Positions 1-64,000 of a DNA stretch of 64,000 nt are shown here, one piece after another. Source of the DNA: Fibrobacter sp. (GTDB lineage Bacteria; Fibrobacterota; Fibrobacteria; Fibrobacterales; Fibrobacteraceae); assembly GCA_031271785.1 (NCBI GenBank), contig JAISUZ010000011.1, forward strand, positions 1 through 64,000, written 5' to 3'. The position numbers were made by a program, and so were the translations under genes. Below the pieces are notes generated by a model. That model was not told the origin of the DNA. It ran no database searches and saw only the letters and a list, made by a program, of their open reading frames with translations. Each line of letters opens with the position of its first letter. The stretch's first letter is position 1.

Positions 1-535
1 CAATCGCGGTGAAATTTCCAAAATTTTCGGTGAACTCTTTTTCTCTATTGACCCTGGTTATCGCGGAAAAAAGGGTGCGGTAAAAACGCAATACTCAAAT
101 ATGAATGAAGTTGAGGAACGGTTTTATGTTCCCGAAAATGTTTATATCATCGGCACCATGAACGATATTGACCGCAGTGTGGAAAGTTTTGATTTTGCCA
201 TGCGCCGCCGTTTTACTTGGAAAGAAATTACAGCCAAGCAAAGCGCTGAAAATATGAGTTTATCAAAAACTGTTCAAGATAAAATGGAATCTTTAAACAA
301 GGCAATTGAAGCAATTGAAAACTTAAATTCCTCTTATCATATTGGCGGCGCTTATTTTTTGGATAAAAACGGAAAAGAGAGAAGTGATTTTGAGGAAATT
401 TGGAATCTCCGTTTAAAACCTCTGTTATTCGAATATCTCCGCGGAATGCCTGATCCGAATATAAAATTAAAGGAACTTAAAGAAGCGTACGATTCTCCAG
501 ATCAGGCTACTGAAAATGCTCCGAACAACGGATAA
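1..535 (+). CDS. mcrB: McrB-type AAA+ GTPase subunit of a McrBC restriction system (3' part only)
   Basis: The reading frame is open from nucleotide 2, so the gene begins before the window; only the last 177 residues are visible. They begin just after the Walker B region with NRGEISKIFGEL, continue through the sensor-1 motif TMNDIDRS and reach an arginine-rich RRRF element, the order seen in McrB AAA+ motors. McrB hydrolyses GTP and drives the McrC nuclease to cut DNA carrying modified cytosine. The stop codon lies inside the first codons of the downstream mcrC gene (20-bp overlap), a typical arrangement. The P-loop and the N-terminal DNA-recognition domain are outside the window, so target specificity cannot be judged. 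The DNA is clearly more AT-rich than the metabolic genes to the right, which suggests acquisition by transfer. Confidence 0.9.
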   Translation, partial: NRGEISKIFGELFFSIDPGYRGKKGAVKTQYSNMNEVEERFYVPENVYIIGTMNDIDRSVESFDFAMRRRFTWKEITAKQSAENMSLSKTVQDKMESLNKAIEAIENLNSSYHIGGAYFLDKNGKERSDFEEIWNLRLKPLLFEYLRGMPDPNIKLKELKEAYDSPDQATENAPNNG

Positions 536-1832
536 TAATGTTGGAAAATGGCGAACAGGTGATAATCATCAAAATGATTGCAGACCGGAAGAATGTCATC
601 TTGAAAATCTAAAATATATCGCCAATAAAAATATTTTAGAACTGCAAAAGCAACATCATAATCTTCTCGTATTTCCGCAAAAATGGCAACTAGGTGTAGA
701 AAAGAAGAATATTATTTTCGAACTATCGCATGACGGCATTTTAAAAACCAATAACATCATGGGATTTATCGGTTGCGGCGAAACTCAGCTTACCATTTCA
801 TCGCGATTTCATTCTCAAAGCGGCGATTACTTTTTACATCACATGTTAAGTAAAGTTCTCGGTATAAATGTAGTGAACATGAACTTTCAGAATAGTGATG
901 AAAGTATTCATGATTTTTTGCCATACTTGTTTCCAAGTTATTTACAAGACGCGCTTTCGCAAGGGTTATTTAAGCAATACCAACGAAATCAATACAACGA
1001 TTCCAATGTAAAAGGCGCCATAAATATCAATAGGCATATCAAATTAAATAACCCATTTGTCGGTAAAATTGCTTACACCATGCGTGAACATAGTCACGAT
1101 AACGCTGTTACGCAGCTTATTCGCCACACTGTTGAATATTTAAGAATGCGGGAATTTGGTCATTCTATTTTAACCGGGAATCCCGAAATTCGAGCTTGTG
1201 TTTCACAAATCGAATATGCTACGCCGAGTTATAAAAAAAGCGATTTACAAAAAGTTATTAGAGAGAATCTGAAACCGGTTAATCACCCATATTTTGTAAA
1301 ATATCAAAACTTGCAAAAGCTTTGTTTAATGATTTTACGCAGAGAAAAAACTTCTTTTGGCAGTAAAAACGAAATACACGGTTTGCTTTTCGACGGCGCA
1401 TGGTTATGGGAAGAGTATTTGAATAAAATATTTACAGAACAAAAATTAGATTTTATACACGCAGAAAACAGAACAGGCAAAAACCCTATTTATTTGTTTA
1501 CTGATAACAAGCTATACGACAGATACCCTGATTTTTATAAAGAAGATTTTGTTTTAGATGCAAAATACAGACCGAGAGAAAATATTGGTAGAGATGATTT
1601 CCATCAAATTATATCTTATATGTATATTCAACAAGTGAAATTAGGCGGTTTTATTTATCCTTGTAAAACAGAAGAAAAACCGGAATCTACTATAGGAACA
1701 TTAAAAGGCTATGGCGGAGAAATAAAAATGTGGAGTTTACAAATCCCGCAAGACACCGATTCTTTTAAAAGCTTCTCCAAAAAAATTCAAGAAAACGAAG
1801 CCGGACTTAAAGATAATTTTACTGAATGCTAA
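516..1832 (+). CDS. mcrC: McrC-type nuclease subunit of a McrBC restriction system
   Basis: This is a 438-residue protein with the PD-(D/E)xK nuclease core of McrC: YPDF with Asp339, then DAK with Asp348 and Lys350, followed by a helix containing DDFHQIISYMY. The N-terminal half fits the McrB-contacting part of the family. McrC cuts DNA when driven by the McrB GTPase. The ATG at 516 lies inside mcrB, implying translational coupling. The 3' end overlaps the convergent gene at 1819 by 14 bp, so no terminator separates this AT-rich module from the envelope genes beyond it. Length and motifs are intact, so it is probably functional. Confidence 0.92.
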   Translation: MLRTTDNNVGKWRTGDNHQNDCRPEECHLENLKYIANKNILELQKQHHNLLVFPQKWQLGVEKKNIIFELSHDGILKTNNIMGFIGCGETQLTISSRFHSQSGDYFLHHMLSKVLGINVVNMNFQNSDESIHDFLPYLFPSYLQDALSQGLFKQYQRNQYNDSNVKGAININRHIKLNNPFVGKIAYTMREHSHDNAVTQLIRHTVEYLRMREFGHSILTGNPEIRACVSQIEYATPSYKKSDLQKVIRENLKPVNHPYFVKYQNLQKLCLMILRREKTSFGSKNEIHGLLFDGAWLWEEYLNKIFTEQKLDFIHAENRTGKNPIYLFTDNKLYDRYPDFYKEDFVLDAKYRPRENIGRDDFHQIISYMYIQQVKLGGFIYPCKTEEKPESTIGTLKGYGGEIKMWSLQIPQDTDSFKSFSKKIQENEAGLKDNFTEC

Positions 1833-3078
1833 AATGATACTCAAGCCCGAGACTGATAAAGCAGTCAAAGGTGGAGCCGCCGATAAGAGTGGTTTCTGCG
1901 ACCTCGCCCACAGATGAATCGGAATTCTGCGTATCGCCGCGATGCACAAGGCCGGCCCGGAGATCGAGACCGTAATGATCGAGGAACACAAAGTGAGATC
2001 CGATAGAAAAAAGAGGCCCTTTATAAAAATCTTCCAATTCAATACGGCGGGTGTAAGCGTTGGACGCAGGCGTTTTGCTTGATTTGCGGCCGATATTTTC
2101 CGCGAAGAAACTGTAATTAAACCCTAAAGCCGCATAAGGTAAAATATCTAAAAAGGATGTTGTATGAAAACGGTGCATGACATGCACATTCAAGCCGACT
2201 TCGTAACGGTTGAAATACCAATGGTCGAGTTCTTTATAAATCGTGTCGCGGGTGTCGATTTTTACGTCATGTTTGGAATAGCGTAAAAAGAGTTCCGCGC
2301 CGATAATACCGAACCAGGTACCGCCGGCATAAAAAGTAAAGAGAGGGACATCATCTTCCAAGAAATTCCAAAGGCTGAGCGAATCGGCAGTTTCTCTGTA
2401 ATTTTTCACACGGCTGTTTAATTTATTCCGGTACCAGCTATCGGGCGTGAACGGAATTTTGGCCTGACTGTAACCGAGAGCGATCCCAAACCAGCTGTGA
2501 AACCGGGGAACGGGAGCGAAGTAAGGGTCCGGAGCGATCCGGTTTTGATCGCGTTCTTCTTTGGAGAGACGGCGCTGAGGCGTCCCTTTAAAAAACTGTT
2601 TTGCAATCGCATCGCCGTTAGCAACCGCATTTTCCGTTTTGGGAATAAACCCGCCCGCTTGAGGAACGGATGCCTTTTCATTAAAAAGGAGCGTAAACAA
2701 GGAGTCGTTTCTTTCCGTGACAAACAAAAGAATTTGGTCTCCCAGTCCGTAAAATTTTTCGGCAAGAGTTGCATTCCGGGCGCGCAATAAATCCGCCGGC
2801 GTTCCGGCTTCCGTGTTCTGCGTGAGCCAGCCGGCATAAAGAGCGGCGAGACTATCGCGTTCCCATTCGCCCGCTACCCGGCAATCGGGGACTCCGATGT
2901 CGGAATTGACACGCCTTACGGATAAACAAAACTCATTCGCTTTTAACGGAAGTTTCGGATCGGTGGTCCAAATCAAAATATCGCCGTCTTTCCAGAGAGG
3001 ATATTTTTCCTTGAAAAAAACGTCCTGTGCCTGAAGAACGGAACAAACCGCAAAAATGAGAAGCAGGATTTTTTTCAT
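1819..3078 (-). CDS. putative outer-membrane or periplasmic protein, unknown function
   Basis: I do not recognise a family. The 419-residue product starts with a clear signal peptide (MKKILLLIFAVCSVLQA, predicted cleavage after residue 17). The C-terminal half has many short strands rich in aromatic and charged residues (for example FGIIGAELFLRY) and ends in SLGLEYHFSIQ, as in small beta-barrels. Its ATG overlaps the stop of the lipoprotein gene upstream (ATGA), so the two are very likely co-translated and may work together in the outer membrane. It is the last gene of a minus-strand run starting near 7866 and meets mcrC tail to tail with a 14-bp overlap. The barrel assignment is inferred from sequence pattern. 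Confidence 0.7.
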   Translation of the reverse strand: MKKILLLIFAVCSVLQAQDVFFKEKYPLWKDGDILIWTTDPKLPLKANEFCLSVRRVNSDIGVPDCRVAGEWERDSLAALYAGWLTQNTEAGTPADLLRARNATLAEKFYGLGDQILLFVTERNDSLFTLLFNEKASVPQAGGFIPKTENAVANGDAIAKQFFKGTPQRRLSKEERDQNRIAPDPYFAPVPRFHSWFGIALGYSQAKIPFTPDSWYRNKLNSRVKNYRETADSLSLWNFLEDDVPLFTFYAGGTWFGIIGAELFLRYSKHDVKIDTRDTIYKELDHWYFNRYEVGLNVHVMHRFHTTSFLDILPYAALGFNYSFFAENIGRKSSKTPASNAYTRRIELEDFYKGPLFSIGSHFVFLDHYGLDLRAGLVHRGDTQNSDSSVGEVAETTLIGGSTFDCFISLGLEYHFSIQ

Positions 3079-3833
3079 CGCGCTACCTCGCCGGTGAGTT
3101 CCCTAAGAAGCGTTTGAACGGCATTTACCGTAACGCTTGCCAAATCATCAAGTTTCGGTTCCCCAAGAATACTCAGCTGAACCTCCACCGCCGAAGACAA
3201 AAGGGCTCGCTGTTTGAAATTATCCCAAAGCGTGTAGGTCATGATGAGAGACAAATTATCGGGGTTGCGCCGTGTTTCGGATTCCTGCTGAGCGAGAGTG
3301 TAATCGAAATAATTTTCCCGCAAAAGATCGGTGCCGATAATAAACTCGTGAATAATCAAAAGGAATGGCGGAGACAGGGAATCGGCGCTCAGTTTTTGCC
3401 CTTGCCCGGGTACTTTGATTTTCAAAAAAATATGATCGCTGAGTTTTACCGATTCATCGATAAACGTTTTCTCCAAAGAATCCGGGAATACGCTCAATTG
3501 TGTGAAGTGTTTTTGTAACGCGCGGCGGAACACAGAATCCGTTAACTTTTCCGTAACCTGAAAAATAGTGTCGCGCGAAATTTCAAGATGTCTCGCAAAC
3601 CAGGCATCCCGCGTGAGGACAAAAGCGTTTTCAAACCCGATAAGCGCTACCGTATCGCTTGAGCGCACCGCTTGCCGATACTGCGGATGCACTGCGCTCC
3701 AATGTGTAGAAGAACAGCCGAAAAATCCGGCGCACGCAAGGAGAATGCCGGAAATGAAGACTATTTGGAAAAGTCTTTGAAGGCGCAACTGGGCTGCGGC
3801 GCTCTTTGTTTGCTGTATTTGCCCGTGTACCAT
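3075..3833 (-). CDS. putative lipoprotein, unknown function
   Basis: The 252-residue product has a long basic N-terminus, then a hydrophobic stretch ending in two possible lipobox cysteines (ILLAC at residue 34 and FFGC at 40; the second, followed by SS, looks better). The rest is a soluble domain I cannot assign. The ATG at 3833 is supported by a good ribosome site (AAGGGAG, about 7 nt upstream) although it lies inside dcd, giving a 73-bp overlap. A TTG at 3788 would give a more usual signal length. The stop overlaps the next gene's start (ATGA), pairing it with the putative barrel protein. Confidence 0.7.
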   Translation of the reverse strand: MVHGQIQQTKSAAAQLRLQRLFQIVFISGILLACAGFFGCSSTHWSAVHPQYRQAVRSSDTVALIGFENAFVLTRDAWFARHLEISRDTIFQVTEKLTDSVFRRALQKHFTQLSVFPDSLEKTFIDESVKLSDHIFLKIKVPGQGQKLSADSLSPPFLLIIHEFIIGTDLLRENYFDYTLAQQESETRRNPDNLSLIMTYTLWDNFKQRALLSSAVEVQLSILGEPKLDDLASVTVNAVQTLLRELTGEVAR

Positions 3834-4327
3834 TCAATGTCTCCCTTGGGTTCGACAAAGTAAACCTGTCCGATGCGGACGTTCGCATAAACGCGTACCG
3901 GATGAACGACTGCAATTTCAAGAGTCCACGTTGGGTAATGACAAATAATGCCGTTTTCGCTTTTTTCAAAACCCCAGCCGACATCGCCGAAACCTGCGGT
4001 AATATGTGTGTTGATGCCGAGCCGCCCTATGGAACTCCGCCCTTCAAACATCGGAATGTAGCGAGGGCTGATGGCCGTTTCGTTGGTCATTCCAATATAC
4101 AGAATTCCGGGTTCCAAGACAAGCCCTTCCGGCGGAATTACGAGTTTTCGCGTGGGATTTTCTTTTTTCATGTCAAGGCATTCCCCTGCCCCCAAATCGT
4201 AAACGATGAGGTTTTCATTGAGCGTCACATCGATGCTGTTCGGAGAAAGATGTTCTTTGTGAAACGGAGAAATGACAATTTCTTCGCGTTCTACGGCTTC
4301 TATAATGGCTTTGCGAGTTAAGAACAT
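3761..4327 (-). CDS. dcd: dCTP deaminase
   Basis: The enzyme deaminates dCTP to dUTP for thymidylate synthesis. The family core is visible: EGRSSIGRLGINTHITAGFG, followed by WTLEI, which carries the conserved catalytic glutamate, and a C-terminal nucleotide-binding tail with the Tyr/Lys-rich segment IEWYTGKYSKQRAPQP. I place the start at the ATG at 4327 (188 aa) because a G-rich ribosome site lies just upstream; an in-frame GTG at 4339 would add four residues. The 5' end overlaps pyrE, so both pyrimidine genes are probably made from one transcript. Length fits the family. Confidence 0.92.
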   Translation of the reverse strand: MFLTRKAIIEAVEREEIVISPFHKEHLSPNSIDVTLNENLIVYDLGAGECLDMKKENPTRKLVIPPEGLVLEPGILYIGMTNETAISPRYIPMFEGRSSIGRLGINTHITAGFGDVGWGFEKSENGIICHYPTWTLEIAVVHPVRVYANVRIGQVYFVEPKGDIEWYTGKYSKQRAPQPSCAFKDFSK

Positions 4328-4995
4328 GATACCCCCCACTCTTTGCGGTAATCGCTGATGCGTTCCAATAAATTTTCCGGAAGATTCAATTTTTCACGGT
4401 TCGCGCTGTCTTTCAGGAAAGAAATAATATCGTCTATCGTGATGATCGAACAGGCTTCGATACCGTAAAGTTCTTTCACGGATTGCAGCGCCGATTTTCC
4501 GTTTTCGAGGCGTTCTTTCCGATCTACGGAAATTAAAAGTCCTTTGAGGCGGGCGTTCGGAATTTGAGAAAGGATTTGCATGGTTTCATTAATGGAAGTA
4601 CCCGCCGTAATCACATCTTCAATAATCACAATCCGCGTGGGAGTTTTATAAGTGTCGCCCACGAGAGACCCGCCCTCGCCGTGATCTTTCGCCTCTTTCC
4701 GGTTATAGGTAAAGCTTAAATTCATTTGGTGCGAAGTCGAAAGGGTCATTGCCGTGGCCGCGCAAAGCGGAATTCCCTTGTAAGCGGGTCCGTAAAGATT
4801 TTCCGCTTTTCCGTTAAAATGTTCTACAAACGCCGCCGCATAAAACTCTGCAAGGCGAGCGAGAGCCGCCCCTGTACGGAATTCACCGGTGTTGATAAAA
4901 TAAGGCGTTTTCCGGCCGCTCTTAGTGACGAAATCACCGAACTTTAAAGCGCCGGTTTCGATGAGAAAAGAAACAAAGGAATTCTTAATGGGCAT
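4318..4995 (-). CDS. pyrE: orotate phosphoribosyltransferase
   Basis: PyrE joins orotate to PRPP to give orotidine 5'-phosphate in de novo UMP synthesis. The 225-residue protein has the type I PRT fold signature: the PRPP loop VIIEDVITAGTS (residues 123-134) and the flexible catalytic loop with Lys/Glu around YNRKEAKDHGEGG (97-109). Its stop is embedded in the start region of dcd (10-bp overlap), and a 3-bp gap separates it from the membrane protein gene upstream. Normal length, no damaged motifs. Confidence 0.95.
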   Translation of the reverse strand: MPIKNSFVSFLIETGALKFGDFVTKSGRKTPYFINTGEFRTGAALARLAEFYAAAFVEHFNGKAENLYGPAYKGIPLCAATAMTLSTSHQMNLSFTYNRKEAKDHGEGGSLVGDTYKTPTRIVIIEDVITAGTSINETMQILSQIPNARLKGLLISVDRKERLENGKSALQSVKELYGIEACSIITIDDIISFLKDSANREKLNLPENLLERISDYRKEWGVSCS

Positions 4996-4998
4996 AAA

Positions 4999-5454
4999 TT
5001 AAAATCCAAGGCACTTGAAAATGCCCGAAAAGATATTGGAGTTTTCGTTCAAAACATAAATCAGCACAAGTAATGCGAACACAAAAACGCAAAACCCGAG
5101 GTAGATGTAAGTCGGGCGTTTGAGCCCTTTAATTTTGAGTTTCAAAATCAGCCAAAGAATCACGCTGAAAATCGCTGTGAGAATCCAGACAGCGGCCGGT
5201 TCGAGCACTACCACATTGGATAACAGATAAGTGAATGAGATTCCCGGAATGAAAAAGAAAAACACCGCAAATAAAACGATAAAGGCAAACCCGACGTAAT
5301 GGGCAACGCCTTTTTCTACAATCACTTGCGGATCGGGCGGGGCTTGAGTTTCCGGTGCGGCGGGGCTTGCGGGAACGGTTTCCGTAGGAATTTCGGAGAC
5401 CGGAGTTTCCGAAACGGGCAAATTTTCCTGAGGTTTGTTTTCTTCCGGGTTCAT
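4999..5454 (-). CDS. small membrane protein with Pro/Glu-rich N-terminus, unknown function
   Basis: The 151-residue protein starts with a low-complexity Pro/Glu/Thr-rich segment (about residues 1-45, probably cytoplasmic and disordered). Three hydrophobic segments follow, near residues 53-77, 84-105 and 115-137. I recognise no family. It sits 3 bp from pyrE and 8 bp from purU in a compact minus-strand run, so it is probably co-transcribed with them, but nothing in the sequence links it to nucleotide metabolism. Confidence 0.7.
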   Translation of the reverse strand: MNPEENKPQENLPVSETPVSEIPTETVPASPAAPETQAPPDPQVIVEKGVAHYVGFAFIVLFAVFFFFIPGISFTYLLSNVVVLEPAAVWILTAIFSVILWLILKLKIKGLKRPTYIYLGFCVFVFALLVLIYVLNENSNIFSGIFKCLGF

Positions 5455-5462
5455 GATTTACC

Positions 5463-6308
5463 TTAAAGAATGAAGGTTCTGTTCTGCTCTACAAAAATCC
5501 GGCGGTCGAGCCAAAGTTTCACCGCTTGTGAAAGGGTTTTCTTTTCAATATCTTTCCCGAGCTGCACGAGCTGTTCAATATCGGCTGTTTCCGGAACATG
5601 CTGAATATTTTGGCAGATAATCGGCCCCTGATCCAAATCCTCGGTGGCAAAGTGCGCCGTGGCCCCAATAATTTTCACGCCGCGGTACCATGCCTGATGA
5701 TACGGTTTCGCGCCTTTGAACGCGGGCAAAAATCCGTGATGGATATTGATAATTTGATTTTTGTAAGCGTTTACAAAATCCGGCGATAGAATTTGCATGT
5801 AACGGGCAAGCACCAGCATTTCCGTTTTGGTTTCGCTGATAATTTCATTGAAACGTTCGTTTTGCAATGCCTTATCCTGTTTACTGTCCACATAATAGAA
5901 CGGAATTCCGAATGCCCGGCTCACGCTCTCCAAATCCGTATGATTCCCGATAATGCAGCTAAATTCACAATTCAAATAACCGTCGCGCTGCTTTAACAAT
6001 AAATCGTAAAGGCAGTGATCCGTTTTGCTTACAAAAATCGCGAGGCGCGCCACATGAGTGGTATCATGCAATTCCCAAGTGAGCTGAAATTTTTCGGCAT
6101 AAAGAGCAATTTGATCTCTCAAACTCCCGATATTATCCGAATCCATTTCAAAAACAGCGCGCAAAAAGAACGAATGAATATCTTTTGCCGTATGCTGCGT
6201 TAAATCGATAATGTTGGCGCCGGCCGCCGCGAGAAGCTGCGTGGTGCCTGCAATCAGCCCTTTTTGGTCGGGACAGTGAATCTGAATAATGTAAGTCTTA
6301 ACAGCCAT
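5463..6308 (-). CDS. purU: formyltetrahydrofolate deformylase
   Basis: PurU hydrolyses 10-formyl-THF to THF and formate, supplying formate and balancing one-carbon pools. The 281-residue protein has an N-terminal ACT domain (about 5-80, beginning YIIQIHCPDQKGLIAGTT) and a formyltransferase-type catalytic domain with NIHHGFLPAFKGAKPYHQA (188-206) and Asp226 in LDQGPI. The family usually has Ser where Gly192 stands here, a mild change; the catalytic Asn, His and Asp are kept. Gaps of 8-9 bp to both neighbours suggest an operon. Confidence 0.95.
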   Translation of the reverse strand: MAVKTYIIQIHCPDQKGLIAGTTQLLAAAGANIIDLTQHTAKDIHSFFLRAVFEMDSDNIGSLRDQIALYAEKFQLTWELHDTTHVARLAIFVSKTDHCLYDLLLKQRDGYLNCEFSCIIGNHTDLESVSRAFGIPFYYVDSKQDKALQNERFNEIISETKTEMLVLARYMQILSPDFVNAYKNQIINIHHGFLPAFKGAKPYHQAWYRGVKIIGATAHFATEDLDQGPIICQNIQHVPETADIEQLVQLGKDIEKKTLSQAVKLWLDRRIFVEQNRTFIL

Positions 6309-6317
6309 GGGACAAAT

Positions 6318-7250
6318 TTAATTAACTGTTCGCACGCAGCGTAAAGACGCTCCGTGTTCGGGATTGAATTTCCGAAATTCAGCCTCCGGTTTGCTATGAC
6401 TCAGTACGAGAACGCGCCCGTCATCCACCCAAAAATAAGCGTTACGGCCGGCGTTCTCGAATTTTCTGGATTTCACCGGCACCTCAGCGCTTGCGAAATG
6501 TCCGCCGCCTGCCCGCGCCGCAAAACCAAAAGCATCGGTGCCGTTCCCGTAGTCGTTTGCCGTAAAAACCGGATCCCAGCCGAAACTTGCTTTTAAATTT
6601 TTCCCGGATTCGGGAGCCGTATTTTTAAGGAGCGTATTCCAATCTTCTTCCGAAGGCATCCTGAAATATTCCGGGCACGCGATCTTTGCGCTTTCAAAAT
6701 TGTAAAGCCGGCCCCACACATTGCACTGCGCGCAAACGGAACCTTTTACCGGCGCGAAGTTCATGTTTTGAGCGAGCCAAATTTGGTTTTGAATGCGCAC
6801 CCACTCATAAGACAAGCGATCCCGGGAATCTTTAAAGGAACCCGAAGCCGCAGGCGCGCCATCGGTATCAAACGTTTCCGGAAAATCTGCTGGCACATTT
6901 TTCCGGTATAATGTTTTGGATTTGATATTCCCGTTTTCATAATAAGTAACGAGCGTACCTTCCATTTGATCGTTTTCATAAGGAACTTCCGACCGGATTT
7001 TTCCGTTCTCAAAAAAAGTTTTAGAAAGCCCCGAGCGTACTCCCGCTTCATACCCGGTTTCCGCTTTAAGTGCGCCGCTTTCGTAAAATTCTTTTTCGGG
7101 ACCCTGCTTGACGCCGTTCACATAACGCGCTTCGGATTTCACTTTTTTGTCCGGATAATATTCCCGCTGCAGATCGTCGCCGCAAGCCGCCAAAAAAAAT
7201 CCGGCCCCAAGCAAAGAAACGAAAAGTTTCAGCATACTCTTTACAGCCAC
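6318..7250 (-). CDS. lipoprotein with MORN_2-type repeats and a C-terminal FISUMP domain
   Basis: The N-terminus is a lipoprotein signal ending in LAAC (Cys23). Residues about 28-125 hold four to five repeats of the MORN_2/YwqK kind (YESGALKAETGYE, FFENGKIRSEVPYEN, YYENGNIKSKTLY). The C-terminal half is the Fibrobacter paralogous FISUMP domain: IQNQIWLAQNMNF, WGRLYNFESAKIACPEYFRMPSEEDW, and a final LRCVRTVN. The function of FISUMP domains is unknown; they are typical of surface proteins in this phylum. The first possible codon is GTG (7250); an ATG at 7235 is an alternative that keeps the signal. Seven- and nine-bp gaps join it to both neighbours. Confidence 0.88.
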   Translation of the reverse strand: MAVKSMLKLFVSLLGAGFFLAACGDDLQREYYPDKKVKSEARYVNGVKQGPEKEFYESGALKAETGYEAGVRSGLSKTFFENGKIRSEVPYENDQMEGTLVTYYENGNIKSKTLYRKNVPADFPETFDTDGAPAASGSFKDSRDRLSYEWVRIQNQIWLAQNMNFAPVKGSVCAQCNVWGRLYNFESAKIACPEYFRMPSEEDWNTLLKNTAPESGKNLKASFGWDPVFTANDYGNGTDAFGFAARAGGGHFASAEVPVKSRKFENAGRNAYFWVDDGRVLVLSHSKPEAEFRKFNPEHGASLRCVRTVN

Positions 7251-7257
7251 CGATCCG

Positions 7258-7866
7258 TTATCTCACAAAATTCGTGACGGCCTGCAGTTCTTCCGCCGGT
7301 CGTTTTTCACGGTCGAGAGAGTTTAACATCCAAACCATATTCCGGGCAAGATTCCGTACGGTCTGCAAGCCTTCTTTATCTTGCGCCGCTTCGCCCGGAA
7401 GTCTCCCGTAAACAATATTCCAATAAGTGGAAGGTACCACCGGCATATTGGTGATGGTAAAGTATTTGTTCAGGCGATCGAACGCAGCACCCGCGCCGCC
7501 GCGGCGGCAAACCGCAATGGCCGCCCCCGGCTTGAATTCCAGAAAGCGCGAAACGGAATAAAAAATGCGATCCAGAACGGCACAAAGGGAGCCGTTCGCT
7601 CCGGCGTAATAAACCGGAGTGCCCAAAATCAGGGCGTCGCAGTTCTGAATTTTTTCCAGAATTTCCAAATAGAGTTCGTCTTTGAACACGCAGACACCGT
7701 GCTGTTTGCAGTGCCTGCAGTTAATACAACCTTGCACCGGCTTGGTGCCGATTTGAACCATTTCGGTCTGTATCTGATTCCCTTCGAAAACTTTCACCGC
7801 TTCGGAAAGCGCAAACGCCGTATTTCCGTTCTGACGAGGACTGCCGTTGATCAGTAACACTTTCAT
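7258..7866 (-). CDS. NADPH-dependent FMN reductase / iron-sulfur flavoprotein-like oxidoreductase
   Basis: The 202-residue protein has a flavodoxin-like fold with the FMN phosphate loop GSPRQNGNT near residue 8, a cysteine cluster CINCRHCKQHGVC (about 47-59) like that of iron-sulfur flavoproteins, and the second flavin loop GTPVYYAGANG (about 82-92). It likely transfers electrons from NAD(P)H through FMN; the substrate cannot be told. Its start overlaps the stop of the short ORF upstream by 4 bp. Downstream genes follow with a 7-bp gap, so it probably heads the compact run down to 1819. Confidence 0.82.
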   Translation of the reverse strand: MKVLLINGSPRQNGNTAFALSEAVKVFEGNQIQTEMVQIGTKPVQGCINCRHCKQHGVCVFKDELYLEILEKIQNCDALILGTPVYYAGANGSLCAVLDRIFYSVSRFLEFKPGAAIAVCRRGGAGAAFDRLNKYFTITNMPVVPSTYWNIVYGRLPGEAAQDKEGLQTVRNLARNMVWMLNSLDREKRPAEELQAVTNFVR

Positions 7867-8081
7867 GGGATTCCTGCCTTGTTGAATGAAATTCTCGGAA
7901 AGGAACTACAATCCGATGAAGATAAAAGGTTATTCCCCCGTTCATGAGCAAGCCCTTGACCAACCAATTCTTTAAACTCATTCCAAGAGGCTTCAAATGC
8001 TTGCGCAATTTTATCTTCATTGAATTTTAATTCGGCTAAGGATAAACTATCTTTCAAAAGAACTTCAATATTGCTTTCCAT
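7863..8081 (-). CDS. short ORF of uncertain status at the edge of an AT-rich insertion
   Basis: A 72-codon frame starts at an ATG and stops in a 4-bp overlap with the FMN reductase start, which would normally indicate a real coupled gene. The first ~50 residues look protein-like and helical (for example AQAFEASWNEFKELVGQG), whereas the last 20 are serine-rich and unconvincing. Base composition changes within this frame, from the AT-rich DNA on the right to operon-like DNA on the left, so it may be a chimaera or the remnant left where the block at about 7900-9100 joined. No function can be assigned. Confidence 0.4.
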   Translation of the reverse strand: MESNIEVLLKDSLSLAELKFNEDKIAQAFEASWNEFKELVGQGLAHERGNNLLSSSDCSSFPRISFNKAGIP

Positions 8082-8135
8082 AATACACCTCTTTAAATAA
8101 ATTTACGAGTATGAACAAACCAAAGAAATTGTCTA

Positions 8136-8969
8136 CTAGTCATAATCAGTAACAATTTCATAATAATCTCTAATGACTTGCGTCCGATCTTTATTAGTAC
8201 TATAATCCTCTATTTCAAGACCCAATTCTTTCAAAGTTTCAATATTAATAGGTCTTCCATGAGATTTCCACTTATTATTATCGCTCAAGTGATCCGCAAT
8301 TTCTTTAGCTCGTTGAACTTTCTCCTCTTCTGTAACAACTTGACCTAATTTCGTTGGATCTGTCCTATGTGTAGACCAATTTTTGAATTTAAACTTAACC
8401 AACCATTTTTCTAATAGCGCAACAGTCAAATCTTTGGCTTGTTCATAACCTCGAAGTTCAGCTAAATCAAAATCCTTCAAAATCAAAAATTCGGCTTGAG
8501 TCAAATTATTACTTTGAGCTTTTTCTATCAATTGATTAATCTTATCTAAATAACCCAAAGCAGCAACAAACCGACCATCTTTATTTTGAACTTGAGGATC
8601 TATTGGTCCCAATACAGAAGAATAATCCATTAAAATATTATCACCACTCATACAAAATATGGTTCCAGCACTATAAGCATAGTCCGGCACAATAAAATTA
8701 ACTTCATTATAATGATGACGCAATATATTCACAAATCTTTCAACAACAGTTGCACTACCACCACCAGTGGTAAGCATGATATATATTTTATTCTTTTTAT
8801 TTTCATCACATGCCAATTCTTCTATTATTTTCCGAAAAAAACTTTCACCCCCATTAAATTGTCCAAAATAAGTTAATAGATCTGCTTCAAAATGATCCTC
8901 AAGATCTTTTAATCTCTCATTTAAAAGTGTATGAATTTGATCATCCAATGCTGGCTTCATATTTTCCAT
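8136..8969 (-). CDS. SDH-type Clp-fold serine protease
   Basis: The protein belongs to the serine dehydrogenase proteinase group of the Clp/crotonase fold. It has an oxyanion-side glycine motif LTTGGGSATVVERF, then YSAGT with the presumed nucleophile Ser, and the signature DYSSVLGPIDPQV with the conserved Asp. No signal peptide or membrane segment is seen in this form. The frame could begin at a TTG at 9053, but I prefer the ATG at 8969; an ATG at 8960 with AGGA eight bases upstream is nearly as good. The gene is far more AT-rich than its neighbours and stands alone between a metabolic operon and topoisomerase, suggesting transfer. A protease partner or target is not visible. Confidence 0.78.
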   Translation of the reverse strand: MENMKPALDDQIHTLLNERLKDLEDHFEADLLTYFGQFNGGESFFRKIIEELACDENKKNKIYIMLTTGGGSATVVERFVNILRHHYNEVNFIVPDYAYSAGTIFCMSGDNILMDYSSVLGPIDPQVQNKDGRFVAALGYLDKINQLIEKAQSNNLTQAEFLILKDFDLAELRGYEQAKDLTVALLEKWLVKFKFKNWSTHRTDPTKLGQVVTEEEKVQRAKEIADHLSDNNKWKSHGRPINIETLKELGLEIEDYSTNKDRTQVIRDYYEIVTDYD

Positions 8970-9160
8970 CCTATTGTTAACTTTTGATAAAATACATTTT
9001 ATGCTGAATAAAATTTGAAAAATACCTGAATTTCCCCTATTTATTCTAGTCAAAAAAACAAAAACAAACTTTTATAAAGTTAAAATCGTTTCCGGAAAAA
9101 TTCTATTATTTCTCAGAATTTTAGAGGCCCTTGGGGCATATTCTTTCACGGTTTTGGTTT

Positions 9161-11725
9161 ATGAGCGAAAAATTATACTCTCCGGCAAATTCGGATTTGA
9201 ATCATCTCGAAAAACTTTACGACGGCTGGTTCCTGGACTACGCAAGCTATGTGATTCTCGACCGCGCGGTTCCCTATTACGAAGACGGACTCAAACCCGT
9301 TCACCGGAGAATCCTCCACACGCTCTTTGAAATGCACGACGGACGTTACCACAAAGTCGCTACCGTCGTCGGCCGCACCATGCAATACCACCCTCACGGC
9401 GATGCCTCCATCGGAGACGCGCTCGTGACGCTCGGGCAAAAAAATCTGCTCATCGACACCCAGGGGAACTGGGGAAACCCGGTTACCGGCGATGCGGCGG
9501 CGGCACCGCGTTACATCGAAGGGCGGCTTACCGCGTTTGCAAGCGACATTTTATTCAACCCGGAAACCACGGAATGGGTCTCGAGTTACGACGGCAGAAA
9601 CCAGGAACCCGTCACGCTTCCGGTCAAATTCCCGTTGCTGCTCGCTCAGGGAGTTGAAGGAATCGCGGTGGGGCTTTCCACTTATATTCTCCCGCATAAC
9701 TTCTGTGAACTCTGCGAAGCGAGCATCGCTTGCCTGCGCGGGAAAAAGTTTGATCTTTACCCGGATTTCTTCACGGGCGGAATCGCCGACGTATCCGATT
9801 ACAACGGCGGGTTGCGCGGCGGCCGCGTAAAAGTGCGCGCAAAAATCGAAAAGCAGGACAACAAAACGCTTGTGATCCGTGAAATCCCTTTCGGCACCAC
9901 TACGGGAAGCCTGATCGACAGTATCATCAGCGCCAATGAAAAAGGGAAAATCAAAATCAAACGGGTGGACGACAATACCGCGCAAGATGTGGAAATTGTG
10001 ATCCATTTAAACCCGGGCAGCGAACCGCAGGTTGTGATCGACGCTTTGTATGCATTCACCGATTGCGAAAAATCGCTTTCCCCGAACAGCTGCGTGATTG
10101 TCGATAAAAAACCGAAGTTCATGACGGCAAACGAGATTCTCAAACTCAACACCGATCACACGGTACATCTGTTAAAGTGGGAACTCCGCAACAAACTCGA
10201 ACATCTCGAACAGAAATGGCACATGACAAGCCTTGAAAAAATCTTTATCGAAAAAGAAATTTACGAGGTCATTAAAAAAGCAAAGTCCCGCGAAGAAATG
10301 GCGGAACTCATCGGCGAAGGTCTCAAGCCGTACTTGAAAAAACTCCGCCGCGAAGTCTTGCCGGAAGAAATCTTTAAACTTGCCGAAATCCCGGTACGCC
10401 GCATCAGCTTATTCGATAAAAAGAAAACCGACGAACTCCTGAAAGATTTGGACACGGCGATCGGAGAAACCAAAAACGAACTTGCAAACATCATCGACTA
10501 CGCCATCAATCATTTCAAAACGATTCTGAAAAAACACGGCGAAGGGCGCGAACGAAAAACGCAAATTACCGAATTCGGAAAAGTGAACGCCGTTCATGTG
10601 GCGATCGCAAACCAAAAGTTGTACGTAAACCGGAAAGAAGGGTTTATCGGCACCGGAGCAAGCCTCAAACGCGAAGAATACCTGTTCGATGTTTCCGCTT
10701 ACGACGATGTGATTGTCTTTAAAGCGGACGGTTCTTACAAAGTCGTGAGAGTCTCCGAAAAGGATTTTGCCGGAAAAGACATTATCCTCGTGGAAAAATT
10801 CAACAAAGAAAACGACCGCCTGATCTACAACGTCATTTACCGCGAAGGCAAAGCCGGCACATCGTTTATCAAACGCTTCAACGTGGGCGGCGTCACGCGC
10901 GACAAAGATTACAGCATGGGCAAAGGAACGCCCGGCTCGAAAATTCTTTACCTCTCAAGCAACCCCAACGGCGAAGCCGAAGTGGTCGAAGTCATACTAA
11001 AACCGCGCCCGCGCATCAAACTCAACTTTGAAATCGACTTCAGCGAAGTAGAAGTTAAAGGCCGGAGCGCCGTCGGCAATCAAGTCACGAAATACGACAT
11101 CCGCACCGTGAAAAAAATCCGCAAAGGCGTAAGCACGCTCGGGGCGCGAATCCTTTATTTTGACGCGCCGAGCGGCATTGTCTCCACCCAGAAAAAGGGA
11201 GACCGCCTCGGCGAATTCGAAGAAAAAGACAAAATCCTGATTGTCCGCAAAAACGGTTCGGCACGCATTTACGACATGGCAGACCCACTGCTCGTGGGCG
11301 CCGACATCCTCCACATTCAAAAATACGACCCGGAACAAATTTATTCCATTCTCTATTTTGAAGGCGGCAACCTGAATTACATGGTGAAACGCTTCAAACT
11401 CGAAGGCGCGCCGATGACCACCGACTTCAACCTCGTCTCCGATCACCCGGACACGCATCTCGTGGAATTTTTCGCCACGCCGAACGCGAAAGTGATCATG
11501 GAATACCAAGCCGGCCGGCAAACGCAAAAAGAAACGCTCGACCTCACGGAAGTTGCGGAGATCAAAGGCTACAAAGCTCTCGGCAGTAAATTCACCGCGA
11601 AAAAAGTAAAAAGCACGCAGCGCATCATCGAAGACGACGAAACGGAAGATCCCGACGAAAACGAAGAAACCGAAAGCGCTCCCGGCAAATCGAAAGACCC
11701 GTATTCGGTGGACATGTTCGACTGA
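9161..11725 (+). CDS. parC: type IIA topoisomerase subunit A (topoisomerase IV ParC / GyrA-like)
   Basis: This is the DNA-cleaving subunit of a type IIA topoisomerase. The active-site tyrosine lies in AAAPRYIEGRLT (Tyr118 counted from the ATG at 9161), preceded by HPHGDASIGDALVTL, which corresponds to the quinolone-resistance region. The tower and coiled-coil regions follow, and the C-terminal third has beta-pinwheel-like repeats and an acidic tail. Length (854 aa) and style resemble the ParC/GyrA-like proteins of Bacteroidota and relatives. GyrA or ParC cannot be decided by eye; a gyrB-like gene is at 36229, unlinked. A TTG at 9131 with a closer ribosome site would add ten residues. Confidence 0.85.
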   Translation: MSEKLYSPANSDLNHLEKLYDGWFLDYASYVILDRAVPYYEDGLKPVHRRILHTLFEMHDGRYHKVATVVGRTMQYHPHGDASIGDALVTLGQKNLLIDTQGNWGNPVTGDAAAAPRYIEGRLTAFASDILFNPETTEWVSSYDGRNQEPVTLPVKFPLLLAQGVEGIAVGLSTYILPHNFCELCEASIACLRGKKFDLYPDFFTGGIADVSDYNGGLRGGRVKVRAKIEKQDNKTLVIREIPFGTTTGSLIDSIISANEKGKIKIKRVDDNTAQDVEIVIHLNPGSEPQVVIDALYAFTDCEKSLSPNSCVIVDKKPKFMTANEILKLNTDHTVHLLKWELRNKLEHLEQKWHMTSLEKIFIEKEIYEVIKKAKSREEMAELIGEGLKPYLKKLRREVLPEEIFKLAEIPVRRISLFDKKKTDELLKDLDTAIGETKNELANIIDYAINHFKTILKKHGEGRERKTQITEFGKVNAVHVAIANQKLYVNRKEGFIGTGASLKREEYLFDVSAYDDVIVFKADGSYKVVRVSEKDFAGKDIILVEKFNKENDRLIYNVIYREGKAGTSFIKRFNVGGVTRDKDYSMGKGTPGSKILYLSSNPNGEAEVVEVILKPRPRIKLNFEIDFSEVEVKGRSAVGNQVTKYDIRTVKKIRKGVSTLGARILYFDAPSGIVSTQKKGDRLGEFEEKDKILIVRKNGSARIYDMADPLLVGADILHIQKYDPEQIYSILYFEGGNLNYMVKRFKLEGAPMTTDFNLVSDHPDTHLVEFFATPNAKVIMEYQAGRQTQKETLDLTEVAEIKGYKALGSKFTAKKVKSTQRIIEDDETEDPDENEETESAPGKSKDPYSVDMFD

Positions 11726-11729
11726 TTTT

Positions 11730-11930
11730 GGGCGTGCCCCGGCGCAAAATCGTCACTCGAATTCATTTTCTTCTATTATCCTCAAGTTTCTCAATGTCAT
11801 CCCGGCCTCCGAGCCGGGATTTAAAGAAACATCCGCCATAAAGCGCCGGGTCGGCGGGGCTCCGGGCTACCCTCCGGTCGGTGCTCCGCACTGCGCGCCT
11901 AAGGCGCGCACCCTCCGCCTGCCTCACGCA
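11730..11930 (+). repeat. dispersed repeat RepA, copy 1
   Basis: About 200 bp starting just after the topoisomerase stop. Order of modules: GGCGTGCCCCGGCGC; a variable part with a CCCGGC/GCCGGG hairpin; AAAGCGCCGGGTCGGCG; then GGGCTACCCTCCGGTCGG, a GCGCGCC-TAA-GGCGCGC hairpin and CCGCCTGCCTCACGC. The same modules in the same order occur at 30267-30427 and, inverted, at 53638-53836. Confidence 0.85.
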
Positions 11931-11943
11931 ATGTTCGCACGGT

Positions 11944-12000
11944 TCCAGTACTTTTTCAAAACCGGAGCGGTTTCCAGCCTAAAGATTTTGAAAAAAGTAA
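11944..12000 (-). repeat. hairpin element, family H copy 1
   Basis: An inverted repeat with arms TACTTTTTCAAAA (11949) and TTTTGAAAAAAGTA (11986). Its loop, read on the minus strand, closely matches the loop of the hairpin at 53344-53415 (CTTTAGGC, GGAA, CCG, TCCGGTTT) although the arm sequences are different. It lies between RepA copy 1 and structured element F copy 1. Confidence 0.7.
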
Positions 12001-12120
12001 GATCATGCATTCAAGGGGGTAGCTGAAAACGGAACCCGCCGCCCGGCGACTGAAAGAAGCCGGATAAGGCGGCTGGACAATTCCGGTTGAAGCGAGGGGG
12101 ATTCTCCCCCATACTTGAAA
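12001..12120. repeat. structured element F, copy 1 (possible RNA)
   Basis: About 120 bp sharing its first 64 bases closely with 14141-14206 (GATCATGC, AAGGGGGTAGC, then CCGGCGAC and GAAGCCGGAT). After a variable segment both end in TTGAAGCGAGGGGGA and a 6-bp GGGGGA/TCCCCC hairpin with a 3-nt loop. The 5' TTCAAGGGGG can also pair with the 3' CCCCC and CTTGAA, so two alternative folds exist. No protein frame explains it. It sits just beyond the 3' end of yciH. Confidence 0.7.
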
Positions 12121-12149
12121 ATATTACAGAACCGAATAAACGCAAAAAC

Positions 12150-12470
12150 TCACCCGCCGGCAAGTTTGGCTTTGATGCCGCGGCGGTCAAGTTCGGCGAG
12201 AACCGTATTTCGCTTATCGCCCTGAATCTCTATCACAAAATCTTTGACCGCGCCCCCTGCGCCGCATTTTTGTTTCAGGGCGCGGCACAAATCCGAAAGT
12301 TCGGATTCTCCGCCCGGGATTCCCGAAACGCAGGTGAGGCTTTTATTCCCGCCGAGACGTTTCAATGAAATACGTACCACGCCGTCTGTGGCCGGGCGCA
12401 CGGCAGCCTTTTTCTCCGGATCCACGCGCCCGGTTTGCGTTGTGTAAACAAGTGTCGATTTTTCATCCAT
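12150..12470 (-). CDS. yciH: YciH/SUI1-family translation initiation factor
   Basis: The 106-residue protein is a SUI1-fold factor related to eukaryotic eIF1: a basic N-terminus, then ISLKRLGGNKSLTCVSGI, a helix around ELSDLCRALKQKCGAGGAVKD, and the final strand-helix IEIQGDKRNTVLAELDRRGIKA. Bacterial YciH is thought to monitor initiation complexes on the small ribosomal subunit. It starts divergently from argH, with 46 bp between the two start codons. Its 3' flank holds the structured element F and the hairpin and repeat cluster 11730-12120. Confidence 0.88.
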   Translation of the reverse strand: MDEKSTLVYTTQTGRVDPEKKAAVRPATDGVVRISLKRLGGNKSLTCVSGIPGGESELSDLCRALKQKCGAGGAVKDFVIEIQGDKRNTVLAELDRRGIKAKLAGG

Positions 12471-12516
12471 GGGGAGCCTTTATTTTTTATCTTTCAATAT
12501 AGTTTCGCGAGGTTTT

Positions 12517-13911
12517 ATGTCAATACAGGCAAGTGAGAAAAAAATGTGGGACGGTCGTTTTGAAAGCGGCATGGCCCCAAGCATGATTGATTTGAGTTTT
12601 AGTTTGCATGTGGATCAGGCGCTGATCGAAGAAGATATTGCGGGTTCGCTCGCTCACGGGAAAGGACTTGTGGAGTCCGGTGTGTTCTCGGCAGAAGAAT
12701 ATGAGAAAATCGCGGTGGCACTCCGGGGAATTTTGGAAGATTACCGCGCAGGCAAAGCGCTCTGGCAAGCGGGCGACGAAGATGTACACATGGCGGTGGA
12801 ACGCCTCCTTACGGAACGCGTGGGCGACCTCGGAAAAAAGATCCATACGGGCCGCAGCCGGAACGATCAGGTCGCCACGGATTTTAAACTTTATATGCGC
12901 CGCCGCGCCGCAGAAATTAAGAACCTTGTTCTTGAGCTGCAAACGGAAATCCTGAAACTCGCAGAAACGCATTTCGGAAAGCTGATGCCGGGCTATACGC
13001 ATGTTCAGCAGGCGCAGCCGATTCTTTTCAGCCATTATTTAATGAGTTTCTTTTTTGTGCTTTCACGCGATGTAAAGCGGTTTCAGAATTTTTTGGAAAT
13101 TCATAACGAACTCCCTCTCGGGAGCGGCGCTATGGCCGGTTCGGCATTCCCGTATCAGAGAAATCTCGTTGCCGAAGAACTCGGGTTTGCGTTCCCGAGC
13201 GCGAACAGCATTGACGCGGTGAGCCACCGCGATATGGCGCTTGAATTTACAAGCAACCTCGCGATTATCGCTTCTACGCTCAGCCGTTACGCCGAAGACC
13301 TCGTGAATTGGAGCACGAGCGAGTTTGGGTTCGTTACGCTTTCCGATGCGTTCAGCAGCGGGTCTTCCATGATGCCGCAAAAGAAAAATCCGGACAGTAT
13401 GGAATTGATCCGCGGGAAATCCGGGCGGATGCTCGGGAATTTTACCGCGCTTTTTACCCTCGTGAAAGGCGCGCCGCTTTCTTACAGCCGCGATTTACAG
13501 GAAGACAAGGAACCGGTTTTCGACAGCGTGCGTACCGTGAAAGTTTGTCTGCAAGTGATGAAAGAAGCGCTCGCTACCGCGCGCTGGAATTTTGAAACCA
13601 TGGAACGTAAAATGCTCCCGGCGCTTCTCGCTACCGACCTGGCGGATTTCCTGGTGGAATCCGGCGTGCCGTTCCGGAACGCGCACCATATTGTGGGTAG
13701 CCTTGTGGGTGAAGCGGCGAAACAGGGCAGGGAATTTACCGAACTTTCCGATGAAGTTTGGGAAAAAACCGGTGTTCCGAACCCGAAAGCGGTGAAAGCA
13801 AAACTCACTTTCGAATATTCCGTTGGGAAACGCAATATCGAAGGCGGTACCGGCCCGGATTCCGTGAAGCAGCAGTTTGAAAAAGCGAAAGCGTTGTTGA
13901 AAAAAAATTAA
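12517..13911 (+). CDS. argH: argininosuccinate lyase
   Basis: ArgH splits argininosuccinate into arginine and fumarate, the last step of arginine synthesis. The fumarase/aspartase-superfamily signature GSSMMPQKKNPDSMEL is present near residue 285, as are HTGRSRNDQVATD and LMPGYTHVQQAQP of the substrate sites. The start is the ATG at 12517, with GAGG four bases upstream (464 aa, normal length); a longer frame from 12469 would run into the yciH start and has no support. No other arg genes are nearby. The downstream flank begins with repeat D. Confidence 0.95.
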   Translation: MSIQASEKKMWDGRFESGMAPSMIDLSFSLHVDQALIEEDIAGSLAHGKGLVESGVFSAEEYEKIAVALRGILEDYRAGKALWQAGDEDVHMAVERLLTERVGDLGKKIHTGRSRNDQVATDFKLYMRRRAAEIKNLVLELQTEILKLAETHFGKLMPGYTHVQQAQPILFSHYLMSFFFVLSRDVKRFQNFLEIHNELPLGSGAMAGSAFPYQRNLVAEELGFAFPSANSIDAVSHRDMALEFTSNLAIIASTLSRYAEDLVNWSTSEFGFVTLSDAFSSGSSMMPQKKNPDSMELIRGKSGRMLGNFTALFTLVKGAPLSYSRDLQEDKEPVFDSVRTVKVCLQVMKEALATARWNFETMERKMLPALLATDLADFLVESGVPFRNAHHIVGSLVGEAAKQGREFTELSDEVWEKTGVPNPKAVKAKLTFEYSVGKRNIEGGTGPDSVKQQFEKAKALLKKN

Positions 13912-13918
13912 AATAAGA

Positions 13919-14037
13919 CTTGTCATGGCGAGGACAGGACCCGAGGCGCCATCCGGGCTCTGCATTGTTCCTCACCGGCTCGCCACGCCACTGCGTGGCT
14001 TGTGAAGACAAAGATGCGTTCCGCGTTCGCGATGACA
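13919..14037. repeat. palindromic repeat D, copy 1
   Basis: About 119 bp bounded by inverted ends TGTCATGGCGA and TTCGCGATGACA, with an internal GCCACGC/GCGTGGC hairpin. It matches 59909-60040 over roughly 90 bp (CCCGAGGC, CATCC, ATTGTT, TCACCGG, TCGCCACGCCA, CGTGGCTTGT). Its right end (14014-14037) is repeated base for base at 30423-30446. A small non-autonomous mobile palindrome is the likely nature. Confidence 0.75.
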
Positions 14038-14070
14038 AAAAGAGGTATGACTCCCGATAACGGCGGATGT

Positions 14071-14105
14071 GTTCTTCGTGATTTCAATGACTGAATTATC
14101 CATTT
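14071..14105. repeat. short repeat G, copy 1
   Basis: A 35-bp stretch beginning GTTCTTCGTGATTT and running through AATGACTGAATT is repeated at 53551-53585, with a single difference in the first 27 bases and two more (AT for CC) just before the closing CCATT. No gene or known site explains it; in both places it lies inside a cluster of larger repeats. Confidence 0.65.
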
Positions 14106-14140
14106 CCCTATACCTCATTCTCAAACCTTTCATACCCGAA

Positions 14141-14275
14141 GATCATGCTTTTAAGGGGGTAGCGGAAAATCCGCCGGGCGCCCCGGCGACGGGTGAAGCC
14201 GGATCGTAGAGTGAAGTACTTGGGCGCGCGATCAGCGGGTTTGAAGCGAGGGGGACGCTCCCCCTTTAATCTTTT
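14141..14275. repeat. structured element F, copy 2 (possible RNA)
   Basis: Second copy of the element at 12001-12120. GATCATGC, AAGGGGGTAGC, CCGGCGAC and GAAGCCGGAT are conserved at the 5' side, and GAAGCGAGGGGGA with its TCCCCC partner at the 3' side; the middle differs. The 5' AAGGGGGTAGC pairs with the 3' GCTCCCCCTT, closing the element. On the minus strand it directly follows the C-terminal remnant of a DUF1016 gene. Confidence 0.7.
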
Positions 14276-14483
14276 CTCTCTTCCCATTTTCCGAAGTTCT
14301 TCTTTCAGTTCTTCAATACTCGGCAAACTGCTTTTCAAATTATCCGGTAACCGCTTAGCCGGTTGATACTCGGAAACGCCGATTGATTAATTGCCGAAAT
14401 ATACAAAGCAAATTTCGTTCAGAAAACCCTTTCATATCGGGAAATTCCGCTCTCAAATCCTTGCTCAATCGCTCAAAAAGCCG
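14276..14483 (-). pseudogene. remnant of a DUF1016/YhcG-type nuclease gene
   Basis: Two fragments of one family lie in different frames. Immediately after the stop at 14484 the frame reads LSKDLRAEFPDMKGFSERNL (14483-14355), the hallmark of the DUF1016 N-terminal domain, and soon stops. From about 14386 the next frame reads IGVSEYQPAKRLPDNL and SSLPSIEELKEEL, the typical C-terminus of YhcG-like PD-(D/E)xK proteins. The central domain, some 250 residues in intact members, is missing. The gene has therefore suffered a large internal deletion. Such genes are often found beside restriction or toxin loci. Confidence 0.75.
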
Positions 14484-15140
14484 CTACCGTTTCTTTTCAA
14501 CCGGGGCGAGTCTGTCCGTAATTTTCATTAATTGATTGTAAAGTTCCAAGAAGTCTTCGACCCAAATCGGGTCGCGTTCCCCCACGAGGGAGAGTGTGGA
14601 TTCGAGCGTGTGAAGCGTGTTGTAAAGCCCGGTACCGATTTCCGGATGAGGGTGCTGGAAGGTGCCGTCGCCCGGGAGGAACGCGCCGCGCGCCCGGTAA
14701 GAGCGGTAGAGCCGGGAAATCAAATCACTGCGAATGCCGATGAGTTCTTCGTAAGCTTCTTTTAAGGTTCCGCTTTGAATGAGCGGCGTTATTTTTTCGA
14801 GGCGCCGTAAAAACGTTTCCCGTTCCGGCGCCGGGATCAAATGGCGTTTTAATTCGAGCGTTTCCTGAATCAGATTTTGCATTTGTTCCAAATGCGGCGT
14901 TTTCCAGTAAGATATTTCGGAGATTTGGACCGGCGGCGTTTGCTTTACGGTTTCTTCGCTTTGAGTTATCCATTTTTCCAATCGCAAGAGTGTTTCCCGC
15001 GCTTCGGCGGTGCGGGAAAGTACGCGGTATTCATTCGCGCGTTCGATTAAAAAATCGGCAAAGGCAAAGCGCCAATACGGAATTTTCCCGGACTTGCGGA
15101 GTTCTTCCAAACGGTTCCGAAGCGCAGAGAGGACTTCCAT
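14484..15140 (-). CDS. helical protein of the MotAB/ZorAB-like operon, unknown function
   Basis: I do not recognise this 218-residue protein. It is predicted almost wholly helical, soluble and charged (for example REAL-type repeats around TLLRLEKWITQSEETV and MQNLIQETLELKRHL), without signal peptide or membrane segment, and is probably cytoplasmic. The ATG at 15140 overlaps the OmpA/MotB-like gene's stop (TAATG); a GTG at 15158 is also possible. Last gene of a six-gene operon, so a cytoplasmic partner of the ion-channel complex is the natural guess. Its stop codon borders directly on the DUF1016 remnant. Confidence 0.7.
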   Translation of the reverse strand: MEVLSALRNRLEELRKSGKIPYWRFAFADFLIERANEYRVLSRTAEARETLLRLEKWITQSEETVKQTPPVQISEISYWKTPHLEQMQNLIQETLELKRHLIPAPERETFLRRLEKITPLIQSGTLKEAYEELIGIRSDLISRLYRSYRARGAFLPGDGTFQHPHPEIGTGLYNTLHTLESTLSLVGERDPIWVEDFLELYNQLMKITDRLAPVEKKR

Positions 15141-15778
15141 TAATTGGCGTTCTCCCACTTGAGAATGGAGGTGACGCCGATTTCTACGCGGCGGTTGAGT
15201 TTTCGGTTTTCTTCACTGGTGTTCGGTACCCGCGGGTAATGTTCGCCGAAACCGGCGGCAAATAAACGTTCCGGCGGATAGCCTTCTCCAATCAGCGTTT
15301 TCACCACATTTACCGCACGTTCGGTGGATAAGTTCCAGTTGGTGTAAGTTGAAGATTTTATCGGCGTGTCATCGGTAAATCCCGAGACCATGATCAGGTC
15401 GCCCGTGTCCAAAACATCGAGAAGCCCTTTGCCGATGGCCTGAATCACGCGTACGCCTTCGCTTGTGAGTTCGGCGCCGTTGATGGGGAACAGGAATGAA
15501 GCTTGAATTTGAATATTTCCGTTTTCAAGCGCGATGATTCCCTGATCAATGGAGGTTTGCAGACTCTTGGATAATAAGGCGTTGCGGATGCCCGCGAGTT
15601 TACGGATTTCTTCCTGGCACGAGAGAACTTCTTCTTCGGTGCGCGTGAGGTCTTGCGCTTTCTGCTCTTTGAGAGAGGTCATCACCACGAACGCGAGGAC
15701 GAAAAGCGAAAGCAACGCGACCGTTAAATCGGTGACGGCGAGCCAGGAGGTTTCTTCGGTTTCCTTCCGCTTACGCAT
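15140..15778 (-). CDS. MotB/ZorB-like stator protein with OmpA-type peptidoglycan-binding domain
   Basis: The 212-residue protein has a short cytoplasmic N-terminus, one membrane segment (about 13-34) with Asp17 in AVTDLTVALLSLFVL, the position of the proton/sodium-binding Asp in MotB and ZorB, then a coiled linker and an OmpA-like domain. The last shows VSGFTDDTPI, NLSTERAVNVVKTLIG, RLFAAGFGEHYP and NRKLNRRVEI, which bind peptidoglycan in the family. It overlaps the channel gene upstream by 8 bp and the helical-protein gene downstream, so all three are co-translated. Together with that channel it should form an ion-driven stator complex. Confidence 0.85.
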   Translation of the reverse strand: MRKRKETEETSWLAVTDLTVALLSLFVLAFVVMTSLKEQKAQDLTRTEEEVLSCQEEIRKLAGIRNALLSKSLQTSIDQGIIALENGNIQIQASFLFPINGAELTSEGVRVIQAIGKGLLDVLDTGDLIMVSGFTDDTPIKSSTYTNWNLSTERAVNVVKTLIGEGYPPERLFAAGFGEHYPRVPNTSEENRKLNRRVEIGVTSILKWENAN

Positions 15779-17339
15779 CCGATTTCACCTCGCCTGCCGG
15801 CGCGCGCCCGGATTGTTCGAGGATTTCCAACAAAATTTCCTGGGTTTTCAAAGCGTTCTCCACAAGAATTTCCCCGGCGCGCTCCTGGAACGATTCGAGG
15901 GAAAGCTGAAGCTGCTCCACGAAGTTTTGTTCGTTTTGCTGTTCTTCGGTGTTGCCCGAGAGTTTTTCAAGTACGAGTTCCATCCCCTGACGGAACATTT
16001 CCAGCGTGGCGGAGAACTCGGATTGATTGACGCGCATGAGAGTGGCGGCTTCGGAAATATTGGAAGAGAGTTCGAGCGAGGATTCGTTTTCTTTTTGAAT
16101 CCGCTTTTCCACTTCTTCGATAAGCGTTTTTTGCGCGTCCACGAGCGCTTTGGAAGATTCCGAGAACTTTCCGAAAGATTCATGAACGGTTTCAAAGAAC
16201 TGGTTCATTTTTCCGGCGCTGGATTCCGAGAACGCCGCCGATTGGCGCAGGGCGCTTTCCGTCATTTTCTCGGAAGAGGTTTTCAAGACTTCAAGACCGG
16301 CAAGCTGCCCTTCTTCCGCTTTTTTCCATTGTTCGAGCACTACGTCGATTTGCCGGTTGAATACGTTTGCGAAATTTTCTCCGAACGCGGTGATTGCATT
16401 TTTTAACTCGGCAATGGAACTCGCCTGCATTTCTTTCAAGGACCCGGCCAAAGCGGATTCGGAGGTTTGAAGCCCGGCCGCATATTTTTCAAAGAGTGCC
16501 GCAAGTTCGGAAGACATTTCGGTTTTCAAGCCGGCGACGGATGAAGAGATTCCCGATTTTAATTCCGTTACGGAGTTTGAAATTCCTGTTTTTAATTCGC
16601 CCACAGCGCTTGCAATGCCCGCAGCCGAATTTTGCTGTTGCATGGTTTCCATTTGCGCGGTGAGAGTTTCGACTACGGAAATCAGGCGATCTTCGCCGCT
16701 CACCGCATTTTCGGAAGAAGACGGCAGGAGTTCAAGCAGGGTAAATTCATCGAGTTCCGCCATAAAAGTATCGTAGCGAGAGACTAAAATACTATGCGAG
16801 GCATTCAGCACGAGAGAGGCGAGGAGTCCGCATAAACTCGTTCCGAAAATACCTTTCATGCTCGAAAAAATTTCCTGAACGGTGTTCAAAATATTGCCCG
16901 GATCCGATTGATTTTCAATGATGCCGCCCGCCGTAGAAATAGAAAGCATGAGACCGAAAAAGGTACCGAAAAGCCCGAGTAAAATCACGAGCCCGCCGTT
17001 ACTTTTTCCGATACGAATATTTTCTTTGGCATCCAGAATATCCGTAATCATTTGAGAAGAAAGTTTGATTTTCTTTGCGGTGAGTTTTTGAATCAGCCGC
17101 GCACGCGAGGCGGCAAGACCTTCCCCGTTCGGGTCAAAATGCGAAAACTGCAGCTGTTCGCGATTGACCCATTTCAGCAAGCGATAGGTGCGTACCTCGC
17201 TCCCGATGAATATGAGGAAAATAAGTATGCTGATGACCCAGCCGAAAAGCGGAGAGTCAAAGAATAGCATGCCGGCCACCAAAAGAGCAGCACCGGCGAT
17301 CGCGAGTAATAAAACGGTTTGCAATGAGTTTTTATTCAT
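15771..17339 (-). CDS. MotA/TolQ/ExbB-family channel protein with long coiled-coil tail (ZorA-like)
   Basis: Four membrane segments are visible (about 7-27, 31-48, 114-138, 162-186). The third has GLFGTFFGLMLSISTAGGI and the fourth GIFGTSLCGLLASLVLN, as in MotA/ExbB/ZorA channel subunits. About 330 residues of cytoplasmic tail follow, heptad- and hendecad-rich; residues 247-279 are three 11-residue repeats (GELKTGISNSV and variants). A long intracellular tail is typical of ZorA rather than of MotA or ExbB. With the downstream MotB-like protein it likely forms an ion-powered rotary or force-transmitting machine. A 4-bp gap follows the unknown gene upstream. Confidence 0.85.
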   Translation of the reverse strand: MNKNSLQTVLLLAIAGAALLVAGMLFFDSPLFGWVISILIFLIFIGSEVRTYRLLKWVNREQLQFSHFDPNGEGLAASRARLIQKLTAKKIKLSSQMITDILDAKENIRIGKSNGGLVILLGLFGTFFGLMLSISTAGGIIENQSDPGNILNTVQEIFSSMKGIFGTSLCGLLASLVLNASHSILVSRYDTFMAELDEFTLLELLPSSSENAVSGEDRLISVVETLTAQMETMQQQNSAAGIASAVGELKTGISNSVTELKSGISSSVAGLKTEMSSELAALFEKYAAGLQTSESALAGSLKEMQASSIAELKNAITAFGENFANVFNRQIDVVLEQWKKAEEGQLAGLEVLKTSSEKMTESALRQSAAFSESSAGKMNQFFETVHESFGKFSESSKALVDAQKTLIEEVEKRIQKENESSLELSSNISEAATLMRVNQSEFSATLEMFRQGMELVLEKLSGNTEEQQNEQNFVEQLQLSLESFQERAGEILVENALKTQEILLEILEQSGRAPAGEVKSDA

Positions 17340-17343
17340 ATTC

Positions 17344-18261
17344 TTAGGTTTGATGAGTTGTAAATTTCACGGAAGAGCGGGCAAAGAGATCCAATTGCCC
17401 GCGGGAAAAACCGCGGAGATAAAGCTGCCATTTTTTCTGGTACCATTCGCCGATTAAAAGCGTGATACCGCGGGCGTAATCGCAGAAATCTTCGACAAAA
17501 GCGAGAAAGGCGTTTTCATAAGCTTCGGCAGGGTTCCAAAGTTCTCCCACATGGCGCGCGCAAGCGACCGAAGAGAGATAATGGCGGATTTTCCGGCTGC
17601 TGCGGAACGCGCCGGCAAAACGCTGGAAAGTGACCTGAGAAAGAGAGCCTCTGAGCCGCGCTACATAAGCTTCTTCCTGATCTCTCAAAGAGGCTTCGAG
17701 GCTTGGGAGTAATTTTGAAATCGGCGAGAGCGCAATTTCCTTGTGCCAAATTTTACCGAGTCCGTCTTGAAGGTGAGACGCCCGCGATACCATCATCACA
17801 AGTAACTTTTCCGCGTCCCCGACCATTAAGTGAATCGTCGCGTGATAAAGGCTCCGGATTTCTTTGATGTTTCCTTTGAGGGCGAGATACCATCCCTGTT
17901 CGTCTTGGAGAATCCAGCCGCCCTGTAAAAGATTGCGGTGAATGTCTTCGGTAGAAAAACGCTGCAGCCATTTCAGGCGAAAATCTTCAAAACGCTTTTT
18001 AAATTCTTCGCAAAGCGCGGGGAAATGCGATTCCGCCCCTTTCCACGAAGACGCGCTGTAAGAGACCATTTCCGTTCCCGACATGAGAGATTCCGGGTCG
18101 GCAAGCGTGGCGTCCAGATGCTCGAAAAGTGCAATCGACCAGGGGACTTCCATGGAACCCGCGAGAGACGCCGTGACCGCGCTGCGGTTCAGGCGGTTAC
18201 CGAGGCGGACAAGGCTTGTGCCTGTCATTTTCCGAATGGAACGGCGAAAAACTTCATCCAC
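17344..18261 (-). CDS. soluble protein of the MotAB/ZorAB-like operon, unknown function
   Basis: A protein of about 305 residues with no recognisable domain: predicted mostly helical, many Arg, Trp and aromatic residues, no signal peptide and no convincing membrane segment, so probably cytoplasmic. I choose the GTG at 18261, 11 bp after the upstream gene ends, because GGAG lies eight bases before it; a TTG at 18300 would overlap that gene and lacks a ribosome site. Position directly upstream of the channel gene, with a 4-bp gap, ties it to that complex. No resemblance to ZorC, ZorD or ZorE is visible. Confidence 0.75.
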   Translation of the reverse strand: MDEVFRRSIRKMTGTSLVRLGNRLNRSAVTASLAGSMEVPWSIALFEHLDATLADPESLMSGTEMVSYSASSWKGAESHFPALCEEFKKRFEDFRLKWLQRFSTEDIHRNLLQGGWILQDEQGWYLALKGNIKEIRSLYHATIHLMVGDAEKLLVMMVSRASHLQDGLGKIWHKEIALSPISKLLPSLEASLRDQEEAYVARLRGSLSQVTFQRFAGAFRSSRKIRHYLSSVACARHVGELWNPAEAYENAFLAFVEDFCDYARGITLLIGEWYQKKWQLYLRGFSRGQLDLFARSSVKFTTHQT

Positions 18262-18272
18262 GGCCGGCTCTC

Positions 18273-18977
18273 CTAAAATCCTTCTTCCAAACGCCGCCAA
18301 ACTTTCTGCGGTACTTTTTTGTGTTTTACCGCAAGTTCTTCGGCTTCCGAGCGTTCGTCTTTTTCCAAATTATTCCGGATGAGCGCGCGGTCTCCGCGGA
18401 ATGCCGCTCCTTGCTCTATATAAAGTCCGAATGTATTTTTTTCAATGGCGAGTTCCCGGCCAGAAACCACGCCGGATTCCACCGAGAGCCCAAAGCGATT
18501 GTGAGTAAATGAGCATTTTGATAAATTGAGTTTGGGCGAGTTCTGAACCCAAAGCCCGTAATAATTGCTTTCAAATTTCACATTTTCAAAAGTCCCGGCG
18601 GATTCCGTGACCGTATTGCGGAACGCATTTTTCACAATCAGATTCCGAATGAGAAACGTGCGGGAACCGGTAATAAGGTGAAAACCGTTCCAGCTTTCCG
18701 AAGAATCCGCACTGTGAAACACCACCGGTTTTTCCGCCGTCCCGAGAACGGAGACTTTCCCGCGGAGCAGCAAACGGGCGTAACCGTTCATCTGCACTTC
18801 CACGCCGGGCTCTACGATCAGCGTATCGTTTACCGAGAGAACCGCGCTTCCTTCCAAAAGGTAAGGGCTCTCCGAAGCTTGCAGAACATGCTTTCCTTTT
18901 TTTACGAGAGAAGGGAACGGAGTCATGGCCCACAATGCGGAAAATCCGAGACACCATAACAAAATGAATATCTTCAT
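18273..18977 (-). CDS. secreted right-handed beta-helix protein
   Basis: The 234-residue product has a signal peptide (MKIFILLWCLGFSALWA) and then successive short strands with the spacing of a parallel beta-helix: DTLIVEPGVEVQMNG, FLIRNLIVKNAF, TFENVKFESNYYGLWVQNS, LNLSKCSFTHNRFGLSVES, ELAIEKNTFGLYIEQG. This is the NosD/pectate-lyase-like repeat pattern, but no catalytic residues can be named. The last 40 residues are charged and helical. The start overlaps the lipoprotein stop (ATGA). It is probably periplasmic or on the surface. Confidence 0.75.
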   Translation of the reverse strand: MKIFILLWCLGFSALWAMTPFPSLVKKGKHVLQASESPYLLEGSAVLSVNDTLIVEPGVEVQMNGYARLLLRGKVSVLGTAEKPVVFHSADSSESWNGFHLITGSRTFLIRNLIVKNAFRNTVTESAGTFENVKFESNYYGLWVQNSPKLNLSKCSFTHNRFGLSVESGVVSGRELAIEKNTFGLYIEQGAAFRGDRALIRNNLEKDERSEAEELAVKHKKVPQKVWRRLEEGF

Positions 18978-19819
18978 GAAATGCTCCGCAGGCTGATTTC
19001 CTGAATCACATGCATTTCAAGGCCGCTTTCGGCGATAGCACTGCTATCGGTTTCGGCTTCGATTTTTTCCCGCATCCGGATTCTTCCGTCGATCTTAATG
19101 ACGCCTTCTACCAATACGCCTTCGGAGACATTAAAAACCACGCTTCCGGAACCGAGCACAAAGCCCGCGCTTTCCATTTGGTAAATAGCGGAGCCGGAGG
19201 ATTCCTGACGGTACTTTATATTCATTTTCAAACGCGCGTAAGTGATTCCCCCGCGCACAAATAAATCTTCCACCTGAAACCATTTATAAACAAAGAGGTC
19301 GGGGCTGTTTTTTTCTCCGGCAATTAAATGCTGGCGTTCCCAGGAAGTGCCGACTTTCACCGGAGAAGACGGTAGTACGGGCTGCACTTTCAAAAACAAT
19401 TTGCGAATATCCAAATCGTTCGATTCAAAAACCGGCGCGTATTCTTCCATGGAAAGCGCGGACATTTGCCCGTCGCTCGCCATTTTGAATTGAAAATCCT
19501 GCGAACCGACGTAACGTTCAATGTGGCGGAATTCTTCTACCGAACGCTTATCGGATTGATACTTGGCCGAATCCACCTTAATTAAAAAACGCCCCGAACC
19601 GTCGTCGTAAGCGGAAAGTAAACTGGATGTTAGCTGCAGAAAAAGACGGGAGTCCATGGACTCGGGATTTTTTTCATCCGGGTCTTCAGCGAAGATTTGA
19701 ATTTTTGATTCCAAAACAAAAGTTTGATCCGGGACGTTTTGGGTGTTAAACGCAAGATCCACCTCTTGCTCCCGACAAGCAAAAATACAGAGCGTGATGA
19801 AAAGCAGCCGTTTTCTCAT
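18974..19819 (-). CDS. lipoprotein, first gene of the MotAB/ZorAB-like operon
   Basis: A 281-residue lipoprotein with signal MRKRLLFITLCIFAC (lipidated Cys15). The mature part looks like a beta-rich sandwich with alternating strands (SAIYQMESAGFVLGSGSVVFNVSEG, IKIDGRIRMREKI), reminiscent of the DUF6263 type, an uncertain resemblance. Charge after the cysteine does not settle which membrane it reaches. It overlaps the beta-helix gene by 4 bp and follows tadA after 14 bp, so transcription may also come from the symporter-tadA side. Confidence 0.72.
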   Translation of the reverse strand: MRKRLLFITLCIFACREQEVDLAFNTQNVPDQTFVLESKIQIFAEDPDEKNPESMDSRLFLQLTSSLLSAYDDGSGRFLIKVDSAKYQSDKRSVEEFRHIERYVGSQDFQFKMASDGQMSALSMEEYAPVFESNDLDIRKLFLKVQPVLPSSPVKVGTSWERQHLIAGEKNSPDLFVYKWFQVEDLFVRGGITYARLKMNIKYRQESSGSAIYQMESAGFVLGSGSVVFNVSEGVLVEGVIKIDGRIRMREKIEAETDSSAIAESGLEMHVIQEISLRSIS

Positions 19820-19833
19820 AAGTTAAAAATAGA

Positions 19834-20355
19834 TTATCCTTTTTGAATTTTTACTCCGGAATCCCCTTTTTTCGCCCGCATCTCTTGAAAAAAAGCCTGC
19901 ACCAAACCGAGACATTCGTCGCGGAGGACATTCCCGGTCAAGGAAACTTCCCGGGCAAGCCCGTTTCCGGTAATTACGTCCACCGTGGAGCCGCAGCCGC
20001 CGAAACGCGAATCCGGCGAACCGTAAACAATCCGGGAAATCCGGCTGTTTAAAATAGCTCCCGCGCACATGGGGCAAGGTTCGAGCGTGACATAAAGAGT
20101 GCAGCCGTCAAGCCGCCAGTTTTCGAGCGAAGAGGAGGCCGCCCCGATGGCGAGAATTTCCGCATGAGCGGTGGCGTCTCTTAAGGTTTCCACCTGATTA
20201 TACCCCCGGCCGATCACGCGCTCATTTTGAACGATCACGCACCCAATGGGTACTTCTCCGGCTTCGTAAGCTTTTTCAGCCTGCCGGAGCGCCTGGCGCA
20301 TCCATTTTTCATCGTTCTCAGGGGAAACAATATTTTGATTTTCAATCGCGTTCAT
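19834..20355 (-). CDS. tadA: tRNA-specific adenosine deaminase
   Basis: TadA converts A34 to inosine in tRNA-Arg(ACG). The zinc deaminase motifs are intact: HAE (His64, Glu66 as proton shuttle) and PCPMC (Cys94, Cys97). At 173 residues it is slightly long, with a polar N-terminal extension of about 15 residues. The ATG overlaps the symporter stop (TAATG). Normal housekeeping gene. Confidence 0.93.
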   Translation of the reverse strand: MNAIENQNIVSPENDEKWMRQALRQAEKAYEAGEVPIGCVIVQNERVIGRGYNQVETLRDATAHAEILAIGAASSSLENWRLDGCTLYVTLEPCPMCAGAILNSRISRIVYGSPDSRFGGCGSTVDVITGNGLAREVSLTGNVLRDECLGLVQAFFQEMRAKKGDSGVKIQKG

Positions 20356-21815
20356 TAGGCTTTCCTAAAAATCCGGTGAAGTAAAACCGCCGAGATAAAA
20401 GTGACGGAACAGGAAATCAGCGGGTTCCAAAAGTGGCTGAAAACGCCCATCAGCGGCGTGTGAAAAGCGGGGCACATCGGGATGCCGTTGAGAATCACCG
20501 TCGCCGCCATGCCGAGGAAAACACCGGCGAACACGAAACGCGTTTTAAGATACCCGCCGAAAAAAGCGAGAAGAAAAAGCGCGAGGAGCGGACCGGTGAA
20601 AAGCCCGGTGAAAAATAAAGCGTTATCGAGAAGCGAACGTGTCATGCGGACCGCCATAAAAGCGCACCCCGTACTGAGAACCGCCCAAAGAATCGTCCAG
20701 AGTTTTGCTTTGGAAAGAGACGCGGCATTTTCTTCTCGAATATGAAGAATATCTTTGACGGTCGTGTTTCCGAGAGAATTGATGGCGCTTGAAAGGCTGC
20801 TCATGGCCGCCGCATAAATGGCGGCAACCACTAACCCCGTTACGCCCGGCGGCAAAATATGAAGCAGAAAGTAAGGGAATACTTCATTCACATTGACCGA
20901 TGCCGGAAGCTCCGCCACATGCTTTACTTGAAAGAATACATAAAGCGCCGCGCCGACCCAAAAAAACAGGACCGAGACAAAAACCCCAAGCACCATGCTT
21001 AAAATACTCGAGCGGTTTGCTTCGCTCACATTTTTACAACTCAAATAACGCTGCACAAACTGCTGATCGCAGCCGCGAATCGCAATTTCCATGACCGCAT
21101 ACACAAGCCCCGCCGATAAAAAATTCCGGGGGTAAGCCGGGTCCCAATTCGAGAAATCGAGCCACCTGGTTTTTCCGTGGAGAGAGGCGAGGTGAGCCAT
21201 TTCCGAAAACCCGCCCACCGCATCGGCAATGACGGCAAGCGTAACCGCCCCGCCGCCGAACAATACCAAAAACTGAAGCACATCCGTCCACACGACCGCT
21301 TTGAAGCCGCCGTACCAAGTGTAAGCCGTGGCGATCACAGCGGTAATGAGAATCGCAAAATGAATATCGATACCGAGAATCGGCGCGAGCACAAGCGATG
21401 GGGCATAAAGCAAAATCCCCATGCGAAGCAATAAATGCAAACTGTAAAAAACAGCGGCGAGCCGCCGGACGGGAAGCGAAAACCGGTTTTCAAGAAGCTC
21501 GTAGGCGCTTGTAATACCCGCTTTTTTAAAACGCGGAATGAATACCCACCCAACGACAATAATCGCGATAAACGCGCCGAAATTATTCATCAGGTAAGTC
21601 ATGTCGGTGGCATAGGCGTGAGACGGATTCCCAAGGAAAGTCGTCGCACTCACGGAAGTGGCAATCAGGCTGATGCCGATCGCCACCCACGGCATGGAGC
21701 CGTTCCCGAACATATAACTTTTGAAATTCTTTTTCCCGCGCGAAGCAAAAAGCCCCACCGCAACGGAAAACAAAATGTAAACGACAAGAACCGTCCAATC
21801 AAGTGCGGTAAACAT
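20355..21815 (-). CDS. sodium:solute symporter (SSS family)
   Basis: A 486-residue inner-membrane protein with about 13 membrane segments and the SSS signature around GGFKAVVWTDVLQFLVLFGGG, as well as GNGSMPWVAIGISLIATSVSATTFLG in the first segments, which contribute to the Na+ site. It imports a small solute with sodium; the substrate (sugar, proline, pantothenate or sialic acid type) cannot be read from the sequence. It follows the diguanylate cyclase gene after 4 bp and is coupled to tadA. Confidence 0.85.
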   Translation of the reverse strand: MFTALDWTVLVVYILFSVAVGLFASRGKKNFKSYMFGNGSMPWVAIGISLIATSVSATTFLGNPSHAYATDMTYLMNNFGAFIAIIVVGWVFIPRFKKAGITSAYELLENRFSLPVRRLAAVFYSLHLLLRMGILLYAPSLVLAPILGIDIHFAILITAVIATAYTWYGGFKAVVWTDVLQFLVLFGGGAVTLAVIADAVGGFSEMAHLASLHGKTRWLDFSNWDPAYPRNFLSAGLVYAVMEIAIRGCDQQFVQRYLSCKNVSEANRSSILSMVLGVFVSVLFFWVGAALYVFFQVKHVAELPASVNVNEVFPYFLLHILPPGVTGLVVAAIYAAAMSSLSSAINSLGNTTVKDILHIREENAASLSKAKLWTILWAVLSTGCAFMAVRMTRSLLDNALFFTGLFTGPLLALFLLAFFGGYLKTRFVFAGVFLGMAATVILNGIPMCPAFHTPLMGVFSHFWNPLISCSVTFISAVLLHRIFRKA

Positions 21816-21819
21816 CTAA

Positions 21820-23667
21820 TTAAAACTCCGAAGCGGTCGTTTCTTTCTCGCCGTCATAACCGATGTATTCCACAACACGGTTCCGCCCTTCGGCCTTTGC
21901 TTTGTAAAGCGCCTTGTCGGCAAAGTGAATCGCCTGTTTCATATCGCGGAACTCGGGCTTCACCAAGAAACTCCCGATGCTCACCGTCACGGCAAGAGGT
22001 TCCGCGCGGTGAATATCAAACGGTTTCGCTTCCACCGCGCGGCGAATGCGTTCCGCAGTTTCTTTGAGGCCTTCGGGAGAGACATCCACGAGAGCCACCA
22101 CAAATTCTTCCCCGCCGTAACGCGCCACAATATCAATTTCACCGCGTACTTCCTGACTGATGGTTCGCGCAATGCCTTTAATTACTTCATCGCCTGCGGA
22201 GTGCCCGTAAGTGTCATTGACTTTCTTAAAGTGGTCGATGTCCATCATAAGAATCCCGATACCGATTTTCTGACGGTCGGCGCGAAGTTTTTCGGTACGG
22301 AGGCGTTCGTGCATGGTGCGGTGATTGATAAGCCCCGTGAGTCCGTCTTTAGCGGCGAGATCCCTGCCGGCTTCAAATTGGCGCGCCCGGTCAAACGCGA
22401 AACCCGCCACGCCCGCAATCGCTTTCAACAAATCTTTTTCGTGATTGGAAAACCGGCTCGGCTGATAACTCTCAAGGCAAATGGTAATATCGGCAGATTC
22501 GGCTCCCGGCTCTGTCGCTACAGGCATGGCAAACAAATAACGCAAGTGCGCGTTTTTCTTTTCCTTTTCGTTAATGCGGAGCAAATAATCGTTCGGATTT
22601 CCGGAAAAATTTCTTTCGATCGGGTAATTCCGGATGAGCGAAAGAATCACCACCCCTTTATCGGATAACGTAAATTCGTGATGAAGCATTTCATCGTGAT
22701 CCACGCCGTCGCACCAAACCACGCGCCCTCTCCCTTCCGCCGCATTTTCCACAGCAAGAATCATGAGGCGGTCGTAAGGGATATAACTCTTGACATACTC
22801 GAAAATCTGTTTGTAAATATCCTTCACCGTCATGTTCTGGAAGAAGTTTCTCTGATTATTGTAGAGAATACTGAACTGCTGCTGTTCCATGTAATTTTTT
22901 GCCGAAGCGTAACTCTTAAAGCAAAGCATATAAAGCGTTTTAGATAACGCCGTGAGAGCCGTCACCACCGAATTATCAAACGCATTCGGCGTTAACGAAT
23001 CGACCACCAAAACGCCTTGCTTCGCCTGATTCCGGTTGAACACCGGAACACCGGCGAGAGAACGGATTTGAGGATTGCCGTTGTAATAACAGAGCGCTTT
23101 TCCGCCGTGCAAATCCCCTTCCAAAATGCGGGACACTTCGGCTCGCATCAACGAGTTGATGAGGCTGCTGTTTTCGGATATATGCACATGAGGCGTGACG
23201 GAATCCGGTTCGTCGCTGATAAATTGCCGCAGCACGAGCGTACCGGGAGCCTTGCCTTCAAAGAAAAGAAGAACGGAATGCGCATTCGGGAGAAGCGACT
23301 TGAGAGCCTGCAAACCGAAGCGGAGCGAAGCATCCAGCTCGGATTCCACGGTGGTCCACAGCTGATCGATTTTCATTTTGGAAGTCGGTTCGTTGAACTC
23401 GGCGGCTTCCCGTTCAAAAGTAGTGCGGAGCTGCGGCTTGGTAATCGGGGGAACCGCTTTTCGAAGAATCATGCCCACCGCAGTCGCATCGTTTTTAGCC
23501 GTGCCGCGAGTGCTTTGAGGAGGGACCGGAAAACGCGGGCGGTTCAGCCAGCCGAACACCAGTGCGACTAACGCGAAAGGAATCAGAAAAAACCACATTC
23601 CGCCCTGAAAGCTAAGCCCGAGAAAAAATCCGGCAGATAAAAACAGCACATCGGATATAGGCAACAT
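21820..23667 (-). CDS. membrane-anchored diguanylate cyclase with GAF-like sensor region
   Basis: A 615-residue signalling protein. Two adjacent membrane segments at the N-terminus are followed by two GAF-like regions (about 95-260 and 285-450) and a C-terminal GGDEF domain with MMDIDHFKKVNDTYGHSAGD and the catalytic RYGGEEF, so c-di-GMP synthesis is expected. No RxxD inhibitory site is obvious just before the GGEEF. The ATG at 23667, 11 bp after lptG with GAGG four bases upstream, is preferred over an in-frame start 78 bp earlier inside lptG. Confidence 0.9.
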   Translation of the reverse strand: MLPISDVLFLSAGFFLGLSFQGGMWFFLIPFALVALVFGWLNRPRFPVPPQSTRGTAKNDATAVGMILRKAVPPITKPQLRTTFEREAAEFNEPTSKMKIDQLWTTVESELDASLRFGLQALKSLLPNAHSVLLFFEGKAPGTLVLRQFISDEPDSVTPHVHISENSSLINSLMRAEVSRILEGDLHGGKALCYYNGNPQIRSLAGVPVFNRNQAKQGVLVVDSLTPNAFDNSVVTALTALSKTLYMLCFKSYASAKNYMEQQQFSILYNNQRNFFQNMTVKDIYKQIFEYVKSYIPYDRLMILAVENAAEGRGRVVWCDGVDHDEMLHHEFTLSDKGVVILSLIRNYPIERNFSGNPNDYLLRINEKEKKNAHLRYLFAMPVATEPGAESADITICLESYQPSRFSNHEKDLLKAIAGVAGFAFDRARQFEAGRDLAAKDGLTGLINHRTMHERLRTEKLRADRQKIGIGILMMDIDHFKKVNDTYGHSAGDEVIKGIARTISQEVRGEIDIVARYGGEEFVVALVDVSPEGLKETAERIRRAVEAKPFDIHRAEPLAVTVSIGSFLVKPEFRDMKQAIHFADKALYKAKAEGRNRVVEYIGYDGEKETTASEF

Positions 23668-23678
23668 ACAACCTCGGA

Positions 23679-24776
23679 TTACAGTCGGAACGACCGGTAA
23701 AGCATCACGACCGAAATAAGGGCAAAAATGAAGTGCGCCACCCAAGCGGAGAGGATTGGAGACAGCGCTCCGTTTTCGCCCATTTTCAAGCCGATACGAA
23801 TAGCAATATAATAACTAAACACGAAGAATATGCCGATACCGAACTTCTGGGAAAGCCCTCCGGAACGGCTGAACCGGTGACTGAGCGCGGCCCCGATCAA
23901 AAGCACAAAGAAATTCATCACAGGGCCCGAAAATTTGAAGTAATAAGCGGTTTCGAGCGCTTTGGTATCTTCCCCGGAACGGCGGAGCCCTTCGATTCTT
24001 TCTTTGATCATTTTAGAATCCATTTCATCTCCGGTTTGACGCTCGTTGATAAAATCTTCGGGATAAACCCGAATTGTTTCCGGCAAGAATTTATCATGAA
24101 AAGGTTCGACTTGAATATCTCCGTTATTTTGGAAAACGCGGTAATAACCGTTCTCCATTCGCCAGCGGCCGGTAACGCTGTCTTCATTCAAAACCCAGCG
24201 CATGCGGCGGGCATCGTAACGTTCCTGCAAATTCCCCTCTTTCCCGATCAAAAGAGAAACGTCGCGCCCGAGTTTCAGCGTGCCGGAATAATGCCTGAAA
24301 AACCAACTCGTTTTATCATGCCCGATATAAGCAAAGTGAGAGCGGTCTTTTACCCGCCGGTTCTTTTTTTGCTGAGCGGAAGTTTCCATGATTTCAAAAC
24401 GCTTGAAGTTCGCATCGGGTAATATTTTCTCGCTCAGCACCCAGGAGAGTCCCGTACAAACAAAACCGACGAGAAACACCGGAAGTAAAATACGGAGCGG
24501 ATTGCGGCCCGCGCTCTGCATGGCCGATATTTCAAGATGCCGCGACATATTCCCCACAGAAGCCACCACCGCGATAAAAAGCGCCACCGGAGAAACCAAA
24601 TAGAGAATGTAAGGTAAATAACACAGGTAATAATCGATAGCCTCTTTCGTTTCCCGGGTGAGCCAAACCCGGATATTACCGACAAAGTCGATCACAATAA
24701 AAATGAAAACCGCCCCGAGCAGAAACAGGAAAAACATTTTTAAAAAGTTACGGAGCAGGTATGCCGAAAACTTCAT
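23679..24776 (-). CDS. lptG: LPS export ABC transporter permease LptG
   Basis: YjgP/YjgQ-family permease of about 365 residues: three N-terminal membrane segments, a periplasmic jellyroll and three C-terminal segments. With LptF and the LptB ATPase it extracts LPS from the inner membrane. The start at the ATG at 24776 overlaps the lptF stop (ATGA), as in many genomes; a frame opening at 24806 inside lptF is not supported. The second of two such genes in tandem, so the G assignment is by order and is tentative. Confidence 0.85.
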   Translation of the reverse strand: MKFSAYLLRNFLKMFFLFLLGAVFIFIVIDFVGNIRVWLTRETKEAIDYYLCYLPYILYLVSPVALFIAVVASVGNMSRHLEISAMQSAGRNPLRILLPVFLVGFVCTGLSWVLSEKILPDANFKRFEIMETSAQQKKNRRVKDRSHFAYIGHDKTSWFFRHYSGTLKLGRDVSLLIGKEGNLQERYDARRMRWVLNEDSVTGRWRMENGYYRVFQNNGDIQVEPFHDKFLPETIRVYPEDFINERQTGDEMDSKMIKERIEGLRRSGEDTKALETAYYFKFSGPVMNFFVLLIGAALSHRFSRSGGLSQKFGIGIFFVFSYYIAIRIGLKMGENGALSPILSAWVAHFIFALISVVMLYRSFRL

Positions 24777-26179
24777 GAGCGTTTCCTCCCGCTGCGGCTG
24801 AACCACTTTGCAAGATGCCGGATGGTCCGGAAGAATTTGGAATCACCGGAGTAACGATCCTGAATCATCGAAATCGTAAGCACAAGCCCGAACGCGCCGA
24901 TCACCATATTGGAAAACCACATGGCAAGCGCCGGCGGTACTGCCAAACGGTCGGCAAGATTCTCGCCGCCGATCAGGCTCACCCAGTAAATCACAAAGAA
25001 TGCGATACTGTAAATAATGCCCGTACCGATACCGCCTTTGCGCGCCATAATCCCGAGCGGCGCGCCGATCAACACAAACACAATGCACGCAAAAGCCGTA
25101 CTGAATTTTTTATGCACTTCCACCCAATACTGCGCCTCGCGTTTTTCTTCGGCTTCAAGCCGCCCGGCAAGCCGCTCCACCGAGCGCAGGCGCGCTTGCT
25201 CTTTCAGAGAAACTTCCCGGATCGCCCGCTTTAACCTTGAAGTATCCGCCGGCGCAAGCTGAATTTCCGCCGGCACCACCGAATCGCCGGGCAATAAATG
25301 CCGCAGTTCCGTAAGTCCGGGGAATGCGACCGACTTATTCTCATTCCAAATTTTTTGATAACTCGCTTTCGATTCCTTAATCACGCCGAGCATCATTTCA
25401 ACCGGCATCTCCCGGTCGCTCCGGTGATTGCGATTGCGGCGTTCCAAACGGTCATCCACATTTTTTACCGCGAAATCCTGAGAGAAAAAGCGGATCCGGA
25501 AATAATTCCCGGGATCGTCTTCATCGACAAGATGATTTTCGCCGCTCCGCAGGCGAAGCATCAGAGTCGCGCCGTTATCCACATAATCCATACTCGCGCT
25601 GTCGGCGATAATCACCCGCGGCGCTCCTTTCGTATCCGTTTCAAAAATCTGAATACCGTACAATTTTCCCGTTACCGGGTCAATATGGTTCACCCACAGC
25701 TGAACGCCGGGAAACTGCGTAATAAGCCGCCCCGCATCCACAAACGCATGAGGCTTTTTGCGAGAAACCGCAGACATCAGTTCCACGGAACGATGGTTCG
25801 CTTCGGGGAGAATCCAGTTATTAAAAATAATCAACAGCATGCTGAGAAGCGTTGCCACGAGTAAAATCGGGCGCAAGAGAAAAAACGGAGAAATGCCCGC
25901 CGCTTTAATCGCCGTAATTTCGAGATCGCCGGAAAGCCTGCCGAACGCCATTAAGCACGCCACAAGCACCGCCATCGGCACCGAAAGCGAAAGCATCCAC
26001 GCGAGGTTCAGCGCAAAAATTTCAAGGACCGTCCCCCAGGGAAGCCCTTTGGAGAGCACGCTGTCAAGAATGTTCACCAAAAAATCAACGACAAATAAAA
26101 AAGTAATCACAAAAAGCGCCGCTAAAAACGGAGCGATGTGTTCCTTCAATAAATAACGAACCAGAATCACCAAAACCAC
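24773..26179 (-). CDS. lptF: LPS export ABC transporter permease LptF
   Basis: A 468-residue YjgP/YjgQ-family permease, about 100 residues longer than E. coli LptF. The extra part is a charged helical insertion between the periplasmic domain and the C-terminal membrane segments (around LAPADTSRLKRAIREVSLKE). N-terminal segments include LKEHIAPFLAALFVITFLF and a long hydrophobic pair. Start codon GTG at 26179; nearby TTG and GTG codons are alternatives. It begins divergently from bamD, 74 bp away. It heads the minus-strand series that includes lptG and perhaps the diguanylate cyclase. Confidence 0.85.
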   Translation of the reverse strand: MVLVILVRYLLKEHIAPFLAALFVITFLFVVDFLVNILDSVLSKGLPWGTVLEIFALNLAWMLSLSVPMAVLVACLMAFGRLSGDLEITAIKAAGISPFFLLRPILLVATLLSMLLIIFNNWILPEANHRSVELMSAVSRKKPHAFVDAGRLITQFPGVQLWVNHIDPVTGKLYGIQIFETDTKGAPRVIIADSASMDYVDNGATLMLRLRSGENHLVDEDDPGNYFRIRFFSQDFAVKNVDDRLERRNRNHRSDREMPVEMMLGVIKESKASYQKIWNENKSVAFPGLTELRHLLPGDSVVPAEIQLAPADTSRLKRAIREVSLKEQARLRSVERLAGRLEAEEKREAQYWVEVHKKFSTAFACIVFVLIGAPLGIMARKGGIGTGIIYSIAFFVIYWVSLIGGENLADRLAVPPALAMWFSNMVIGAFGLVLTISMIQDRYSGDSKFFRTIRHLAKWFSRSGRKRS

Positions 26180-26253
26180 ACTTTCACAAATGTCACCCGT
26201 CTTTGTTTTTTCTACTTTAAGAAAAACTTACGAGTAAGAGAAAAGATAATTCA

Positions 26254-27099
26254 ATGCGCCTGTCTATAAAATCACTTTTCGTTTCCTTTGGAGGTTTTAT
26301 CCTCCTTTCCCTCGCAGCCTGCGCGTCTTCGGAAAATGCCGCCGACCGCGCCGCCGTTTGCAAAAACCGTTTTGAAAATGCGGAAAAGCGTTTTAAAAAC
26401 AAAGAATTCAGCCGCGCCAAAGCCCCGCTCGATGAAATTCTCGCCTATTGCGCCGGCACCGGCTACATGGAGCAAGCCCAGTTTCTCCTCGCCGAAACGC
26501 ACTTCAACCTCAAAGAATGGCTCGAAGCCCGCGGCGAATACAGCAGTTTTGCCATGAACTTCCCGAGTTCCCCTTATATCGAAACCGCCGAATACCGCAA
26601 AGCGGTGTCTTCTTTTAACATGAAGTATCACATTGCGCGCGACGAATCGAATACGAATCAGGCAATGAAAGATTTCGAACGCTTTGCCTCGAACTATCCG
26701 GAATCTCCGCTTTTGGATTCCGTGAATTACTACCTCGGGCAACTGACGGAACGCCTCGCGGAACGCGACTTTCAAATTGCGCGGCTGTATTTCCGCATCG
26801 ACGAACCGCAAGCCGCCATCATTTATCTGAAAGAATTTCTGACATTCTATCCCAAAAGCAAGCGCCTCAAAGACGTCACCTCGCTTCTCATTCAAAGCTA
26901 CACGCTTCTCGACCAGTTTGAATCCGCCCGCAGTTACCTGAGTTTCGCGAGAGAAATCGGAGTCTCCGACAAGGAATACCAGGAAGACATAAACGATCTC
27001 GAAAAAGACATTCAAAAAGCCGAAGTAAAATTCGAGAAGAAACTGAAAAAAGAACAAAAGCAAAAATTACTTTATAAAGAGGAATCGAATGCTTCATGA
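26254..27099 (+). CDS. bamD: outer-membrane assembly lipoprotein BamD
   Basis: A 281-residue lipoprotein (signal ending LAAC, Cys23) with TPR-like helical repeats: FKNKEFSRAKAPLDEILAYC, YMEQAQFLLAETHFNLKEW, DFERFASNYPESPLLDSVNYYLGQL and EAARLYF-like helices. BamD is the essential lipoprotein of the Bam complex that inserts beta-barrels. The last 40 residues form a lysine/glutamate helix. It overlaps the next gene by 4 bp, and the three genes to 29488 form one operon. Length is normal for the family. Confidence 0.88.
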   Translation: MRLSIKSLFVSFGGFILLSLAACASSENAADRAAVCKNRFENAEKRFKNKEFSRAKAPLDEILAYCAGTGYMEQAQFLLAETHFNLKEWLEARGEYSSFAMNFPSSPYIETAEYRKAVSSFNMKYHIARDESNTNQAMKDFERFASNYPESPLLDSVNYYLGQLTERLAERDFQIARLYFRIDEPQAAIIYLKEFLTFYPKSKRLKDVTSLLIQSYTLLDQFESARSYLSFAREIGVSDKEYQEDINDLEKDIQKAEVKFEKKLKKEQKQKLLYKEESNAS

Positions 27100-28004
27100 G
27101 GCATTCCTTGCTTTTACTGCTCGTTGTTTTTGTTCTGCTCCCCGCGGCGTCCTTTGCCTTTGAGGAAGACGATGATTTCCCGCAGAACGACCGGTTCCGC
27201 TTTTCCGTTTTCGTACAACCCGGCATTTCCTTTCTCGGTTTCGGCGACCGCGACAAATTCCAAAACGCCTTAGACACTCTTTATTATAAATATAAAGCCG
27301 AAGCGCTCACCGCCGCCGAATCACTCCAAGTCACCAAACAGGATTTCCAAAAAGTCAACTTTGCATTTCCGGTTTCATTCGGAATTCAATTTCAGCCCTT
27401 CGACGATCATTTTATCAGCGCCGGCGCAGGATACCTCTACGACAACGAATCGGTGATTATCTCCGACCGCAAAAACAAAAACCACAATTATCACTACACG
27501 CTTCAAGGAATTCCGTTTTTTCTGGAGTACCGCCTCGGTATCTCTCCGAACCTCATTTCCATTTCAAACCAATCTCTCTTCAGCATTGCCGTTCGCTGGT
27601 ATTGGATGCTCCCGGGCACGGAAATTTATTCATCGTGGGGCCAGCTAAAAGGCAAATCGGATTTCAAAGGAAACGGATTCGGAATCAGTCTCGGTTACTT
27701 AATCACCTCCTGGAAAAATTTCAGCATCTTCGGTGACCTCGGTTATTCAAGCATCACCATCAAATCAGATGAACCTTTCTCGAAAGTTGTTCCCGACACC
27801 TCCACAAAAAAAGCATCCTGGAGCCTCGGCGGCATTCAGCTTCAAATCCGGGTGGCGTTCGGAGTAATCGCTAAACCCGTACCGGAAATCCCGCTCGAAG
27901 AAGAAACTGCAGAAATGGCAGCACCCGAAAACATCAAAGAAACGCCGGAAGAATTAAAAACCGAACCCATAAAAGAAGAAGCACCCGAAGAAGTTTTGCC
28001 ATGA
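27096..28004 (+). CDS. putative outer-membrane beta-barrel protein
   Basis: Signal peptide (cleavage near ASFA), then a 250-residue domain with alternating strands such as NFAFPVSFGIQFQPF, HFISAGAGYLYD, LFSIAVRWYWMLPG and FGISLGYLITSW, as expected of a small barrel. A Pro/Glu-rich tail of about 50 residues follows the last strand, unusual for a barrel, which normally ends in Phe. Function unknown. Four-bp overlaps with bamD and the PHP gene point to one transcript. Confidence 0.72.
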   Translation: MRHSLLLLLVVFVLLPAASFAFEEDDDFPQNDRFRFSVFVQPGISFLGFGDRDKFQNALDTLYYKYKAEALTAAESLQVTKQDFQKVNFAFPVSFGIQFQPFDDHFISAGAGYLYDNESVIISDRKNKNHNYHYTLQGIPFFLEYRLGISPNLISISNQSLFSIAVRWYWMLPGTEIYSSWGQLKGKSDFKGNGFGISLGYLITSWKNFSIFGDLGYSSITIKSDEPFSKVVPDTSTKKASWSLGGIQLQIRVAFGVIAKPVPEIPLEEETAEMAAPENIKETPEELKTEPIKEEAPEEVLP

Positions 28005-29488
28005 GTTTGTTTTCCTTTGAAAAACCGGGTTACGCCGAAACTCATTACAAATTCAAACTCCCATGGTCTTTACTTTACCGCCCCTTTCCCGAAATTATTA
28101 TCGACGCGCCCTTTCAGGTTATCCCCGGAAGAAAACTCACCCTCCTGATCGCCGTCCGCGATGCAGACAAATTCCCGGCGGAAATTCTTTCCCTAACAGC
28201 AGAAATAAAAGACGAACACGGAACGGTTCGGCATTTTGAACAAAAACTTTCCATTCATGTAAACCGCCTTTTGGATTTTTTTCCGGTAGAACTGCCCGCA
28301 CTCCCGGCAGGGAAATACCGGATTGACCCGAAACTATCCATCCGCGCCGGAAAAAAAGAAAAAACCATCACCCGCTGGAATCTTCCGGGATTAAAACCAG
28401 CGCCGCTCTTAGTACAAATTCTCGCTGAAAATCCGCCGCTCGCTCCCGGATTTATCGCCGGAGAAATGCACTGCCACACGCATTATTCCTCGGACCCGGT
28501 GGAATTCGGCGCGCCGCCGAAAGTACTTCAGCAAGCCGCCGCCGATGTGGGGCTTGACTTTGTCCTCACTACCGACCACGCTTACGACTTCGCCTTTGAA
28601 GCCGTCGATTACATGAAACCGGCCGCGCCCGAAAAACGCTTCCGCGAACTCCAAAAAGAGATCGAAAAACTCCCCGCACACCCGCGCCTGATCGCCGGAC
28701 TCGAAGTCTCCGCCGGGAATGCAAAAAAAGAAAACATACACTTGCTCGCCTTCAACCCGCCGCATTACCTCCCCGGACTCGGCGACTCCGGGCGGTTTTG
28801 GTTTCACAATCAGCCCGCCTTTTCCGTACCCGAAATCTTAGCGCAATCCGGCGCCGTTTGTTTTGCCGCCCACCCGAAAGTACCCATCGGAAAACTCGAA
28901 CGCCTGATTTTCCGGCGCGGCGAATGGAACCCGGAAGACCTCTCCCTCAAAAGCCCAAACCCGGTGCGCGGCTTGCAATTCTGGAACGGCAGTCTCGACC
29001 GGGGATTTGAACGCGGCAAAGCCTGGTGGATCGAAGAACTTGAAAAAGGAAACCGGCTCCTGCCCATCGGCGGCAACGACGCTCACGGCGACTTCAACGA
29101 TACCACCGGCATATCGCTCCCGCTCTTTTCCCTGAAATACTCGCGGAATCACGTCTTCGGCCGCGTGCGCACCGTTGTCCGAAACTTTGGCTTTAACAAA
29201 ACCGATTGCCTGTACCTCACAAACGGCCCGGCGCTCTGGTGGGAACATTCAAAAACCGGTCTTACTTTTTTTGCACGAAGTACGGCGGACTACGGAAAAA
29301 TCAAAAGCATTCATTTGTTTGCACAAACGGAACCGGGCGCAAAAGAAAAGACCGTGCATACGGTCTCTCCTGAAAATACTTTTGAATCAGAGATTGAATT
29401 CCCGCTCCGCGAATTTATGTACGCCCGGGCGGAATGCCTCACGGAACAAGGGTTGCTCGCCCTCACGAGCGCCGCATTCCCGGATTAA
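28001..29488 (+). CDS. PHP-domain metal-dependent phosphoesterase (CehA/McbA-like)
   Basis: The 495-residue protein has a beta-rich N-terminal region (about 1-150) and then a PHP domain: MHCHTHYSSD (His157, His159), TTDHAYDF, GLEVSAGN, AAHPKV and a late GGNDAH. These are the metal-ligand motifs of PHP hydrolases; the arrangement resembles CehA/McbA proteins. The substrate is unknown. No signal peptide is seen. Its last codon overlaps the convergent TPR gene by 4 bp. Confidence 0.85.
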   Translation: MSLFSFEKPGYAETHYKFKLPWSLLYRPFPEIIIDAPFQVIPGRKLTLLIAVRDADKFPAEILSLTAEIKDEHGTVRHFEQKLSIHVNRLLDFFPVELPALPAGKYRIDPKLSIRAGKKEKTITRWNLPGLKPAPLLVQILAENPPLAPGFIAGEMHCHTHYSSDPVEFGAPPKVLQQAAADVGLDFVLTTDHAYDFAFEAVDYMKPAAPEKRFRELQKEIEKLPAHPRLIAGLEVSAGNAKKENIHLLAFNPPHYLPGLGDSGRFWFHNQPAFSVPEILAQSGAVCFAAHPKVPIGKLERLIFRRGEWNPEDLSLKSPNPVRGLQFWNGSLDRGFERGKAWWIEELEKGNRLLPIGGNDAHGDFNDTTGISLPLFSLKYSRNHVFGRVRTVVRNFGFNKTDCLYLTNGPALWWEHSKTGLTFFARSTADYGKIKSIHLFAQTEPGAKEKTVHTVSPENTFESEIEFPLREFMYARAECLTEQGLLALTSAAFPD

Positions 29489-30156
29489 ATCGTCGCTAAA
29501 AACTTGCGGGCTTTATCGGCGTAGTTCGCGTTATCCCCGTAAATCTTCAGAATTTTTTCGGCAGTCTCCTGAGCTTTTTTATTCTCGCCCATTTCGCGGT
29601 AAATCAAAGTCAGCTTCCAAAGGGCATCCGGCACCGTCGGAACCACGTCCGCGCCTTCTTCCTGAGAATAACGCTCCGCCAAATTTCCTGTGCGGCTCCC
29701 GAATTCCTTCACAAACTTTTCAAGCAAACCGACTGCCGCCGCATAATCTTTCTTTTCCATCGCAACGGCAGCACTCCCCATCATCGCGCCCGAACGAATC
29801 AAAGCGACATCGCCCGCAAAATCAAGCGACTTCTGGAAAAGCACCGCCGCCTCGTCCGGATAACCGTTTTGGAATTTCAAATTACCCGCGAGCAAAGCCG
29901 CTTTCGCAAGAGCAAGACCTTCCAACTGCCCGTTTGCCATCAAGGTCTCAAACTCCGCATACGCGCTGTCCGATTTCCCGGCATAAAGATAAGCCATCCC
30001 CTGCCCCATCAACTCCGCATGCGCCGCCTGCACTTTCCGGCGATTTTCAAAATAATGAACGGCCGCCACCACAATTAAAAGAACGACAGCAATCGCCACA
30101 CCGATCTTCGTGCCGTGGGCAGAGAAAAAATCTTTCACTTGAGAATTGTCAGACAT
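29485..30156 (-). CDS. membrane-anchored TPR protein (YfgM-like)
   Basis: A 223-residue protein with one membrane segment near residues 17-34 and a C-terminal domain of tetratricopeptide-like helices (YLYAGKSDSAYAEFETLMAN, YPDEAAVLFQKSLDFAG, KDYAAAVGLLEKFVKEFG, NKKAQETAEKILKIYGD). This is the architecture of YfgM, a SecYEG-associated periplasmic chaperone partner; that role is inferred from architecture only. It is convergent with the PHP gene, overlapping by 4 bp. Repeat RepA copy 2 lies upstream of its start. Confidence 0.78.
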   Translation of the reverse strand: MSDNSQVKDFFSAHGTKIGVAIAVVLLIVVAAVHYFENRRKVQAAHAELMGQGMAYLYAGKSDSAYAEFETLMANGQLEGLALAKAALLAGNLKFQNGYPDEAAVLFQKSLDFAGDVALIRSGAMMGSAAVAMEKKDYAAAVGLLEKFVKEFGSRTGNLAERYSQEEGADVVPTVPDALWKLTLIYREMGENKKAQETAEKILKIYGDNANYADKARKFLATI

Positions 30157-30266
30157 AACCTTTCCGATTTTAAATTCAGGCTCGGAAAAATAGAAAAGTT
30201 ACGCGGAATCATCTATTTTCCGGAAAAAATCCGGCTTAAAAACCCGTGAAACACGAAACAAAGCCT

Positions 30267-30427
30267 GGCGTGCCCCGGCGCAACCACCCTCACCCTGATC
30301 CTGAAACCGTCACCCTGAACTTGTTTCAGGGTCCGCTATAAAGCGCCGGGTCGGCGTAGTTACGGGCTACCCTCCGGTCGGTGCTGCGCACTGCGCGCAA
30401 GCGCGCACCCTCCGCCTGCCTCATGCG
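30267..30427 (+). repeat. dispersed repeat RepA, copy 2, joined to the end of repeat D
   Basis: Same modules as 11730-11930 with a different hairpin in the variable part (CCCTGAACTTGTTTCAGGG) and a GCGCGC-AA-GCGCGC palindrome near the end. Immediately after it, 30423-30446 repeats exactly the right terminus of repeat D (14014-14037), so the copy is a junction of two families. The rest of the 455-bp gap (30447-30611) holds no gene I can support. Confidence 0.82.
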
Positions 30428-30611
30428 TTCCGCGTTCGCGATGACATTATGTGCAAGCGTGAACTCAATAGATGTACAAATCTCATGGCAAAACCGCATA
30501 ATGCAGGGACACACTAAGTGGCGGCGCAGATTATCCAATAGTGCAATGATTCATTACCGCATTAGTTTAGTTCATGATTCACAATTTGAACACGGACAAT
30601 AACTGATCTTA

Positions 30612-31697
30612 TCAAAACAGCGAACTGCGCGCCCGCTGTTCCAAAAAGAGATCGGCAAGAACAAGAGCCGCCATGCTTTCCACAATCACCGGAGCGCGAA
30701 GCGCAACACAAGGGTCATGCCGCCCTTTTGCAGTAAAGGTTCCGTTTTCTCCTTCCGCAGAAGCCGTTTTTTGCTCAATACCGATCGTTGCCGTCGGCTT
30801 GAACGCAATGCGGCAAAAAATATCCGCGCCGCTCGTAATGCCGCCGTAAATACCGCCCGCATGATTCGTTCTTGTCCCGAAGTGAGAATCTTCGTAAAAA
30901 ATTTCATCGTTATGTTCGCTGCCGTGCATTTTCGCCGCGGCAAAACCTTCCCCGATTTCAAAACCCTTCACCGCCGGAATGGAAAACATACCCATGGCAA
31001 GCAGCGCGCTCGCACGGTCAAACACAGGCTCTCCCACCGAACGCGGCGGGCGGCGCACGCAAAGTGAAAGCACTCCGCCCACACTATCTTTCGCCGCTTT
31101 CACTTCGCGCAGAAGCGATTCCATCGCTTCACTTGCCGTAGCATCCGGGCAGCGCACCGGAGATTTCTCAATCATTTCCAAAGTAACCCGGCGCGCATCC
31201 ACCTTGCTTTCCACGGAACCCACCGAAGAAACCCACGAAAGAATTTCCGTTCCGCAAACTCTCGAAAGCAACGCCCGCGCGATACTGCCTGCAGCGACAC
31301 GCGCAATCGTTTCCCGCGCTGAACTCCGGCCGCCGCCGCGATAATCCCGGAATCCGTATTTAAGATCGTAAGCGAGGTCGGCATGCCCCGGGCGATACCA
31401 TTTTTTAATCTCCGAATAATCGCCGCTCCGCTGATCTTTGTTAAACACCACGAGAGAAATCGGCGTACCGGTTGTCTTTCCGTCGAACACGCCCGAAAGA
31501 ATCTCCACCGTATCGGATTCATTCCGCGGAGTCACCAATTCGTTTTGCCCCGGGCGGCGGCGATCCAAATCACGCTGAATCATTTCCGCATTAATTTCAA
31601 GCCCTGCGGGGCAACCGTCAACCACCACACCCACCGCCATACCGTGAGATTCGCCCCATGTAGAGACGCTAAATAATTTTCCGAAAATACTGGACAT
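30612..31697 (-). CDS. aroC: chorismate synthase
   Basis: AroC makes chorismate from EPSP using reduced FMN, the last shikimate step. The 361-residue protein carries the three family signatures: GESHG near the N-terminus, RRRPGQNEL, and the later GGGRSSARETIARVAAG and RTNHAGGIYGGITSG. The ATG at 31697 (MSSIFGKLF) is the family start; a frame running back to 31880 is not supported. Divergent from the small secreted-protein gene at 31801. No other aro genes nearby. Confidence 0.95.
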   Translation of the reverse strand: MSSIFGKLFSVSTWGESHGMAVGVVVDGCPAGLEINAEMIQRDLDRRRPGQNELVTPRNESDTVEILSGVFDGKTTGTPISLVVFNKDQRSGDYSEIKKWYRPGHADLAYDLKYGFRDYRGGGRSSARETIARVAAGSIARALLSRVCGTEILSWVSSVGSVESKVDARRVTLEMIEKSPVRCPDATASEAMESLLREVKAAKDSVGGVLSLCVRRPPRSVGEPVFDRASALLAMGMFSIPAVKGFEIGEGFAAAKMHGSEHNDEIFYEDSHFGTRTNHAGGIYGGITSGADIFCRIAFKPTATIGIEQKTASAEGENGTFTAKGRHDPCVALRAPVIVESMAALVLADLFLEQRARSSLF

Positions 31698-31800
31698 GAC
31701 TTCAAATATAAAAAGAGGCCCATTTTTTGAGATATCCCCTTTGCAATTTCTTCGCAGAATGCTAAAATTTACCGAGGTTTTCCCAAAACGGGAGGTGTTT

Positions 31801-32364
31801 ATGAAACTTTTTTTCGCGGCCCTGTTGCTTCTGGGGTTATCCGCCTTATTCGGCGATACCGGTAACGGATTCCGCACCATTCAGTTTGGTACCGACCGCC
31901 AAACGGTGATTGAAGAAATTTTTAAACTGGGCTACGATGTACAAGGACAATCCAGCGATCGTATTTGCATCCCTGTTTTTATGATGGGCGATTTGCCGGT
32001 GGAAGTCAATTTTTTGTTCAACAGAAACGACAAGTTTTATTCTCTCGAATTTAGAACCGGGCGTATCGATGTAAAAAGAATAAACAAGTTATTTGAAGCT
32101 GTCGATTATTTATCCGATCAGTTTGCGCTGAAATACGGAAACCCAAACCGCCGTTATTCGATCAATGAAAGCAATATTCAATCGGGAATCCACAATATTT
32201 ACAGAGAATGGACTTCCGATAAAAACTATAACATTTATACGGCTCTCGTGGAAAACGATTTGCGCTACTATACTATCGGAGTAGTCACCCACCAAGCTCT
32301 CGCGCAAGAAGCTCCGGAAGAAAAAGAGCAAAGCCGTAAAATCCAGAAAAGCGCTGCGTTCTAA
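31801..32364 (+). CDS. small secreted protein, unknown function
   Basis: 187 residues with a signal peptide (MKLFFAALLLLGLSALFG). The mature part has mixed strands and helices (GFRTIQFGTDRQTVIEEIF, VEVNFLFNRNDKFYSLEF) and a polar Lys/Glu tail. No family recognised. The start is fixed by a strong GGAGGT ribosome site five bases before the ATG; a longer upstream frame is not credible. It precedes another small envelope protein on the same strand, 40 bp away, perhaps one operon ending at the terminator at 32881. Confidence 0.75.
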   Translation: MKLFFAALLLLGLSALFGDTGNGFRTIQFGTDRQTVIEEIFKLGYDVQGQSSDRICIPVFMMGDLPVEVNFLFNRNDKFYSLEFRTGRIDVKRINKLFEAVDYLSDQFALKYGNPNRRYSINESNIQSGIHNIYREWTSDKNYNIYTALVENDLRYYTIGVVTHQALAQEAPEEKEQSRKIQKSAAF

Positions 32365-32404
32365 CGCTAAACCATTTTTAACACTCAACCACAAAGGTAA
32401 AATC

Positions 32405-32866
32405 ATGAAAAAAATACTCTCCACTCTCGTCTTAATTCTTCTCTTCGCCGGAGTCGCCTCCGCACAAGAAAAAGAACAAACTGCTCAAAACCGTCTCCTC
32501 GGTCTCTCGGTCGGCATTAATAACATGAACATTGCCGATGTGGAAGCAAAAATCGACTTGCAATTCATGCGAATCCTCGTCGGACTTGGTATCGGCATAC
32601 AAGACGGCATTCAAAAATTCCAAATTCTCACAGGCGCAGAAGTGATTCTCGCCGAACAAGCATTGCCGTTCGGTGTCGGCGGAATCATCAGCTACGAAAC
32701 CGAAGCAAAAGAATTTGCGCTCGCCCCTTATTTCCTCGTGGAAGCCGAACTCCTGGATAACGTAACGCTCGGTTTAAACGCCGGACTTGGGTTCGATAAA
32801 GTGGATAGCAATGATTTGGCAATCGGTCTCTTCACACGCGCCGAACTCACTTTCTACTTCCTTTAA
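32405..32866 (+). CDS. small beta-barrel-like outer-membrane protein
   Basis: 153 residues: signal peptide ending ASA, then alternating hydrophobic strands (LLGLSVGINNMNI, MRILVGLGIGIQDG, LPFGVGGIISYET, LTFYFL), with an aromatic C-terminal residue pattern YFL typical of small barrels, possibly eight-stranded. Function unknown. A strong terminator follows within 20 bp. Confidence 0.72.
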   Translation: MKKILSTLVLILLFAGVASAQEKEQTAQNRLLGLSVGINNMNIADVEAKIDLQFMRILVGLGIGIQDGIQKFQILTGAEVILAEQALPFGVGGIISYETEAKEFALAPYFLVEAELLDNVTLGLNAGLGFDKVDSNDLAIGLFTRAELTFYFL

Positions 32867-32880
32867 TCGGTCTTGAATCC

Positions 32881-32910
32881 AAAGACCGCCGCTACCGGCG
32901 GTCTTTTTTA
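32881..32910 (+). terminator. Rho-independent terminator
   Basis: AAAGACCGCCG, loop CTAC, CGGCGGTCTTT followed by a T-run: an 11-bp stem directly after the barrel-like gene at 32405. Confidence 0.92.
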
Positions 32911-32920
32911 TTTTATCGCT

Positions 32921-33757
32921 ATGAAAAAAGAATTTCATGCCGTCCTTATCGGTAACGGAAACATGGGAAAGCGCCACTGGGAACGCCTGCAGCAACGCGG
33001 CTTTATTTTCGATGCCGTTCCGGATTCCGAAGCGGAAGTTTCAAATTATCTCCTTCAAGAGAACGCACGCCGGCCGCTCATTATTATCGCAAGCCCCTCG
33101 CCCACGCACTTTCATTACGCTCAAAAATTTCTTCAAAAAAAATTCCCGGTCTTTGTAGAAAAACCGCTCGCTCTTTCCGGATACGAAGCGCGCACCCTGC
33201 AGCAACTCGCTCTTAAAAACGAGACACTCCTTTTCACAGGCCACAGCGAACGTTATCATCCGGTTTTTAAAACGCTCGAAAAAAAGTTTGCCGCCATGCA
33301 AGCCGCCTCGGTTTCCGTTCATCGTGAAAATCAAGCAACGGGGAAAATTTACGATACCGATGTGATTTTCGATCTCATGATTCACGACCTCTATAATCTT
33401 TTGATTCTCCAAAAAAAACAAACGCCGGAAATCGAATTCGCGGAATCCGAAGACATTCAAAAATCGGCCCGTGTACAACTTTCCTTCCCCGGCGGATTCC
33501 GCGCAAACATCGCCGTCAGCCGCGATGCCGAGAAACCAAGACGAACTTACACGTTTGAAGATTCAGCCGGAAATCCGGAAACATTTTCCTTCACCCCGGT
33601 CACAAACGGTGAAGACGCTCTCGAAAACGAATACCGCACATTAGAACTTTATATGGCGCAGCCCGGCGAAAGCCACACCGCGCTGGAAACCGCGGTACTT
33701 GCCGTGGAAACGGCGGAAAGAATTTTAGATCGCATTAAAAAATCCCGCCGAAACTGA
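32921..33757 (+). CDS. Gfo/Idh/MocA-family oxidoreductase
   Basis: A 278-residue NAD(P)-dependent sugar-type oxidoreductase. It has a Rossmann start (LIGNGNMGKRH), the family motif EKPLALSG and a second domain with HDLYN. At under 300 residues it is short for the family, but both domains seem present. The substrate cannot be told. The ATG at 32921 lies only 10 bp beyond the previous terminator and lacks a clear ribosome site; a TTG at 32873 would place the terminator inside the gene and is unlikely. Terminated at 33737. Confidence 0.82.
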   Translation: MKKEFHAVLIGNGNMGKRHWERLQQRGFIFDAVPDSEAEVSNYLLQENARRPLIIIASPSPTHFHYAQKFLQKKFPVFVEKPLALSGYEARTLQQLALKNETLLFTGHSERYHPVFKTLEKKFAAMQAASVSVHRENQATGKIYDTDVIFDLMIHDLYNLLILQKKQTPEIEFAESEDIQKSARVQLSFPGGFRANIAVSRDAEKPRRTYTFEDSAGNPETFSFTPVTNGEDALENEYRTLELYMAQPGESHTALETAVLAVETAERILDRIKKSRRN

Positions 33758-33770
33758 CGGGATTTTATTC
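33737..33770. terminator. bidirectional terminator
   Basis: AAAATCCCG and CGGGATTTT form a 9-bp stem with A- and T-runs on both sides, between the convergent oxidoreductase and trpB2 genes. The oxidoreductase stop codon lies in its loop. Confidence 0.88.
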
Positions 33771-33772
33771 TT

Positions 33773-35191
33773 TTATTCGCGGTTACCGGGTTGCCATTTT
33801 CCCGTACGGCGTTCTTCCGCCCGCGGGAGCCCATATTTGGCAAGCCGCGGTCCGATGCTGTCGATGTTGTCCTGCGAAAGCACATAGTCTTGAAGTTCGC
33901 CTTTCAAATACTTGTCGTAACCCACTAAATCCATATAACCCTGACCGGAAAGCGTGAAAAGAATGGTCTTTTCTTTTCCTTCTTCTTTTGCTTTCAGCGC
34001 CTCGCGAATCACGCCGGCCACCGCATGCGAAGATTCGGGAGCAATCACCCAGCCTTCGGTGCGCGCCCATGTCAGAGCCGCTTCAAAGCATTCCGTTTGC
34101 GGGAGCGAGAGAGGGTTATAAAGCCCTTCCACCACCGCCTGGCTCACAATCGGCGACATGCCGTGATAGCGAAGCCCGCCTGCGTGAATACTGCTCGGAA
34201 TGTAATCGTGCCCGAGGGTATGCATCGGAAGGAGCGGCGTAAATCCGGAAAGATCGCCGTAGTCATAAGTGAAAAGTCCGCGGGTGAGCGTGGGGCAGCT
34301 CGTGGGTTCCACCGGAATAATATCAATCTCGGCGCCGTTGATCTTATCGAGCGTAAACGGGAATGCGATTCCGGAAAAATTGGAACCGCCGCCGGCACAG
34401 CCGATCACCACATCGGGTTTCCGGATGCCAACCATCTCCAGTTGTTTTTTCGCCTCAAGCCCAATGATCGTTTGGTGAAGCATCACATGGTTTAACACGG
34501 AGCCGAGAGCGTATTTAGTGCACCCGGTTTTATCATTCACCGCAAGCTCCACCGCCTCGGAAATCGCAATCGCAAGCGAACCGGAACAATTCGGATCTTC
34601 CGCAAGAACTTTACGCCCGATCTCGGTTTCAAGACTCGGGCTTGAAACGCATTTACCGTCCCAGGTTTGCATCAATACTTTACGGAAAGGCTTTTGTTCA
34701 AAACTCACCTTCACCATAAACACTTTGCATTCGATTCCCATCAGTTTACAGGCAAACGAAAGCGCCGAACCCCACTGACCCGCGCCGGTTTCCGTGGTGA
34801 TGGTTTTAGTGCCCGCCTGCTTGTTATACCAAACCTGAGCAATCGCGCTGTTGCCTTTGTGACTCCCGGCAGGGCTTGCGCTCTCGTCTTTGTAATAAAT
34901 CTTGGCCGGAGTACCGAGATGCTGCTCAAGCCAGTACGCGCGGCGGAGCGGCGTCGGGTGCCAGCGCATTAAATGTTCGCGCACCTCTTCGGGGATTTCG
35001 ATCCACTGCTGCGTGCTCATTTCCTGCTCAAGAATATTCTCCGGAAAAATCGCGCTCATCTGCTGCAATGTGATCGGTTTACCGTCGGCGCCGAGCGGCG
35101 GAAGCATCGGCGTCGGAAGGTCGGCGGCTAAATTATACCAACGGCGAGGAATCTCGCGGGGGTCCAGTTCAATTTTAACGTGTTCGTACAT
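33773..35191 (-). CDS. trpB2: tryptophan synthase beta chain, TrpB2 type
   Basis: A 472-residue PLP enzyme with the TrpB2 long N-terminus (EIPRRWYNLAADLPTPMLPP), the PLP lysine in GSHKGN (Lys112) and the phosphate-binding GGGSNFSG. It joins indole and serine to make tryptophan. TrpB2 proteins are not bound to the usual TrpA contact surface; no trpA is nearby. Last gene of the minus-strand series running from ctpA, ending at a clear terminator. Confidence 0.92.
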   Translation of the reverse strand: MYEHVKIELDPREIPRRWYNLAADLPTPMLPPLGADGKPITLQQMSAIFPENILEQEMSTQQWIEIPEEVREHLMRWHPTPLRRAYWLEQHLGTPAKIYYKDESASPAGSHKGNSAIAQVWYNKQAGTKTITTETGAGQWGSALSFACKLMGIECKVFMVKVSFEQKPFRKVLMQTWDGKCVSSPSLETEIGRKVLAEDPNCSGSLAIAISEAVELAVNDKTGCTKYALGSVLNHVMLHQTIIGLEAKKQLEMVGIRKPDVVIGCAGGGSNFSGIAFPFTLDKINGAEIDIIPVEPTSCPTLTRGLFTYDYGDLSGFTPLLPMHTLGHDYIPSSIHAGGLRYHGMSPIVSQAVVEGLYNPLSLPQTECFEAALTWARTEGWVIAPESSHAVAGVIREALKAKEEGKEKTILFTLSGQGYMDLVGYDKYLKGELQDYVLSQDNIDSIGPRLAKYGLPRAEERRTGKWQPGNRE

Positions 35192-35218
35192 GGGCTGTCA
35201 TAGAGTTAAGTGAAACGT

Positions 35219-36223
35219 TTAATTCGGGCGCGCGCTCACCGAAGAGAAAAACTGAGCGAGCGTCTCGGAATATTTGGTGTCCGGTAGTTTTTGCGCAATT
35301 TGAATCGCCTGTTCCAAATGAGAAAGCGCGTCATTTTTTGCCAATTCAAAACTGGACGATTTTTCCAACCGGGCGATAATTTCTTCGGAAGTTTTATCCT
35401 GTGCGGCCCCGGCAAGCAGTATTTGCATTTCGGAGCGCTCGGTTTCGGAACAATTTTTGAAATAGTAAATCAGCGGCAACGTAATGAGTCCGTTGGCAAT
35501 ATCGGTAAATTTGGCTTTGTCCAGATTCTCGGCGCCTACGCCGTAATCCAAAAGATCATCAATAATTTGGAACGCAAGTCCGAAATGCGCTCCCATTTTC
35601 CCGCATTCTTCCACAACATCTGCCGGGAAGCCGGCAAGAATCGCGCCGATACGCGCCGCCGCATCCACCAAAGCCGCGGTCTTTCCGCTAATGACTTTAA
35701 TGTATTCGTCATAAGAAAGGTTCAAACGGCCGGCAAAATCAATTTCCATAATTTCGCCTGAAATTAAGTTGTCTGCAGCGGCCGAAAGAATCACCGGAAT
35801 GTTCGGATTTTTTTCCTCAATCACGCAACGCATCGCCTGCGACAAAAGGTAATCCCCAATGAGAACCGCGATCTTGTTTCCCCATAGGACATGAGCGGTG
35901 CGGTCACCGCGGCGGAGTTCCGTGCCGTCGATAATATCATCATGCACAAGGCTTGCCAGATGCAAAATTTCCACCGCCGCACCCGAAGCCCCCACGCGAA
36001 TTCTGTCCGGAGCAGACTCTCCCATATTGGAAACCATACAAAGTAAAGTAGCGCGAATCCGCTTTCCCTTTCTTTGGGTGAGCTGATCGATTCTCTCATG
36101 AATCCCCGGCGGAGCCGCTTGAACCACACCGGCAATATGATTTTCCACCTGCAAGAGATCCTCTTGAATAAGGTCTCTCGCCACGCCTAAAACTTTCTGA
36201 TAATTGGTCCGCGAAGGAATCAT
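35219..36223 (-). CDS. ispB: polyprenyl (octaprenyl/heptaprenyl) diphosphate synthase
   Basis: A 334-residue trans-isoprenyl diphosphate synthase with GKRIR (53-57), the first aspartate motif DDIID (95-99) and the second DDLLD (222-226). It elongates FPP with IPP to make the side chain of a respiratory quinone; chain length is not certain. A small residue (Ala90) sits five before the first motif, which suggests a long product. It follows gyrB after 5 bp. The ispB symbol is by similarity to the long-chain class. Confidence 0.88.
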   Translation of the reverse strand: MIPSRTNYQKVLGVARDLIQEDLLQVENHIAGVVQAAPPGIHERIDQLTQRKGKRIRATLLCMVSNMGESAPDRIRVGASGAAVEILHLASLVHDDIIDGTELRRGDRTAHVLWGNKIAVLIGDYLLSQAMRCVIEEKNPNIPVILSAAADNLISGEIMEIDFAGRLNLSYDEYIKVISGKTAALVDAAARIGAILAGFPADVVEECGKMGAHFGLAFQIIDDLLDYGVGAENLDKAKFTDIANGLITLPLIYYFKNCSETERSEMQILLAGAAQDKTSEEIIARLEKSSSFELAKNDALSHLEQAIQIAQKLPDTKYSETLAQFFSSVSARPN

Positions 36224-36228
36224 AAAAA

Positions 36229-38139
36229 CTAAATATCTAAATCGTTCAGCACTTTATAAGCATTCGACTCGATAAAGCGCCGGCGAGGCTCCACCGCTTC
36301 ACCCATCAACATGCTGAAAATCTGATCGGCAAGAATCCCGTCTTCCACGGAACATTGCTTCAAAAGCCGGGTGGCCGGGTCCATCGTGGTTTCGGCCAAT
36401 TGTTCCGGGTTCATTTCCCCAAGACCTTTATAGCGTTGGAGATAGATTTTTTTGCCTTCCGTGTTTTTGATCGCTTCGTCTTTCGATTCTTCGGTAAAAA
36501 GGTAAGTGTCCTGTTTGCCTACACGCAATTTATAGAGCGGCGGCTGCGCAAGGAACACATGCCCGGCATCTACCAGCGGGCGCATATAACGGAAAAAGAA
36601 CGTGAGGAGAAGCGTCTGAATGTGCGAGCCGTCCACATCGGCATCGGTCATGATAATGATTTTAAAATAGCGGAGCTTCTCCAACTTAAACTCATCACCG
36701 AGTCCGGACCCGATCGCGTTTGCCAAATTCTGAATTTCTTCGCTTTCCAAAATACGATCGAGACGCGCCTTTTCCACATTGAGAATCTTACCGCGAATCG
36801 GAAGAATCGCTTGAAAATCGCGCGTTCTGCCCTGCTTTGCAGAACCGCCCGCAGAATCACCTTCCACAATAAAGAGTTCGCATTCTTCCGGCTTGCGGCT
36901 GCTGCAATCGGCGAGTTTTCCCGGGAGTCCTCCCCCTTCGAGAATATTTTTACGGCGGGCAAGGTTGCGCGCTTTGTGCGCCGCTTCGCGGGCCACAGCG
37001 GCATTATACACTTTATCGAGAATGAGTTTAACGGTCGCCGGATTCTCATGGAAATATTCTTCGAGCTTTGCTCCGAACGCCGTTTCCACAAGCCCTTTTA
37101 CTTCGGAGTTTCCGAGTTTCCGTTTCGTTTGCCCTTCAAACTGAGGCTGCGAAATTTTAATCGCAATCACCGCCGTGAGCCCTTCGCGAATATCTTCCGG
37201 CGCAATCGAAATATCTTTCTTGCTTTTCGCCGCATGCATTTGAACAAATTTGGAAATCACGCGCGTAAGCGCGGATTTGAACCCGGTCACATGCGTTCCG
37301 CCGTCGTAAGTGTTTACGTTATTCACGAAACTGAAAAAGTTTTCCTGATAACTTTCGTTATACCAAAGCGCAATTTCAAGCGGATAATCTCCGGCTTCCA
37401 TCGTCAAATGAATCGGAGAAGCAAAGAGAGGTTTGCGGTTCTGATCCACATATTCCACAAAAGCGGATACTCCGCCCGGATAACAGAACGACTCGGTAAC
37501 AAACCCTTCCGGATCGCGTTCATCGGTCACCGTCAAACGAAGCCCGCTCATCAGGAACGCAAGTTCGCGGCAGCGCGTAGCGAGCGTTTCATAAGAATAA
37601 ACGGTTTCGGTAAAAATCGTAGGGTCCGGATAAAAGGTCACCGTAGTTCCGGTAGGTTCTTCCGTCGCGCCCAAATCTCTTTGAGGAGCCAAAGGAGCGC
37701 CTCTCGAAAAATCCTGTTCTACAAGCCGTCCGTTTCGTTTCACGGAAACCACTAATTTTTCGGAAAGCGCGTTCACGCAGCTCACGCCCACCCCATGAAG
37801 CCCTGCGGAAACCTTATAAGAATTGTTGTCGAATTTTCCGCCGGCATGCAATTTGGTCATCACCACTTGAATCGTACCGACACCCTCTTTCGGGTGAATA
37901 TCCGTCGGAATCCCGCGGCCGTTGTCGCTCACGCGAATGCCGTTGCCGGGAAGAATCGCAAGTTCAATATGCGTGCAATAGCCTGCAAGAGCTTCATCCA
38001 CCGAGTTATCCACCACTTCCCAAACCAGGTGATGCAGACCGCGCGTATCGGTAGAACCGATATACATTGCCGGGCGAACGCGGACAGCTTCAAGGCCTTC
38101 TAAAACGGTAATACTTGAGCCGGTATATTCTTCAGACAT
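36229..38139 (-). CDS. gyrB: DNA gyrase subunit B
   Basis: The 636-residue ATPase subunit: GHKL motifs EVVDNSVDEALAG, SDNGRGIPTDIH and AGLHGVGVSCVNALS, transducer, then a TOPRIM domain with EGDSAGGSAKQGR, LPIRGKILNVEKAR and DADVDGSHI, and the family tail YKGLGEMNPEQL. Features are of gyrB more than parE. QLWE of most gyrases is QLAE here, a small oddity. It lies 21 bp after dciA and is not beside a gyrA. dciA-gyrB linkage is common round replication origins, but no dnaA or dnaN is present. Confidence 0.92.
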   Translation of the reverse strand: MSEEYTGSSITVLEGLEAVRVRPAMYIGSTDTRGLHHLVWEVVDNSVDEALAGYCTHIELAILPGNGIRVSDNGRGIPTDIHPKEGVGTIQVVMTKLHAGGKFDNNSYKVSAGLHGVGVSCVNALSEKLVVSVKRNGRLVEQDFSRGAPLAPQRDLGATEEPTGTTVTFYPDPTIFTETVYSYETLATRCRELAFLMSGLRLTVTDERDPEGFVTESFCYPGGVSAFVEYVDQNRKPLFASPIHLTMEAGDYPLEIALWYNESYQENFFSFVNNVNTYDGGTHVTGFKSALTRVISKFVQMHAAKSKKDISIAPEDIREGLTAVIAIKISQPQFEGQTKRKLGNSEVKGLVETAFGAKLEEYFHENPATVKLILDKVYNAAVAREAAHKARNLARRKNILEGGGLPGKLADCSSRKPEECELFIVEGDSAGGSAKQGRTRDFQAILPIRGKILNVEKARLDRILESEEIQNLANAIGSGLGDEFKLEKLRYFKIIIMTDADVDGSHIQTLLLTFFFRYMRPLVDAGHVFLAQPPLYKLRVGKQDTYLFTEESKDEAIKNTEGKKIYLQRYKGLGEMNPEQLAETTMDPATRLLKQCSVEDGILADQIFSMLMGEAVEPRRRFIESNAYKVLNDLDI

Positions 38140-38160
38140 AATTCCTCTTCCCTATCAGGG

Positions 38161-38538
38161 TCAAACAAAGCAAATATCAATAATAGCTGGCTTTTGCAAG
38201 ACAGAGTTACAGCGTTCAATAATAGCTTTTTTTTGCAAAAAAATCTCGGATTTCAGCACCGCTTGAGGCACTTTTAAGAACAGTTTTTTTTGTTTAAGAT
38301 CCGCAATGGAAATACGCGCGGCAAGGGTCGCTCCGACAATCTCAACAAAGTGGCGATTCAGCGTAAGAAGGTCGTTTTTATCCCGTAAATTCGGGTGATT
38401 CAACAGATGTTCCAAAAGAATCGAGGCGTCTTCCGGGCGGTTTCTCTTTTGCCGGAAAAGCTTAAACTTTTTAAAAAAAGGATCCTTTTTTTGAGGGTCG
38501 AAATCAGGGTCGTCTTGAAACGCGTAAAAGTCTTTCAT
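38161..38538 (-). CDS. dciA: DciA-like protein (DUF721), replicative helicase loader
   Basis: The 125-residue protein ends with the DUF721/DciA fold pattern: LNRHFVEIVGATLAARISI, then LKQKKLFLKVPQAVLKSEI and KKAIIERCNSVL. DciA loads the DnaB helicase in bacteria lacking DnaC. The first 45 residues are charged and variable. Location immediately upstream of gyrB matches the usual neighbourhood of dciA and strengthens the call. Confidence 0.78.
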   Translation of the reverse strand: MKDFYAFQDDPDFDPQKKDPFFKKFKLFRQKRNRPEDASILLEHLLNHPNLRDKNDLLTLNRHFVEIVGATLAARISIADLKQKKLFLKVPQAVLKSEIFLQKKAIIERCNSVLQKPAIIDICFV

Positions 38539-38542
38539 CGCC

Positions 38543-39337
38543 TTAAATCAGCAGGAATTTGGAAAGCATAAAACCGCCGATCAAAATACTCGTCATACTT
38601 GCGACAACCGTCGCCTTCGTGCTTCTCCCCACACCCTCGGCGCCGTTACTTGTAGTGTAACCGAAATAACAGGCATAACTTGCAATAAAAAATCCGAACA
38701 GCGCCGCTTTAATTAAGCCCACGATAAAATCCCAATCCTGATAAAACATCCGCACGCCGTAAAAGAAAACATGCCAGGAAACATCCTTAAAAAAGTACGC
38801 CACCGTAAAGCCGCCCAAAAGCCCGATAAGAATACTGATAATCGTCAGAACCGGGAGCATCAGCACCGTTGCAATCAAACGCGGAGCGAGTAAAAATTTA
38901 TACGGATTCAACCCTAAAACCTTATAAGCATCAAGCTGTTCCGTCACCGCCATGGTACCGAGTTCGGAACACATGGAAGCTCCCACACGCCCGGCAAGAA
39001 CCATTGCCGTAAGAATCGGACAAAGCTCCACCATCACGGATTTCCCGACAGCCATCCCCACAAACACCAAGGGAATCATATCGGCAAACTGATACGCAAG
39101 CTGCCACGCCATAATACTTCCGGTCGCAACCGATGCGGCAAACACCACGGGAATACTCGTCACTCCCATGGAATACATCTGCTCTACCGTCGTGTGAAAA
39201 TTGGAAAAAGCGCCCGGGATATTTTTAAACAGTTCCCAAACAAAAACCAAATATCCGACCACCGTTTCCACAAACTTTCGAACATAGTGTCCGAAAGAAT
39301 CTGCCGCCCGGTTAGAAAGACGAATTAAAGAAGACAT
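38543..39337 (-). CDS. mlaE: MlaE-family lipid transport ABC permease
   Basis: A 264-residue permease with five to six membrane segments and the MlaE signature: EQMYSMGVTSIPVVF, VELCPILTAMVLAGRVGAS and ELGTMAVTEQLDAYKVLG. With an MlaF ATPase and MlaD it moves phospholipids between membranes; those partners are not in the window. It overlaps ctpA at TAATG and is followed by dciA after 4 bp. Confidence 0.92.
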   Translation of the reverse strand: MSSLIRLSNRAADSFGHYVRKFVETVVGYLVFVWELFKNIPGAFSNFHTTVEQMYSMGVTSIPVVFAASVATGSIMAWQLAYQFADMIPLVFVGMAVGKSVMVELCPILTAMVLAGRVGASMCSELGTMAVTEQLDAYKVLGLNPYKFLLAPRLIATVLMLPVLTIISILIGLLGGFTVAYFFKDVSWHVFFYGVRMFYQDWDFIVGLIKAALFGFFIASYACYFGYTTSNGAEGVGRSTKATVVASMTSILIGGFMLSKFLLI

Positions 39338-41151
39338 TATTTCTTTTTCTTGGCGCTCGACGTTTTGGAACTTTTTTTCGCAGGGCTTGCGGATTTCGGC
39401 GCGGTAATGGCTTTATTATAAAGATTCATATCCGACAAGTATTTAATCGCCTCGTTCAACTGCGTATCGGACCCCAAAGTAAACGCCGTACTTACGGAGT
39501 CTCCGGCCACCGCCGTGAGCAATTCGCGCTTGATACCGTCTTTAATATACTGTTTGCTTTCTTCAAATTGAACGTTGCGATACACATCGAGAGATTCTCT
39601 CAATTTTTTCATGCTTTCGGAAAGCGCCGGATTCGTGATCGTCTTTGAGGAATCGCCGAGGAAGTTTTGTTCCTTAATCAGAGTTTCTTCCAGGAAATCC
39701 GCCGTAACGGCAGCATTGCTTTTGATTTTGGTAAAGTTCGTGTCTTTCAAACAAAAATCTTTAAATTGGGTAAAGAGAGAATCCGAAACCATCCAGTTCA
39801 TATCCACCGTTTCTTTGCGTGCTTCGAGAGCCGGGCGGATTTTCACGGCAAATTTGAAATACATTCCCATTCTTTCTTGCGCCTGCACCACCCATGGAAG
39901 CGGATCGAGTTCAATATCCACATCGGGCGCAATGCCGCCTGCGCCGAACATTTTCCGGCCGCCGGCCGTCACAAACGTATCCACTACCGCCGTATCAATC
40001 TTCACGGAATCTTCCGGAGTCTTTTCCGCAGCGAGTTCGTCTTCCAGATTTTTCTCCGCAATGGCAAGCCCTTTAATTCCGTTTTCCGGTTTGTTGATAC
40101 AACGCCCGAACGGCAGATAATAGAACGCCGTAGTGAGTTTCAGTGCATGACCCTGGTTATCCAAGGGGAAAATCGTCTGCACGGAACCTTTACCGAAAGT
40201 GGTTTTTCCGATAATCAAACCGCGGTCCCAATCCTGAATGGCGCCGGCCACAATTTCGGAAGCGCTCGCCGAACCTTGATTCACAAGCACAATCAACGGC
40301 ACTTCTTTTCCTAAAATTCCGTTGCGGCGCGCATGGCTTTCCGTCTTTTGCGTTCTGCCGCGGGTACTCACAATCACATCGCCCTGTTTCAAGAAAAGTT
40401 CCGCCACTTCAATCGCCTGATTCAAAAGTCCGCCCGGATTATAACGAAGGTCGAGCACCAATTTTTTCATGCCCTGCGCCTGCAGTTTGCGGAGAGCATC
40501 TTCCACATCGCTCGAAGTTTTTTGAGAGAATGTGGCGAGTTTAATGTAACCGATCTCTTTATTGAGCATGGCAAAATAAGGAACCGCATGCACGACAATT
40601 TTCGCGCGCGTAATCGTAAAGTCAATCAAGTCGGGCGCGCCTTCGCGGGCAATAGAAACCGTCACGTTCGTCCCAACTTTTCCGCGGAGTTTTTCTACCG
40701 CTTCATCGAGCGTTAAATTTCTAGTCTCTTTCCCGTCGATTTTTAAAATGCGGTCACCGGCGCGAATCCCAAGCGAAAAAGCCGGCGTTCCGGCAAGCGG
40801 CGAAACCACCGTCAAAACATTATCGCGTAAACCGATGGTAATACCAACGCCGCCGAATTCACCTTCCGTCGAAATCTTAAGCGACTCCGATTCTTTCGGG
40901 TCAAAAACCGCCGTATGCGGATCCAGAATTCCGCGAATCCCCTGCACCGCCGCCGCCGAAAGTTCCGCCGGGTCCACGGCTTCCACATAACGCAGGTTGA
41001 TTTCGGAGAAGACTTTATTCAAGCGGGAGAGTTCTTCATAAAAATCCGCCGGTTCTTTTTTCGTTTCCGCCGAAAAGGCAAAACCGAAACCCGCGGCAAG
41101 ACTCAATAAAAAAACGAAGACCGAAACAGAAAGAGAATACTGTGTTTTCAT
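39337..41151 (-). CDS. ctpA: C-terminal processing protease (S41, CtpA/Prc-like)
   Basis: A 604-residue periplasmic protease: signal/anchor at 5-28, PDZ domain about 90-170 (GVGITIGLRDNVLTVVSPL), and S41 core with GSASAS (293-298) holding the catalytic Ser and the lysine in FGKGSVQ (Lys321). A long C-terminal extension (about 400-604) contains a helical segment and a lysine-rich end. It cuts proteins from their C-termini. It overlaps mlaE by one base and heads the run ctpA-mlaE-dciA-gyrB-ispB-trpB2. Confidence 0.9.
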   Translation of the reverse strand: MKTQYSLSVSVFVFLLSLAAGFGFAFSAETKKEPADFYEELSRLNKVFSEINLRYVEAVDPAELSAAAVQGIRGILDPHTAVFDPKESESLKISTEGEFGGVGITIGLRDNVLTVVSPLAGTPAFSLGIRAGDRILKIDGKETRNLTLDEAVEKLRGKVGTNVTVSIAREGAPDLIDFTITRAKIVVHAVPYFAMLNKEIGYIKLATFSQKTSSDVEDALRKLQAQGMKKLVLDLRYNPGGLLNQAIEVAELFLKQGDVIVSTRGRTQKTESHARRNGILGKEVPLIVLVNQGSASASEIVAGAIQDWDRGLIIGKTTFGKGSVQTIFPLDNQGHALKLTTAFYYLPFGRCINKPENGIKGLAIAEKNLEDELAAEKTPEDSVKIDTAVVDTFVTAGGRKMFGAGGIAPDVDIELDPLPWVVQAQERMGMYFKFAVKIRPALEARKETVDMNWMVSDSLFTQFKDFCLKDTNFTKIKSNAAVTADFLEETLIKEQNFLGDSSKTITNPALSESMKKLRESLDVYRNVQFEESKQYIKDGIKRELLTAVAGDSVSTAFTLGSDTQLNEAIKYLSDMNLYNKAITAPKSASPAKKSSKTSSAKKKK

Positions 41152-41196
41152 AGGTTAAAAAATACAATTTCCGAAAGAAAAGAAAAAAGACGAAAG

Positions 41197-41226
41197 AAAA
41201 AACCCGGCGTTAACGCCGGGTTTTTA
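41197..41226 (-). terminator. Rho-independent terminator of the sigma factor gene
   Basis: AACCCGGCGTTAACGCCGGGTT is a near-perfect palindrome with a T-run on the minus strand, 25 bp after the sigma factor stop. Confidence 0.9.
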
Positions 41227-41251
41227 GAGATTGAGAGAGGAGAGAATCAAA

Positions 41252-42109
41252 TTAAGCCACTTCGTGCAAGAGATGCGCCTTGCGGTTTTCCCGGAGCTTT
41301 GCGAGCGCATTTTCTTTTACTTGCCGCACGCGTTCTTTGGAAAGCCCTACAATTCGTCCGATTTCTTTCAAATTGAGATCGGCATCCACATCCATTCCGT
41401 AATAAAGTCCGATCACGCGATTTTCCTGAGCGGTCAAATTCTCTCCGAGAATTTCGCGCATGCTATCCACTTGATCTTGCTTTTCGGCAAGAGCATCGGT
41501 TCTTTCGGTTTCATCGGCAAGGCAGTCGCCGAGAGTCATATCGCCGTCTTCACCAACGGGTGTTTCCATGGAAGTGGACTTGTTACCCATCATGAGGATT
41601 TTTTCAATTTCATGCGTTTTATAGCGGCTCGCCCCTTCAAGGCTTTGCGGATCAATCGTGTATTGACCGCCCACCACCTGGCGCGTTTGAGTGCCCACAC
41701 GGTTAAAGCGGCGAAGCACAAGTTCCTTTTCGGCGCTGATTCTCACCAATCGCGCTTTTTCGGAAATGGCGCGGGTAATATTTTGGCGAATCCACCAAAC
41801 CGCGTAGCTGATAAACTTGATTTTTTGTTTCGGGTCAAAACGGTGAGCCGCTTCAATCAGCCCGATATTTCCTTCGTTAATCAATTCGTTCACATCCAAA
41901 CCCTGACCTTTATAAAGGTTTGCAATGTTTACTACAAATTTCAAGTTCGATTTAATCAAAAGATCCAATGCGCGGCGATCCCCTTCGGAAATTTTCTTGA
42001 GTAAAAGAGCTTCCTGTTCTCTTGTCAAGAGAGGATACTTGGCAATGTTATTTAAGTATTGAAAATAGATACTCTTTTCATTCCATTCTTTGGTGCTTTT
42101 CTGACTCAT
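41252..42109 (-). CDS. RNA polymerase sigma-70 family factor (short RpoD/group 2 type)
   Basis: A 285-residue sigma factor lacking region 1.1 and the long non-conserved insert. Region 1.2 (YFQYLNNIAKYPLLTREQE), region 2 with LIKSNLKFVVNIANLYKGQGLD, INEGNIGLIEAAHRFD and KFISYAVWWIRQNI, a diverged region 3, and region 4 with LKEIGRIVGLSKERVRQVKENA are all visible. Short primary factors occur in Bacteroidota, so either a primary or an alternative factor is possible. ATG at 42109 with GAGG six bases upstream is preferred. Monocistronic, closed by a strong terminator; divergent from a LytS-like kinase. Confidence 0.88.
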   Translation of the reverse strand: MSQKSTKEWNEKSIYFQYLNNIAKYPLLTREQEALLLKKISEGDRRALDLLIKSNLKFVVNIANLYKGQGLDVNELINEGNIGLIEAAHRFDPKQKIKFISYAVWWIRQNITRAISEKARLVRISAEKELVLRRFNRVGTQTRQVVGGQYTIDPQSLEGASRYKTHEIEKILMMGNKSTSMETPVGEDGDMTLGDCLADETERTDALAEKQDQVDSMREILGENLTAQENRVIGLYYGMDVDADLNLKEIGRIVGLSKERVRQVKENALAKLRENRKAHLLHEVA

Positions 42110-42286
42110 CGCGAACCTCGTTACTGAAACCACTTTGTTGATGACGTAAATCTAAACCGGACGCAAAAGCCGTGTGTCATGACTCACACTCAGGTTCGCA
42201 AAAATTTTGTCCGGAAAAACCGGAGTTTGGTCAGATTTTTGTCACAAAAAGCGCTTAAAATGTCATAAAACGCCTATATTGGATAA
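42110..42286. promoter_or_regulatory. divergent intergenic region between sigma factor and sensor kinase
   Basis: 177 bp without genes that must hold both promoters. A TATATT box lies 12 nt before the kinase ATG at 42287, a small hairpin TCCGG-AAAAA-CCGGA is at 42210-42224, and an imperfect palindrome GTGTCATGACTCAC is at 42174-42187. The last could be an operator. No site is established. Confidence 0.35.
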
Positions 42287-43468
42287 ATGCAAAGCCGAAA
42301 AACACAAAAACATCCATTTTGCCTCCGGAATCCCGAAAAATATTTGATGCCCGGAGAGGAATGGGACGAACAAAACATGACCCGGAAAGCAATCCCCCAT
42401 TTTGTGCCGGCCATTCTTTTTTGGCTGTTTATCCTTTGTTTTCCCTTGTTAATGATTACCGATGTGGAAACCCGTTCGGCAGAATTGGATTGGAGGGATA
42501 TTACCCGCATTTACGCACCGCTTATTTTTTCCATTTTTATTTTCGCCATGAATCAGGCGGTTCTGATTCCGCGTTACTTTATTCAAAATAAAATTCTCAA
42601 ATATATTTTACTGAACTTCCTTCTGATCTTTCTTTTTTTCTTTTTGAGAGAACTGGTTCTCCGTTTTATTTTGTTCTCATTGCACGGCAGTTTTTCCGCC
42701 GCCTTTTCTCATGAAGGATATCCGAATTTCAAAGGCGTACTCAAATATGCCGTTGTCTTTGTCTTGTTTACGTTACTCAGTTGCCTTATGAATATTCTCA
42801 TCCGGGTTTCAGCGCTTCAAACCAAAAAAGCCATTATGCTGCGCACTCACGAGAACGTGCTTTTAAAATCGGAACTTTCATTTCTCAAACTGCAGCTCAG
42901 TCCGCATTTTCTTTTTAATACGCTGAATAATATCGCCGCCCTTATTGACCTTGACAGCTCGAAAGCGCGCCAAGCGGTGCTTCAACTTTCTAAAATGCTC
43001 CGCACCATTCTTTACGATGTGGATCAAGATTCCATCACCATTAAAGAGGAAACGGAAATCCTCGAAAAATATTTGTATTTGGAACGCCTTCGTTTCAATG
43101 AAAATGTGGAATACACAATGGAAATTCAAATTGAAGACGAAAGCAAACGCATTGTTCCGCTGCTTTTGATGCCGCTTGTGGAAAACGCCATTAAACACGG
43201 CATTAACCCCAGGCAAAGGAGTTTTATTCACATTCGCATTGAAGAAAAAAACGGGATTCTTTTGTTCCGTTCCGAAAATTCAAACTTCCCGAGAAAACCC
43301 AGCGAGGGAAGTAAAACCGAAGGCGGGCTCGGGCTTTCCAATACATTGAAACGGCTCGAAACTTTTTATAAAAAACATTACGAATACAACGCTCATGTCG
43401 AAAATGATGTTTATTACACTACGCTCAAAATTAATCTGGCGGCAGACCTTTCCGCGTTTGAGGGATAA
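42287..43468 (+). CDS. LytS/YehU-type sensor histidine kinase, orphan
   Basis: A 393-residue kinase with four membrane segments (about 38-56, 75-93, 104-131, 152-173), the His_kinase motif QLSPHFLFNTLNN (His207) and an ATPase domain with NAIKHG and GLGLSNTLKRLE. No extracellular sensor domain is evident; the membrane segments may sense. Such kinases usually sit beside a LytTR regulator, but here a terminator follows at once, so the partner is elsewhere. Starts at 42347 or 42377 are possible alternatives to 42287. Confidence 0.85.
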   Translation: MQSRKTQKHPFCLRNPEKYLMPGEEWDEQNMTRKAIPHFVPAILFWLFILCFPLLMITDVETRSAELDWRDITRIYAPLIFSIFIFAMNQAVLIPRYFIQNKILKYILLNFLLIFLFFFLRELVLRFILFSLHGSFSAAFSHEGYPNFKGVLKYAVVFVLFTLLSCLMNILIRVSALQTKKAIMLRTHENVLLKSELSFLKLQLSPHFLFNTLNNIAALIDLDSSKARQAVLQLSKMLRTILYDVDQDSITIKEETEILEKYLYLERLRFNENVEYTMEIQIEDESKRIVPLLLMPLVENAIKHGINPRQRSFIHIRIEEKNGILLFRSENSNFPRKPSEGSKTEGGLGLSNTLKRLETFYKKHYEYNAHVENDVYYTTLKINLAADLSAFEG

Positions 43469-43472
43469 AATC

Positions 43473-43503
43473 AAAAAACGCCTCCGAACGGAAGCGTTTT
43501 TTA
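43473..43503. terminator. bidirectional terminator
   Basis: AAAAAACGC and GCGTTTTTT with inner TCC/GGA form a stem with T-runs on both strands, between the convergent sensor kinase and the infC-rpmI-rplT operon. Confidence 0.9.
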
Positions 43504-43519
43504 TTCCCGAAAGAATCAA

Positions 43520-43873
43520 TTAAGCAATTGCTTTTACTTGCTTCACGACTTCGGCAAATGCCGCCGGGTCTGCAATCGCCATATCGGAAAGAACCTTGCG
43601 GTTCATTTTAATGTTGGCTTTTGCAAGCAAATGAATGAACTTGCTGTAACTGACGCCATGTTCGCGAGTCGCGGCGTTCAAGCGAGTGATCCACAGACTG
43701 CGGAAATCGCCTTTCTTGTCGCGGCGGTGAGCATAAGCGTATTTACCGGCATGAGCTACGGCGTCAATCGCAAGGCGAAGGTTCGACTTGCGGCGGCCGT
43801 AATAACCCTTGGCGGCTTTGAGGATTTTTTTGCGGCGTTCACGGGAAGGAACTCTGGATTTTGCGCGTGGCAT
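43520..43873 (-). CDS. rplT: 50S ribosomal protein L20
   Basis: 117 residues, normal length, with the L20 N-terminus ([21 protein letters not shown]) and body ([16 protein letters not shown]). Third gene of the classic infC-rpmI-rplT operon. L20 binds 23S rRNA early in assembly and in many bacteria represses its own operon. Confidence 0.97.
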
Positions 43874-43888
43874 TCTTATTCTCCTTGA

Positions 43889-44086
43889 TTAAGCCAGAAC
43901 CAGCAAACGCTTAATTCTGTACATGTCGCATTTTTTGATTGCACCGGCTTTGCGGAGGGTCCGCTTACGCTTGGTGGACATCTTGGTGAGAATGTGGCGC
44001 ATTCCGGCGCGCTTGAACTTCACATGACCGGAACCGGTCACACGAAAGCGCTTTTTAGAACCGCTATGTGTTTTCATCTTTGGCAT
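43889..44086 (-). CDS. rpmI: 50S ribosomal protein L35
   Basis: 65 residues with the L35 pattern [19 protein letters not shown]. Lies 15 bp before rplT and 21 bp after infC; co-transcribed with both. Confidence 0.96.
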
Positions 44087-44107
44087 TGTTACCTCATCGG
44101 TTAGAAA

Positions 44108-44734
44108 TTAAGCCTCACCTGCTGCCATGGGCTCGGTTACGGGCTGTTTTTTCGCGGGCGGCGGTGTCTGCGGTTGCTTTGCCACTGCCTGCTTTTTCGG
44201 CGCATAAATAGAGAGCATGGTGTTGCCTTCCATTCGTGCATCCATTTCGAGTTCGCTGAATTCCGCAAGATCTGTTTTAGCTTGATCCATAAGGCGGCGT
44301 CCATAATCCATGTGTGCCATTTCACGACCGCGGAACTGCATTGAAAGCCGGACCTTCATGCCGTGACTGAGAAAATCTTTTGCCTGCTCCATCCGGTAGT
44401 TGTAGTCGTTGACCGCCGTTTTCGGATGCAGTTTAATTTCTTTCATTTTTACGGTGTGCTGTTTTGCCTTCGCCGCTTTGGCACGCTTCATTTGTTCGAA
44501 GCGGTATTTACCGTAATTCAGAATGCGGCAAACAGGCGGTTTTGCATTCGGCGAGACTTCCACCAAATCCAAGCCTTGATCTTTAGCCATCTGCAACGCT
44601 TTCGGCGTTTCTACAACTGTTTGCTCTCCGTCTTCCAGGACCAAACGGATAGGAGAAATACGAATATCTTCATTAATCCGGACTCCGTCGTTGGAGCGAT
44701 TGGGCATTGGACGACCACGGGGATTTTGTAACAA
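44108..44734 (-). CDS. infC: translation initiation factor IF-3
   Basis: A 208-residue IF-3: N-domain with NDGVRINEDIRISPIRLV and VEVSPNAKPPVCRILNYGK, helical linker rich in Lys/Ala, C-domain with MKEIKLHPKTAVNDYNYR and FRGREMAHMDYG. A Pro/Lys/Ala tail of about 30 residues extends the protein. The best start is a TTG at 44734 with GAGG seven bases upstream; an ATG at 44707 has no good ribosome site. Unusual start codons are well known for infC, where IF-3 controls its own synthesis. First gene of the operon. Confidence 0.93.
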   Translation of the reverse strand: MLQNPRGRPMPNRSNDGVRINEDIRISPIRLVLEDGEQTVVETPKALQMAKDQGLDLVEVSPNAKPPVCRILNYGKYRFEQMKRAKAAKAKQHTVKMKEIKLHPKTAVNDYNYRMEQAKDFLSHGMKVRLSMQFRGREMAHMDYGRRLMDQAKTDLAEFSELEMDARMEGNTMLSIYAPKKQAVAKQPQTPPPAKKQPVTEPMAAGEA

Positions 44735-44812
44735 TCTAAGACCTCATAAAAAATGAATGAAGCGTAAATGTAACAAGTTTTAATAAAAACGCAATATCCC
44801 CTAAAAAAACCA

Positions 44813-44840
44813 TTGCCAAAATTGCCCTTTTTTCTATCAT
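44813..44840 (+). promoter_or_regulatory. sigma-70 type promoter of tRNA-Gly
   Basis: TTGCCA (44813-44818), a 16-bp spacer and TATCAT (44835-44840) lie 15 bp before the tRNA. Transcription would start near 44847. Confidence 0.6.
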
Positions 44841-44854
44841 TGGGGGACCGTTTT

Positions 44855-44926
44855 GCGGCGGTAGCTCAATGGTAGAGCTTTAGCCTTCCAAGCTAATGGT
44901 TGCCGGTTCGATCCCGGTCCGCCGCT
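44855..44926 (+). tRNA. tRNA-Gly (anticodon TCC)
   Basis: A full cloverleaf can be drawn: acceptor GCGGCGG with CCGCCGC, D arm GCTCAATGGTAGAGC, anticodon stem TTAGC/GCTAA with loop CTTCCAA (anticodon TCC), and T arm with GGTTCGATCCCGG. The 3' CCA is not encoded (TCCT follows). Own promoter upstream and own terminator downstream. Confidence 0.95.
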
Positions 44927-44931
44927 CCTAG

Positions 44932-44965
44932 AATCCCCTTTGGACCTTCCGGAGGGGATTTTTTA
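44932..44965 (+). terminator. Rho-independent terminator after tRNA-Gly
   Basis: AATCCCCT pairs with AGGGGATT across a 13-nt loop and is followed by a T-run, six bases past the tRNA end. Confidence 0.85.
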
Positions 44966-44999
44966 TGGGTTTGCAGGCTTTTACATACAAATGTGAGCT

Positions 45000-45165
45000 T
45001 AAACCGACGAGAGAACGCGTGAGGGATGGTGACCCGCAGGGCGGAGATTCGCGGCGAAGAATGAACTCGAAGAACGGACGCGAAGCTCCGTTGCACTTGG
45101 CGTTTTCGCCTTAGTGCAATACAGCCCGGCCGGCGAGCAATAAAGCGAGCCGGGCACGCCGAAAT
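45000..45165. repeat. structured intergenic segment with two hairpins
   Basis: No gene. TTGCACT with GGCG-TTTT-CGCC and AGTGCAA form a strong hairpin at 45091-45119; GCCCGGC and GCCGGGC form a second at 45124-45155. The first half (about 45015-45060) is GC-rich like the dispersed repeats, but I found no second copy in the window. Confidence 0.5.
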
Positions 45166-45168
45166 ATT

Positions 45169-45590
45169 TTATGAGCCGGTGTGAATCCGTTCCCGAATTA
45201 CGGGTATTTTTACTTTATTCGTATAGAAATAACGTTCCATTTCATCGAATATTCCGCCTTCACCGGCGAGGCCTGCGTAAGTCCATTCTCCCGAGAGTTC
45301 GCCATAGCTGTTCGATTCTCCGTTTTCGTAAAACTCAAGGACTTCGGCGAGTACATACAAAGCGGCCGTGTCGTAACGTTTTCCGTTTTGCGTTATCACG
45401 CTTTCCGGAATAGAATGCAGTACGGCGACATTCCGAACCGCTTGATTTAGACAGTATGTTCGCCCGTTTCTTCGAGTACCAACAGAGCTTGTGATTTTAT
45501 TTGATCCGTATTCCGGCTCTTACTGTGTTGCGTACAACTTATCATACCGAATATCGTGAGGAGGCTCAGAAAGATTCGTGTTCTTTTCAC
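45169..45590 (-). pseudogene. frameshifted small lipoprotein gene
   Basis: A GTG at 45590 opens a lipoprotein signal (KRTRIFLSLLTIFGMISC, Cys19) with GAGAG seven bases upstream; this frame stops at 45447 after 47 codons (ending EETGEHTV). The next frame continues across that point with CLNQAVRNVAVLHSIPESV and KRYDTAALYVLAEVLEFYEN, ending at 45169. One missing base near 45450 would join them into about 140 residues. Either the gene is dead or the base was lost in sequencing. No family recognised. Confidence 0.6.
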
Positions 45591-45636
45591 AGAGATGCTC
45601 TCACATTAATCCACAACGCCGTTTCTATGAACATCT

Positions 45637-45870
45637 TTACTTATCCATGACCATCGCCATCAATTTGGATTTTAATAACACTATTTTATACTTCGGATTG
45701 GCTTCCATTATAATTTGTGATAATACAACAGGATCATCCGGCAAATGATAGGTACAAATAGATAATTTGGGGGCAAATTTTTTCAAAACATTTTTAGCTC
45801 CCCTGAGTAAAAAACTAAATAATTGTTTAAAAACTATTTTTTCCGTAAAAGAAGTTGCATCTCGACTCTT
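45637..45870 (-). pseudogene. C-terminal remnant of an FkbM-like methyltransferase
   Basis: An open stretch of 77 codons without a plausible start, closed upstream by a stop. It reads LLRGAKNVLKKFAPKLSICTYHLPDD and SQIIMEANPKYKIVLL (given here in parts), the pattern of the last quarter of FkbM-family SAM methyltransferases (a GA..I...P.L.I..YH..DD segment and NP.YK). The SAM-binding part is missing, so the gene is a 5'-truncated remnant. It lies beside an acyltransferase gene of similar AT-rich composition, as expected of a surface-polysaccharide locus in decay. Confidence 0.65.
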
Positions 45871-46010
45871 TTAAGTATACTCTCAGAACATAAAAATCGG
45901 CGTTTTTACCATTTTTGAAAGGTTATGCAAAGAAATTAATAATTTACCGAAATGTTAAAAAATGTTTGAAAAAGCGAGAAAAATAAGGCAGTAGCAGCAT
46001 ATCACCTTAT
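45871..46010. other. AT-rich gap without recognisable features
   Basis: About 140 bp between the methyltransferase remnant and the acyltransferase stop, AT-rich, with stop codons in all frames. Nothing supportable is seen. Confidence 0.5.
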
Positions 46011-47057
46011 TCATAATACATATTTCCTCAATACATTTATTTTTCTTGCTATGTAACTAAATATCAGCGATACCGCAATTGTCGCCGCGATTGTGAGTGA
46101 TACGCTATAAATGATATTGAAATTTTCCGGATTAAACTTTAAGTATTTATACATAAAGTTTATCATTAACGGGTGTATTAAATAAATACCGAAACACAAA
46201 GGCGCGATTTTATTGATAATCTCAATATTCTTATTGATTTTATTTTGAATACAAAAGAATGATAAAGCGGCAAGCACCACAACCGGCGAGTCATATTCGT
46301 TCAATATCAGCACTCCGTTGGAGTGCGTTATAAAACCCGCGTTCAGCGGCATCAAAACAGCATAAGCTCCATAGAGGAACAGCATCGGCCATAAAATACG
46401 GCTGTCAATATGAATTCGATGATGATGTATATAATACCCAAGGAGTAAGTAAAAGACATAAACCGAATTGACCGGAAGATAAATTCCGAATGTATAGGGT
46501 AATATATTTTCGAGTGACGGTATGAGACTCGTAAAAACAAATAACAGGATTAACGTATATTTTAAGACTCTTTCCGGGGCGCAGCGAACAAATATTTTTA
46601 AGACCGGAATGAATAAATATAAACCGGCAATCATATATAAATACCACATATGATCCCATGATTTCCCTTGTATCACATTGAGTACCGCCGTTCCGATTTG
46701 CCCGATACGGAAAGACATTCCCGAATCAAACAGTATTTCGATCAGACAATACGGTATTCCAAACAAAGTAATCGCCAAAACAATTCGCAATACATACTTC
46801 TTAAGTAATTTTTCCAATGTAATTTCTTTTTCGGGATTCAAAAATAATACGCCGGTGATCATTACAAATATCGGTACGCACCACTGCCATATATTTCTTA
46901 AAATAATACAGATATAGGATTCCGCCTCTGTGAATGATTCCGAAAAATACATGTTCACTTGAGAAAAAATATGAATCATGATGACTGCAAACGTAGAGGT
47001 CACTCTTAAGGTGTTAAGATATGCCGTTTCCGATTTCCCTTCAACCGCTTGCGCCAT
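46011..47057 (-). CDS. acyltransferase 3 family membrane protein
   Basis: A 348-residue membrane protein with about ten membrane segments and the acyltransferase-3 pattern: YLNTLRVTSTFAVIMIHIFS at the N-terminus with the conserved His, WQWCVPIFVMITGVLFLNP, WYLYMIAGLYLFIPVL and a late FGIYLIHPLM. These enzymes add O-acetyl or similar groups to surface polysaccharides. It is AT-rich, unlike proB next to it, and belongs to the decayed block that begins after tRNA-Gly. It appears intact. Confidence 0.85.
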   Translation of the reverse strand: MAQAVEGKSETAYLNTLRVTSTFAVIMIHIFSQVNMYFSESFTEAESYICIILRNIWQWCVPIFVMITGVLFLNPEKEITLEKLLKKYVLRIVLAITLFGIPYCLIEILFDSGMSFRIGQIGTAVLNVIQGKSWDHMWYLYMIAGLYLFIPVLKIFVRCAPERVLKYTLILLFVFTSLIPSLENILPYTFGIYLPVNSVYVFYLLLGYYIHHHRIHIDSRILWPMLFLYGAYAVLMPLNAGFITHSNGVLILNEYDSPVVVLAALSFFCIQNKINKNIEIINKIAPLCFGIYLIHPLMINFMYKYLKFNPENFNIIYSVSLTIAATIAVSLIFSYIARKINVLRKYVL

Positions 47058-47091
47058 CTCCGATGCTCCTTACTCCCGATGCAACGACCGG

Positions 47092-48231
47092 TTAAAACAA
47101 TACCAAATCGTTTTTATGTATGACTTCTTCGGGAGTTTCTTTTCCGAGAATCGTACGGACTTCGGCGGTTTTTTTCCCTTGAATCAAAGAGAGCCGGCTG
47201 CTCGCATATTGAGAGATGCCCCGGGCGAGGCGGTTTCCGGAAGCATCTAAAACTTCGATGAGATCGCCGCGGGCAAAGTTTTTCCGCACATCCGCAATCC
47301 CTACCGGGAGAAGGCTCGAATGTTTTTCACGGAGCGCTTTTACCGCGCCGTCATCCACTACCACAGCGCCGCGCGGAGTGCTGACAAACGAAAGCCAGCG
47401 ATGGCGGCTGCCGATTTTTTTGGCGTTGCCTGCAAAAAAGGTTCCGTGAGTTTCACTTTCAAAAAACTCATGAGGGAGTACCTTGAAGCCGTTTCCGAGC
47501 AGCGCGCTACAGCCGCTGTTGACGGCCGCACGAATGGATTCGAGTTTCGATTTCATGCCGCCGGTGCTGATTGCCGAGCCTGTTTCACCCGCCGCACCGG
47601 CGAGCGCCATAATTTCAGGCGTGATTTTCGGGACAAAATGAAGCAGGCGCGCATTCGGATTCTTTTTGGGATTATCGTCGTAAAGGCCGTCTTCATCGGT
47701 AAAAATCAAAAGCAGATCCGCATCGATAAAGAGCGCGACATCGCTTGAAAGTTTGTCATTATCGCCGACTTTAATTTCGGAAACCGCTACCGAATCGTTT
47801 TCATTCACAATGGGAATGATTTTTTTCGAGAGCATTACCTGAAAGGTGTTTTGCAAATTTTTGTAACGCGAACGGTCGCGGAAGTCATCTGCCGAAAGGA
47901 GTATCTGACCGGCGGCAATATTTAATTTCCGGAATTCTTCGCGGTAAGCGTGCATGAGGTCGATTTGCCCGACGGCCGCGCAAGCTTGCTTTTCTGCCAT
48001 CACCGCCGGCTTTTTTGTATAACCGAGAACCGCCATGCCGGCCCCTACCGCGCCGCTCGTGACAAGCACGACTTCTTTTCCGTTGTTCATCAAATGTGCG
48101 ATGGAACCGGCTAGACGCCGGATGTAATCCAGCCGTACACCGCCGCGATCGGAATCCACCAATACGCGGGAACCGACCTTAATAACCACCCGTTTAACTT
48201 CATCCAGAATTTTTTGCCGAAGTTCGCTCAT
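47092..48231 (-). CDS. proB: glutamate 5-kinase
   Basis: ProB phosphorylates glutamate in the first step of proline synthesis. The 379-residue protein has an amino-acid kinase domain (VIKVGSRVLVD, VTSGAVGAGMAVLGY, NENDSVAVSEIKVGDNDKLS, TGGMKSKLE) and a C-terminal PUA domain from about residue 280. ATG at 48231, with AAGGA four bases upstream, is chosen over a frame from 48252 that overlaps rapA. proA is not adjacent. Confidence 0.93.
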   Translation of the reverse strand: MSELRQKILDEVKRVVIKVGSRVLVDSDRGGVRLDYIRRLAGSIAHLMNNGKEVVLVTSGAVGAGMAVLGYTKKPAVMAEKQACAAVGQIDLMHAYREEFRKLNIAAGQILLSADDFRDRSRYKNLQNTFQVMLSKKIIPIVNENDSVAVSEIKVGDNDKLSSDVALFIDADLLLIFTDEDGLYDDNPKKNPNARLLHFVPKITPEIMALAGAAGETGSAISTGGMKSKLESIRAAVNSGCSALLGNGFKVLPHEFFESETHGTFFAGNAKKIGSRHRWLSFVSTPRGAVVVDDGAVKALREKHSSLLPVGIADVRKNFARGDLIEVLDASGNRLARGISQYASSRLSLIQGKKTAEVRTILGKETPEEVIHKNDLVLF

Positions 48232-48238
48232 AAAATCC

Positions 48239-51157
48239 TTACCTGCAAACAATCAACCGAATTGCATCGAGCCTTAACTGCGGCGAGGCGGCGGCTTTTT
48301 TCCGTTCCTGAATGTTTTTGCGCAGTTCATTCAAAACCGGACTGCCTTCCGCTTTCCCGCGGAGCGTGAGCAAATGGTGTATTCTTTGATACTCCTGTTC
48401 AATACGGTGTTCTACCGCAAGCGAGGCGGTTTCCGCAAGTTCGTTCATTTTTTCCGTGGCGATCCGCTTGGCGGAAGTAAGCCCTGCCTGCTCAAAAAAC
48501 CGGATTTTAGCGGTGACCGCCGGCGCATTCTGAGGAACCGGCACATCTTTGCTTTCGCCTTTGTCCAGAGCATCCAATAAATCCGAAGCGTTGTTTCCGT
48601 CGCCGTCCACCAGCACGCGAATAAAATGCGGCCCCGCAATATCGGAGAGCCCCCATTCGGGCATAACGGAAGGTTCGAGAATAAAGTTGAAAAGCATCAT
48701 GAAATTCTGCCGCCCGGAACCCGTCCAAATGGTGCAAGCCGTTGTCCCTTTGCCCGTTGCCGTCGCCATGTCGATCATTCCGAGAGTGAGCGGATGTTCC
48801 CAGCTTAAAAAATCCACGTTGTCGTGAAGCATGGCTTGTTTTCTGTCCATCGTGGCGGTGAGCGCGCTTTCCCGGACGGATTGTTCCGATTCCTCGCTAT
48901 CCTGCGCGATCATGCCGGCATCCGGCATTCCGGGGATTGTGCCCGCTTCTACCTGCGGACCGGTGGTGATCACGAAACATTCCGGGATCGGACTTTTTTC
49001 AATATCGAGCCCATTCGCCTGCAGCGTTTCAAATACCAAATTTTTAAGCCGTTTATCCGCATCGAATTTTTGAATTTCGGCAATGATTTCTGCCGCGGCT
49101 CGCTCGTCGCGGGAGTTAAATTCCAACAGTTTATCACGTCCTTTTTCAATGCTTTTACGAAGCTCGGCGCTGTCCGCTTTCACGAGCGGAATCACTTCAT
49201 CCAAAAAGGATTTTAATTTTATTTGCGGTTCATACAACGTTTCGATCAAAACGTCCGTGTATTTCAGGAAAAGTTCGCCGCCGCTCATGAGCGGCGCGCC
49301 GAAAGCATTCAAGCCCTCGTTATACCAATGGAACATGACTTCCTGCGCGGAACCGAGGACATAAGGAACATGAATAATGATTTCCTTATTTTGCCCGATG
49401 CGGTCCAGCCGCCCGATGCGCTGTTCTACAAGTGCAGCATCTAACGGTAAATCAAAGAGTATAAGATGATGACTGAATTGAAAGTTGCGCCCTTCGGAAC
49501 CGATTTCGGAGGCGATCAGCAAATTCACGCCGTCTTCCCGGGCAAAACCCGCAGCCGCCTTGTCTCTCGCGAGAATGGAGAGTTCTTCGTGAAACAGGTC
49601 AAACGATTCTTCTCCGATGCGCTCGGCAAGAACCGCGGCAAGCGCTTTCACGACGGCAATATCTTCACAAATCAGCAACACTTTATCGTGACGATGTTTA
49701 CTTAAAAATGTTTCAAGCCACGCAATGCGTTCATCCTGACTCCAGCCTTCCGCATAAGGCGTAATGAGGAGTCCGTTTTCCTGAATATCGGTGGAACGAT
49801 CCAAATCTTTAAGAGCTGCCGCATGAACCCATTCCCGGTAACGCGGGTTCGGTTTTAACGGAATCGCATCCAAAACGCGTTTAGGGAACCCGCCGACACC
49901 GCGGCGCGTGTTGCGGAAAACCGTGCCGCCGGTACCGATGGCATCGACAATACGGCGCACCCATTCTCCGGCGGTGAGCGACTTTGAATTTTCTTTTTCA
50001 AGCCACGGGCGGATCGGCGATTTTTTCGGGACAAGTTTGTACAAATCATCCCAGGACATTTCCTCGCCGGAATCCATGGGGAGTTTCGACAAATCGGAAG
50101 CGAGCTTCTGATAGGTTTCCTGATCTTTCAGAAACTCATTAAAATCACTGAATCGAGCCGGGTCGAGCATTTTCAAACGATTGAAATGCGATTCCGGGTG
50201 GAGCTGCAAAGGCGTTCCCGTAAGCAACAGAAGCCCTTTGGTGCGTTCCGAAATTTTGTTTACCAAAAGGTATTCGTGGCTTGTGAAACCGTCTTCGCAA
50301 ACCAAGTGATGCGCTTCATCCACAATCGTTAAATCCCAAGTGATTTTGAGGATATCGACAATGAGCGCGGGCTGATCCATTAAAAGTTCAACGGTGCAGA
50401 TAATTTCATTCTTTTGTTCAAACGGGTTCGGGCGATCGCCGCCCTCGAACAAAGCGCGGATGTAACCTTCGTCCACGAGGGTGAAAATCTGATTGAAACG
50501 GCGTTTCATTTCCGCCATCCACTGGTGTTTCAGAGATTCCGGAACGAGAATGAGAGTGCGGTAAACACGGCCGCGCATGTGGAGCGTGTGCCAAATCATG
50601 CCCGCTTCGATGGTTTTTCCGAGTCCGACTTCATCGGAAAGCATGAGCCGCGGGAGCGAACTTCCGGAAGATGCGCGCTGCGTAAGGTAATACTGGTGCG
50701 GAATTAAATCCGTTTTCGGCCCGATCATTCCGCGGACTTTCGAGGATTGCCAAAGCGCGGAGAGCCGGGCTGCCGATTCCCGGCGTTGAAATTCTTTGAG
50801 ATTTGCGGTTTTTCCGCCGGAAAGCGCTTTAAAAAGATCTGCCGGGCGTGAAAGCACTTTGGAGCTTAAATCATTTTCGGATAGGGAGCGCCCGCCGCGC
50901 CCGATGTAAACGGTAAGCCCTTTTTTGGTTTCCACGGATTCGATCGGGAACGAGACCCCTTTTTCATTCCGGGCGGTTTCTCCCGGCGCGAGTAAATAAC
51001 GCTTTACCGGAGCCGCGGACATACGGTAAGTTCGCTTTTGCCCTACGGAAGGAAACTCTAACGTTACATTTTTCGATTCGACTTCGGAAACGCGGCCAAG
51101 TCCCAAATCCGGTTCGAGTTCGCTCACAAAACGCTGCCCAACTTTGAAATTATTCAT
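48239..51157 (-). CDS. rapA: RapA-like SNF2 ATPase, RNA polymerase recycling factor
   Basis: A 972-residue Swi2/Snf2 protein: N-terminal tandem SH3-like region (VGQRFVSELEPDLGLGRVSEVE), helicase motifs I DEVGLGKTIEAG, II DEAHHLV, III LLTGTP, a second lobe with ASEIGSEGRNFQFS and QRIGRLDRIGQ, and a long C-terminal part like RapA. RapA releases stalled or post-termination RNA polymerase. Slightly longer than the 968 aa of E. coli, all motifs present. proB follows after 7 bp; the start is divergent from the RDD protein. Confidence 0.92.
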   Translation of the reverse strand: MNNFKVGQRFVSELEPDLGLGRVSEVESKNVTLEFPSVGQKRTYRMSAAPVKRYLLAPGETARNEKGVSFPIESVETKKGLTVYIGRGGRSLSENDLSSKVLSRPADLFKALSGGKTANLKEFQRRESAARLSALWQSSKVRGMIGPKTDLIPHQYYLTQRASSGSSLPRLMLSDEVGLGKTIEAGMIWHTLHMRGRVYRTLILVPESLKHQWMAEMKRRFNQIFTLVDEGYIRALFEGGDRPNPFEQKNEIICTVELLMDQPALIVDILKITWDLTIVDEAHHLVCEDGFTSHEYLLVNKISERTKGLLLLTGTPLQLHPESHFNRLKMLDPARFSDFNEFLKDQETYQKLASDLSKLPMDSGEEMSWDDLYKLVPKKSPIRPWLEKENSKSLTAGEWVRRIVDAIGTGGTVFRNTRRGVGGFPKRVLDAIPLKPNPRYREWVHAAALKDLDRSTDIQENGLLITPYAEGWSQDERIAWLETFLSKHRHDKVLLICEDIAVVKALAAVLAERIGEESFDLFHEELSILARDKAAAGFAREDGVNLLIASEIGSEGRNFQFSHHLILFDLPLDAALVEQRIGRLDRIGQNKEIIIHVPYVLGSAQEVMFHWYNEGLNAFGAPLMSGGELFLKYTDVLIETLYEPQIKLKSFLDEVIPLVKADSAELRKSIEKGRDKLLEFNSRDERAAAEIIAEIQKFDADKRLKNLVFETLQANGLDIEKSPIPECFVITTGPQVEAGTIPGMPDAGMIAQDSEESEQSVRESALTATMDRKQAMLHDNVDFLSWEHPLTLGMIDMATATGKGTTACTIWTGSGRQNFMMLFNFILEPSVMPEWGLSDIAGPHFIRVLVDGDGNNASDLLDALDKGESKDVPVPQNAPAVTAKIRFFEQAGLTSAKRIATEKMNELAETASLAVEHRIEQEYQRIHHLLTLRGKAEGSPVLNELRKNIQERKKAAASPQLRLDAIRLIVCR

Positions 51158-51214
51158 TGCCTACAAGTTAGCTTTTTTATTTACGCCCGTGCGAATATTT
51201 ATAACTTTACGAAC

Positions 51215-51982
51215 ATGAAATGGTTTTATATAGATGAAAGTATCCTTTCCGGAGATCGCAGGCAAGGTCCCTTCAGCCTTGAAGAGATGAACGCCTTCCG
51301 GGAACAAAATAAAATCGGAGACAATACTCTCGTTTGGCATTCCGGGCAAAATGGCTGGGCGGCTTGGGAAACCGTTTACAAAGAGATTGACGCCGAAAAG
51401 CGCGCTCAGCATGAAGAGCTGGAAAGAGCTTTGGAAGATCTCGTGAAAAAACATCCGGAACTCAATTTTCGCTATGCCGGATTTCTTGTACGCGGAGTGG
51501 CGTTTTTCATTGATGCCGCCATCATGACACTTGTCGGTTCCCTTATTTTTATCATTCTGCAAAAGCTTGATTTGGCGGATGCCGGTACGCTCCGGCCGTT
51601 ACTTTCCGAATATTCTCAAAATCCGTTTTCCAAAGAACTTTCCGACAAACTCCTCGGAAATTCGGGTTTTATTCTTTTTTCCGTTTGCTCGATCCTCGCT
51701 CAAACTTTCTATACGCTCTTTTTTACCATTCGCTATGCCGCGACTCCGGGGAAAATGCTTCTGCGTTTGAAAATCAAAAACGGCGACGGTTCGCCTTTTA
51801 CCTGGAAAAATGCGGTGGTGCGTTACTTTGCTTCCGCTTTAACGCAGGCGACTTTAATCTTTTACGGTCTCGGTTATATCCTCGCGATTGTGGACCCGAA
51901 AAAAAGAGCTTTACATGATTTTTTTGCTAAAACCGTGGTTGTTCATTCGACTTCACCGGAAGAACCCTTAAGGAATTCATAA
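51215..51982 (+). CDS. membrane protein with GYF_2 and RDD domains
   Basis: A 255-residue protein. The first 55 residues form a GYF_2 domain (QGPFSLEEM and LVWHSGQNGWAAW); after a charged helix comes an RDD domain with membrane segments (GFLVRGVAFFIDAAIMTLVG, then ATPGKMLLRLKI and KKRALHDFFAKTVVV). Many bacterial RDD proteins are of unknown function, some linked to ion tolerance. The stop overlaps the murA start (TAATG), so the two are co-expressed. Confidence 0.85.
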   Translation: MKWFYIDESILSGDRRQGPFSLEEMNAFREQNKIGDNTLVWHSGQNGWAAWETVYKEIDAEKRAQHEELERALEDLVKKHPELNFRYAGFLVRGVAFFIDAAIMTLVGSLIFIILQKLDLADAGTLRPLLSEYSQNPFSKELSDKLLGNSGFILFSVCSILAQTFYTLFFTIRYAATPGKMLLRLKIKNGDGSPFTWKNAVVRYFASALTQATLIFYGLGYILAIVDPKKRALHDFFAKTVVVHSTSPEEPLRNS

Positions 51983-53244
51983 TGGATCGATTTTCCGTTT
52001 CAAAACTAACGAGCCCACTCTCGGGAGAAGTGGAAATTTCCGGAGCTAAGAACGCCGTACTTGCGGTGATGGCTGCGACTCTTTTAAGCGACGGTGTTTC
52101 CGAAATTACAAACGTGCCTCACCTTAAAGACATGAAAACCATGTCCGATGTGCTCCGCGTGATCGGCTGCCATGTGGACGGCGAAAGCCATACGCTCCGC
52201 ATTGATACCCGCGGCGTCAATCATTTGGAAGCTCCTTATGAACTTGTGAAAACCATGCGCGCGAGTTTTTATGTGCTCGGACCGTTGGTAGCGCGTTTCG
52301 GGCGTTGCCGCGTTTCACTCCCGGGCGGGTGCGCCTGGGGCCCGCGGCCAGTTGATCTTCACTTGAAAGGACTCGAAGCGCTCGGCGCTACGATTACCGT
52401 GACTCACGGTTATGTGGAGGCTTCCTGCGATACCCGTTTGAAAGGCGGCGTGTTTCATTTTCCGGTGAGCAGCGTGGGCGCAACGGTGAATGTGCTGATG
52501 GCGGCGACCCTTGCCGAAGGAAGTTCGGTGTTGCATAACGCCGCCATTGAACCGGAAATTGATGCCCTTGTGGATTACCTCACCGATATGGGAGCCAAAA
52601 TTCAAGGGCGCGGAACGCGCACGCTCACTATTGAAGGCGTTCCCGAATTAAAACCGGGAAAAGGTGAAACGATCCCCGACCGTATCGAAGCCGGCTCGTT
52701 CCTCGCCGGCGCGGCGATTACCCGCGGAAAAGTAAAGGTGACCCGCGTGAACCCGGAACATATCGGCGCGGTTCTTGATTTTTTCCACGATATCGGCTGC
52801 GAAGTGACTACCGGAAGCGATTGGGCGGAAGTGGATGCCCGCGGGCGCGAACTGCATTCTACAAGCGTTACCACATTGCCGTTCCCGGGATTCCCTACGG
52901 ACTTGCAGGCGCCGGCGATGGCGGTTCTTACTACAGTTCCCGGAATCAGCATTATTCAAGATACGGTTTACCACGACCGGTTCACCCATATCGCCGAACT
53001 GAAGCGACTCGGCGCCGATATTCATTTGAAAGGCGATACCGCTCACATTCACGGCGGAAAACCGCTTTCCGGCGCAGAAGTGATGGCTTCGGATTTGAGA
53101 GCGAGTCTCGCGCTCGTGATTGCCGGATTTGTCGCCGAAGGTGAAACGATCATTGACCGTATTTATCACCTGGACCGCGGTTACGAAAATTTCGAACAAA
53201 AAATGGCGCAGCTCGGCGCCAATGTGATTCGCTTGCAAGGGTGA
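51982..53244 (+). CDS. murA: UDP-N-acetylglucosamine 1-carboxyvinyltransferase
   Basis: MurA starts peptidoglycan synthesis by joining enolpyruvate to UDP-GlcNAc. The 420-residue protein has SGAKNAVLAV (Lys23, Asn24) and the active-site cysteine in GGCAWGPRPVDLH (Cys117). Cys rather than Asp there predicts fosfomycin sensitivity at the target level. It is the second gene after the GYF/RDD protein. Confidence 0.95.
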   Translation: MDRFSVSKLTSPLSGEVEISGAKNAVLAVMAATLLSDGVSEITNVPHLKDMKTMSDVLRVIGCHVDGESHTLRIDTRGVNHLEAPYELVKTMRASFYVLGPLVARFGRCRVSLPGGCAWGPRPVDLHLKGLEALGATITVTHGYVEASCDTRLKGGVFHFPVSSVGATVNVLMAATLAEGSSVLHNAAIEPEIDALVDYLTDMGAKIQGRGTRTLTIEGVPELKPGKGETIPDRIEAGSFLAGAAITRGKVKVTRVNPEHIGAVLDFFHDIGCEVTTGSDWAEVDARGRELHSTSVTTLPFPGFPTDLQAPAMAVLTTVPGISIIQDTVYHDRFTHIAELKRLGADIHLKGDTAHIHGGKPLSGAEVMASDLRASLALVIAGFVAEGETIIDRIYHLDRGYENFEQKMAQLGANVIRLQG

Positions 53245-53343
53245 AGACAGATACGGGCATGGTGAGTATGTCCGTATCTTTTTGAATTCCTCCTGTTAAT
53301 TTGTCAGGACACACAAATATTACTTTATATTGAAAAAAGTTTT

Positions 53344-53415
53344 GTGCCGTTACCTGGTTTTTCCAAACCTTTAGGCCGGAAGCCGTTCCGGTTTGGAAAC
53401 CAGGTGGCGGCGCAC
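53344..53415 (+). repeat. hairpin element, family H copy 2
   Basis: A 72-nt near-perfect hairpin 100 bp after murA: GTGCCG, ACCTGGTTT and CCAAACC pair with GGTTTGG, AAACCAGGT and CGGCGCAC; the apical part CCGGAA-GCCG-TTCCGG is itself a perfect stem. The apical 27 bases match the element at 11944-12000 while the arms do not. There is no T-run, so a simple terminator is unlikely. Confidence 0.75.
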
Positions 53416-53637
53416 ATTGAGAATACTTTTTATACCGGAGCGAACTGTATTGATGCGCAAAAAGTGTTGGAATCGCGTGTGTGGTCTTTAATTTGGTTGT
53501 AATAGGAAACCCCCGGATCGCGTTATACTTGTCCGGGGTGACGGTGGCGAGTTCTTCGTGATTTTAATGACTGAATTCCCCATTCTCAATTCCCTATAAA
53601 CGATTCCCTGTTTGCAATTCCCGAAGGAGCGCTGTTG
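53416..53637. other. gene-free gap with short repeat G, copy 2
   Basis: No coding frame is convincing. Positions 53551-53585 repeat the 14071-14105 sequence (GTTCTTCGTGATTT, AATGACTGAATT). The rest is unique and unassigned. Confidence 0.55.
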
Positions 53638-53836
53638 CGTGAGGCAGGCGAGGGTGCGCGCCTTCGGCGCGCAGTGCGCAGCACCGACCGGAGGGTAGCC
53701 CGGCGCCACGCCGACCCGGCGCTTTATAGCGGATGCTGATACCAAAAATTTGAATTTGTTTTTCTTTGGATGCTGAATCATCCTGAACTTGATTCAGGAT
53801 CAGCATGACAGGGAGTGAACGCGCCGGGGCACGCCC
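53638..53836 (-). repeat. dispersed repeat RepA, copy 3
   Basis: Inverted copy of the 11730-11930 element, starting 9 bp after the mutY stop: GGCGTGCCCCGGCGC, a CTGAATCAAGTTCAG hairpin, AAAGCGCCGGGTCGGCG, GGGCTACCCTCCGGTCGG, a GCGCGCC-GAA-GGCGCGC hairpin and CTGCCTCACGC. Confidence 0.85.
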
Positions 53837-53844
53837 TTTTTACT

Positions 53845-54915
53845 TTAGCTTTGCGCCTCTATCAATTCAAGAGCTTTCAGACAAAGTTTGTTGGCGAAGG
53901 CATTTGAGGTTTGAATGCGCGGCACCCACATCGGGTTGTTTTTCGGGGCTTTTTTCTTGAGGCGAATATGCAGCACGCCGCATTCCATTTTGAATTTCGT
54001 AATCGAATGCCGTACCGGTTTGGAGAGCCATTGATAATCCGCGATGGCTTCGGGGGATACCCATTTTTCGGCGGCTCCCGGGAGGCCGCGCGTGTGCGCT
54101 TTGGAGTATTCAAATAGGGGGAGGCTGCGCTGGTTTTTCAAAAACCGGGCGTCGCTTTCGCGGATGCTCAGAATTTTTTGATCGGTGCTTTCGATGACAA
54201 GAATTACGCCCGACCAATTTTCCCGAATCGTTTCTTTTTTCGGCGGGAATTCGGCTGTGCGTTTTTGCATGCCGGCTTTGCAGATTTTTTGGAGCGGGCA
54301 TTGGCCGCACAACGGATTTTGCACTTTACAGAGAACTCTTCCGAGTTCCATCAGCGCTTCGTTGATTTGATGCGGTTCTCGGTCGTGCGCCCAATTCGCG
54401 GCTTCGTTCCAGTAAATACCGGTTTCTTTTTTGCCCGCCGGTAAGAAATCGAACAAATGAAGTCTTGAAAAAATGCGAATCAGGTTTCCGTCGAGAATCG
54501 GTTCTTTTTGATGAAAGGCAAAGCTGAGAATCGCGCCGGCGGTGTATTTGCCGATGCCGGGGAGGGCTTCCAATTCGGGGCGCGTTTGCGGGAATTTTCC
54601 GTTCCATTTTTCGGCGAGAATCCCTGCGGTTTTGTGTATGTTTTTTGCGCGGGAATAGTAGCCGAGCCCTTGCCAGTGCAATAAAACATCGGTCTCGTTG
54701 GCGCGGGCGAGCGTAAAAACATCGGGATAATCTTTCACCCAGTTTTCGTAATGCTTTTTGACGGCTTCTACTTGCGTTTGCTGGAGCATGATTTCACTGA
54801 TCCAGACAAAGTAAGGATTACGCTTTTCGTTTAAGTTGTCCGGCCGCCAGGGCAAATGCGCGTGATGCTGCCGAAACCATTTTTTCAGAAGTATTTTGGC
54901 TTCGGTTTTAGTCAC
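53845..54915 (-). CDS. mutY: A/G-specific adenine DNA glycosylase
   Basis: MutY removes adenine opposite 8-oxoguanine. The 356-residue protein has SEIMLQQTQV (Glu41), the HhH motif LPGIGKYTAGAI, catalytic Asp142 in LDGN, the iron-sulfur cysteines in CGQCPLQKIC plus an upstream Cys, and a C-terminal NUDIX-like domain. Start overlaps the glycosyltransferase stop by 8 bp. RepA copy 3 follows immediately. Confidence 0.94.
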   Translation of the reverse strand: MTKTEAKILLKKWFRQHHAHLPWRPDNLNEKRNPYFVWISEIMLQQTQVEAVKKHYENWVKDYPDVFTLARANETDVLLHWQGLGYYSRAKNIHKTAGILAEKWNGKFPQTRPELEALPGIGKYTAGAILSFAFHQKEPILDGNLIRIFSRLHLFDFLPAGKKETGIYWNEAANWAHDREPHQINEALMELGRVLCKVQNPLCGQCPLQKICKAGMQKRTAEFPPKKETIRENWSGVILVIESTDQKILSIRESDARFLKNQRSLPLFEYSKAHTRGLPGAAEKWVSPEAIADYQWLSKPVRHSITKFKMECGVLHIRLKKKAPKNNPMWVPRIQTSNAFANKLCLKALELIEAQS

Positions 54916-56173
54916 GTTTTCCGTAAAATTTTCTGTATTGCTTTTTGAAGAAAATGAATTGTTCTTTCGCCGCTTTGTCGATGGAATAATACTTGCTTCT
55001 TTCGAGGGCGTTTTTCCGCATTTTCAGGTATTCTTCCGGTTGATGCATACAAAGTTCCGTGCAGGCGTTTAACTGCTCGACCCAGGCGCGTTCGTTTTCA
55101 AAAGGCAGTATGTAACCGCAGTTTTGTTCGAAGATAATGTCCTGAGGTCCGCCGCGGTCGGTGACGATCGCGGGCGTTCCCGAAGCGATGGCTTCCACTA
55201 CCACGTTTCCGAAGGTGTCGGTTCCGCTCGGGAATATAAAGAAGTCCGCATCGGCGTAAATTCCGGAGAGAGTTTCACCGCCCTGGTTCCCGGAGAATGA
55301 TACTTCGGGACAGTCCGCGAAATGTTGTTTCAGTTCTTCGAGATACCAGCCGTCTCCCGTAAACATGAGTTCCGCGTTTTTGTTTTCTTTACGGAATTCT
55401 TTCCAGATATTTTCGAGGAACGGGAGGTCTTTTTCTTTGGAGATGCGCCCCACATAAAGAAAACGCACTTTCCCTTTGCCGCCGAATTTTTCCCAGGTTC
55501 CTTGGCCGCGGTATTCCGGATGGTAGTCTTCGAGAGGGATTCCGCGTCTTAAAATCACAACGTCTTTTTCGGGTACCCGGATTGTTTTTATGAGAGAGTC
55601 TTTATAGGCGCGGGTTGGGCTGATAACCGGGCGTGTGAAGTGATAAAAAAGCTGGATCAGTTTCAATACATATTTATTCATGAGCTGCGATTTTACGAGT
55701 ATCTTCACGTAGCCCGGAACATCGGTGCGGTAATGGCTCACTACTTTAATTCCTGCAATTTTTCCGCAGATTCCCACGAGCCAAGCGCCCGGAGACGGCG
55801 TTTCAAGAGAGATGACATCGATCGGGTAACGCTTTACCAAACGAAACGCCGGGCGGATCCAGGGCATGGCGAGTTCGCTGTTCGCGTAACCGAGTTGTTC
55901 CATGCTGAAAAAGCGGGGGAGGAGAAACACAAAATGATTTTCAACGACGCCTCTTTCGCGGGTGTTAAACGCATTGCCGGCGAGAGCGACTTTGTAACCG
56001 TGGTCTTTCATGAACGAAACCACATGGCGCAAGTTGTTGGCGATTCCGTTTACTTCGTCGAGGCAATCCGCGTAATAAAGCACGCGGATATCATCGGGCT
56101 TTTTTGATTTTCTTTTTTCTTTGAGGTATTTACGGAGCGAGAGTAAATAGGGGATGTTAATGAGTGTGAGCAT
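54908..56173 (-). CDS. glycosyltransferase family 4 protein
   Basis: A GT-B glycosyltransferase of about 421 residues from the ATG at 56173: an N-terminal hydrophobic anchor (LTLINIPYLLSLRKYL), N-domain with DEVNGIANNLRHVVSFMKDHG, then RFLYVGRISKEKDLP, and the nucleotide-sugar site IFPSGTDTFGNVVVEAIASGTPAIVT with the E-x7-E type glutamates. Resembles enzymes that mannosylate diacylglycerol or glycolipids; the acceptor is not certain. A longer frame back to 56380 would overlap hisA and is not supported. Confidence 0.87.
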   Translation of the reverse strand: MLTLINIPYLLSLRKYLKEKRKSKKPDDIRVLYYADCLDEVNGIANNLRHVVSFMKDHGYKVALAGNAFNTRERGVVENHFVFLLPRFFSMEQLGYANSELAMPWIRPAFRLVKRYPIDVISLETPSPGAWLVGICGKIAGIKVVSHYRTDVPGYVKILVKSQLMNKYVLKLIQLFYHFTRPVISPTRAYKDSLIKTIRVPEKDVVILRRGIPLEDYHPEYRGQGTWEKFGGKGKVRFLYVGRISKEKDLPFLENIWKEFRKENKNAELMFTGDGWYLEELKQHFADCPEVSFSGNQGGETLSGIYADADFFIFPSGTDTFGNVVVEAIASGTPAIVTDRGGPQDIIFEQNCGYILPFENERAWVEQLNACTELCMHQPEEYLKMRKNALERSKYYSIDKAAKEQFIFFKKQYRKFYGKRD

Positions 56174-56306
56174 TACAAGCCAAAACGGAATCCAGCAGGT
56201 TTTAAAGTTGCTCGGTATTATATTCGGCGTTTTGTGTTTAATGGAAAAGAAAACAGGGAAACTGCTTGTGGTTTCGCGGCCGGAAATCGGCGGGCGCGTG
56301 TCGAAA

Positions 56307-57074
56307 TTAGCGTTGTACTTTGTTGAACTCGATGCAGTCATGGTAACGGACTCCTTTGCCGCCAAAAATATCAAGAGCACTTCCGATAGTCAAATCAACT
56401 CGTCCGCCGGAAATTTCTTTACAGAGGGTTAAATCTTCCACTTGTCGCGCGCCGCCCGCGTAAGTTACGGGAATCGGGCAATGTTTTGCGAGATACCGGA
56501 TCAATTCGGTATCCATTCCTTGCTGCAAGCCTTCCACATCGGCGGCGTGAACTAAAAATTCATCGCAATAAACGGCGAGCCGTTCCAGATTTTTTCCCGT
56601 AATTTGAAACGAAGAGAGCGTTTGCCAGCGGTCAAGCGCAATGTGCCAACCATCCGGCGTGAGTTTACAGCTTAAGTCGATCACCAAACGCTCTTTTCCG
56701 ATTTTTGAAACGAGCGCTTTCAGGCGTTCTTCGGAAAATACGGCGTTTGGGAATATCCAGCTTGTGATAATCACGTGTGTGGCGCCGGCATTCAAATAAG
56801 ATAAGGCGTTATCGGCATGAATCCCGCCGCCGACCTGAAGTCCGGATGGGTATGCTTTTAACGCGGAAACGGCGGCGTCTTCGTTTCCGGGGCCGAGCAT
56901 AATTACGTGACCGCCGCTAAGACGATCTTTTTTATAGAGTTCCGCAAAGTAAGCGGCCGGGTGTTCCGATTCGAAATTAGTGCGCAGCGCTCCGGATTTG
57001 TCGGAGAGTGAAGCTCCTACGATTTGCTTCACTTTGCCGTGATGCAGGTCGATACAAGGGCGAAATAAGGTCAT
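56307..57074 (-). CDS. hisA: HisA-type isomerase of the eukaryotic (HIS6-like) class
   Basis: A 255-residue TIM-barrel enzyme that isomerises ProFAR to PRFAR in histidine synthesis. It starts FRPCIDLHHGKVKQIVG and has LQVGGGIHADNALSYL, HVIITSWIFPNAVFSEERL, ERLVIDLSCK and PVTYAGGARQVEDL. The long middle segment SWIF and DLSC are typical of the fungal/plant-like class rather than of standard bacterial HisA. The ATG at 57074 overlaps the upstream stop (ATGA). No other his genes are present. Confidence 0.85.
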   Translation of the reverse strand: MTLFRPCIDLHHGKVKQIVGASLSDKSGALRTNFESEHPAAYFAELYKKDRLSGGHVIMLGPGNEDAAVSALKAYPSGLQVGGGIHADNALSYLNAGATHVIITSWIFPNAVFSEERLKALVSKIGKERLVIDLSCKLTPDGWHIALDRWQTLSSFQITGKNLERLAVYCDEFLVHAADVEGLQQGMDTELIRYLAKHCPIPVTYAGGARQVEDLTLCKEISGGRVDLTIGSALDIFGGKGVRYHDCIEFNKVQR

Positions 57075-58108
57075 TTTAACCCGCTGAAGTTCCAATCCAC
57101 GGTTTCTTGATGATTTCCTTGGGAACGTCCGCGGTAAAAGAATACCTCGCCGCCCATCATGAGACTCGCCGCTTTTTTGGCAAACCAGCCGTCAAAATTA
57201 TTGAGAAGCGAAAATCGTTCCAAAGGTTTGGAAGTATCAAATTCGACAAAAGCGCCGGATTCGTTCCAATCCAAACGGAGAGACCCTGTTGGGAATTTTT
57301 TCCCGGAATAAGCGGCGCCGTTTTCCGAAATTTTTTGCGCCGTGAACAGTTCCATGCCGCTTGCGTATCCGTTTGCCGAGTAAAGCACATAGCCGAAAGG
57401 AGTTCCGTTTTCGGTAACCCCGATGCGTCCGGCGTATTGAGGAACTTTCGCAGTACTTGAGGTATTTATGGAAAACGAACGCACGGCAATATCGGAGGCT
57501 TGCGCGGATTGCCAGGTGTGTTCGAAATATCCGTAGCCCGAAACGGTTATGGTGTCGCTGTTGTAGGCAATTTTTCCGTGAACCCGGCCGTAGGGAATAT
57601 GAATATACTGGGCGTATTGTTCGCCGTCCACTTTCCAAACACCGTCTCCGGCGACCTTCCCTTGCACCGCGGATTCAAAAGAAATATCGAGGAAAAATTT
57701 TCCGCCTTTATCGGCGGTAAAATAAACGCGGTGCCCTTTTCCGGGGATGTTTTCCAAAATGTATTCGTCTTTAATAGAGATGCGTTTTCCGGCGCGGTCT
57801 TCTTTCATGCGTTCCGGCGGATATTGCCGCCCTACGCTGTGGCTTTTTCCTTTCAAATTCCAAAATGATAAATCACAGCCGATTTTCGGTCCGCTACCCG
57901 GAATGGAAAGTGCGGCGATATTTACATAAGCGCGCGTGCCGTTGTCGAAAACAAATTGATAACTCCACGTTTCGTTAAAGTTTTTCCCGGTGCTCGGGTG
58001 TCTGAAAAAATCCGTTTCCGATAAATTCCGTGGTTTTCCCTGCGGCGAGGTTACCTCGGCGGCAAACAGGAAAGAACAAAATAAAAGAAGGATTTTAACG
58101 AAATTCAT
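57071..58108 (-). CDS. secreted lipocalin-like protein (CrtC/AttH/Svf1-type)
   Basis: 345 residues with a signal peptide (MNFVKILLLFCSFLFAA). The body is beta-rich and has the pattern VSGYGYFEHTWQS, close to the GYxDHNW motif of CrtC/AttH lipocalin-like proteins, with matching strands before it. These proteins bind or hydrate hydrophobic molecules; here the ligand is unknown. It is coupled to hisA by a 4-bp overlap, an unexpected partner. Confidence concerns the fold, not the function. Confidence 0.6.
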   Translation of the reverse strand: MNFVKILLLFCSFLFAAEVTSPQGKPRNLSETDFFRHPSTGKNFNETWSYQFVFDNGTRAYVNIAALSIPGSGPKIGCDLSFWNLKGKSHSVGRQYPPERMKEDRAGKRISIKDEYILENIPGKGHRVYFTADKGGKFFLDISFESAVQGKVAGDGVWKVDGEQYAQYIHIPYGRVHGKIAYNSDTITVSGYGYFEHTWQSAQASDIAVRSFSINTSSTAKVPQYAGRIGVTENGTPFGYVLYSANGYASGMELFTAQKISENGAAYSGKKFPTGSLRLDWNESGAFVEFDTSKPLERFSLLNNFDGWFAKKAASLMMGGEVFFYRGRSQGNHQETVDWNFSGLK

Positions 58109-58210
58109 CGCAATAAAAATAGAATTTTAACCGATGGAATTAAAATATTGACGAGGGAAACGGCATTTACTAACGTTGATTCAGCATTATATTTAACTTA
58201 CTGAGGTTAT

Positions 58211-59488
58211 ATGAATATTAAATTCTTATTTGCCGCCGGTCTTTTGGCTTTTGCGAGTGCAGCGGCGCAATATTACGAAGGTGATACCAATGAAGATTAC
58301 GGACAAGAGGTTCTCCAGAGTGAAGAAGCCGCTTTCGCTTCGGATTCTTCGTACGAACAGCCGGTTCCGCTTGCCACCGAGCCTGTCTCTTCCTCTTCTT
58401 CGGTGGCGTCTTCTTCTTCTTTCGAACAAGTTGCGGACATGAACCGCCTTCGCGGCCGTGCTTACAATGTTTCCGGAAACCAGGCCGCTCCGCTGACGGT
58501 AGATGACTTTCTCGCGAGCCCGCATTATTTTCACAGCAATCAATTTGTTTATCTTGAACCGACCGGAGCAAACGGACTTCTCTCCTGGGGAAAAGAAACC
58601 ACAATTTTCTTGGGGTTGAATAACTCGAATGACCTCGGTTTGATCAGCGCCGGTATTGCCACTTCTTCATTCGGTATCAGTATTGATCTCGCTCTCGGTC
58701 AGTTTTCGAGAACAGTAGATGACGGAGATACGAAGACCACCACTTCTGTTACCGAAGCCGGTGATAATTGGGGTTTAAATTTCTCCATGCCTGTTGGCGG
58801 CGGTGCTTTGTCCATCAATACCGATTGGCTTACTACCGAAGAACAAGTCAGTGTTTCCGATGTGAATACGGATAATAACTGGCTTTTTGCTTTTGACGCA
58901 AATTATAGTTACCAGGCATCGGATGTGAGAGCGCTCTCTTTCCGCGGCGGTTTAAATGTGTTGCGTGTTGTAAATTCGACCGAACCGGATGGCGGTGATG
59001 TTATGGTTACTGCCGATACCCGCACCGAATTTGCCCCTTATTTTAACGTGGCGAGCATGATTCTCGCTCATGAAAGGGCGCGAGTCTTTATCGGTTCCAA
59101 TAATGCTTTCGTATTCCAGCTTTATGACGGTTATGATAATGATGCCGCAAGTGTGAGTCATTATGAAATGGGTTTGTGCTTGAGTCCGAATTTCCTTGCC
59201 GAACTTGCCGTGACCAAAGATTTTATCGTGTTCGGCGAAGCGACGCATAATTTCCTTCTCTTTGGGTTAGGTTCGGAGACGGAAGAAAACAAAATATTTG
59301 ATACGAAAGATACCGATTCGGCCATGCAGAGCAAAACGTATGAAACAGCGGTTTCTGTCGGCGCGCGTTTCCAAAAGGAACGTTTTGCGGTGGAAGCCAT
59401 TCTTTCCGAAAGAACTTTCTCGGATACCCGTCAATGGTTCGATGGAACCAACACTTTAATTTCCCTCGGCGGATTTATCTACTTCTAG
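58211..59488 (+). CDS. putative outer-membrane beta-barrel with serine-rich linker
   Basis: 425 residues: signal peptide ending ASAAA, an acidic low-complexity segment, a serine-rich linker (VSSSSSVASSSSFEQ), then a long series of alternating strands ending in ISLGGFIYF, the C-terminal Phe of a barrel. Serine-rich linkers are frequent in Fibrobacter surface proteins. Function unknown. A small lipoprotein gene follows after 15 bp, and both end at the terminator at 59682. Confidence 0.75.
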   Translation: MNIKFLFAAGLLAFASAAAQYYEGDTNEDYGQEVLQSEEAAFASDSSYEQPVPLATEPVSSSSSVASSSSFEQVADMNRLRGRAYNVSGNQAAPLTVDDFLASPHYFHSNQFVYLEPTGANGLLSWGKETTIFLGLNNSNDLGLISAGIATSSFGISIDLALGQFSRTVDDGDTKTTTSVTEAGDNWGLNFSMPVGGGALSINTDWLTTEEQVSVSDVNTDNNWLFAFDANYSYQASDVRALSFRGGLNVLRVVNSTEPDGGDVMVTADTRTEFAPYFNVASMILAHERARVFIGSNNAFVFQLYDGYDNDAASVSHYEMGLCLSPNFLAELAVTKDFIVFGEATHNFLLFGLGSETEENKIFDTKDTDSAMQSKTYETAVSVGARFQKERFAVEAILSERTFSDTRQWFDGTNTLISLGGFIYF

Positions 59489-59503
59489 TAGAGGAGGCTT
59501 ACA

Positions 59504-59656
59504 ATGACTAAAAAATTAATCGTACTTGCTTCTATTTTAACTTCTCTTTTGTTCCTTTCCGCTTGCGGCGCGAAAGGGGGAATAGCAGGCGGCAGTGTTA
59601 ATTCCGGAATTATTGAAGTTCCGGATACAGAAGAACCCGAATATAATGAAGAATAA
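59504..59656 (+). CDS. small lipoprotein, 50 residues
   Basis: ATG with an excellent GGAGG ribosome site six bases upstream; product MTKKLIVLASILTSLLFLSAC then a 29-residue acidic tail rich in Gly, Glu and Asp. The lipobox is LSAC (Cys21). It lies 15 bp after the barrel gene and before a strong terminator, so it is expressed with it and may be its partner. No homolog can be named. Confidence 0.8.
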   Translation: MTKKLIVLASILTSLLFLSACGAKGGIAGGSVNSGIIEVPDTEEPEYNEE

Positions 59657-59681
59657 AGATTTGTAATCTTATTTGGAATAT

Positions 59682-59712
59682 GAAAACGCTCTCTTTTTAG
59701 AGGGCGTTTTCC
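59682..59712 (+). terminator. Rho-independent terminator
   Basis: GAAAACGC-CTCT pairs with AGAG-GCGTTTTC over a short T loop, 26 bp after the small lipoprotein gene. Confidence 0.85.
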
Positions 59713-59819
59713 GTATGTAGCGGTTTCATTTATAATATGGTTTGAGAAAATATTCGATTTTTGTTATTTTCGTATAGGTCTTGTTATCATTCGCCGAAAT
59801 GTTTGGATTTTGAAATGGA

Positions 59820-59894
59820 TTTTGTGCCGGATAAGGCAAATTTTCGCAGGAATACCAGTGGTATTTCAAGGAAATTTAACGCAATATGGCGCAA
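59820..59894. repeat. nested palindrome
   Basis: AATACCAGTGGTATT is a perfect palindrome at the centre, flanked by AAATTT on each side; the outer TTTTGTGCCGG and GGCGCAAC resemble the flanks of the hairpin at 53344. No coding potential. Confidence 0.55.
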
Positions 59895-59908
59895 CTAATT
59901 GACGGCGC

Positions 59909-60040
59909 TTGTCATCGCGAGGGCATTGCCCGAGGCCATCCAGATCCTGTATTGTTTTTCACCGGATCGCCACGCCATTACGTGGCTTGTAATGTCCTGC
60001 ACAACCAATCGAATTACATTGATGCGCGTAATCACAAGAC
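59909..60040. repeat. palindromic repeat D, copy 2
   Basis: Matches 13919-14037 over about 90 bp, with GCCACG/CGTGGC hairpin conserved; its right end has diverged. The gap 59713-60074 holds only this and the palindrome before it. Confidence 0.7.
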
Positions 60041-60074
60041 CTAAGCTCAAATTCTTTAAAACAACGGAGAAACT

Positions 60075-60494
60075 ATGACATTTGAATTATTCATAAACTT
60101 TAACGGAAATTGCCGTGAAGCCGTTGAATTTTACGCAAAAGTTTTTAAGTCGGAACACAAAACGTTAATGACTTACGGCGAAGCGCCTGCAGACCCGAAT
60201 CATCCGTTACCGGATTCGGACCGTGACAGAATCATGTACGGCGATGTTAAAATCGGCGACAAACTGGTGATGTTTATGGATATGCCGTCCGCTGCTCCTT
60301 GTGTCATCGGAAATAATATTAATCCGACAATAAATACCGCCGATAAAAATGAAATTGATCGTTTGTTTAACGAATTGAGCGAAGGCGGCACCGTATTTAT
60401 GAAACCGCAAAAAACATTTTTCAGCAAATATTATGCAATGCTTACCGATAAATTCGGTATCACCTGGCATATACTCTCTCCGGAAGAACAGTAG
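60075..60494 (+). CDS. VOC/PhnB-like glyoxalase-fold protein
   Basis: 139 residues with two beta-alpha-beta-beta-beta modules: FELFINFNGNCREAVEFYAKVF at the N-terminus, DRIMYGDVKIGDKLVMFMD, and FGITWHILS at the end, as in the PhnB family. Most members have no known substrate. Single gene, no partner visible. Confidence 0.8.
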   Translation: MTFELFINFNGNCREAVEFYAKVFKSEHKTLMTYGEAPADPNHPLPDSDRDRIMYGDVKIGDKLVMFMDMPSAAPCVIGNNINPTINTADKNEIDRLFNELSEGGTVFMKPQKTFFSKYYAMLTDKFGITWHILSPEEQ

Positions 60495-60702
60495 AAGTGA
60501 CGATGTTTCCAACAAGAAAATATAGAGATCAAGAAAATATAAAAATGTCGGCGTGTAATGAATTCGAAAGCATTAAAAAAAGAACTCAATCAAAGTGTGG
60601 TGTATAATGGTCCGTGAATGGGGCTCCATTATCAGCGAAGTTGATTTTTTAAATTAGGTATTCCTTTCAATAGAGGAATGACGGAAGATAATATAAATCT
60701 TC
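60495..60702. other. gap after the VOC gene
   Basis: 208 bp without a convincing gene. GGAAGAT-TTATATT-ATCTTCC (60683-60703) is a 7-bp hairpin at the nuoN stop without a T-run, at best a weak terminator. Confidence 0.45.
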
Positions 60703-62124
60703 CTACCCTACAATCCGGAAAATGTTTGTATTCAGGAACGGTAAAACGCCGATGGTAAGCGTACCGATCATCAGTACAATAATCACTACTTTTTGCCGGA
60801 GGGTAATGGCGAGCGGCTCGGGTTCCGTTTCGGGTTCGTCTACCCAGGCGGCTTTGATTAATTGTATGTAATAATAAAGTGCAATCACATTATTGAGTAC
60901 GGCAAAGAGAATCAGCGCATAGCCTTTTGCTTCGGCAGCGCTGTAAAAGAGGAAAAATTTTCCGAGAAAGCCGGCGAGAGGAGGGATTCCCGCGAGGCTG
61001 AATGCGGCAACAGCGAGGGCGACGGCGAGAACCGGACTTTGTTTGGAAAGCCCGCGGAGCGATTCGAAAGTTTCGGAACGGTTTCTGCCGATCACGCCGA
61101 AAATGAAGAATGCGAGGTAATTAGCGATGGTATAGACGACAAAGTAATAGGCAACAGCACCGCGGGCGAGTGATTCCGGGCCGATAAGCGCTATGAGAAT
61201 ATAACCCGCCTGTGAAATGGAACTGTAAGCCATAAAGCGGCGCAAACGGTTTTGTTTGAGCGCGCCCAGGTTTCCTACAAATAAAGTAATGGCGGCAAGC
61301 AGCGAGAGGAACGGAATCAGTTCGGAGTGAATTGCGGCAAAAGGTCCGAAAATAAGAACCATCAGGAAAATAACGGCTACGAGTTTTGAGGTGACGGATA
61401 AAACGGCGGTGGTGGGGGTCGGCGCACCGTCGTACACGTCCGGGGCCCAAGTGTAGAATGGGAATAGCGTAAGTTTAAACCCGATGCCGCAAATTAAAAA
61501 GAGAACGGAAATCCAAAGAAGAGGGGAGTGCATATTTTGCGCAACGGCATCGGCAATCAAAGAAAGTTCGAGCGTGCCTGCAAAACCATAGAGGTAACTG
61601 AGCCCGAATAATTCAAAGGCGGTAGCGACGGAACCCATCAGGATAAATTTGGTGCCGGCTTCACTGCCGTTCGGGTCGGTTTTGTTCCAGGCGGTGAGGG
61701 CATACATGGGCACAGTGGCGATTTCAAGCCCAAGGAAAAGAGTGAGAAGTTCCGTGGCCGATAACACGGCGAAACCGCCGAAAGTCGCGAACATGAGAGC
61801 CGCGATATATTCCGCCATTTGGGTGAGTTTGGATTTGTGGTCGGCACGGTGATCGAAATAATCTTTGGCAAACCAAACGCCGAGAAACGCGCCCAAGATC
61901 AGAATTTCACGCATGAGAACGCCGAAGCGATCTACTTTCCAGGTGGAAAAGAAAATATGCGGTTCGTCTCCGAGAACAAGGCGGTTCAGGAACACAAAAA
62001 TCACAAGGAAACTGAGATTTGCGAAAATAAACGCGGGTTTTGAATTCCTGGTGAAAATCCGAATGGCAATCACCAAAAACGGCGTGAGGAGAAGGAGAAG
62101 GTCGGGAATTAAAAATGCGTTCAC
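60703..62124 (-). CDS. nuoN: NADH-quinone oxidoreductase subunit N
   Basis: A 473-residue antiporter-like subunit of complex I with about 14 membrane segments. Motifs LFLGLEIATVPMYALTAW, the lysine-bearing GIGFKLTLFPFYTWAPDVYDGAPTPTTA, and FMAYSSISQAGYILI are typical. Follows nuoM after 3 bp and ends the visible nuoLMN run. Confidence 0.95.
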   Translation of the reverse strand: MNAFLIPDLLLLLTPFLVIAIRIFTRNSKPAFIFANLSFLVIFVFLNRLVLGDEPHIFFSTWKVDRFGVLMREILILGAFLGVWFAKDYFDHRADHKSKLTQMAEYIAALMFATFGGFAVLSATELLTLFLGLEIATVPMYALTAWNKTDPNGSEAGTKFILMGSVATAFELFGLSYLYGFAGTLELSLIADAVAQNMHSPLLWISVLFLICGIGFKLTLFPFYTWAPDVYDGAPTPTTAVLSVTSKLVAVIFLMVLIFGPFAAIHSELIPFLSLLAAITLFVGNLGALKQNRLRRFMAYSSISQAGYILIALIGPESLARGAVAYYFVVYTIANYLAFFIFGVIGRNRSETFESLRGLSKQSPVLAVALAVAAFSLAGIPPLAGFLGKFFLFYSAAEAKGYALILFAVLNNVIALYYYIQLIKAAWVDEPETEPEPLAITLRQKVVIIVLMIGTLTIGVLPFLNTNIFRIVG

Positions 62125-62127
62125 GAG

Positions 62128-63633
62128 TTACCTCTTTAAGTTCTCTAAAATAGGGGCGAGGCTCGAATCCAGAAAGTCGGAAACTGGCGCGGGGAAAAGT
62201 CCAAGCCCGAGGAGACAAAGGATCAGCAGGACAAGTACTGTTTTTTCGCCCGGCCCCGCATCCGTAATGGCCGCGAATCTACCGGGAAGCGCTCCGTTTA
62301 ACATTCTGTTGGCTGTTTGAAGAATGTAAATCGCCGTAGTAGTGATGGAAAGAACTGCGAGTATGGTGATCAGGCGGAACACCGGCGATGTGTTTTCAAA
62401 ACTTCCGATAAAAATAGTGATTTCGGCAATGAACCCGGAGAATCCCGGGAGTCCGAGCCCGGCAAAACCGGCGATCACAAAAGCGACTCCGATAAACGGA
62501 ATTTGTTTCATGAGGCCGCCCATTTCCAGAATATTGCGGGTGTGAGTGCGGGAATAAATCATGCCGACAGCGGCAAAGAAAAGCGCGGTTAAAAATCCGT
62601 GGCTGAGCATTTGGAGTGCGGCGCCCCGCAAAGAAACGGGAGTCAGGGCGGCAATTCCGAGGAAAATCAACCCCAAATGAGAAATGGAACTGTAGGCGGT
62701 AATGTATTTCAGGTCTTTGTGGCGCACCGCGATAAACGCCGCGAGAACCACATTGAATATGGTGAGGTAAACCAGGTAGGGTAGGGCAAAGCGCGCGCCT
62801 TCGGGCATCAGGTAAATCGCGATCCGGAGAATTCCGTAAGTCCCCATTTTCATCATCACGCCGGCGGCGAGCATCGAAACGGCAGTGGGAGCCGCCGAGT
62901 GCCCGTCCGGCGACCAAAAGTGGAACGGAAACAGAGAGCCGGACACCGCGAAACCCATAAAGAGAATCGGGAACGCCCACATTTGGAAGGTTTCGGGAAG
63001 TTTAACTTGTGCGAGTTCCAATATATTCCAGCTGTGAATTCCGGATTCCACATGAATTCCGAAGAATACGGCAAGAATCATTGCCGAGCCGAGCGCGAGT
63101 GTCAGGGTTAGTTTTTTTCCTCCGTAATCCTTTTTCCCCGAACCCCAGCCTGCGATCATCAAATACATACAAACGGCTTCCATTTCGTAGAAAATAAAGA
63201 AGAGTACGAGATCGAAACTCATGAAAACGCCGTAAATCGAAGTCCCTAAAATTTGAATGAGCGCGAAAAATTCTTTAGAGCCTTTCCCTATATTCAGGCT
63301 CACGAGCATTCCCGTAAATACCACCACCGCCGTTAAAAGCACCATGAGCATGCTGAGGCCGTCGGCGCCGATAAAGTAATGCGCGTTGATAGCTTGGAGC
63401 CAGGGCAGTTCCGTGACAAACCGGAGAACGGAAACGGAACCTTGCACGGGAGAGGCGAGCGAAAGAAAATAAAGTTGGATCGTGAGGTAAACGGCGATTC
63501 CTAAAACCAAAAAACCGGAAAACAAATGAACATTTTTAATGAGCTTTTCTTTCTCGCGCGGGATCGGAACGCAAAGGAGCGTGGTGAGGAGCGGCAGAAT
63601 CCAGATGGAGTTGTATAAAAGAGTTTCAAGCAT
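62128..63633 (-). CDS. nuoM: NADH-quinone oxidoreductase subunit M
   Basis: A 501-residue proton-translocating subunit with about 14 membrane segments: FFIFYEMEAVCMYLMI with the conserved glutamate, SLFPFHFWSPDGHSAAPTAVSM and ITAYSSISHLGLIFLG are visible. Lies between nuoL (9-bp gap) and nuoN (3-bp gap). Confidence 0.95.
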   Translation of the reverse strand: MLETLLYNSIWILPLLTTLLCVPIPREKEKLIKNVHLFSGFLVLGIAVYLTIQLYFLSLASPVQGSVSVLRFVTELPWLQAINAHYFIGADGLSMLMVLLTAVVVFTGMLVSLNIGKGSKEFFALIQILGTSIYGVFMSFDLVLFFIFYEMEAVCMYLMIAGWGSGKKDYGGKKLTLTLALGSAMILAVFFGIHVESGIHSWNILELAQVKLPETFQMWAFPILFMGFAVSGSLFPFHFWSPDGHSAAPTAVSMLAAGVMMKMGTYGILRIAIYLMPEGARFALPYLVYLTIFNVVLAAFIAVRHKDLKYITAYSSISHLGLIFLGIAALTPVSLRGAALQMLSHGFLTALFFAAVGMIYSRTHTRNILEMGGLMKQIPFIGVAFVIAGFAGLGLPGFSGFIAEITIFIGSFENTSPVFRLITILAVLSITTTAIYILQTANRMLNGALPGRFAAITDAGPGEKTVLVLLILCLLGLGLFPAPVSDFLDSSLAPILENLKR

Positions 63634-63642
63634 AGCTTTCCC

Positions 63643-64000
63643 TTATAAAGGAAGGTTTCCGAGAAAACGCCAAAACAGGAGCCCGGCGATGAGGGTACCG
63701 AGATAAAAAGGAAGATAGCCCGTATCGGCAGCCCTTACGGCGTCTCCGGCTTTTTGAAAAACAAAAGTAGCGGCTTTTACCAGAGAACCGATAACAACGT
63801 TATCGAACCATTTGAGGAACGCGGCGATTCCGCCGAGTAAAAATTGACGCACTACAGCGTAATAAATTTCATCGAAGTAGAATTTGTGCGCTACGATTTT
63901 ATAAAACCGGCTGCGGTTATCTTCATCGAGGGCTTTTGCAATCTGCGCGCGCGGGCTCACATAAAAGATACCTGCGAGAATAATGGCGGCAAGCGAAAGC
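63643..64000 (-). CDS. nuoL: NADH-quinone oxidoreductase subunit L (C-terminal part)
   Basis: The frame runs off the right edge; about 118 residues are visible. They include AHKFYFDEIYYAVVRQ, the end of the lateral helix region of NuoL, and a last membrane segment GYLPFYLGTLIAGLLFW. Order nuoL-nuoM-nuoN is the standard end of the complex I operon. Confidence 0.88.
   Translation of the reverse strand, partial: LSLAAIILAGIFYVSPRAQIAKALDEDNRSRFYKIVAHKFYFDEIYYAVVRQFLLGGIAAFLKWFDNVVIGSLVKAATFVFQKAGDAVRAADTGYLPFYLGTLIAGLLFWRFLGNLPL

What the first reader, a model, noticed from the sequence alone, without database searches (positions are those of the whole stretch)
14484..19819. Six-gene operon round a ZorAB/MotAB-like ion channel: candidate undescribed envelope machine
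Seen: a MotA-type channel with a 330-residue coiled tail and a MotB/OmpA-type partner with the ion-binding Asp, overlapping or nearly touching genes for two unknown soluble proteins, a secreted beta-helix protein and a lipoprotein. Known: long-tailed MotA plus OmpA-type MotB occurs in Zorya defence (ZorA/ZorB), while ExbBD, TolQR and GldLM couple ion flow to envelope work. Inference: the unknown proteins are not ZorC, ZorD or ZorE by size or motif, and the exported components point to work across the envelope rather than plain phage defence.
Basis: partly seen in the sequence, partly recalled or inferred. Interest (0 to 1): 0.8.

Follow-up and report, generated by a model that had tools for sequence, protein, structure and literature searches.

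The report
Core-genome relative of Zorya type III
A six-gene operon in a Fibrobacter-family bacterium encodes an ion-channel motor closely related to the Zorya type III anti-phage system, but here it is a fixed, inherited part of every near-complete genome, and sister lineages keep its two soluble partners and the tip of the motor's tail without the motor itself, which points to a standing cell function rather than a dedicated phage defence.

Summary
In detail: six co-directed genes (window 14484-19819, minus strand), overlapping or nearly so. 'Undescribed' needs correcting. The order F-zorA-zorB-G is that of Zorya type III (DUF3348-zorA-zorB-DUF2894; PMC8565338). ZorB is unmistakable (PADLOC ZorB3, E=1.9e-41) and ZorA is type-III-like (E=8.8e-10). 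The two 'unknown' proteins hit no family model, but profile comparison supports G~DUF2894 (P about 3e-4) and suggests F~DUF3348 (P 0.006-0.025); both beat 100 of 100 shuffled controls. It is a diverged relative, not a filed member. Two results are unexpected. (1) All 60 family genomes at least 90% complete carry F, usually beside tadA: a vertically inherited core locus. (2) F, G and an about 80-residue ZorA tail tip persist in lineages with no ZorB and no MotA domain (genera g2/g4; families f3-f5), on a one- or two-TM rod. So F+tip+G is the conserved core and the ion motor is optional. The lipoprotein/beta-helix pair is a separate module, found elsewhere in the phylum without the rest. Best reading: a housekeeping, membrane-tethered cytoplasmic machine, motor-driven in most of the family, related to type III Zorya. 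Function itself is untested.

The parts
18974..19819 (-). lipoprotein (281 aa, lipobox IFAC); member of a phylum-wide Fibrobacterota family, no Pfam family
18273..18977 (-). exported right-handed beta-helix protein (234 aa, signal peptide by inspection)
   Evidence: Pfam Beta_helix E=3.7e-7
17344..18261 (-). F: 305-aa soluble, mostly helical protein, candidate remote homologue of DUF3348
   Evidence: GTG start with Shine-Dalgarno
15771..17339 (-). ZorA-like: MotA-type channel domain, long coiled tail and conserved C-terminal tip
   Evidence: PADLOC ZorA3 E=8.8e-10; hhalign to DUF802/ZorA3 E=1.4e-10
15771..16040 (-). conserved ZorA tail tip (about the last 90 residues), kept also in channel-less relatives
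15140..15778 (-). ZorB-like: one TM helix with ion-path Asp17 and an OmpA/peptidoglycan-binding domain
   Evidence: PADLOC ZorB3 E=1.9e-41; hhalign E=2.2e-37
14484..15140 (-). G: 218-aa soluble helical protein with C-terminal GxYN...DPxWVEDF motif, probable remote homologue of DUF2894
19834..20355 (-). tadA, positional anchor upstream in most of the family; not part of the machine
12469..13911 (+). argH, downstream anchor in some relatives; not part of the machine

Best explanation
The locus is a chromosomally fixed, vertically inherited relative of Zorya type III. ZorA/ZorB form an inner-membrane ion-driven motor (A5B2 by analogy with Zorya I/II) anchored to peptidoglycan by ZorB. Its long ZorA tail reaches into the cytoplasm and carries F and G at or near the tail tip. 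The conserved working core is F + tip + G; the motor energises or gates it where present, and has been lost, or was never there, in several lineages that keep the core on a simple one- or two-TM membrane rod. The most likely role is a standing cellular function on the cytoplasmic face of the envelope, responsive to cell-wall state, rather than dedicated anti-phage defence. Shown: gene content, order, fixation, channel-less variants, ZorA/ZorB homology. Supported but weaker: F/G homology to DUF3348/DUF2894. Inferred: binding of F and G to the tip, rotation, cellular role.
For: ZorB3 E=1.9e-41 and ZorA3 E=8.8e-10. Same order as annotated DUF3348-DUF802-OmpA-DUF2894 loci, found as F-A-B-G in 85 of 87 mainly betaproteobacterial loci. 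G vs DUF2894 P=2.2e-4 to 3.5e-4; F vs DUF3348 P=0.0055 (gap-trimmed) to 0.025; real scores 32.8 and 27.1 against shuffle maxima of 19.3 and 23.1, 100 shuffles each. F in all 60 family genomes at least 90% complete and in all 15 genomes of families f2-f5; ZorB in 56 of those 60, the four without it being g4. tadA beside it in 9 of 11 neighbourhoods read. Channel-less F-A'-G in g2, g4, f3, f4, f5, with the tail tip kept. F tree: f2 (channel) outside, g2+g4 (no channel) sister to the rest of f1 (channel), so a secondary loss is the simplest reading. No other defence system recognised in the 64-kb window. No viral contig found with an F or DUF2894 relative.
Against: A type III Zorya from Stenotrophomonas protects E. 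coli against phages (PMC8565338), so an anti-phage role cannot be excluded here. F-DUF3348 homology is weak and confined to about 30-45 N-terminal residues, and no curated model hits F or G of the window. The tail tip's match to the DUF802 C-terminus was not above controls. Core distribution argues against, but does not disprove, defence. There is no direct evidence that F, G and the tip touch. The secondary-loss reading rests on an F tree with forks of 89/83 and 85/84 support and two long branches.
Confidence: 0.55

Rival explanations
1. It is a genuine Zorya type III anti-phage system that has become fixed as core innate immunity in Fibrobacteraceae; channel-less forms are derived sensors or decayed versions.
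For: Gene order and ZorB3/ZorA3 subtype; experimental protection by a Stenotrophomonas type III system.
Against: Present in all near-complete genomes at a conserved position among housekeeping genes; the core survives loss of the motor, although motor function is required for defence in types I and II (PMC11890865).
Confidence: 0.25
2. One reading: an undescribed six-part trans-envelope machine in which the lipoprotein and beta-helix protein are working parts driven by the channel (TolQR/ExbBD/GldLM-like).
For: Six genes stay together in most of the family; g2/g4 lack the lipoprotein, ZorB and the MotA domain together.
Against: Lipoprotein/beta-helix pair also exists without F/A/B/G in other classes; in f4 the lipoprotein gene sits beside a channel-less F-A-G; f2 has the channel but no lipoprotein was found in G041; g8 keeps the channel without the beta-helix.
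Confidence: 0.12
3. F and G are unrelated to DUF3348/DUF2894; an independent ZorAB-like motor recruited two other soluble proteins into the same gene positions.
For: No Pfam, PADLOC or NCBIfam hit for F or G; F match short and marginal.
Against: Both matches beat every shuffle, fall in matching terminal positions, and occur at the expected gene positions.
Confidence: 0.08

Closest known systems
Zorya type III (DUF3348-ZorA3/DUF802-ZorB3-DUF2894; Payne et al. 2021, PMC8565338)
   Same: Gene order and orientation, ZorB3 and ZorA3 homology, soluble-protein sizes of the same order, long ZorA tail, OmpA-type ZorB with Asp.
   Different: F and G too diverged for any curated model; core-genome and syntenic rather than patchy; lipoprotein/beta-helix pair in the same operon; relatives exist without the motor.
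Zorya types I and II (ZorAB with ZorC/ZorD or ZorE; PMC11890865)
   Same: ZorAB motor layout with a long cytoplasmic tail.
   Different: No ZorC, ZorD or ZorE in the operon; ZorB scores far better with type III than with types I/II (1.9e-41 against 8.8e-22 or worse).
MotAB, ExbBD, TolQR and GldLM ion-driven motors
   Same: Shared MotA/ExbB channel fold; MotB-like peptidoglycan binding in ZorB.
   Different: Long tail with F/G partners; MotA_ExbB Pfam match below its cut-off (14.6 bits against 22.9).

Membership tests
Zorya type III | ZorA with MotA-type channel domain and long tail | tested here: met
   PADLOC ZorA3 E=8.8e-10; hhalign E=1.4e-10
Zorya type III | ZorB with OmpA/peptidoglycan-binding domain and ion-path Asp | tested here: met
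   PADLOC ZorB3 E=1.9e-41; invariant D17
Zorya type III | DUF3348 protein | tested here: inconclusive
   No curated-model hit; profile-profile P=0.0055-0.025, above 100/100 shuffles
Zorya type III | DUF2894 protein | tested here: inconclusive
   No curated-model hit for the window protein; one of 26 relatives hits a DUF2894 model at E=0.019, member not identified; profile-profile P about 3e-4, above 100/100 shuffles
Zorya type III | gene order DUF3348-zorA-zorB-DUF2894 | tested here: met
   (by position; identity of the outer genes as above)
Zorya type III | anti-phage activity | not testable with these tools
   needs an infection assay
Defence system in general | patchy distribution, defence-island or mobile context | tested here: not met
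   F in 60/60 near-complete family genomes; housekeeping neighbours; no viral-contig relatives found
Zorya types I/II | ZorC+ZorD or ZorE partner | tested here: not met
   none of the six proteins hits ZorC, ZorD or ZorE models

The most novel reading that the evidence does not exclude
'Zorya type III' is one branch of an older housekeeping family whose essential part is F + tail tip + G on a membrane rod; the MotAB-type ion motor is an add-on that can be lost, and anti-phage defence is a specialised or incidental use.
Probability: 0.35. Interest if true: 0.78.

Novelty: new variant of a known kind. Interest (0 to 1): 0.58.

Why it matters
ZorF and ZorG of type III Zorya have no known function; Payne et al. 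propose that they regulate ZorAB. Natural lineages that keep F, G and the tail tip but have no ion motor argue that these are the working parts and the motor is auxiliary. They also give a small three-gene system in which the function can be tested, and they question whether every 'type III Zorya' call in a genome means a phage-defence system.

Tried and rejected
AlphaFold2 models of F and G (pLDDT 87.8 and 87.9) have no PDB fold match at E<=0.001, and F none in the viral library. Sequence profiles of F and G against PDB sequences: no credible hit; G's best, glycogen phosphorylases at E=0.009, is a 49-residue stretch, judged chance. Isolated PADLOC hits of single relatives to JetB (MukE-like, E=0.001), JetC (E=0.0048) and Cas12 (E=0.0007) were each one member of 26 and treated as chance. 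Fibrobacter succinogenes proteome papers: FSU_0151 (OmpA family, 23.94 kDa) resembles ZorB in mass (23.96 kDa in some relatives) but not in pI (6.65 against 5.39), so no link is claimed. Tail tip vs DUF802 C-terminus: P=0.013, not above control slices (best control 0.0064). Flanks of betaproteobacterial loci show no dominant shared neighbour (largest cluster 18 of 85 loci) and were not screened for defence genes. No Rfam match in 13000-25000; promoter-like sites not above shuffles.

Full report
Observation. The six ORFs are present as described on the minus strand. Gene junctions overlap by 1, 4 or 8 bp or are separated by 4 or 11 bp.

Families. ZorB-like: OmpA E=7.3e-13, PADLOC ZorB3 E=1.9e-41. 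ZorA-like: ZorA3 E=8.8e-10. F and G hit no Pfam, PADLOC or NCBIfam model at a meaningful level. Type III Zorya is defined by flanking DUF3348 and DUF2894 genes and was shown to protect E. coli (PMC8565338). Annotated betaproteobacterial plasmid loci show DUF3348-DUF802-OmpA-DUF2894; the Cupriavidus record held no annotation. A GTDB scan with DUF2894 found 484 relatives, of which the best 80 were kept; with the 7 plasmid loci, 85 of 87 show F-A-B-G. PADLOC-DB labels DUF3348 'ZorG' and DUF2894 'ZorF', the reverse of the paper, so I use the DUF names.

Remote homology of F and G. With class-wide alignments, hhalign gives G vs DUF2894 P=2.2e-4 and 3.5e-4 against a deeper profile, through the C-terminal motif (GPYN...DPxWVEDF against GPLN...SPxYLxxF). 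F vs DUF3348 gives 0.022 and 0.025, N-terminal region only. Crossed pairings gave 0.023-0.36, so the F match is not convincing by P-value alone. In a gap-trimmed test against 100 column shuffles, G scored 32.8 (shuffle maximum 19.3) and F 27.1 (maximum 23.1, P=0.0055); reversed profiles scored 21.4 and 20.1. I call G probable and F possible-to-probable. AlphaFold2 models are confident and helical, without known fold relatives.

Distribution. Of 168 Fibrobacterota genomes, F is found in 105 of 111 of the window's family; the six without it are 62-88% complete, and all 60 genomes at least 90% complete have it (my count). All 15 genomes of families f2-f5 have F, and none of the 42 genomes of other classes has a match. 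G follows the same pattern, with misses in incomplete or diverged genomes. The locus sits beside tadA in 9 of 11 family neighbourhoods and near argH in some. The rest of the window is housekeeping (gyrase/topoisomerase, murA, aroC, argH, nuo). PADLOC hits there at E<=1e-10 are almost all helicase models, which I attribute to the RapA homologue, plus one nuclease-model hit not followed up. Relatives of F or DUF2894 were not found in viral contigs.

Channel-less relatives. In g2 and g4 (same family) the order is F-A'-G: A' is 180-232 aa, one N-terminal TM segment, a spacer (a PKIEIPKIEVP-type repeat in the two g4 sequences printed, L074 and L075) and the conserved about 80-residue tip. In f3-f5 A' has one or two TM segments, coiled coil and tip; in f5 the tip match is weak. 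No ZorB-like gene at E<=1e-30 was found in g2, g4 or f3-f5 genomes. f2 has both ZorB and the MotA domain. In the F tree f2 branches outside g2+g4 plus the rest of f1 (100/97; 89/83), so loss of the motor in g2+g4 is the simplest reading, with moderate support.

Exported pair. The lipoprotein family occurs across the phylum, and as an adjacent lipoprotein/beta-helix pair in other classes without F/A/B/G. It is a separable module.

Mechanism. By analogy with Zorya I/II, in which the ZorA tail, ion flow and ZorB peptidoglycan binding are all needed (PMC11890865), ZorAB here should sense or be anchored to the wall and turn or strain the tail. Because F, G and the tip persist without the motor, I infer that they form the effector or scaffold at the tail end, tethered under the membrane, with the motor as an energiser. 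Function is inferred, not shown.

Verdict. A diverged, core-genome relative of Zorya type III, not filed as a member because the DUF3348/DUF2894 identities are not established at curated thresholds. The channel-less variants are the surprising part.

Noticed in passing
L074:6519-7061 and L075:7183-7860: In two g4 genomes the ZorA counterpart has one TM helix and a PKIEIPKIEVP-type repeat rod in place of the channel and coiled coil.
   Followed up: partly
L180:3971-5535, L181:4959-6526, L183:5133-6715: Lipoprotein/beta-helix pair without F/A/B/G in other classes; in L180 beside a class-I adenylate cyclase and an aminotransferase gene.
   Followed up: partly
L073:5673-6203, L074:5201-5782, L075:5868-6410: A thioredoxin/AhpC-like gene lies directly upstream of F in g2/g4.
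   Followed up: no
L081:3151-6036: A 961-aa Ser/Thr kinase with TPR repeats lies just upstream of the lipoprotein-F-A-G cluster in family f4; similar-sized ORFs sit there in other f4 loci but were not scanned.
   Followed up: no
window, one of 49 ORFs scanned: One ORF outside the operon hits a PADLOC type II nicking endonuclease model (E=3.7e-22); not identified further.
   Followed up: no
PADLOC-DB models PDLC00652-00658: ZorF/ZorG names are swapped relative to the defining paper (ZorG=DUF3348, ZorF=DUF2894).
   Followed up: yes
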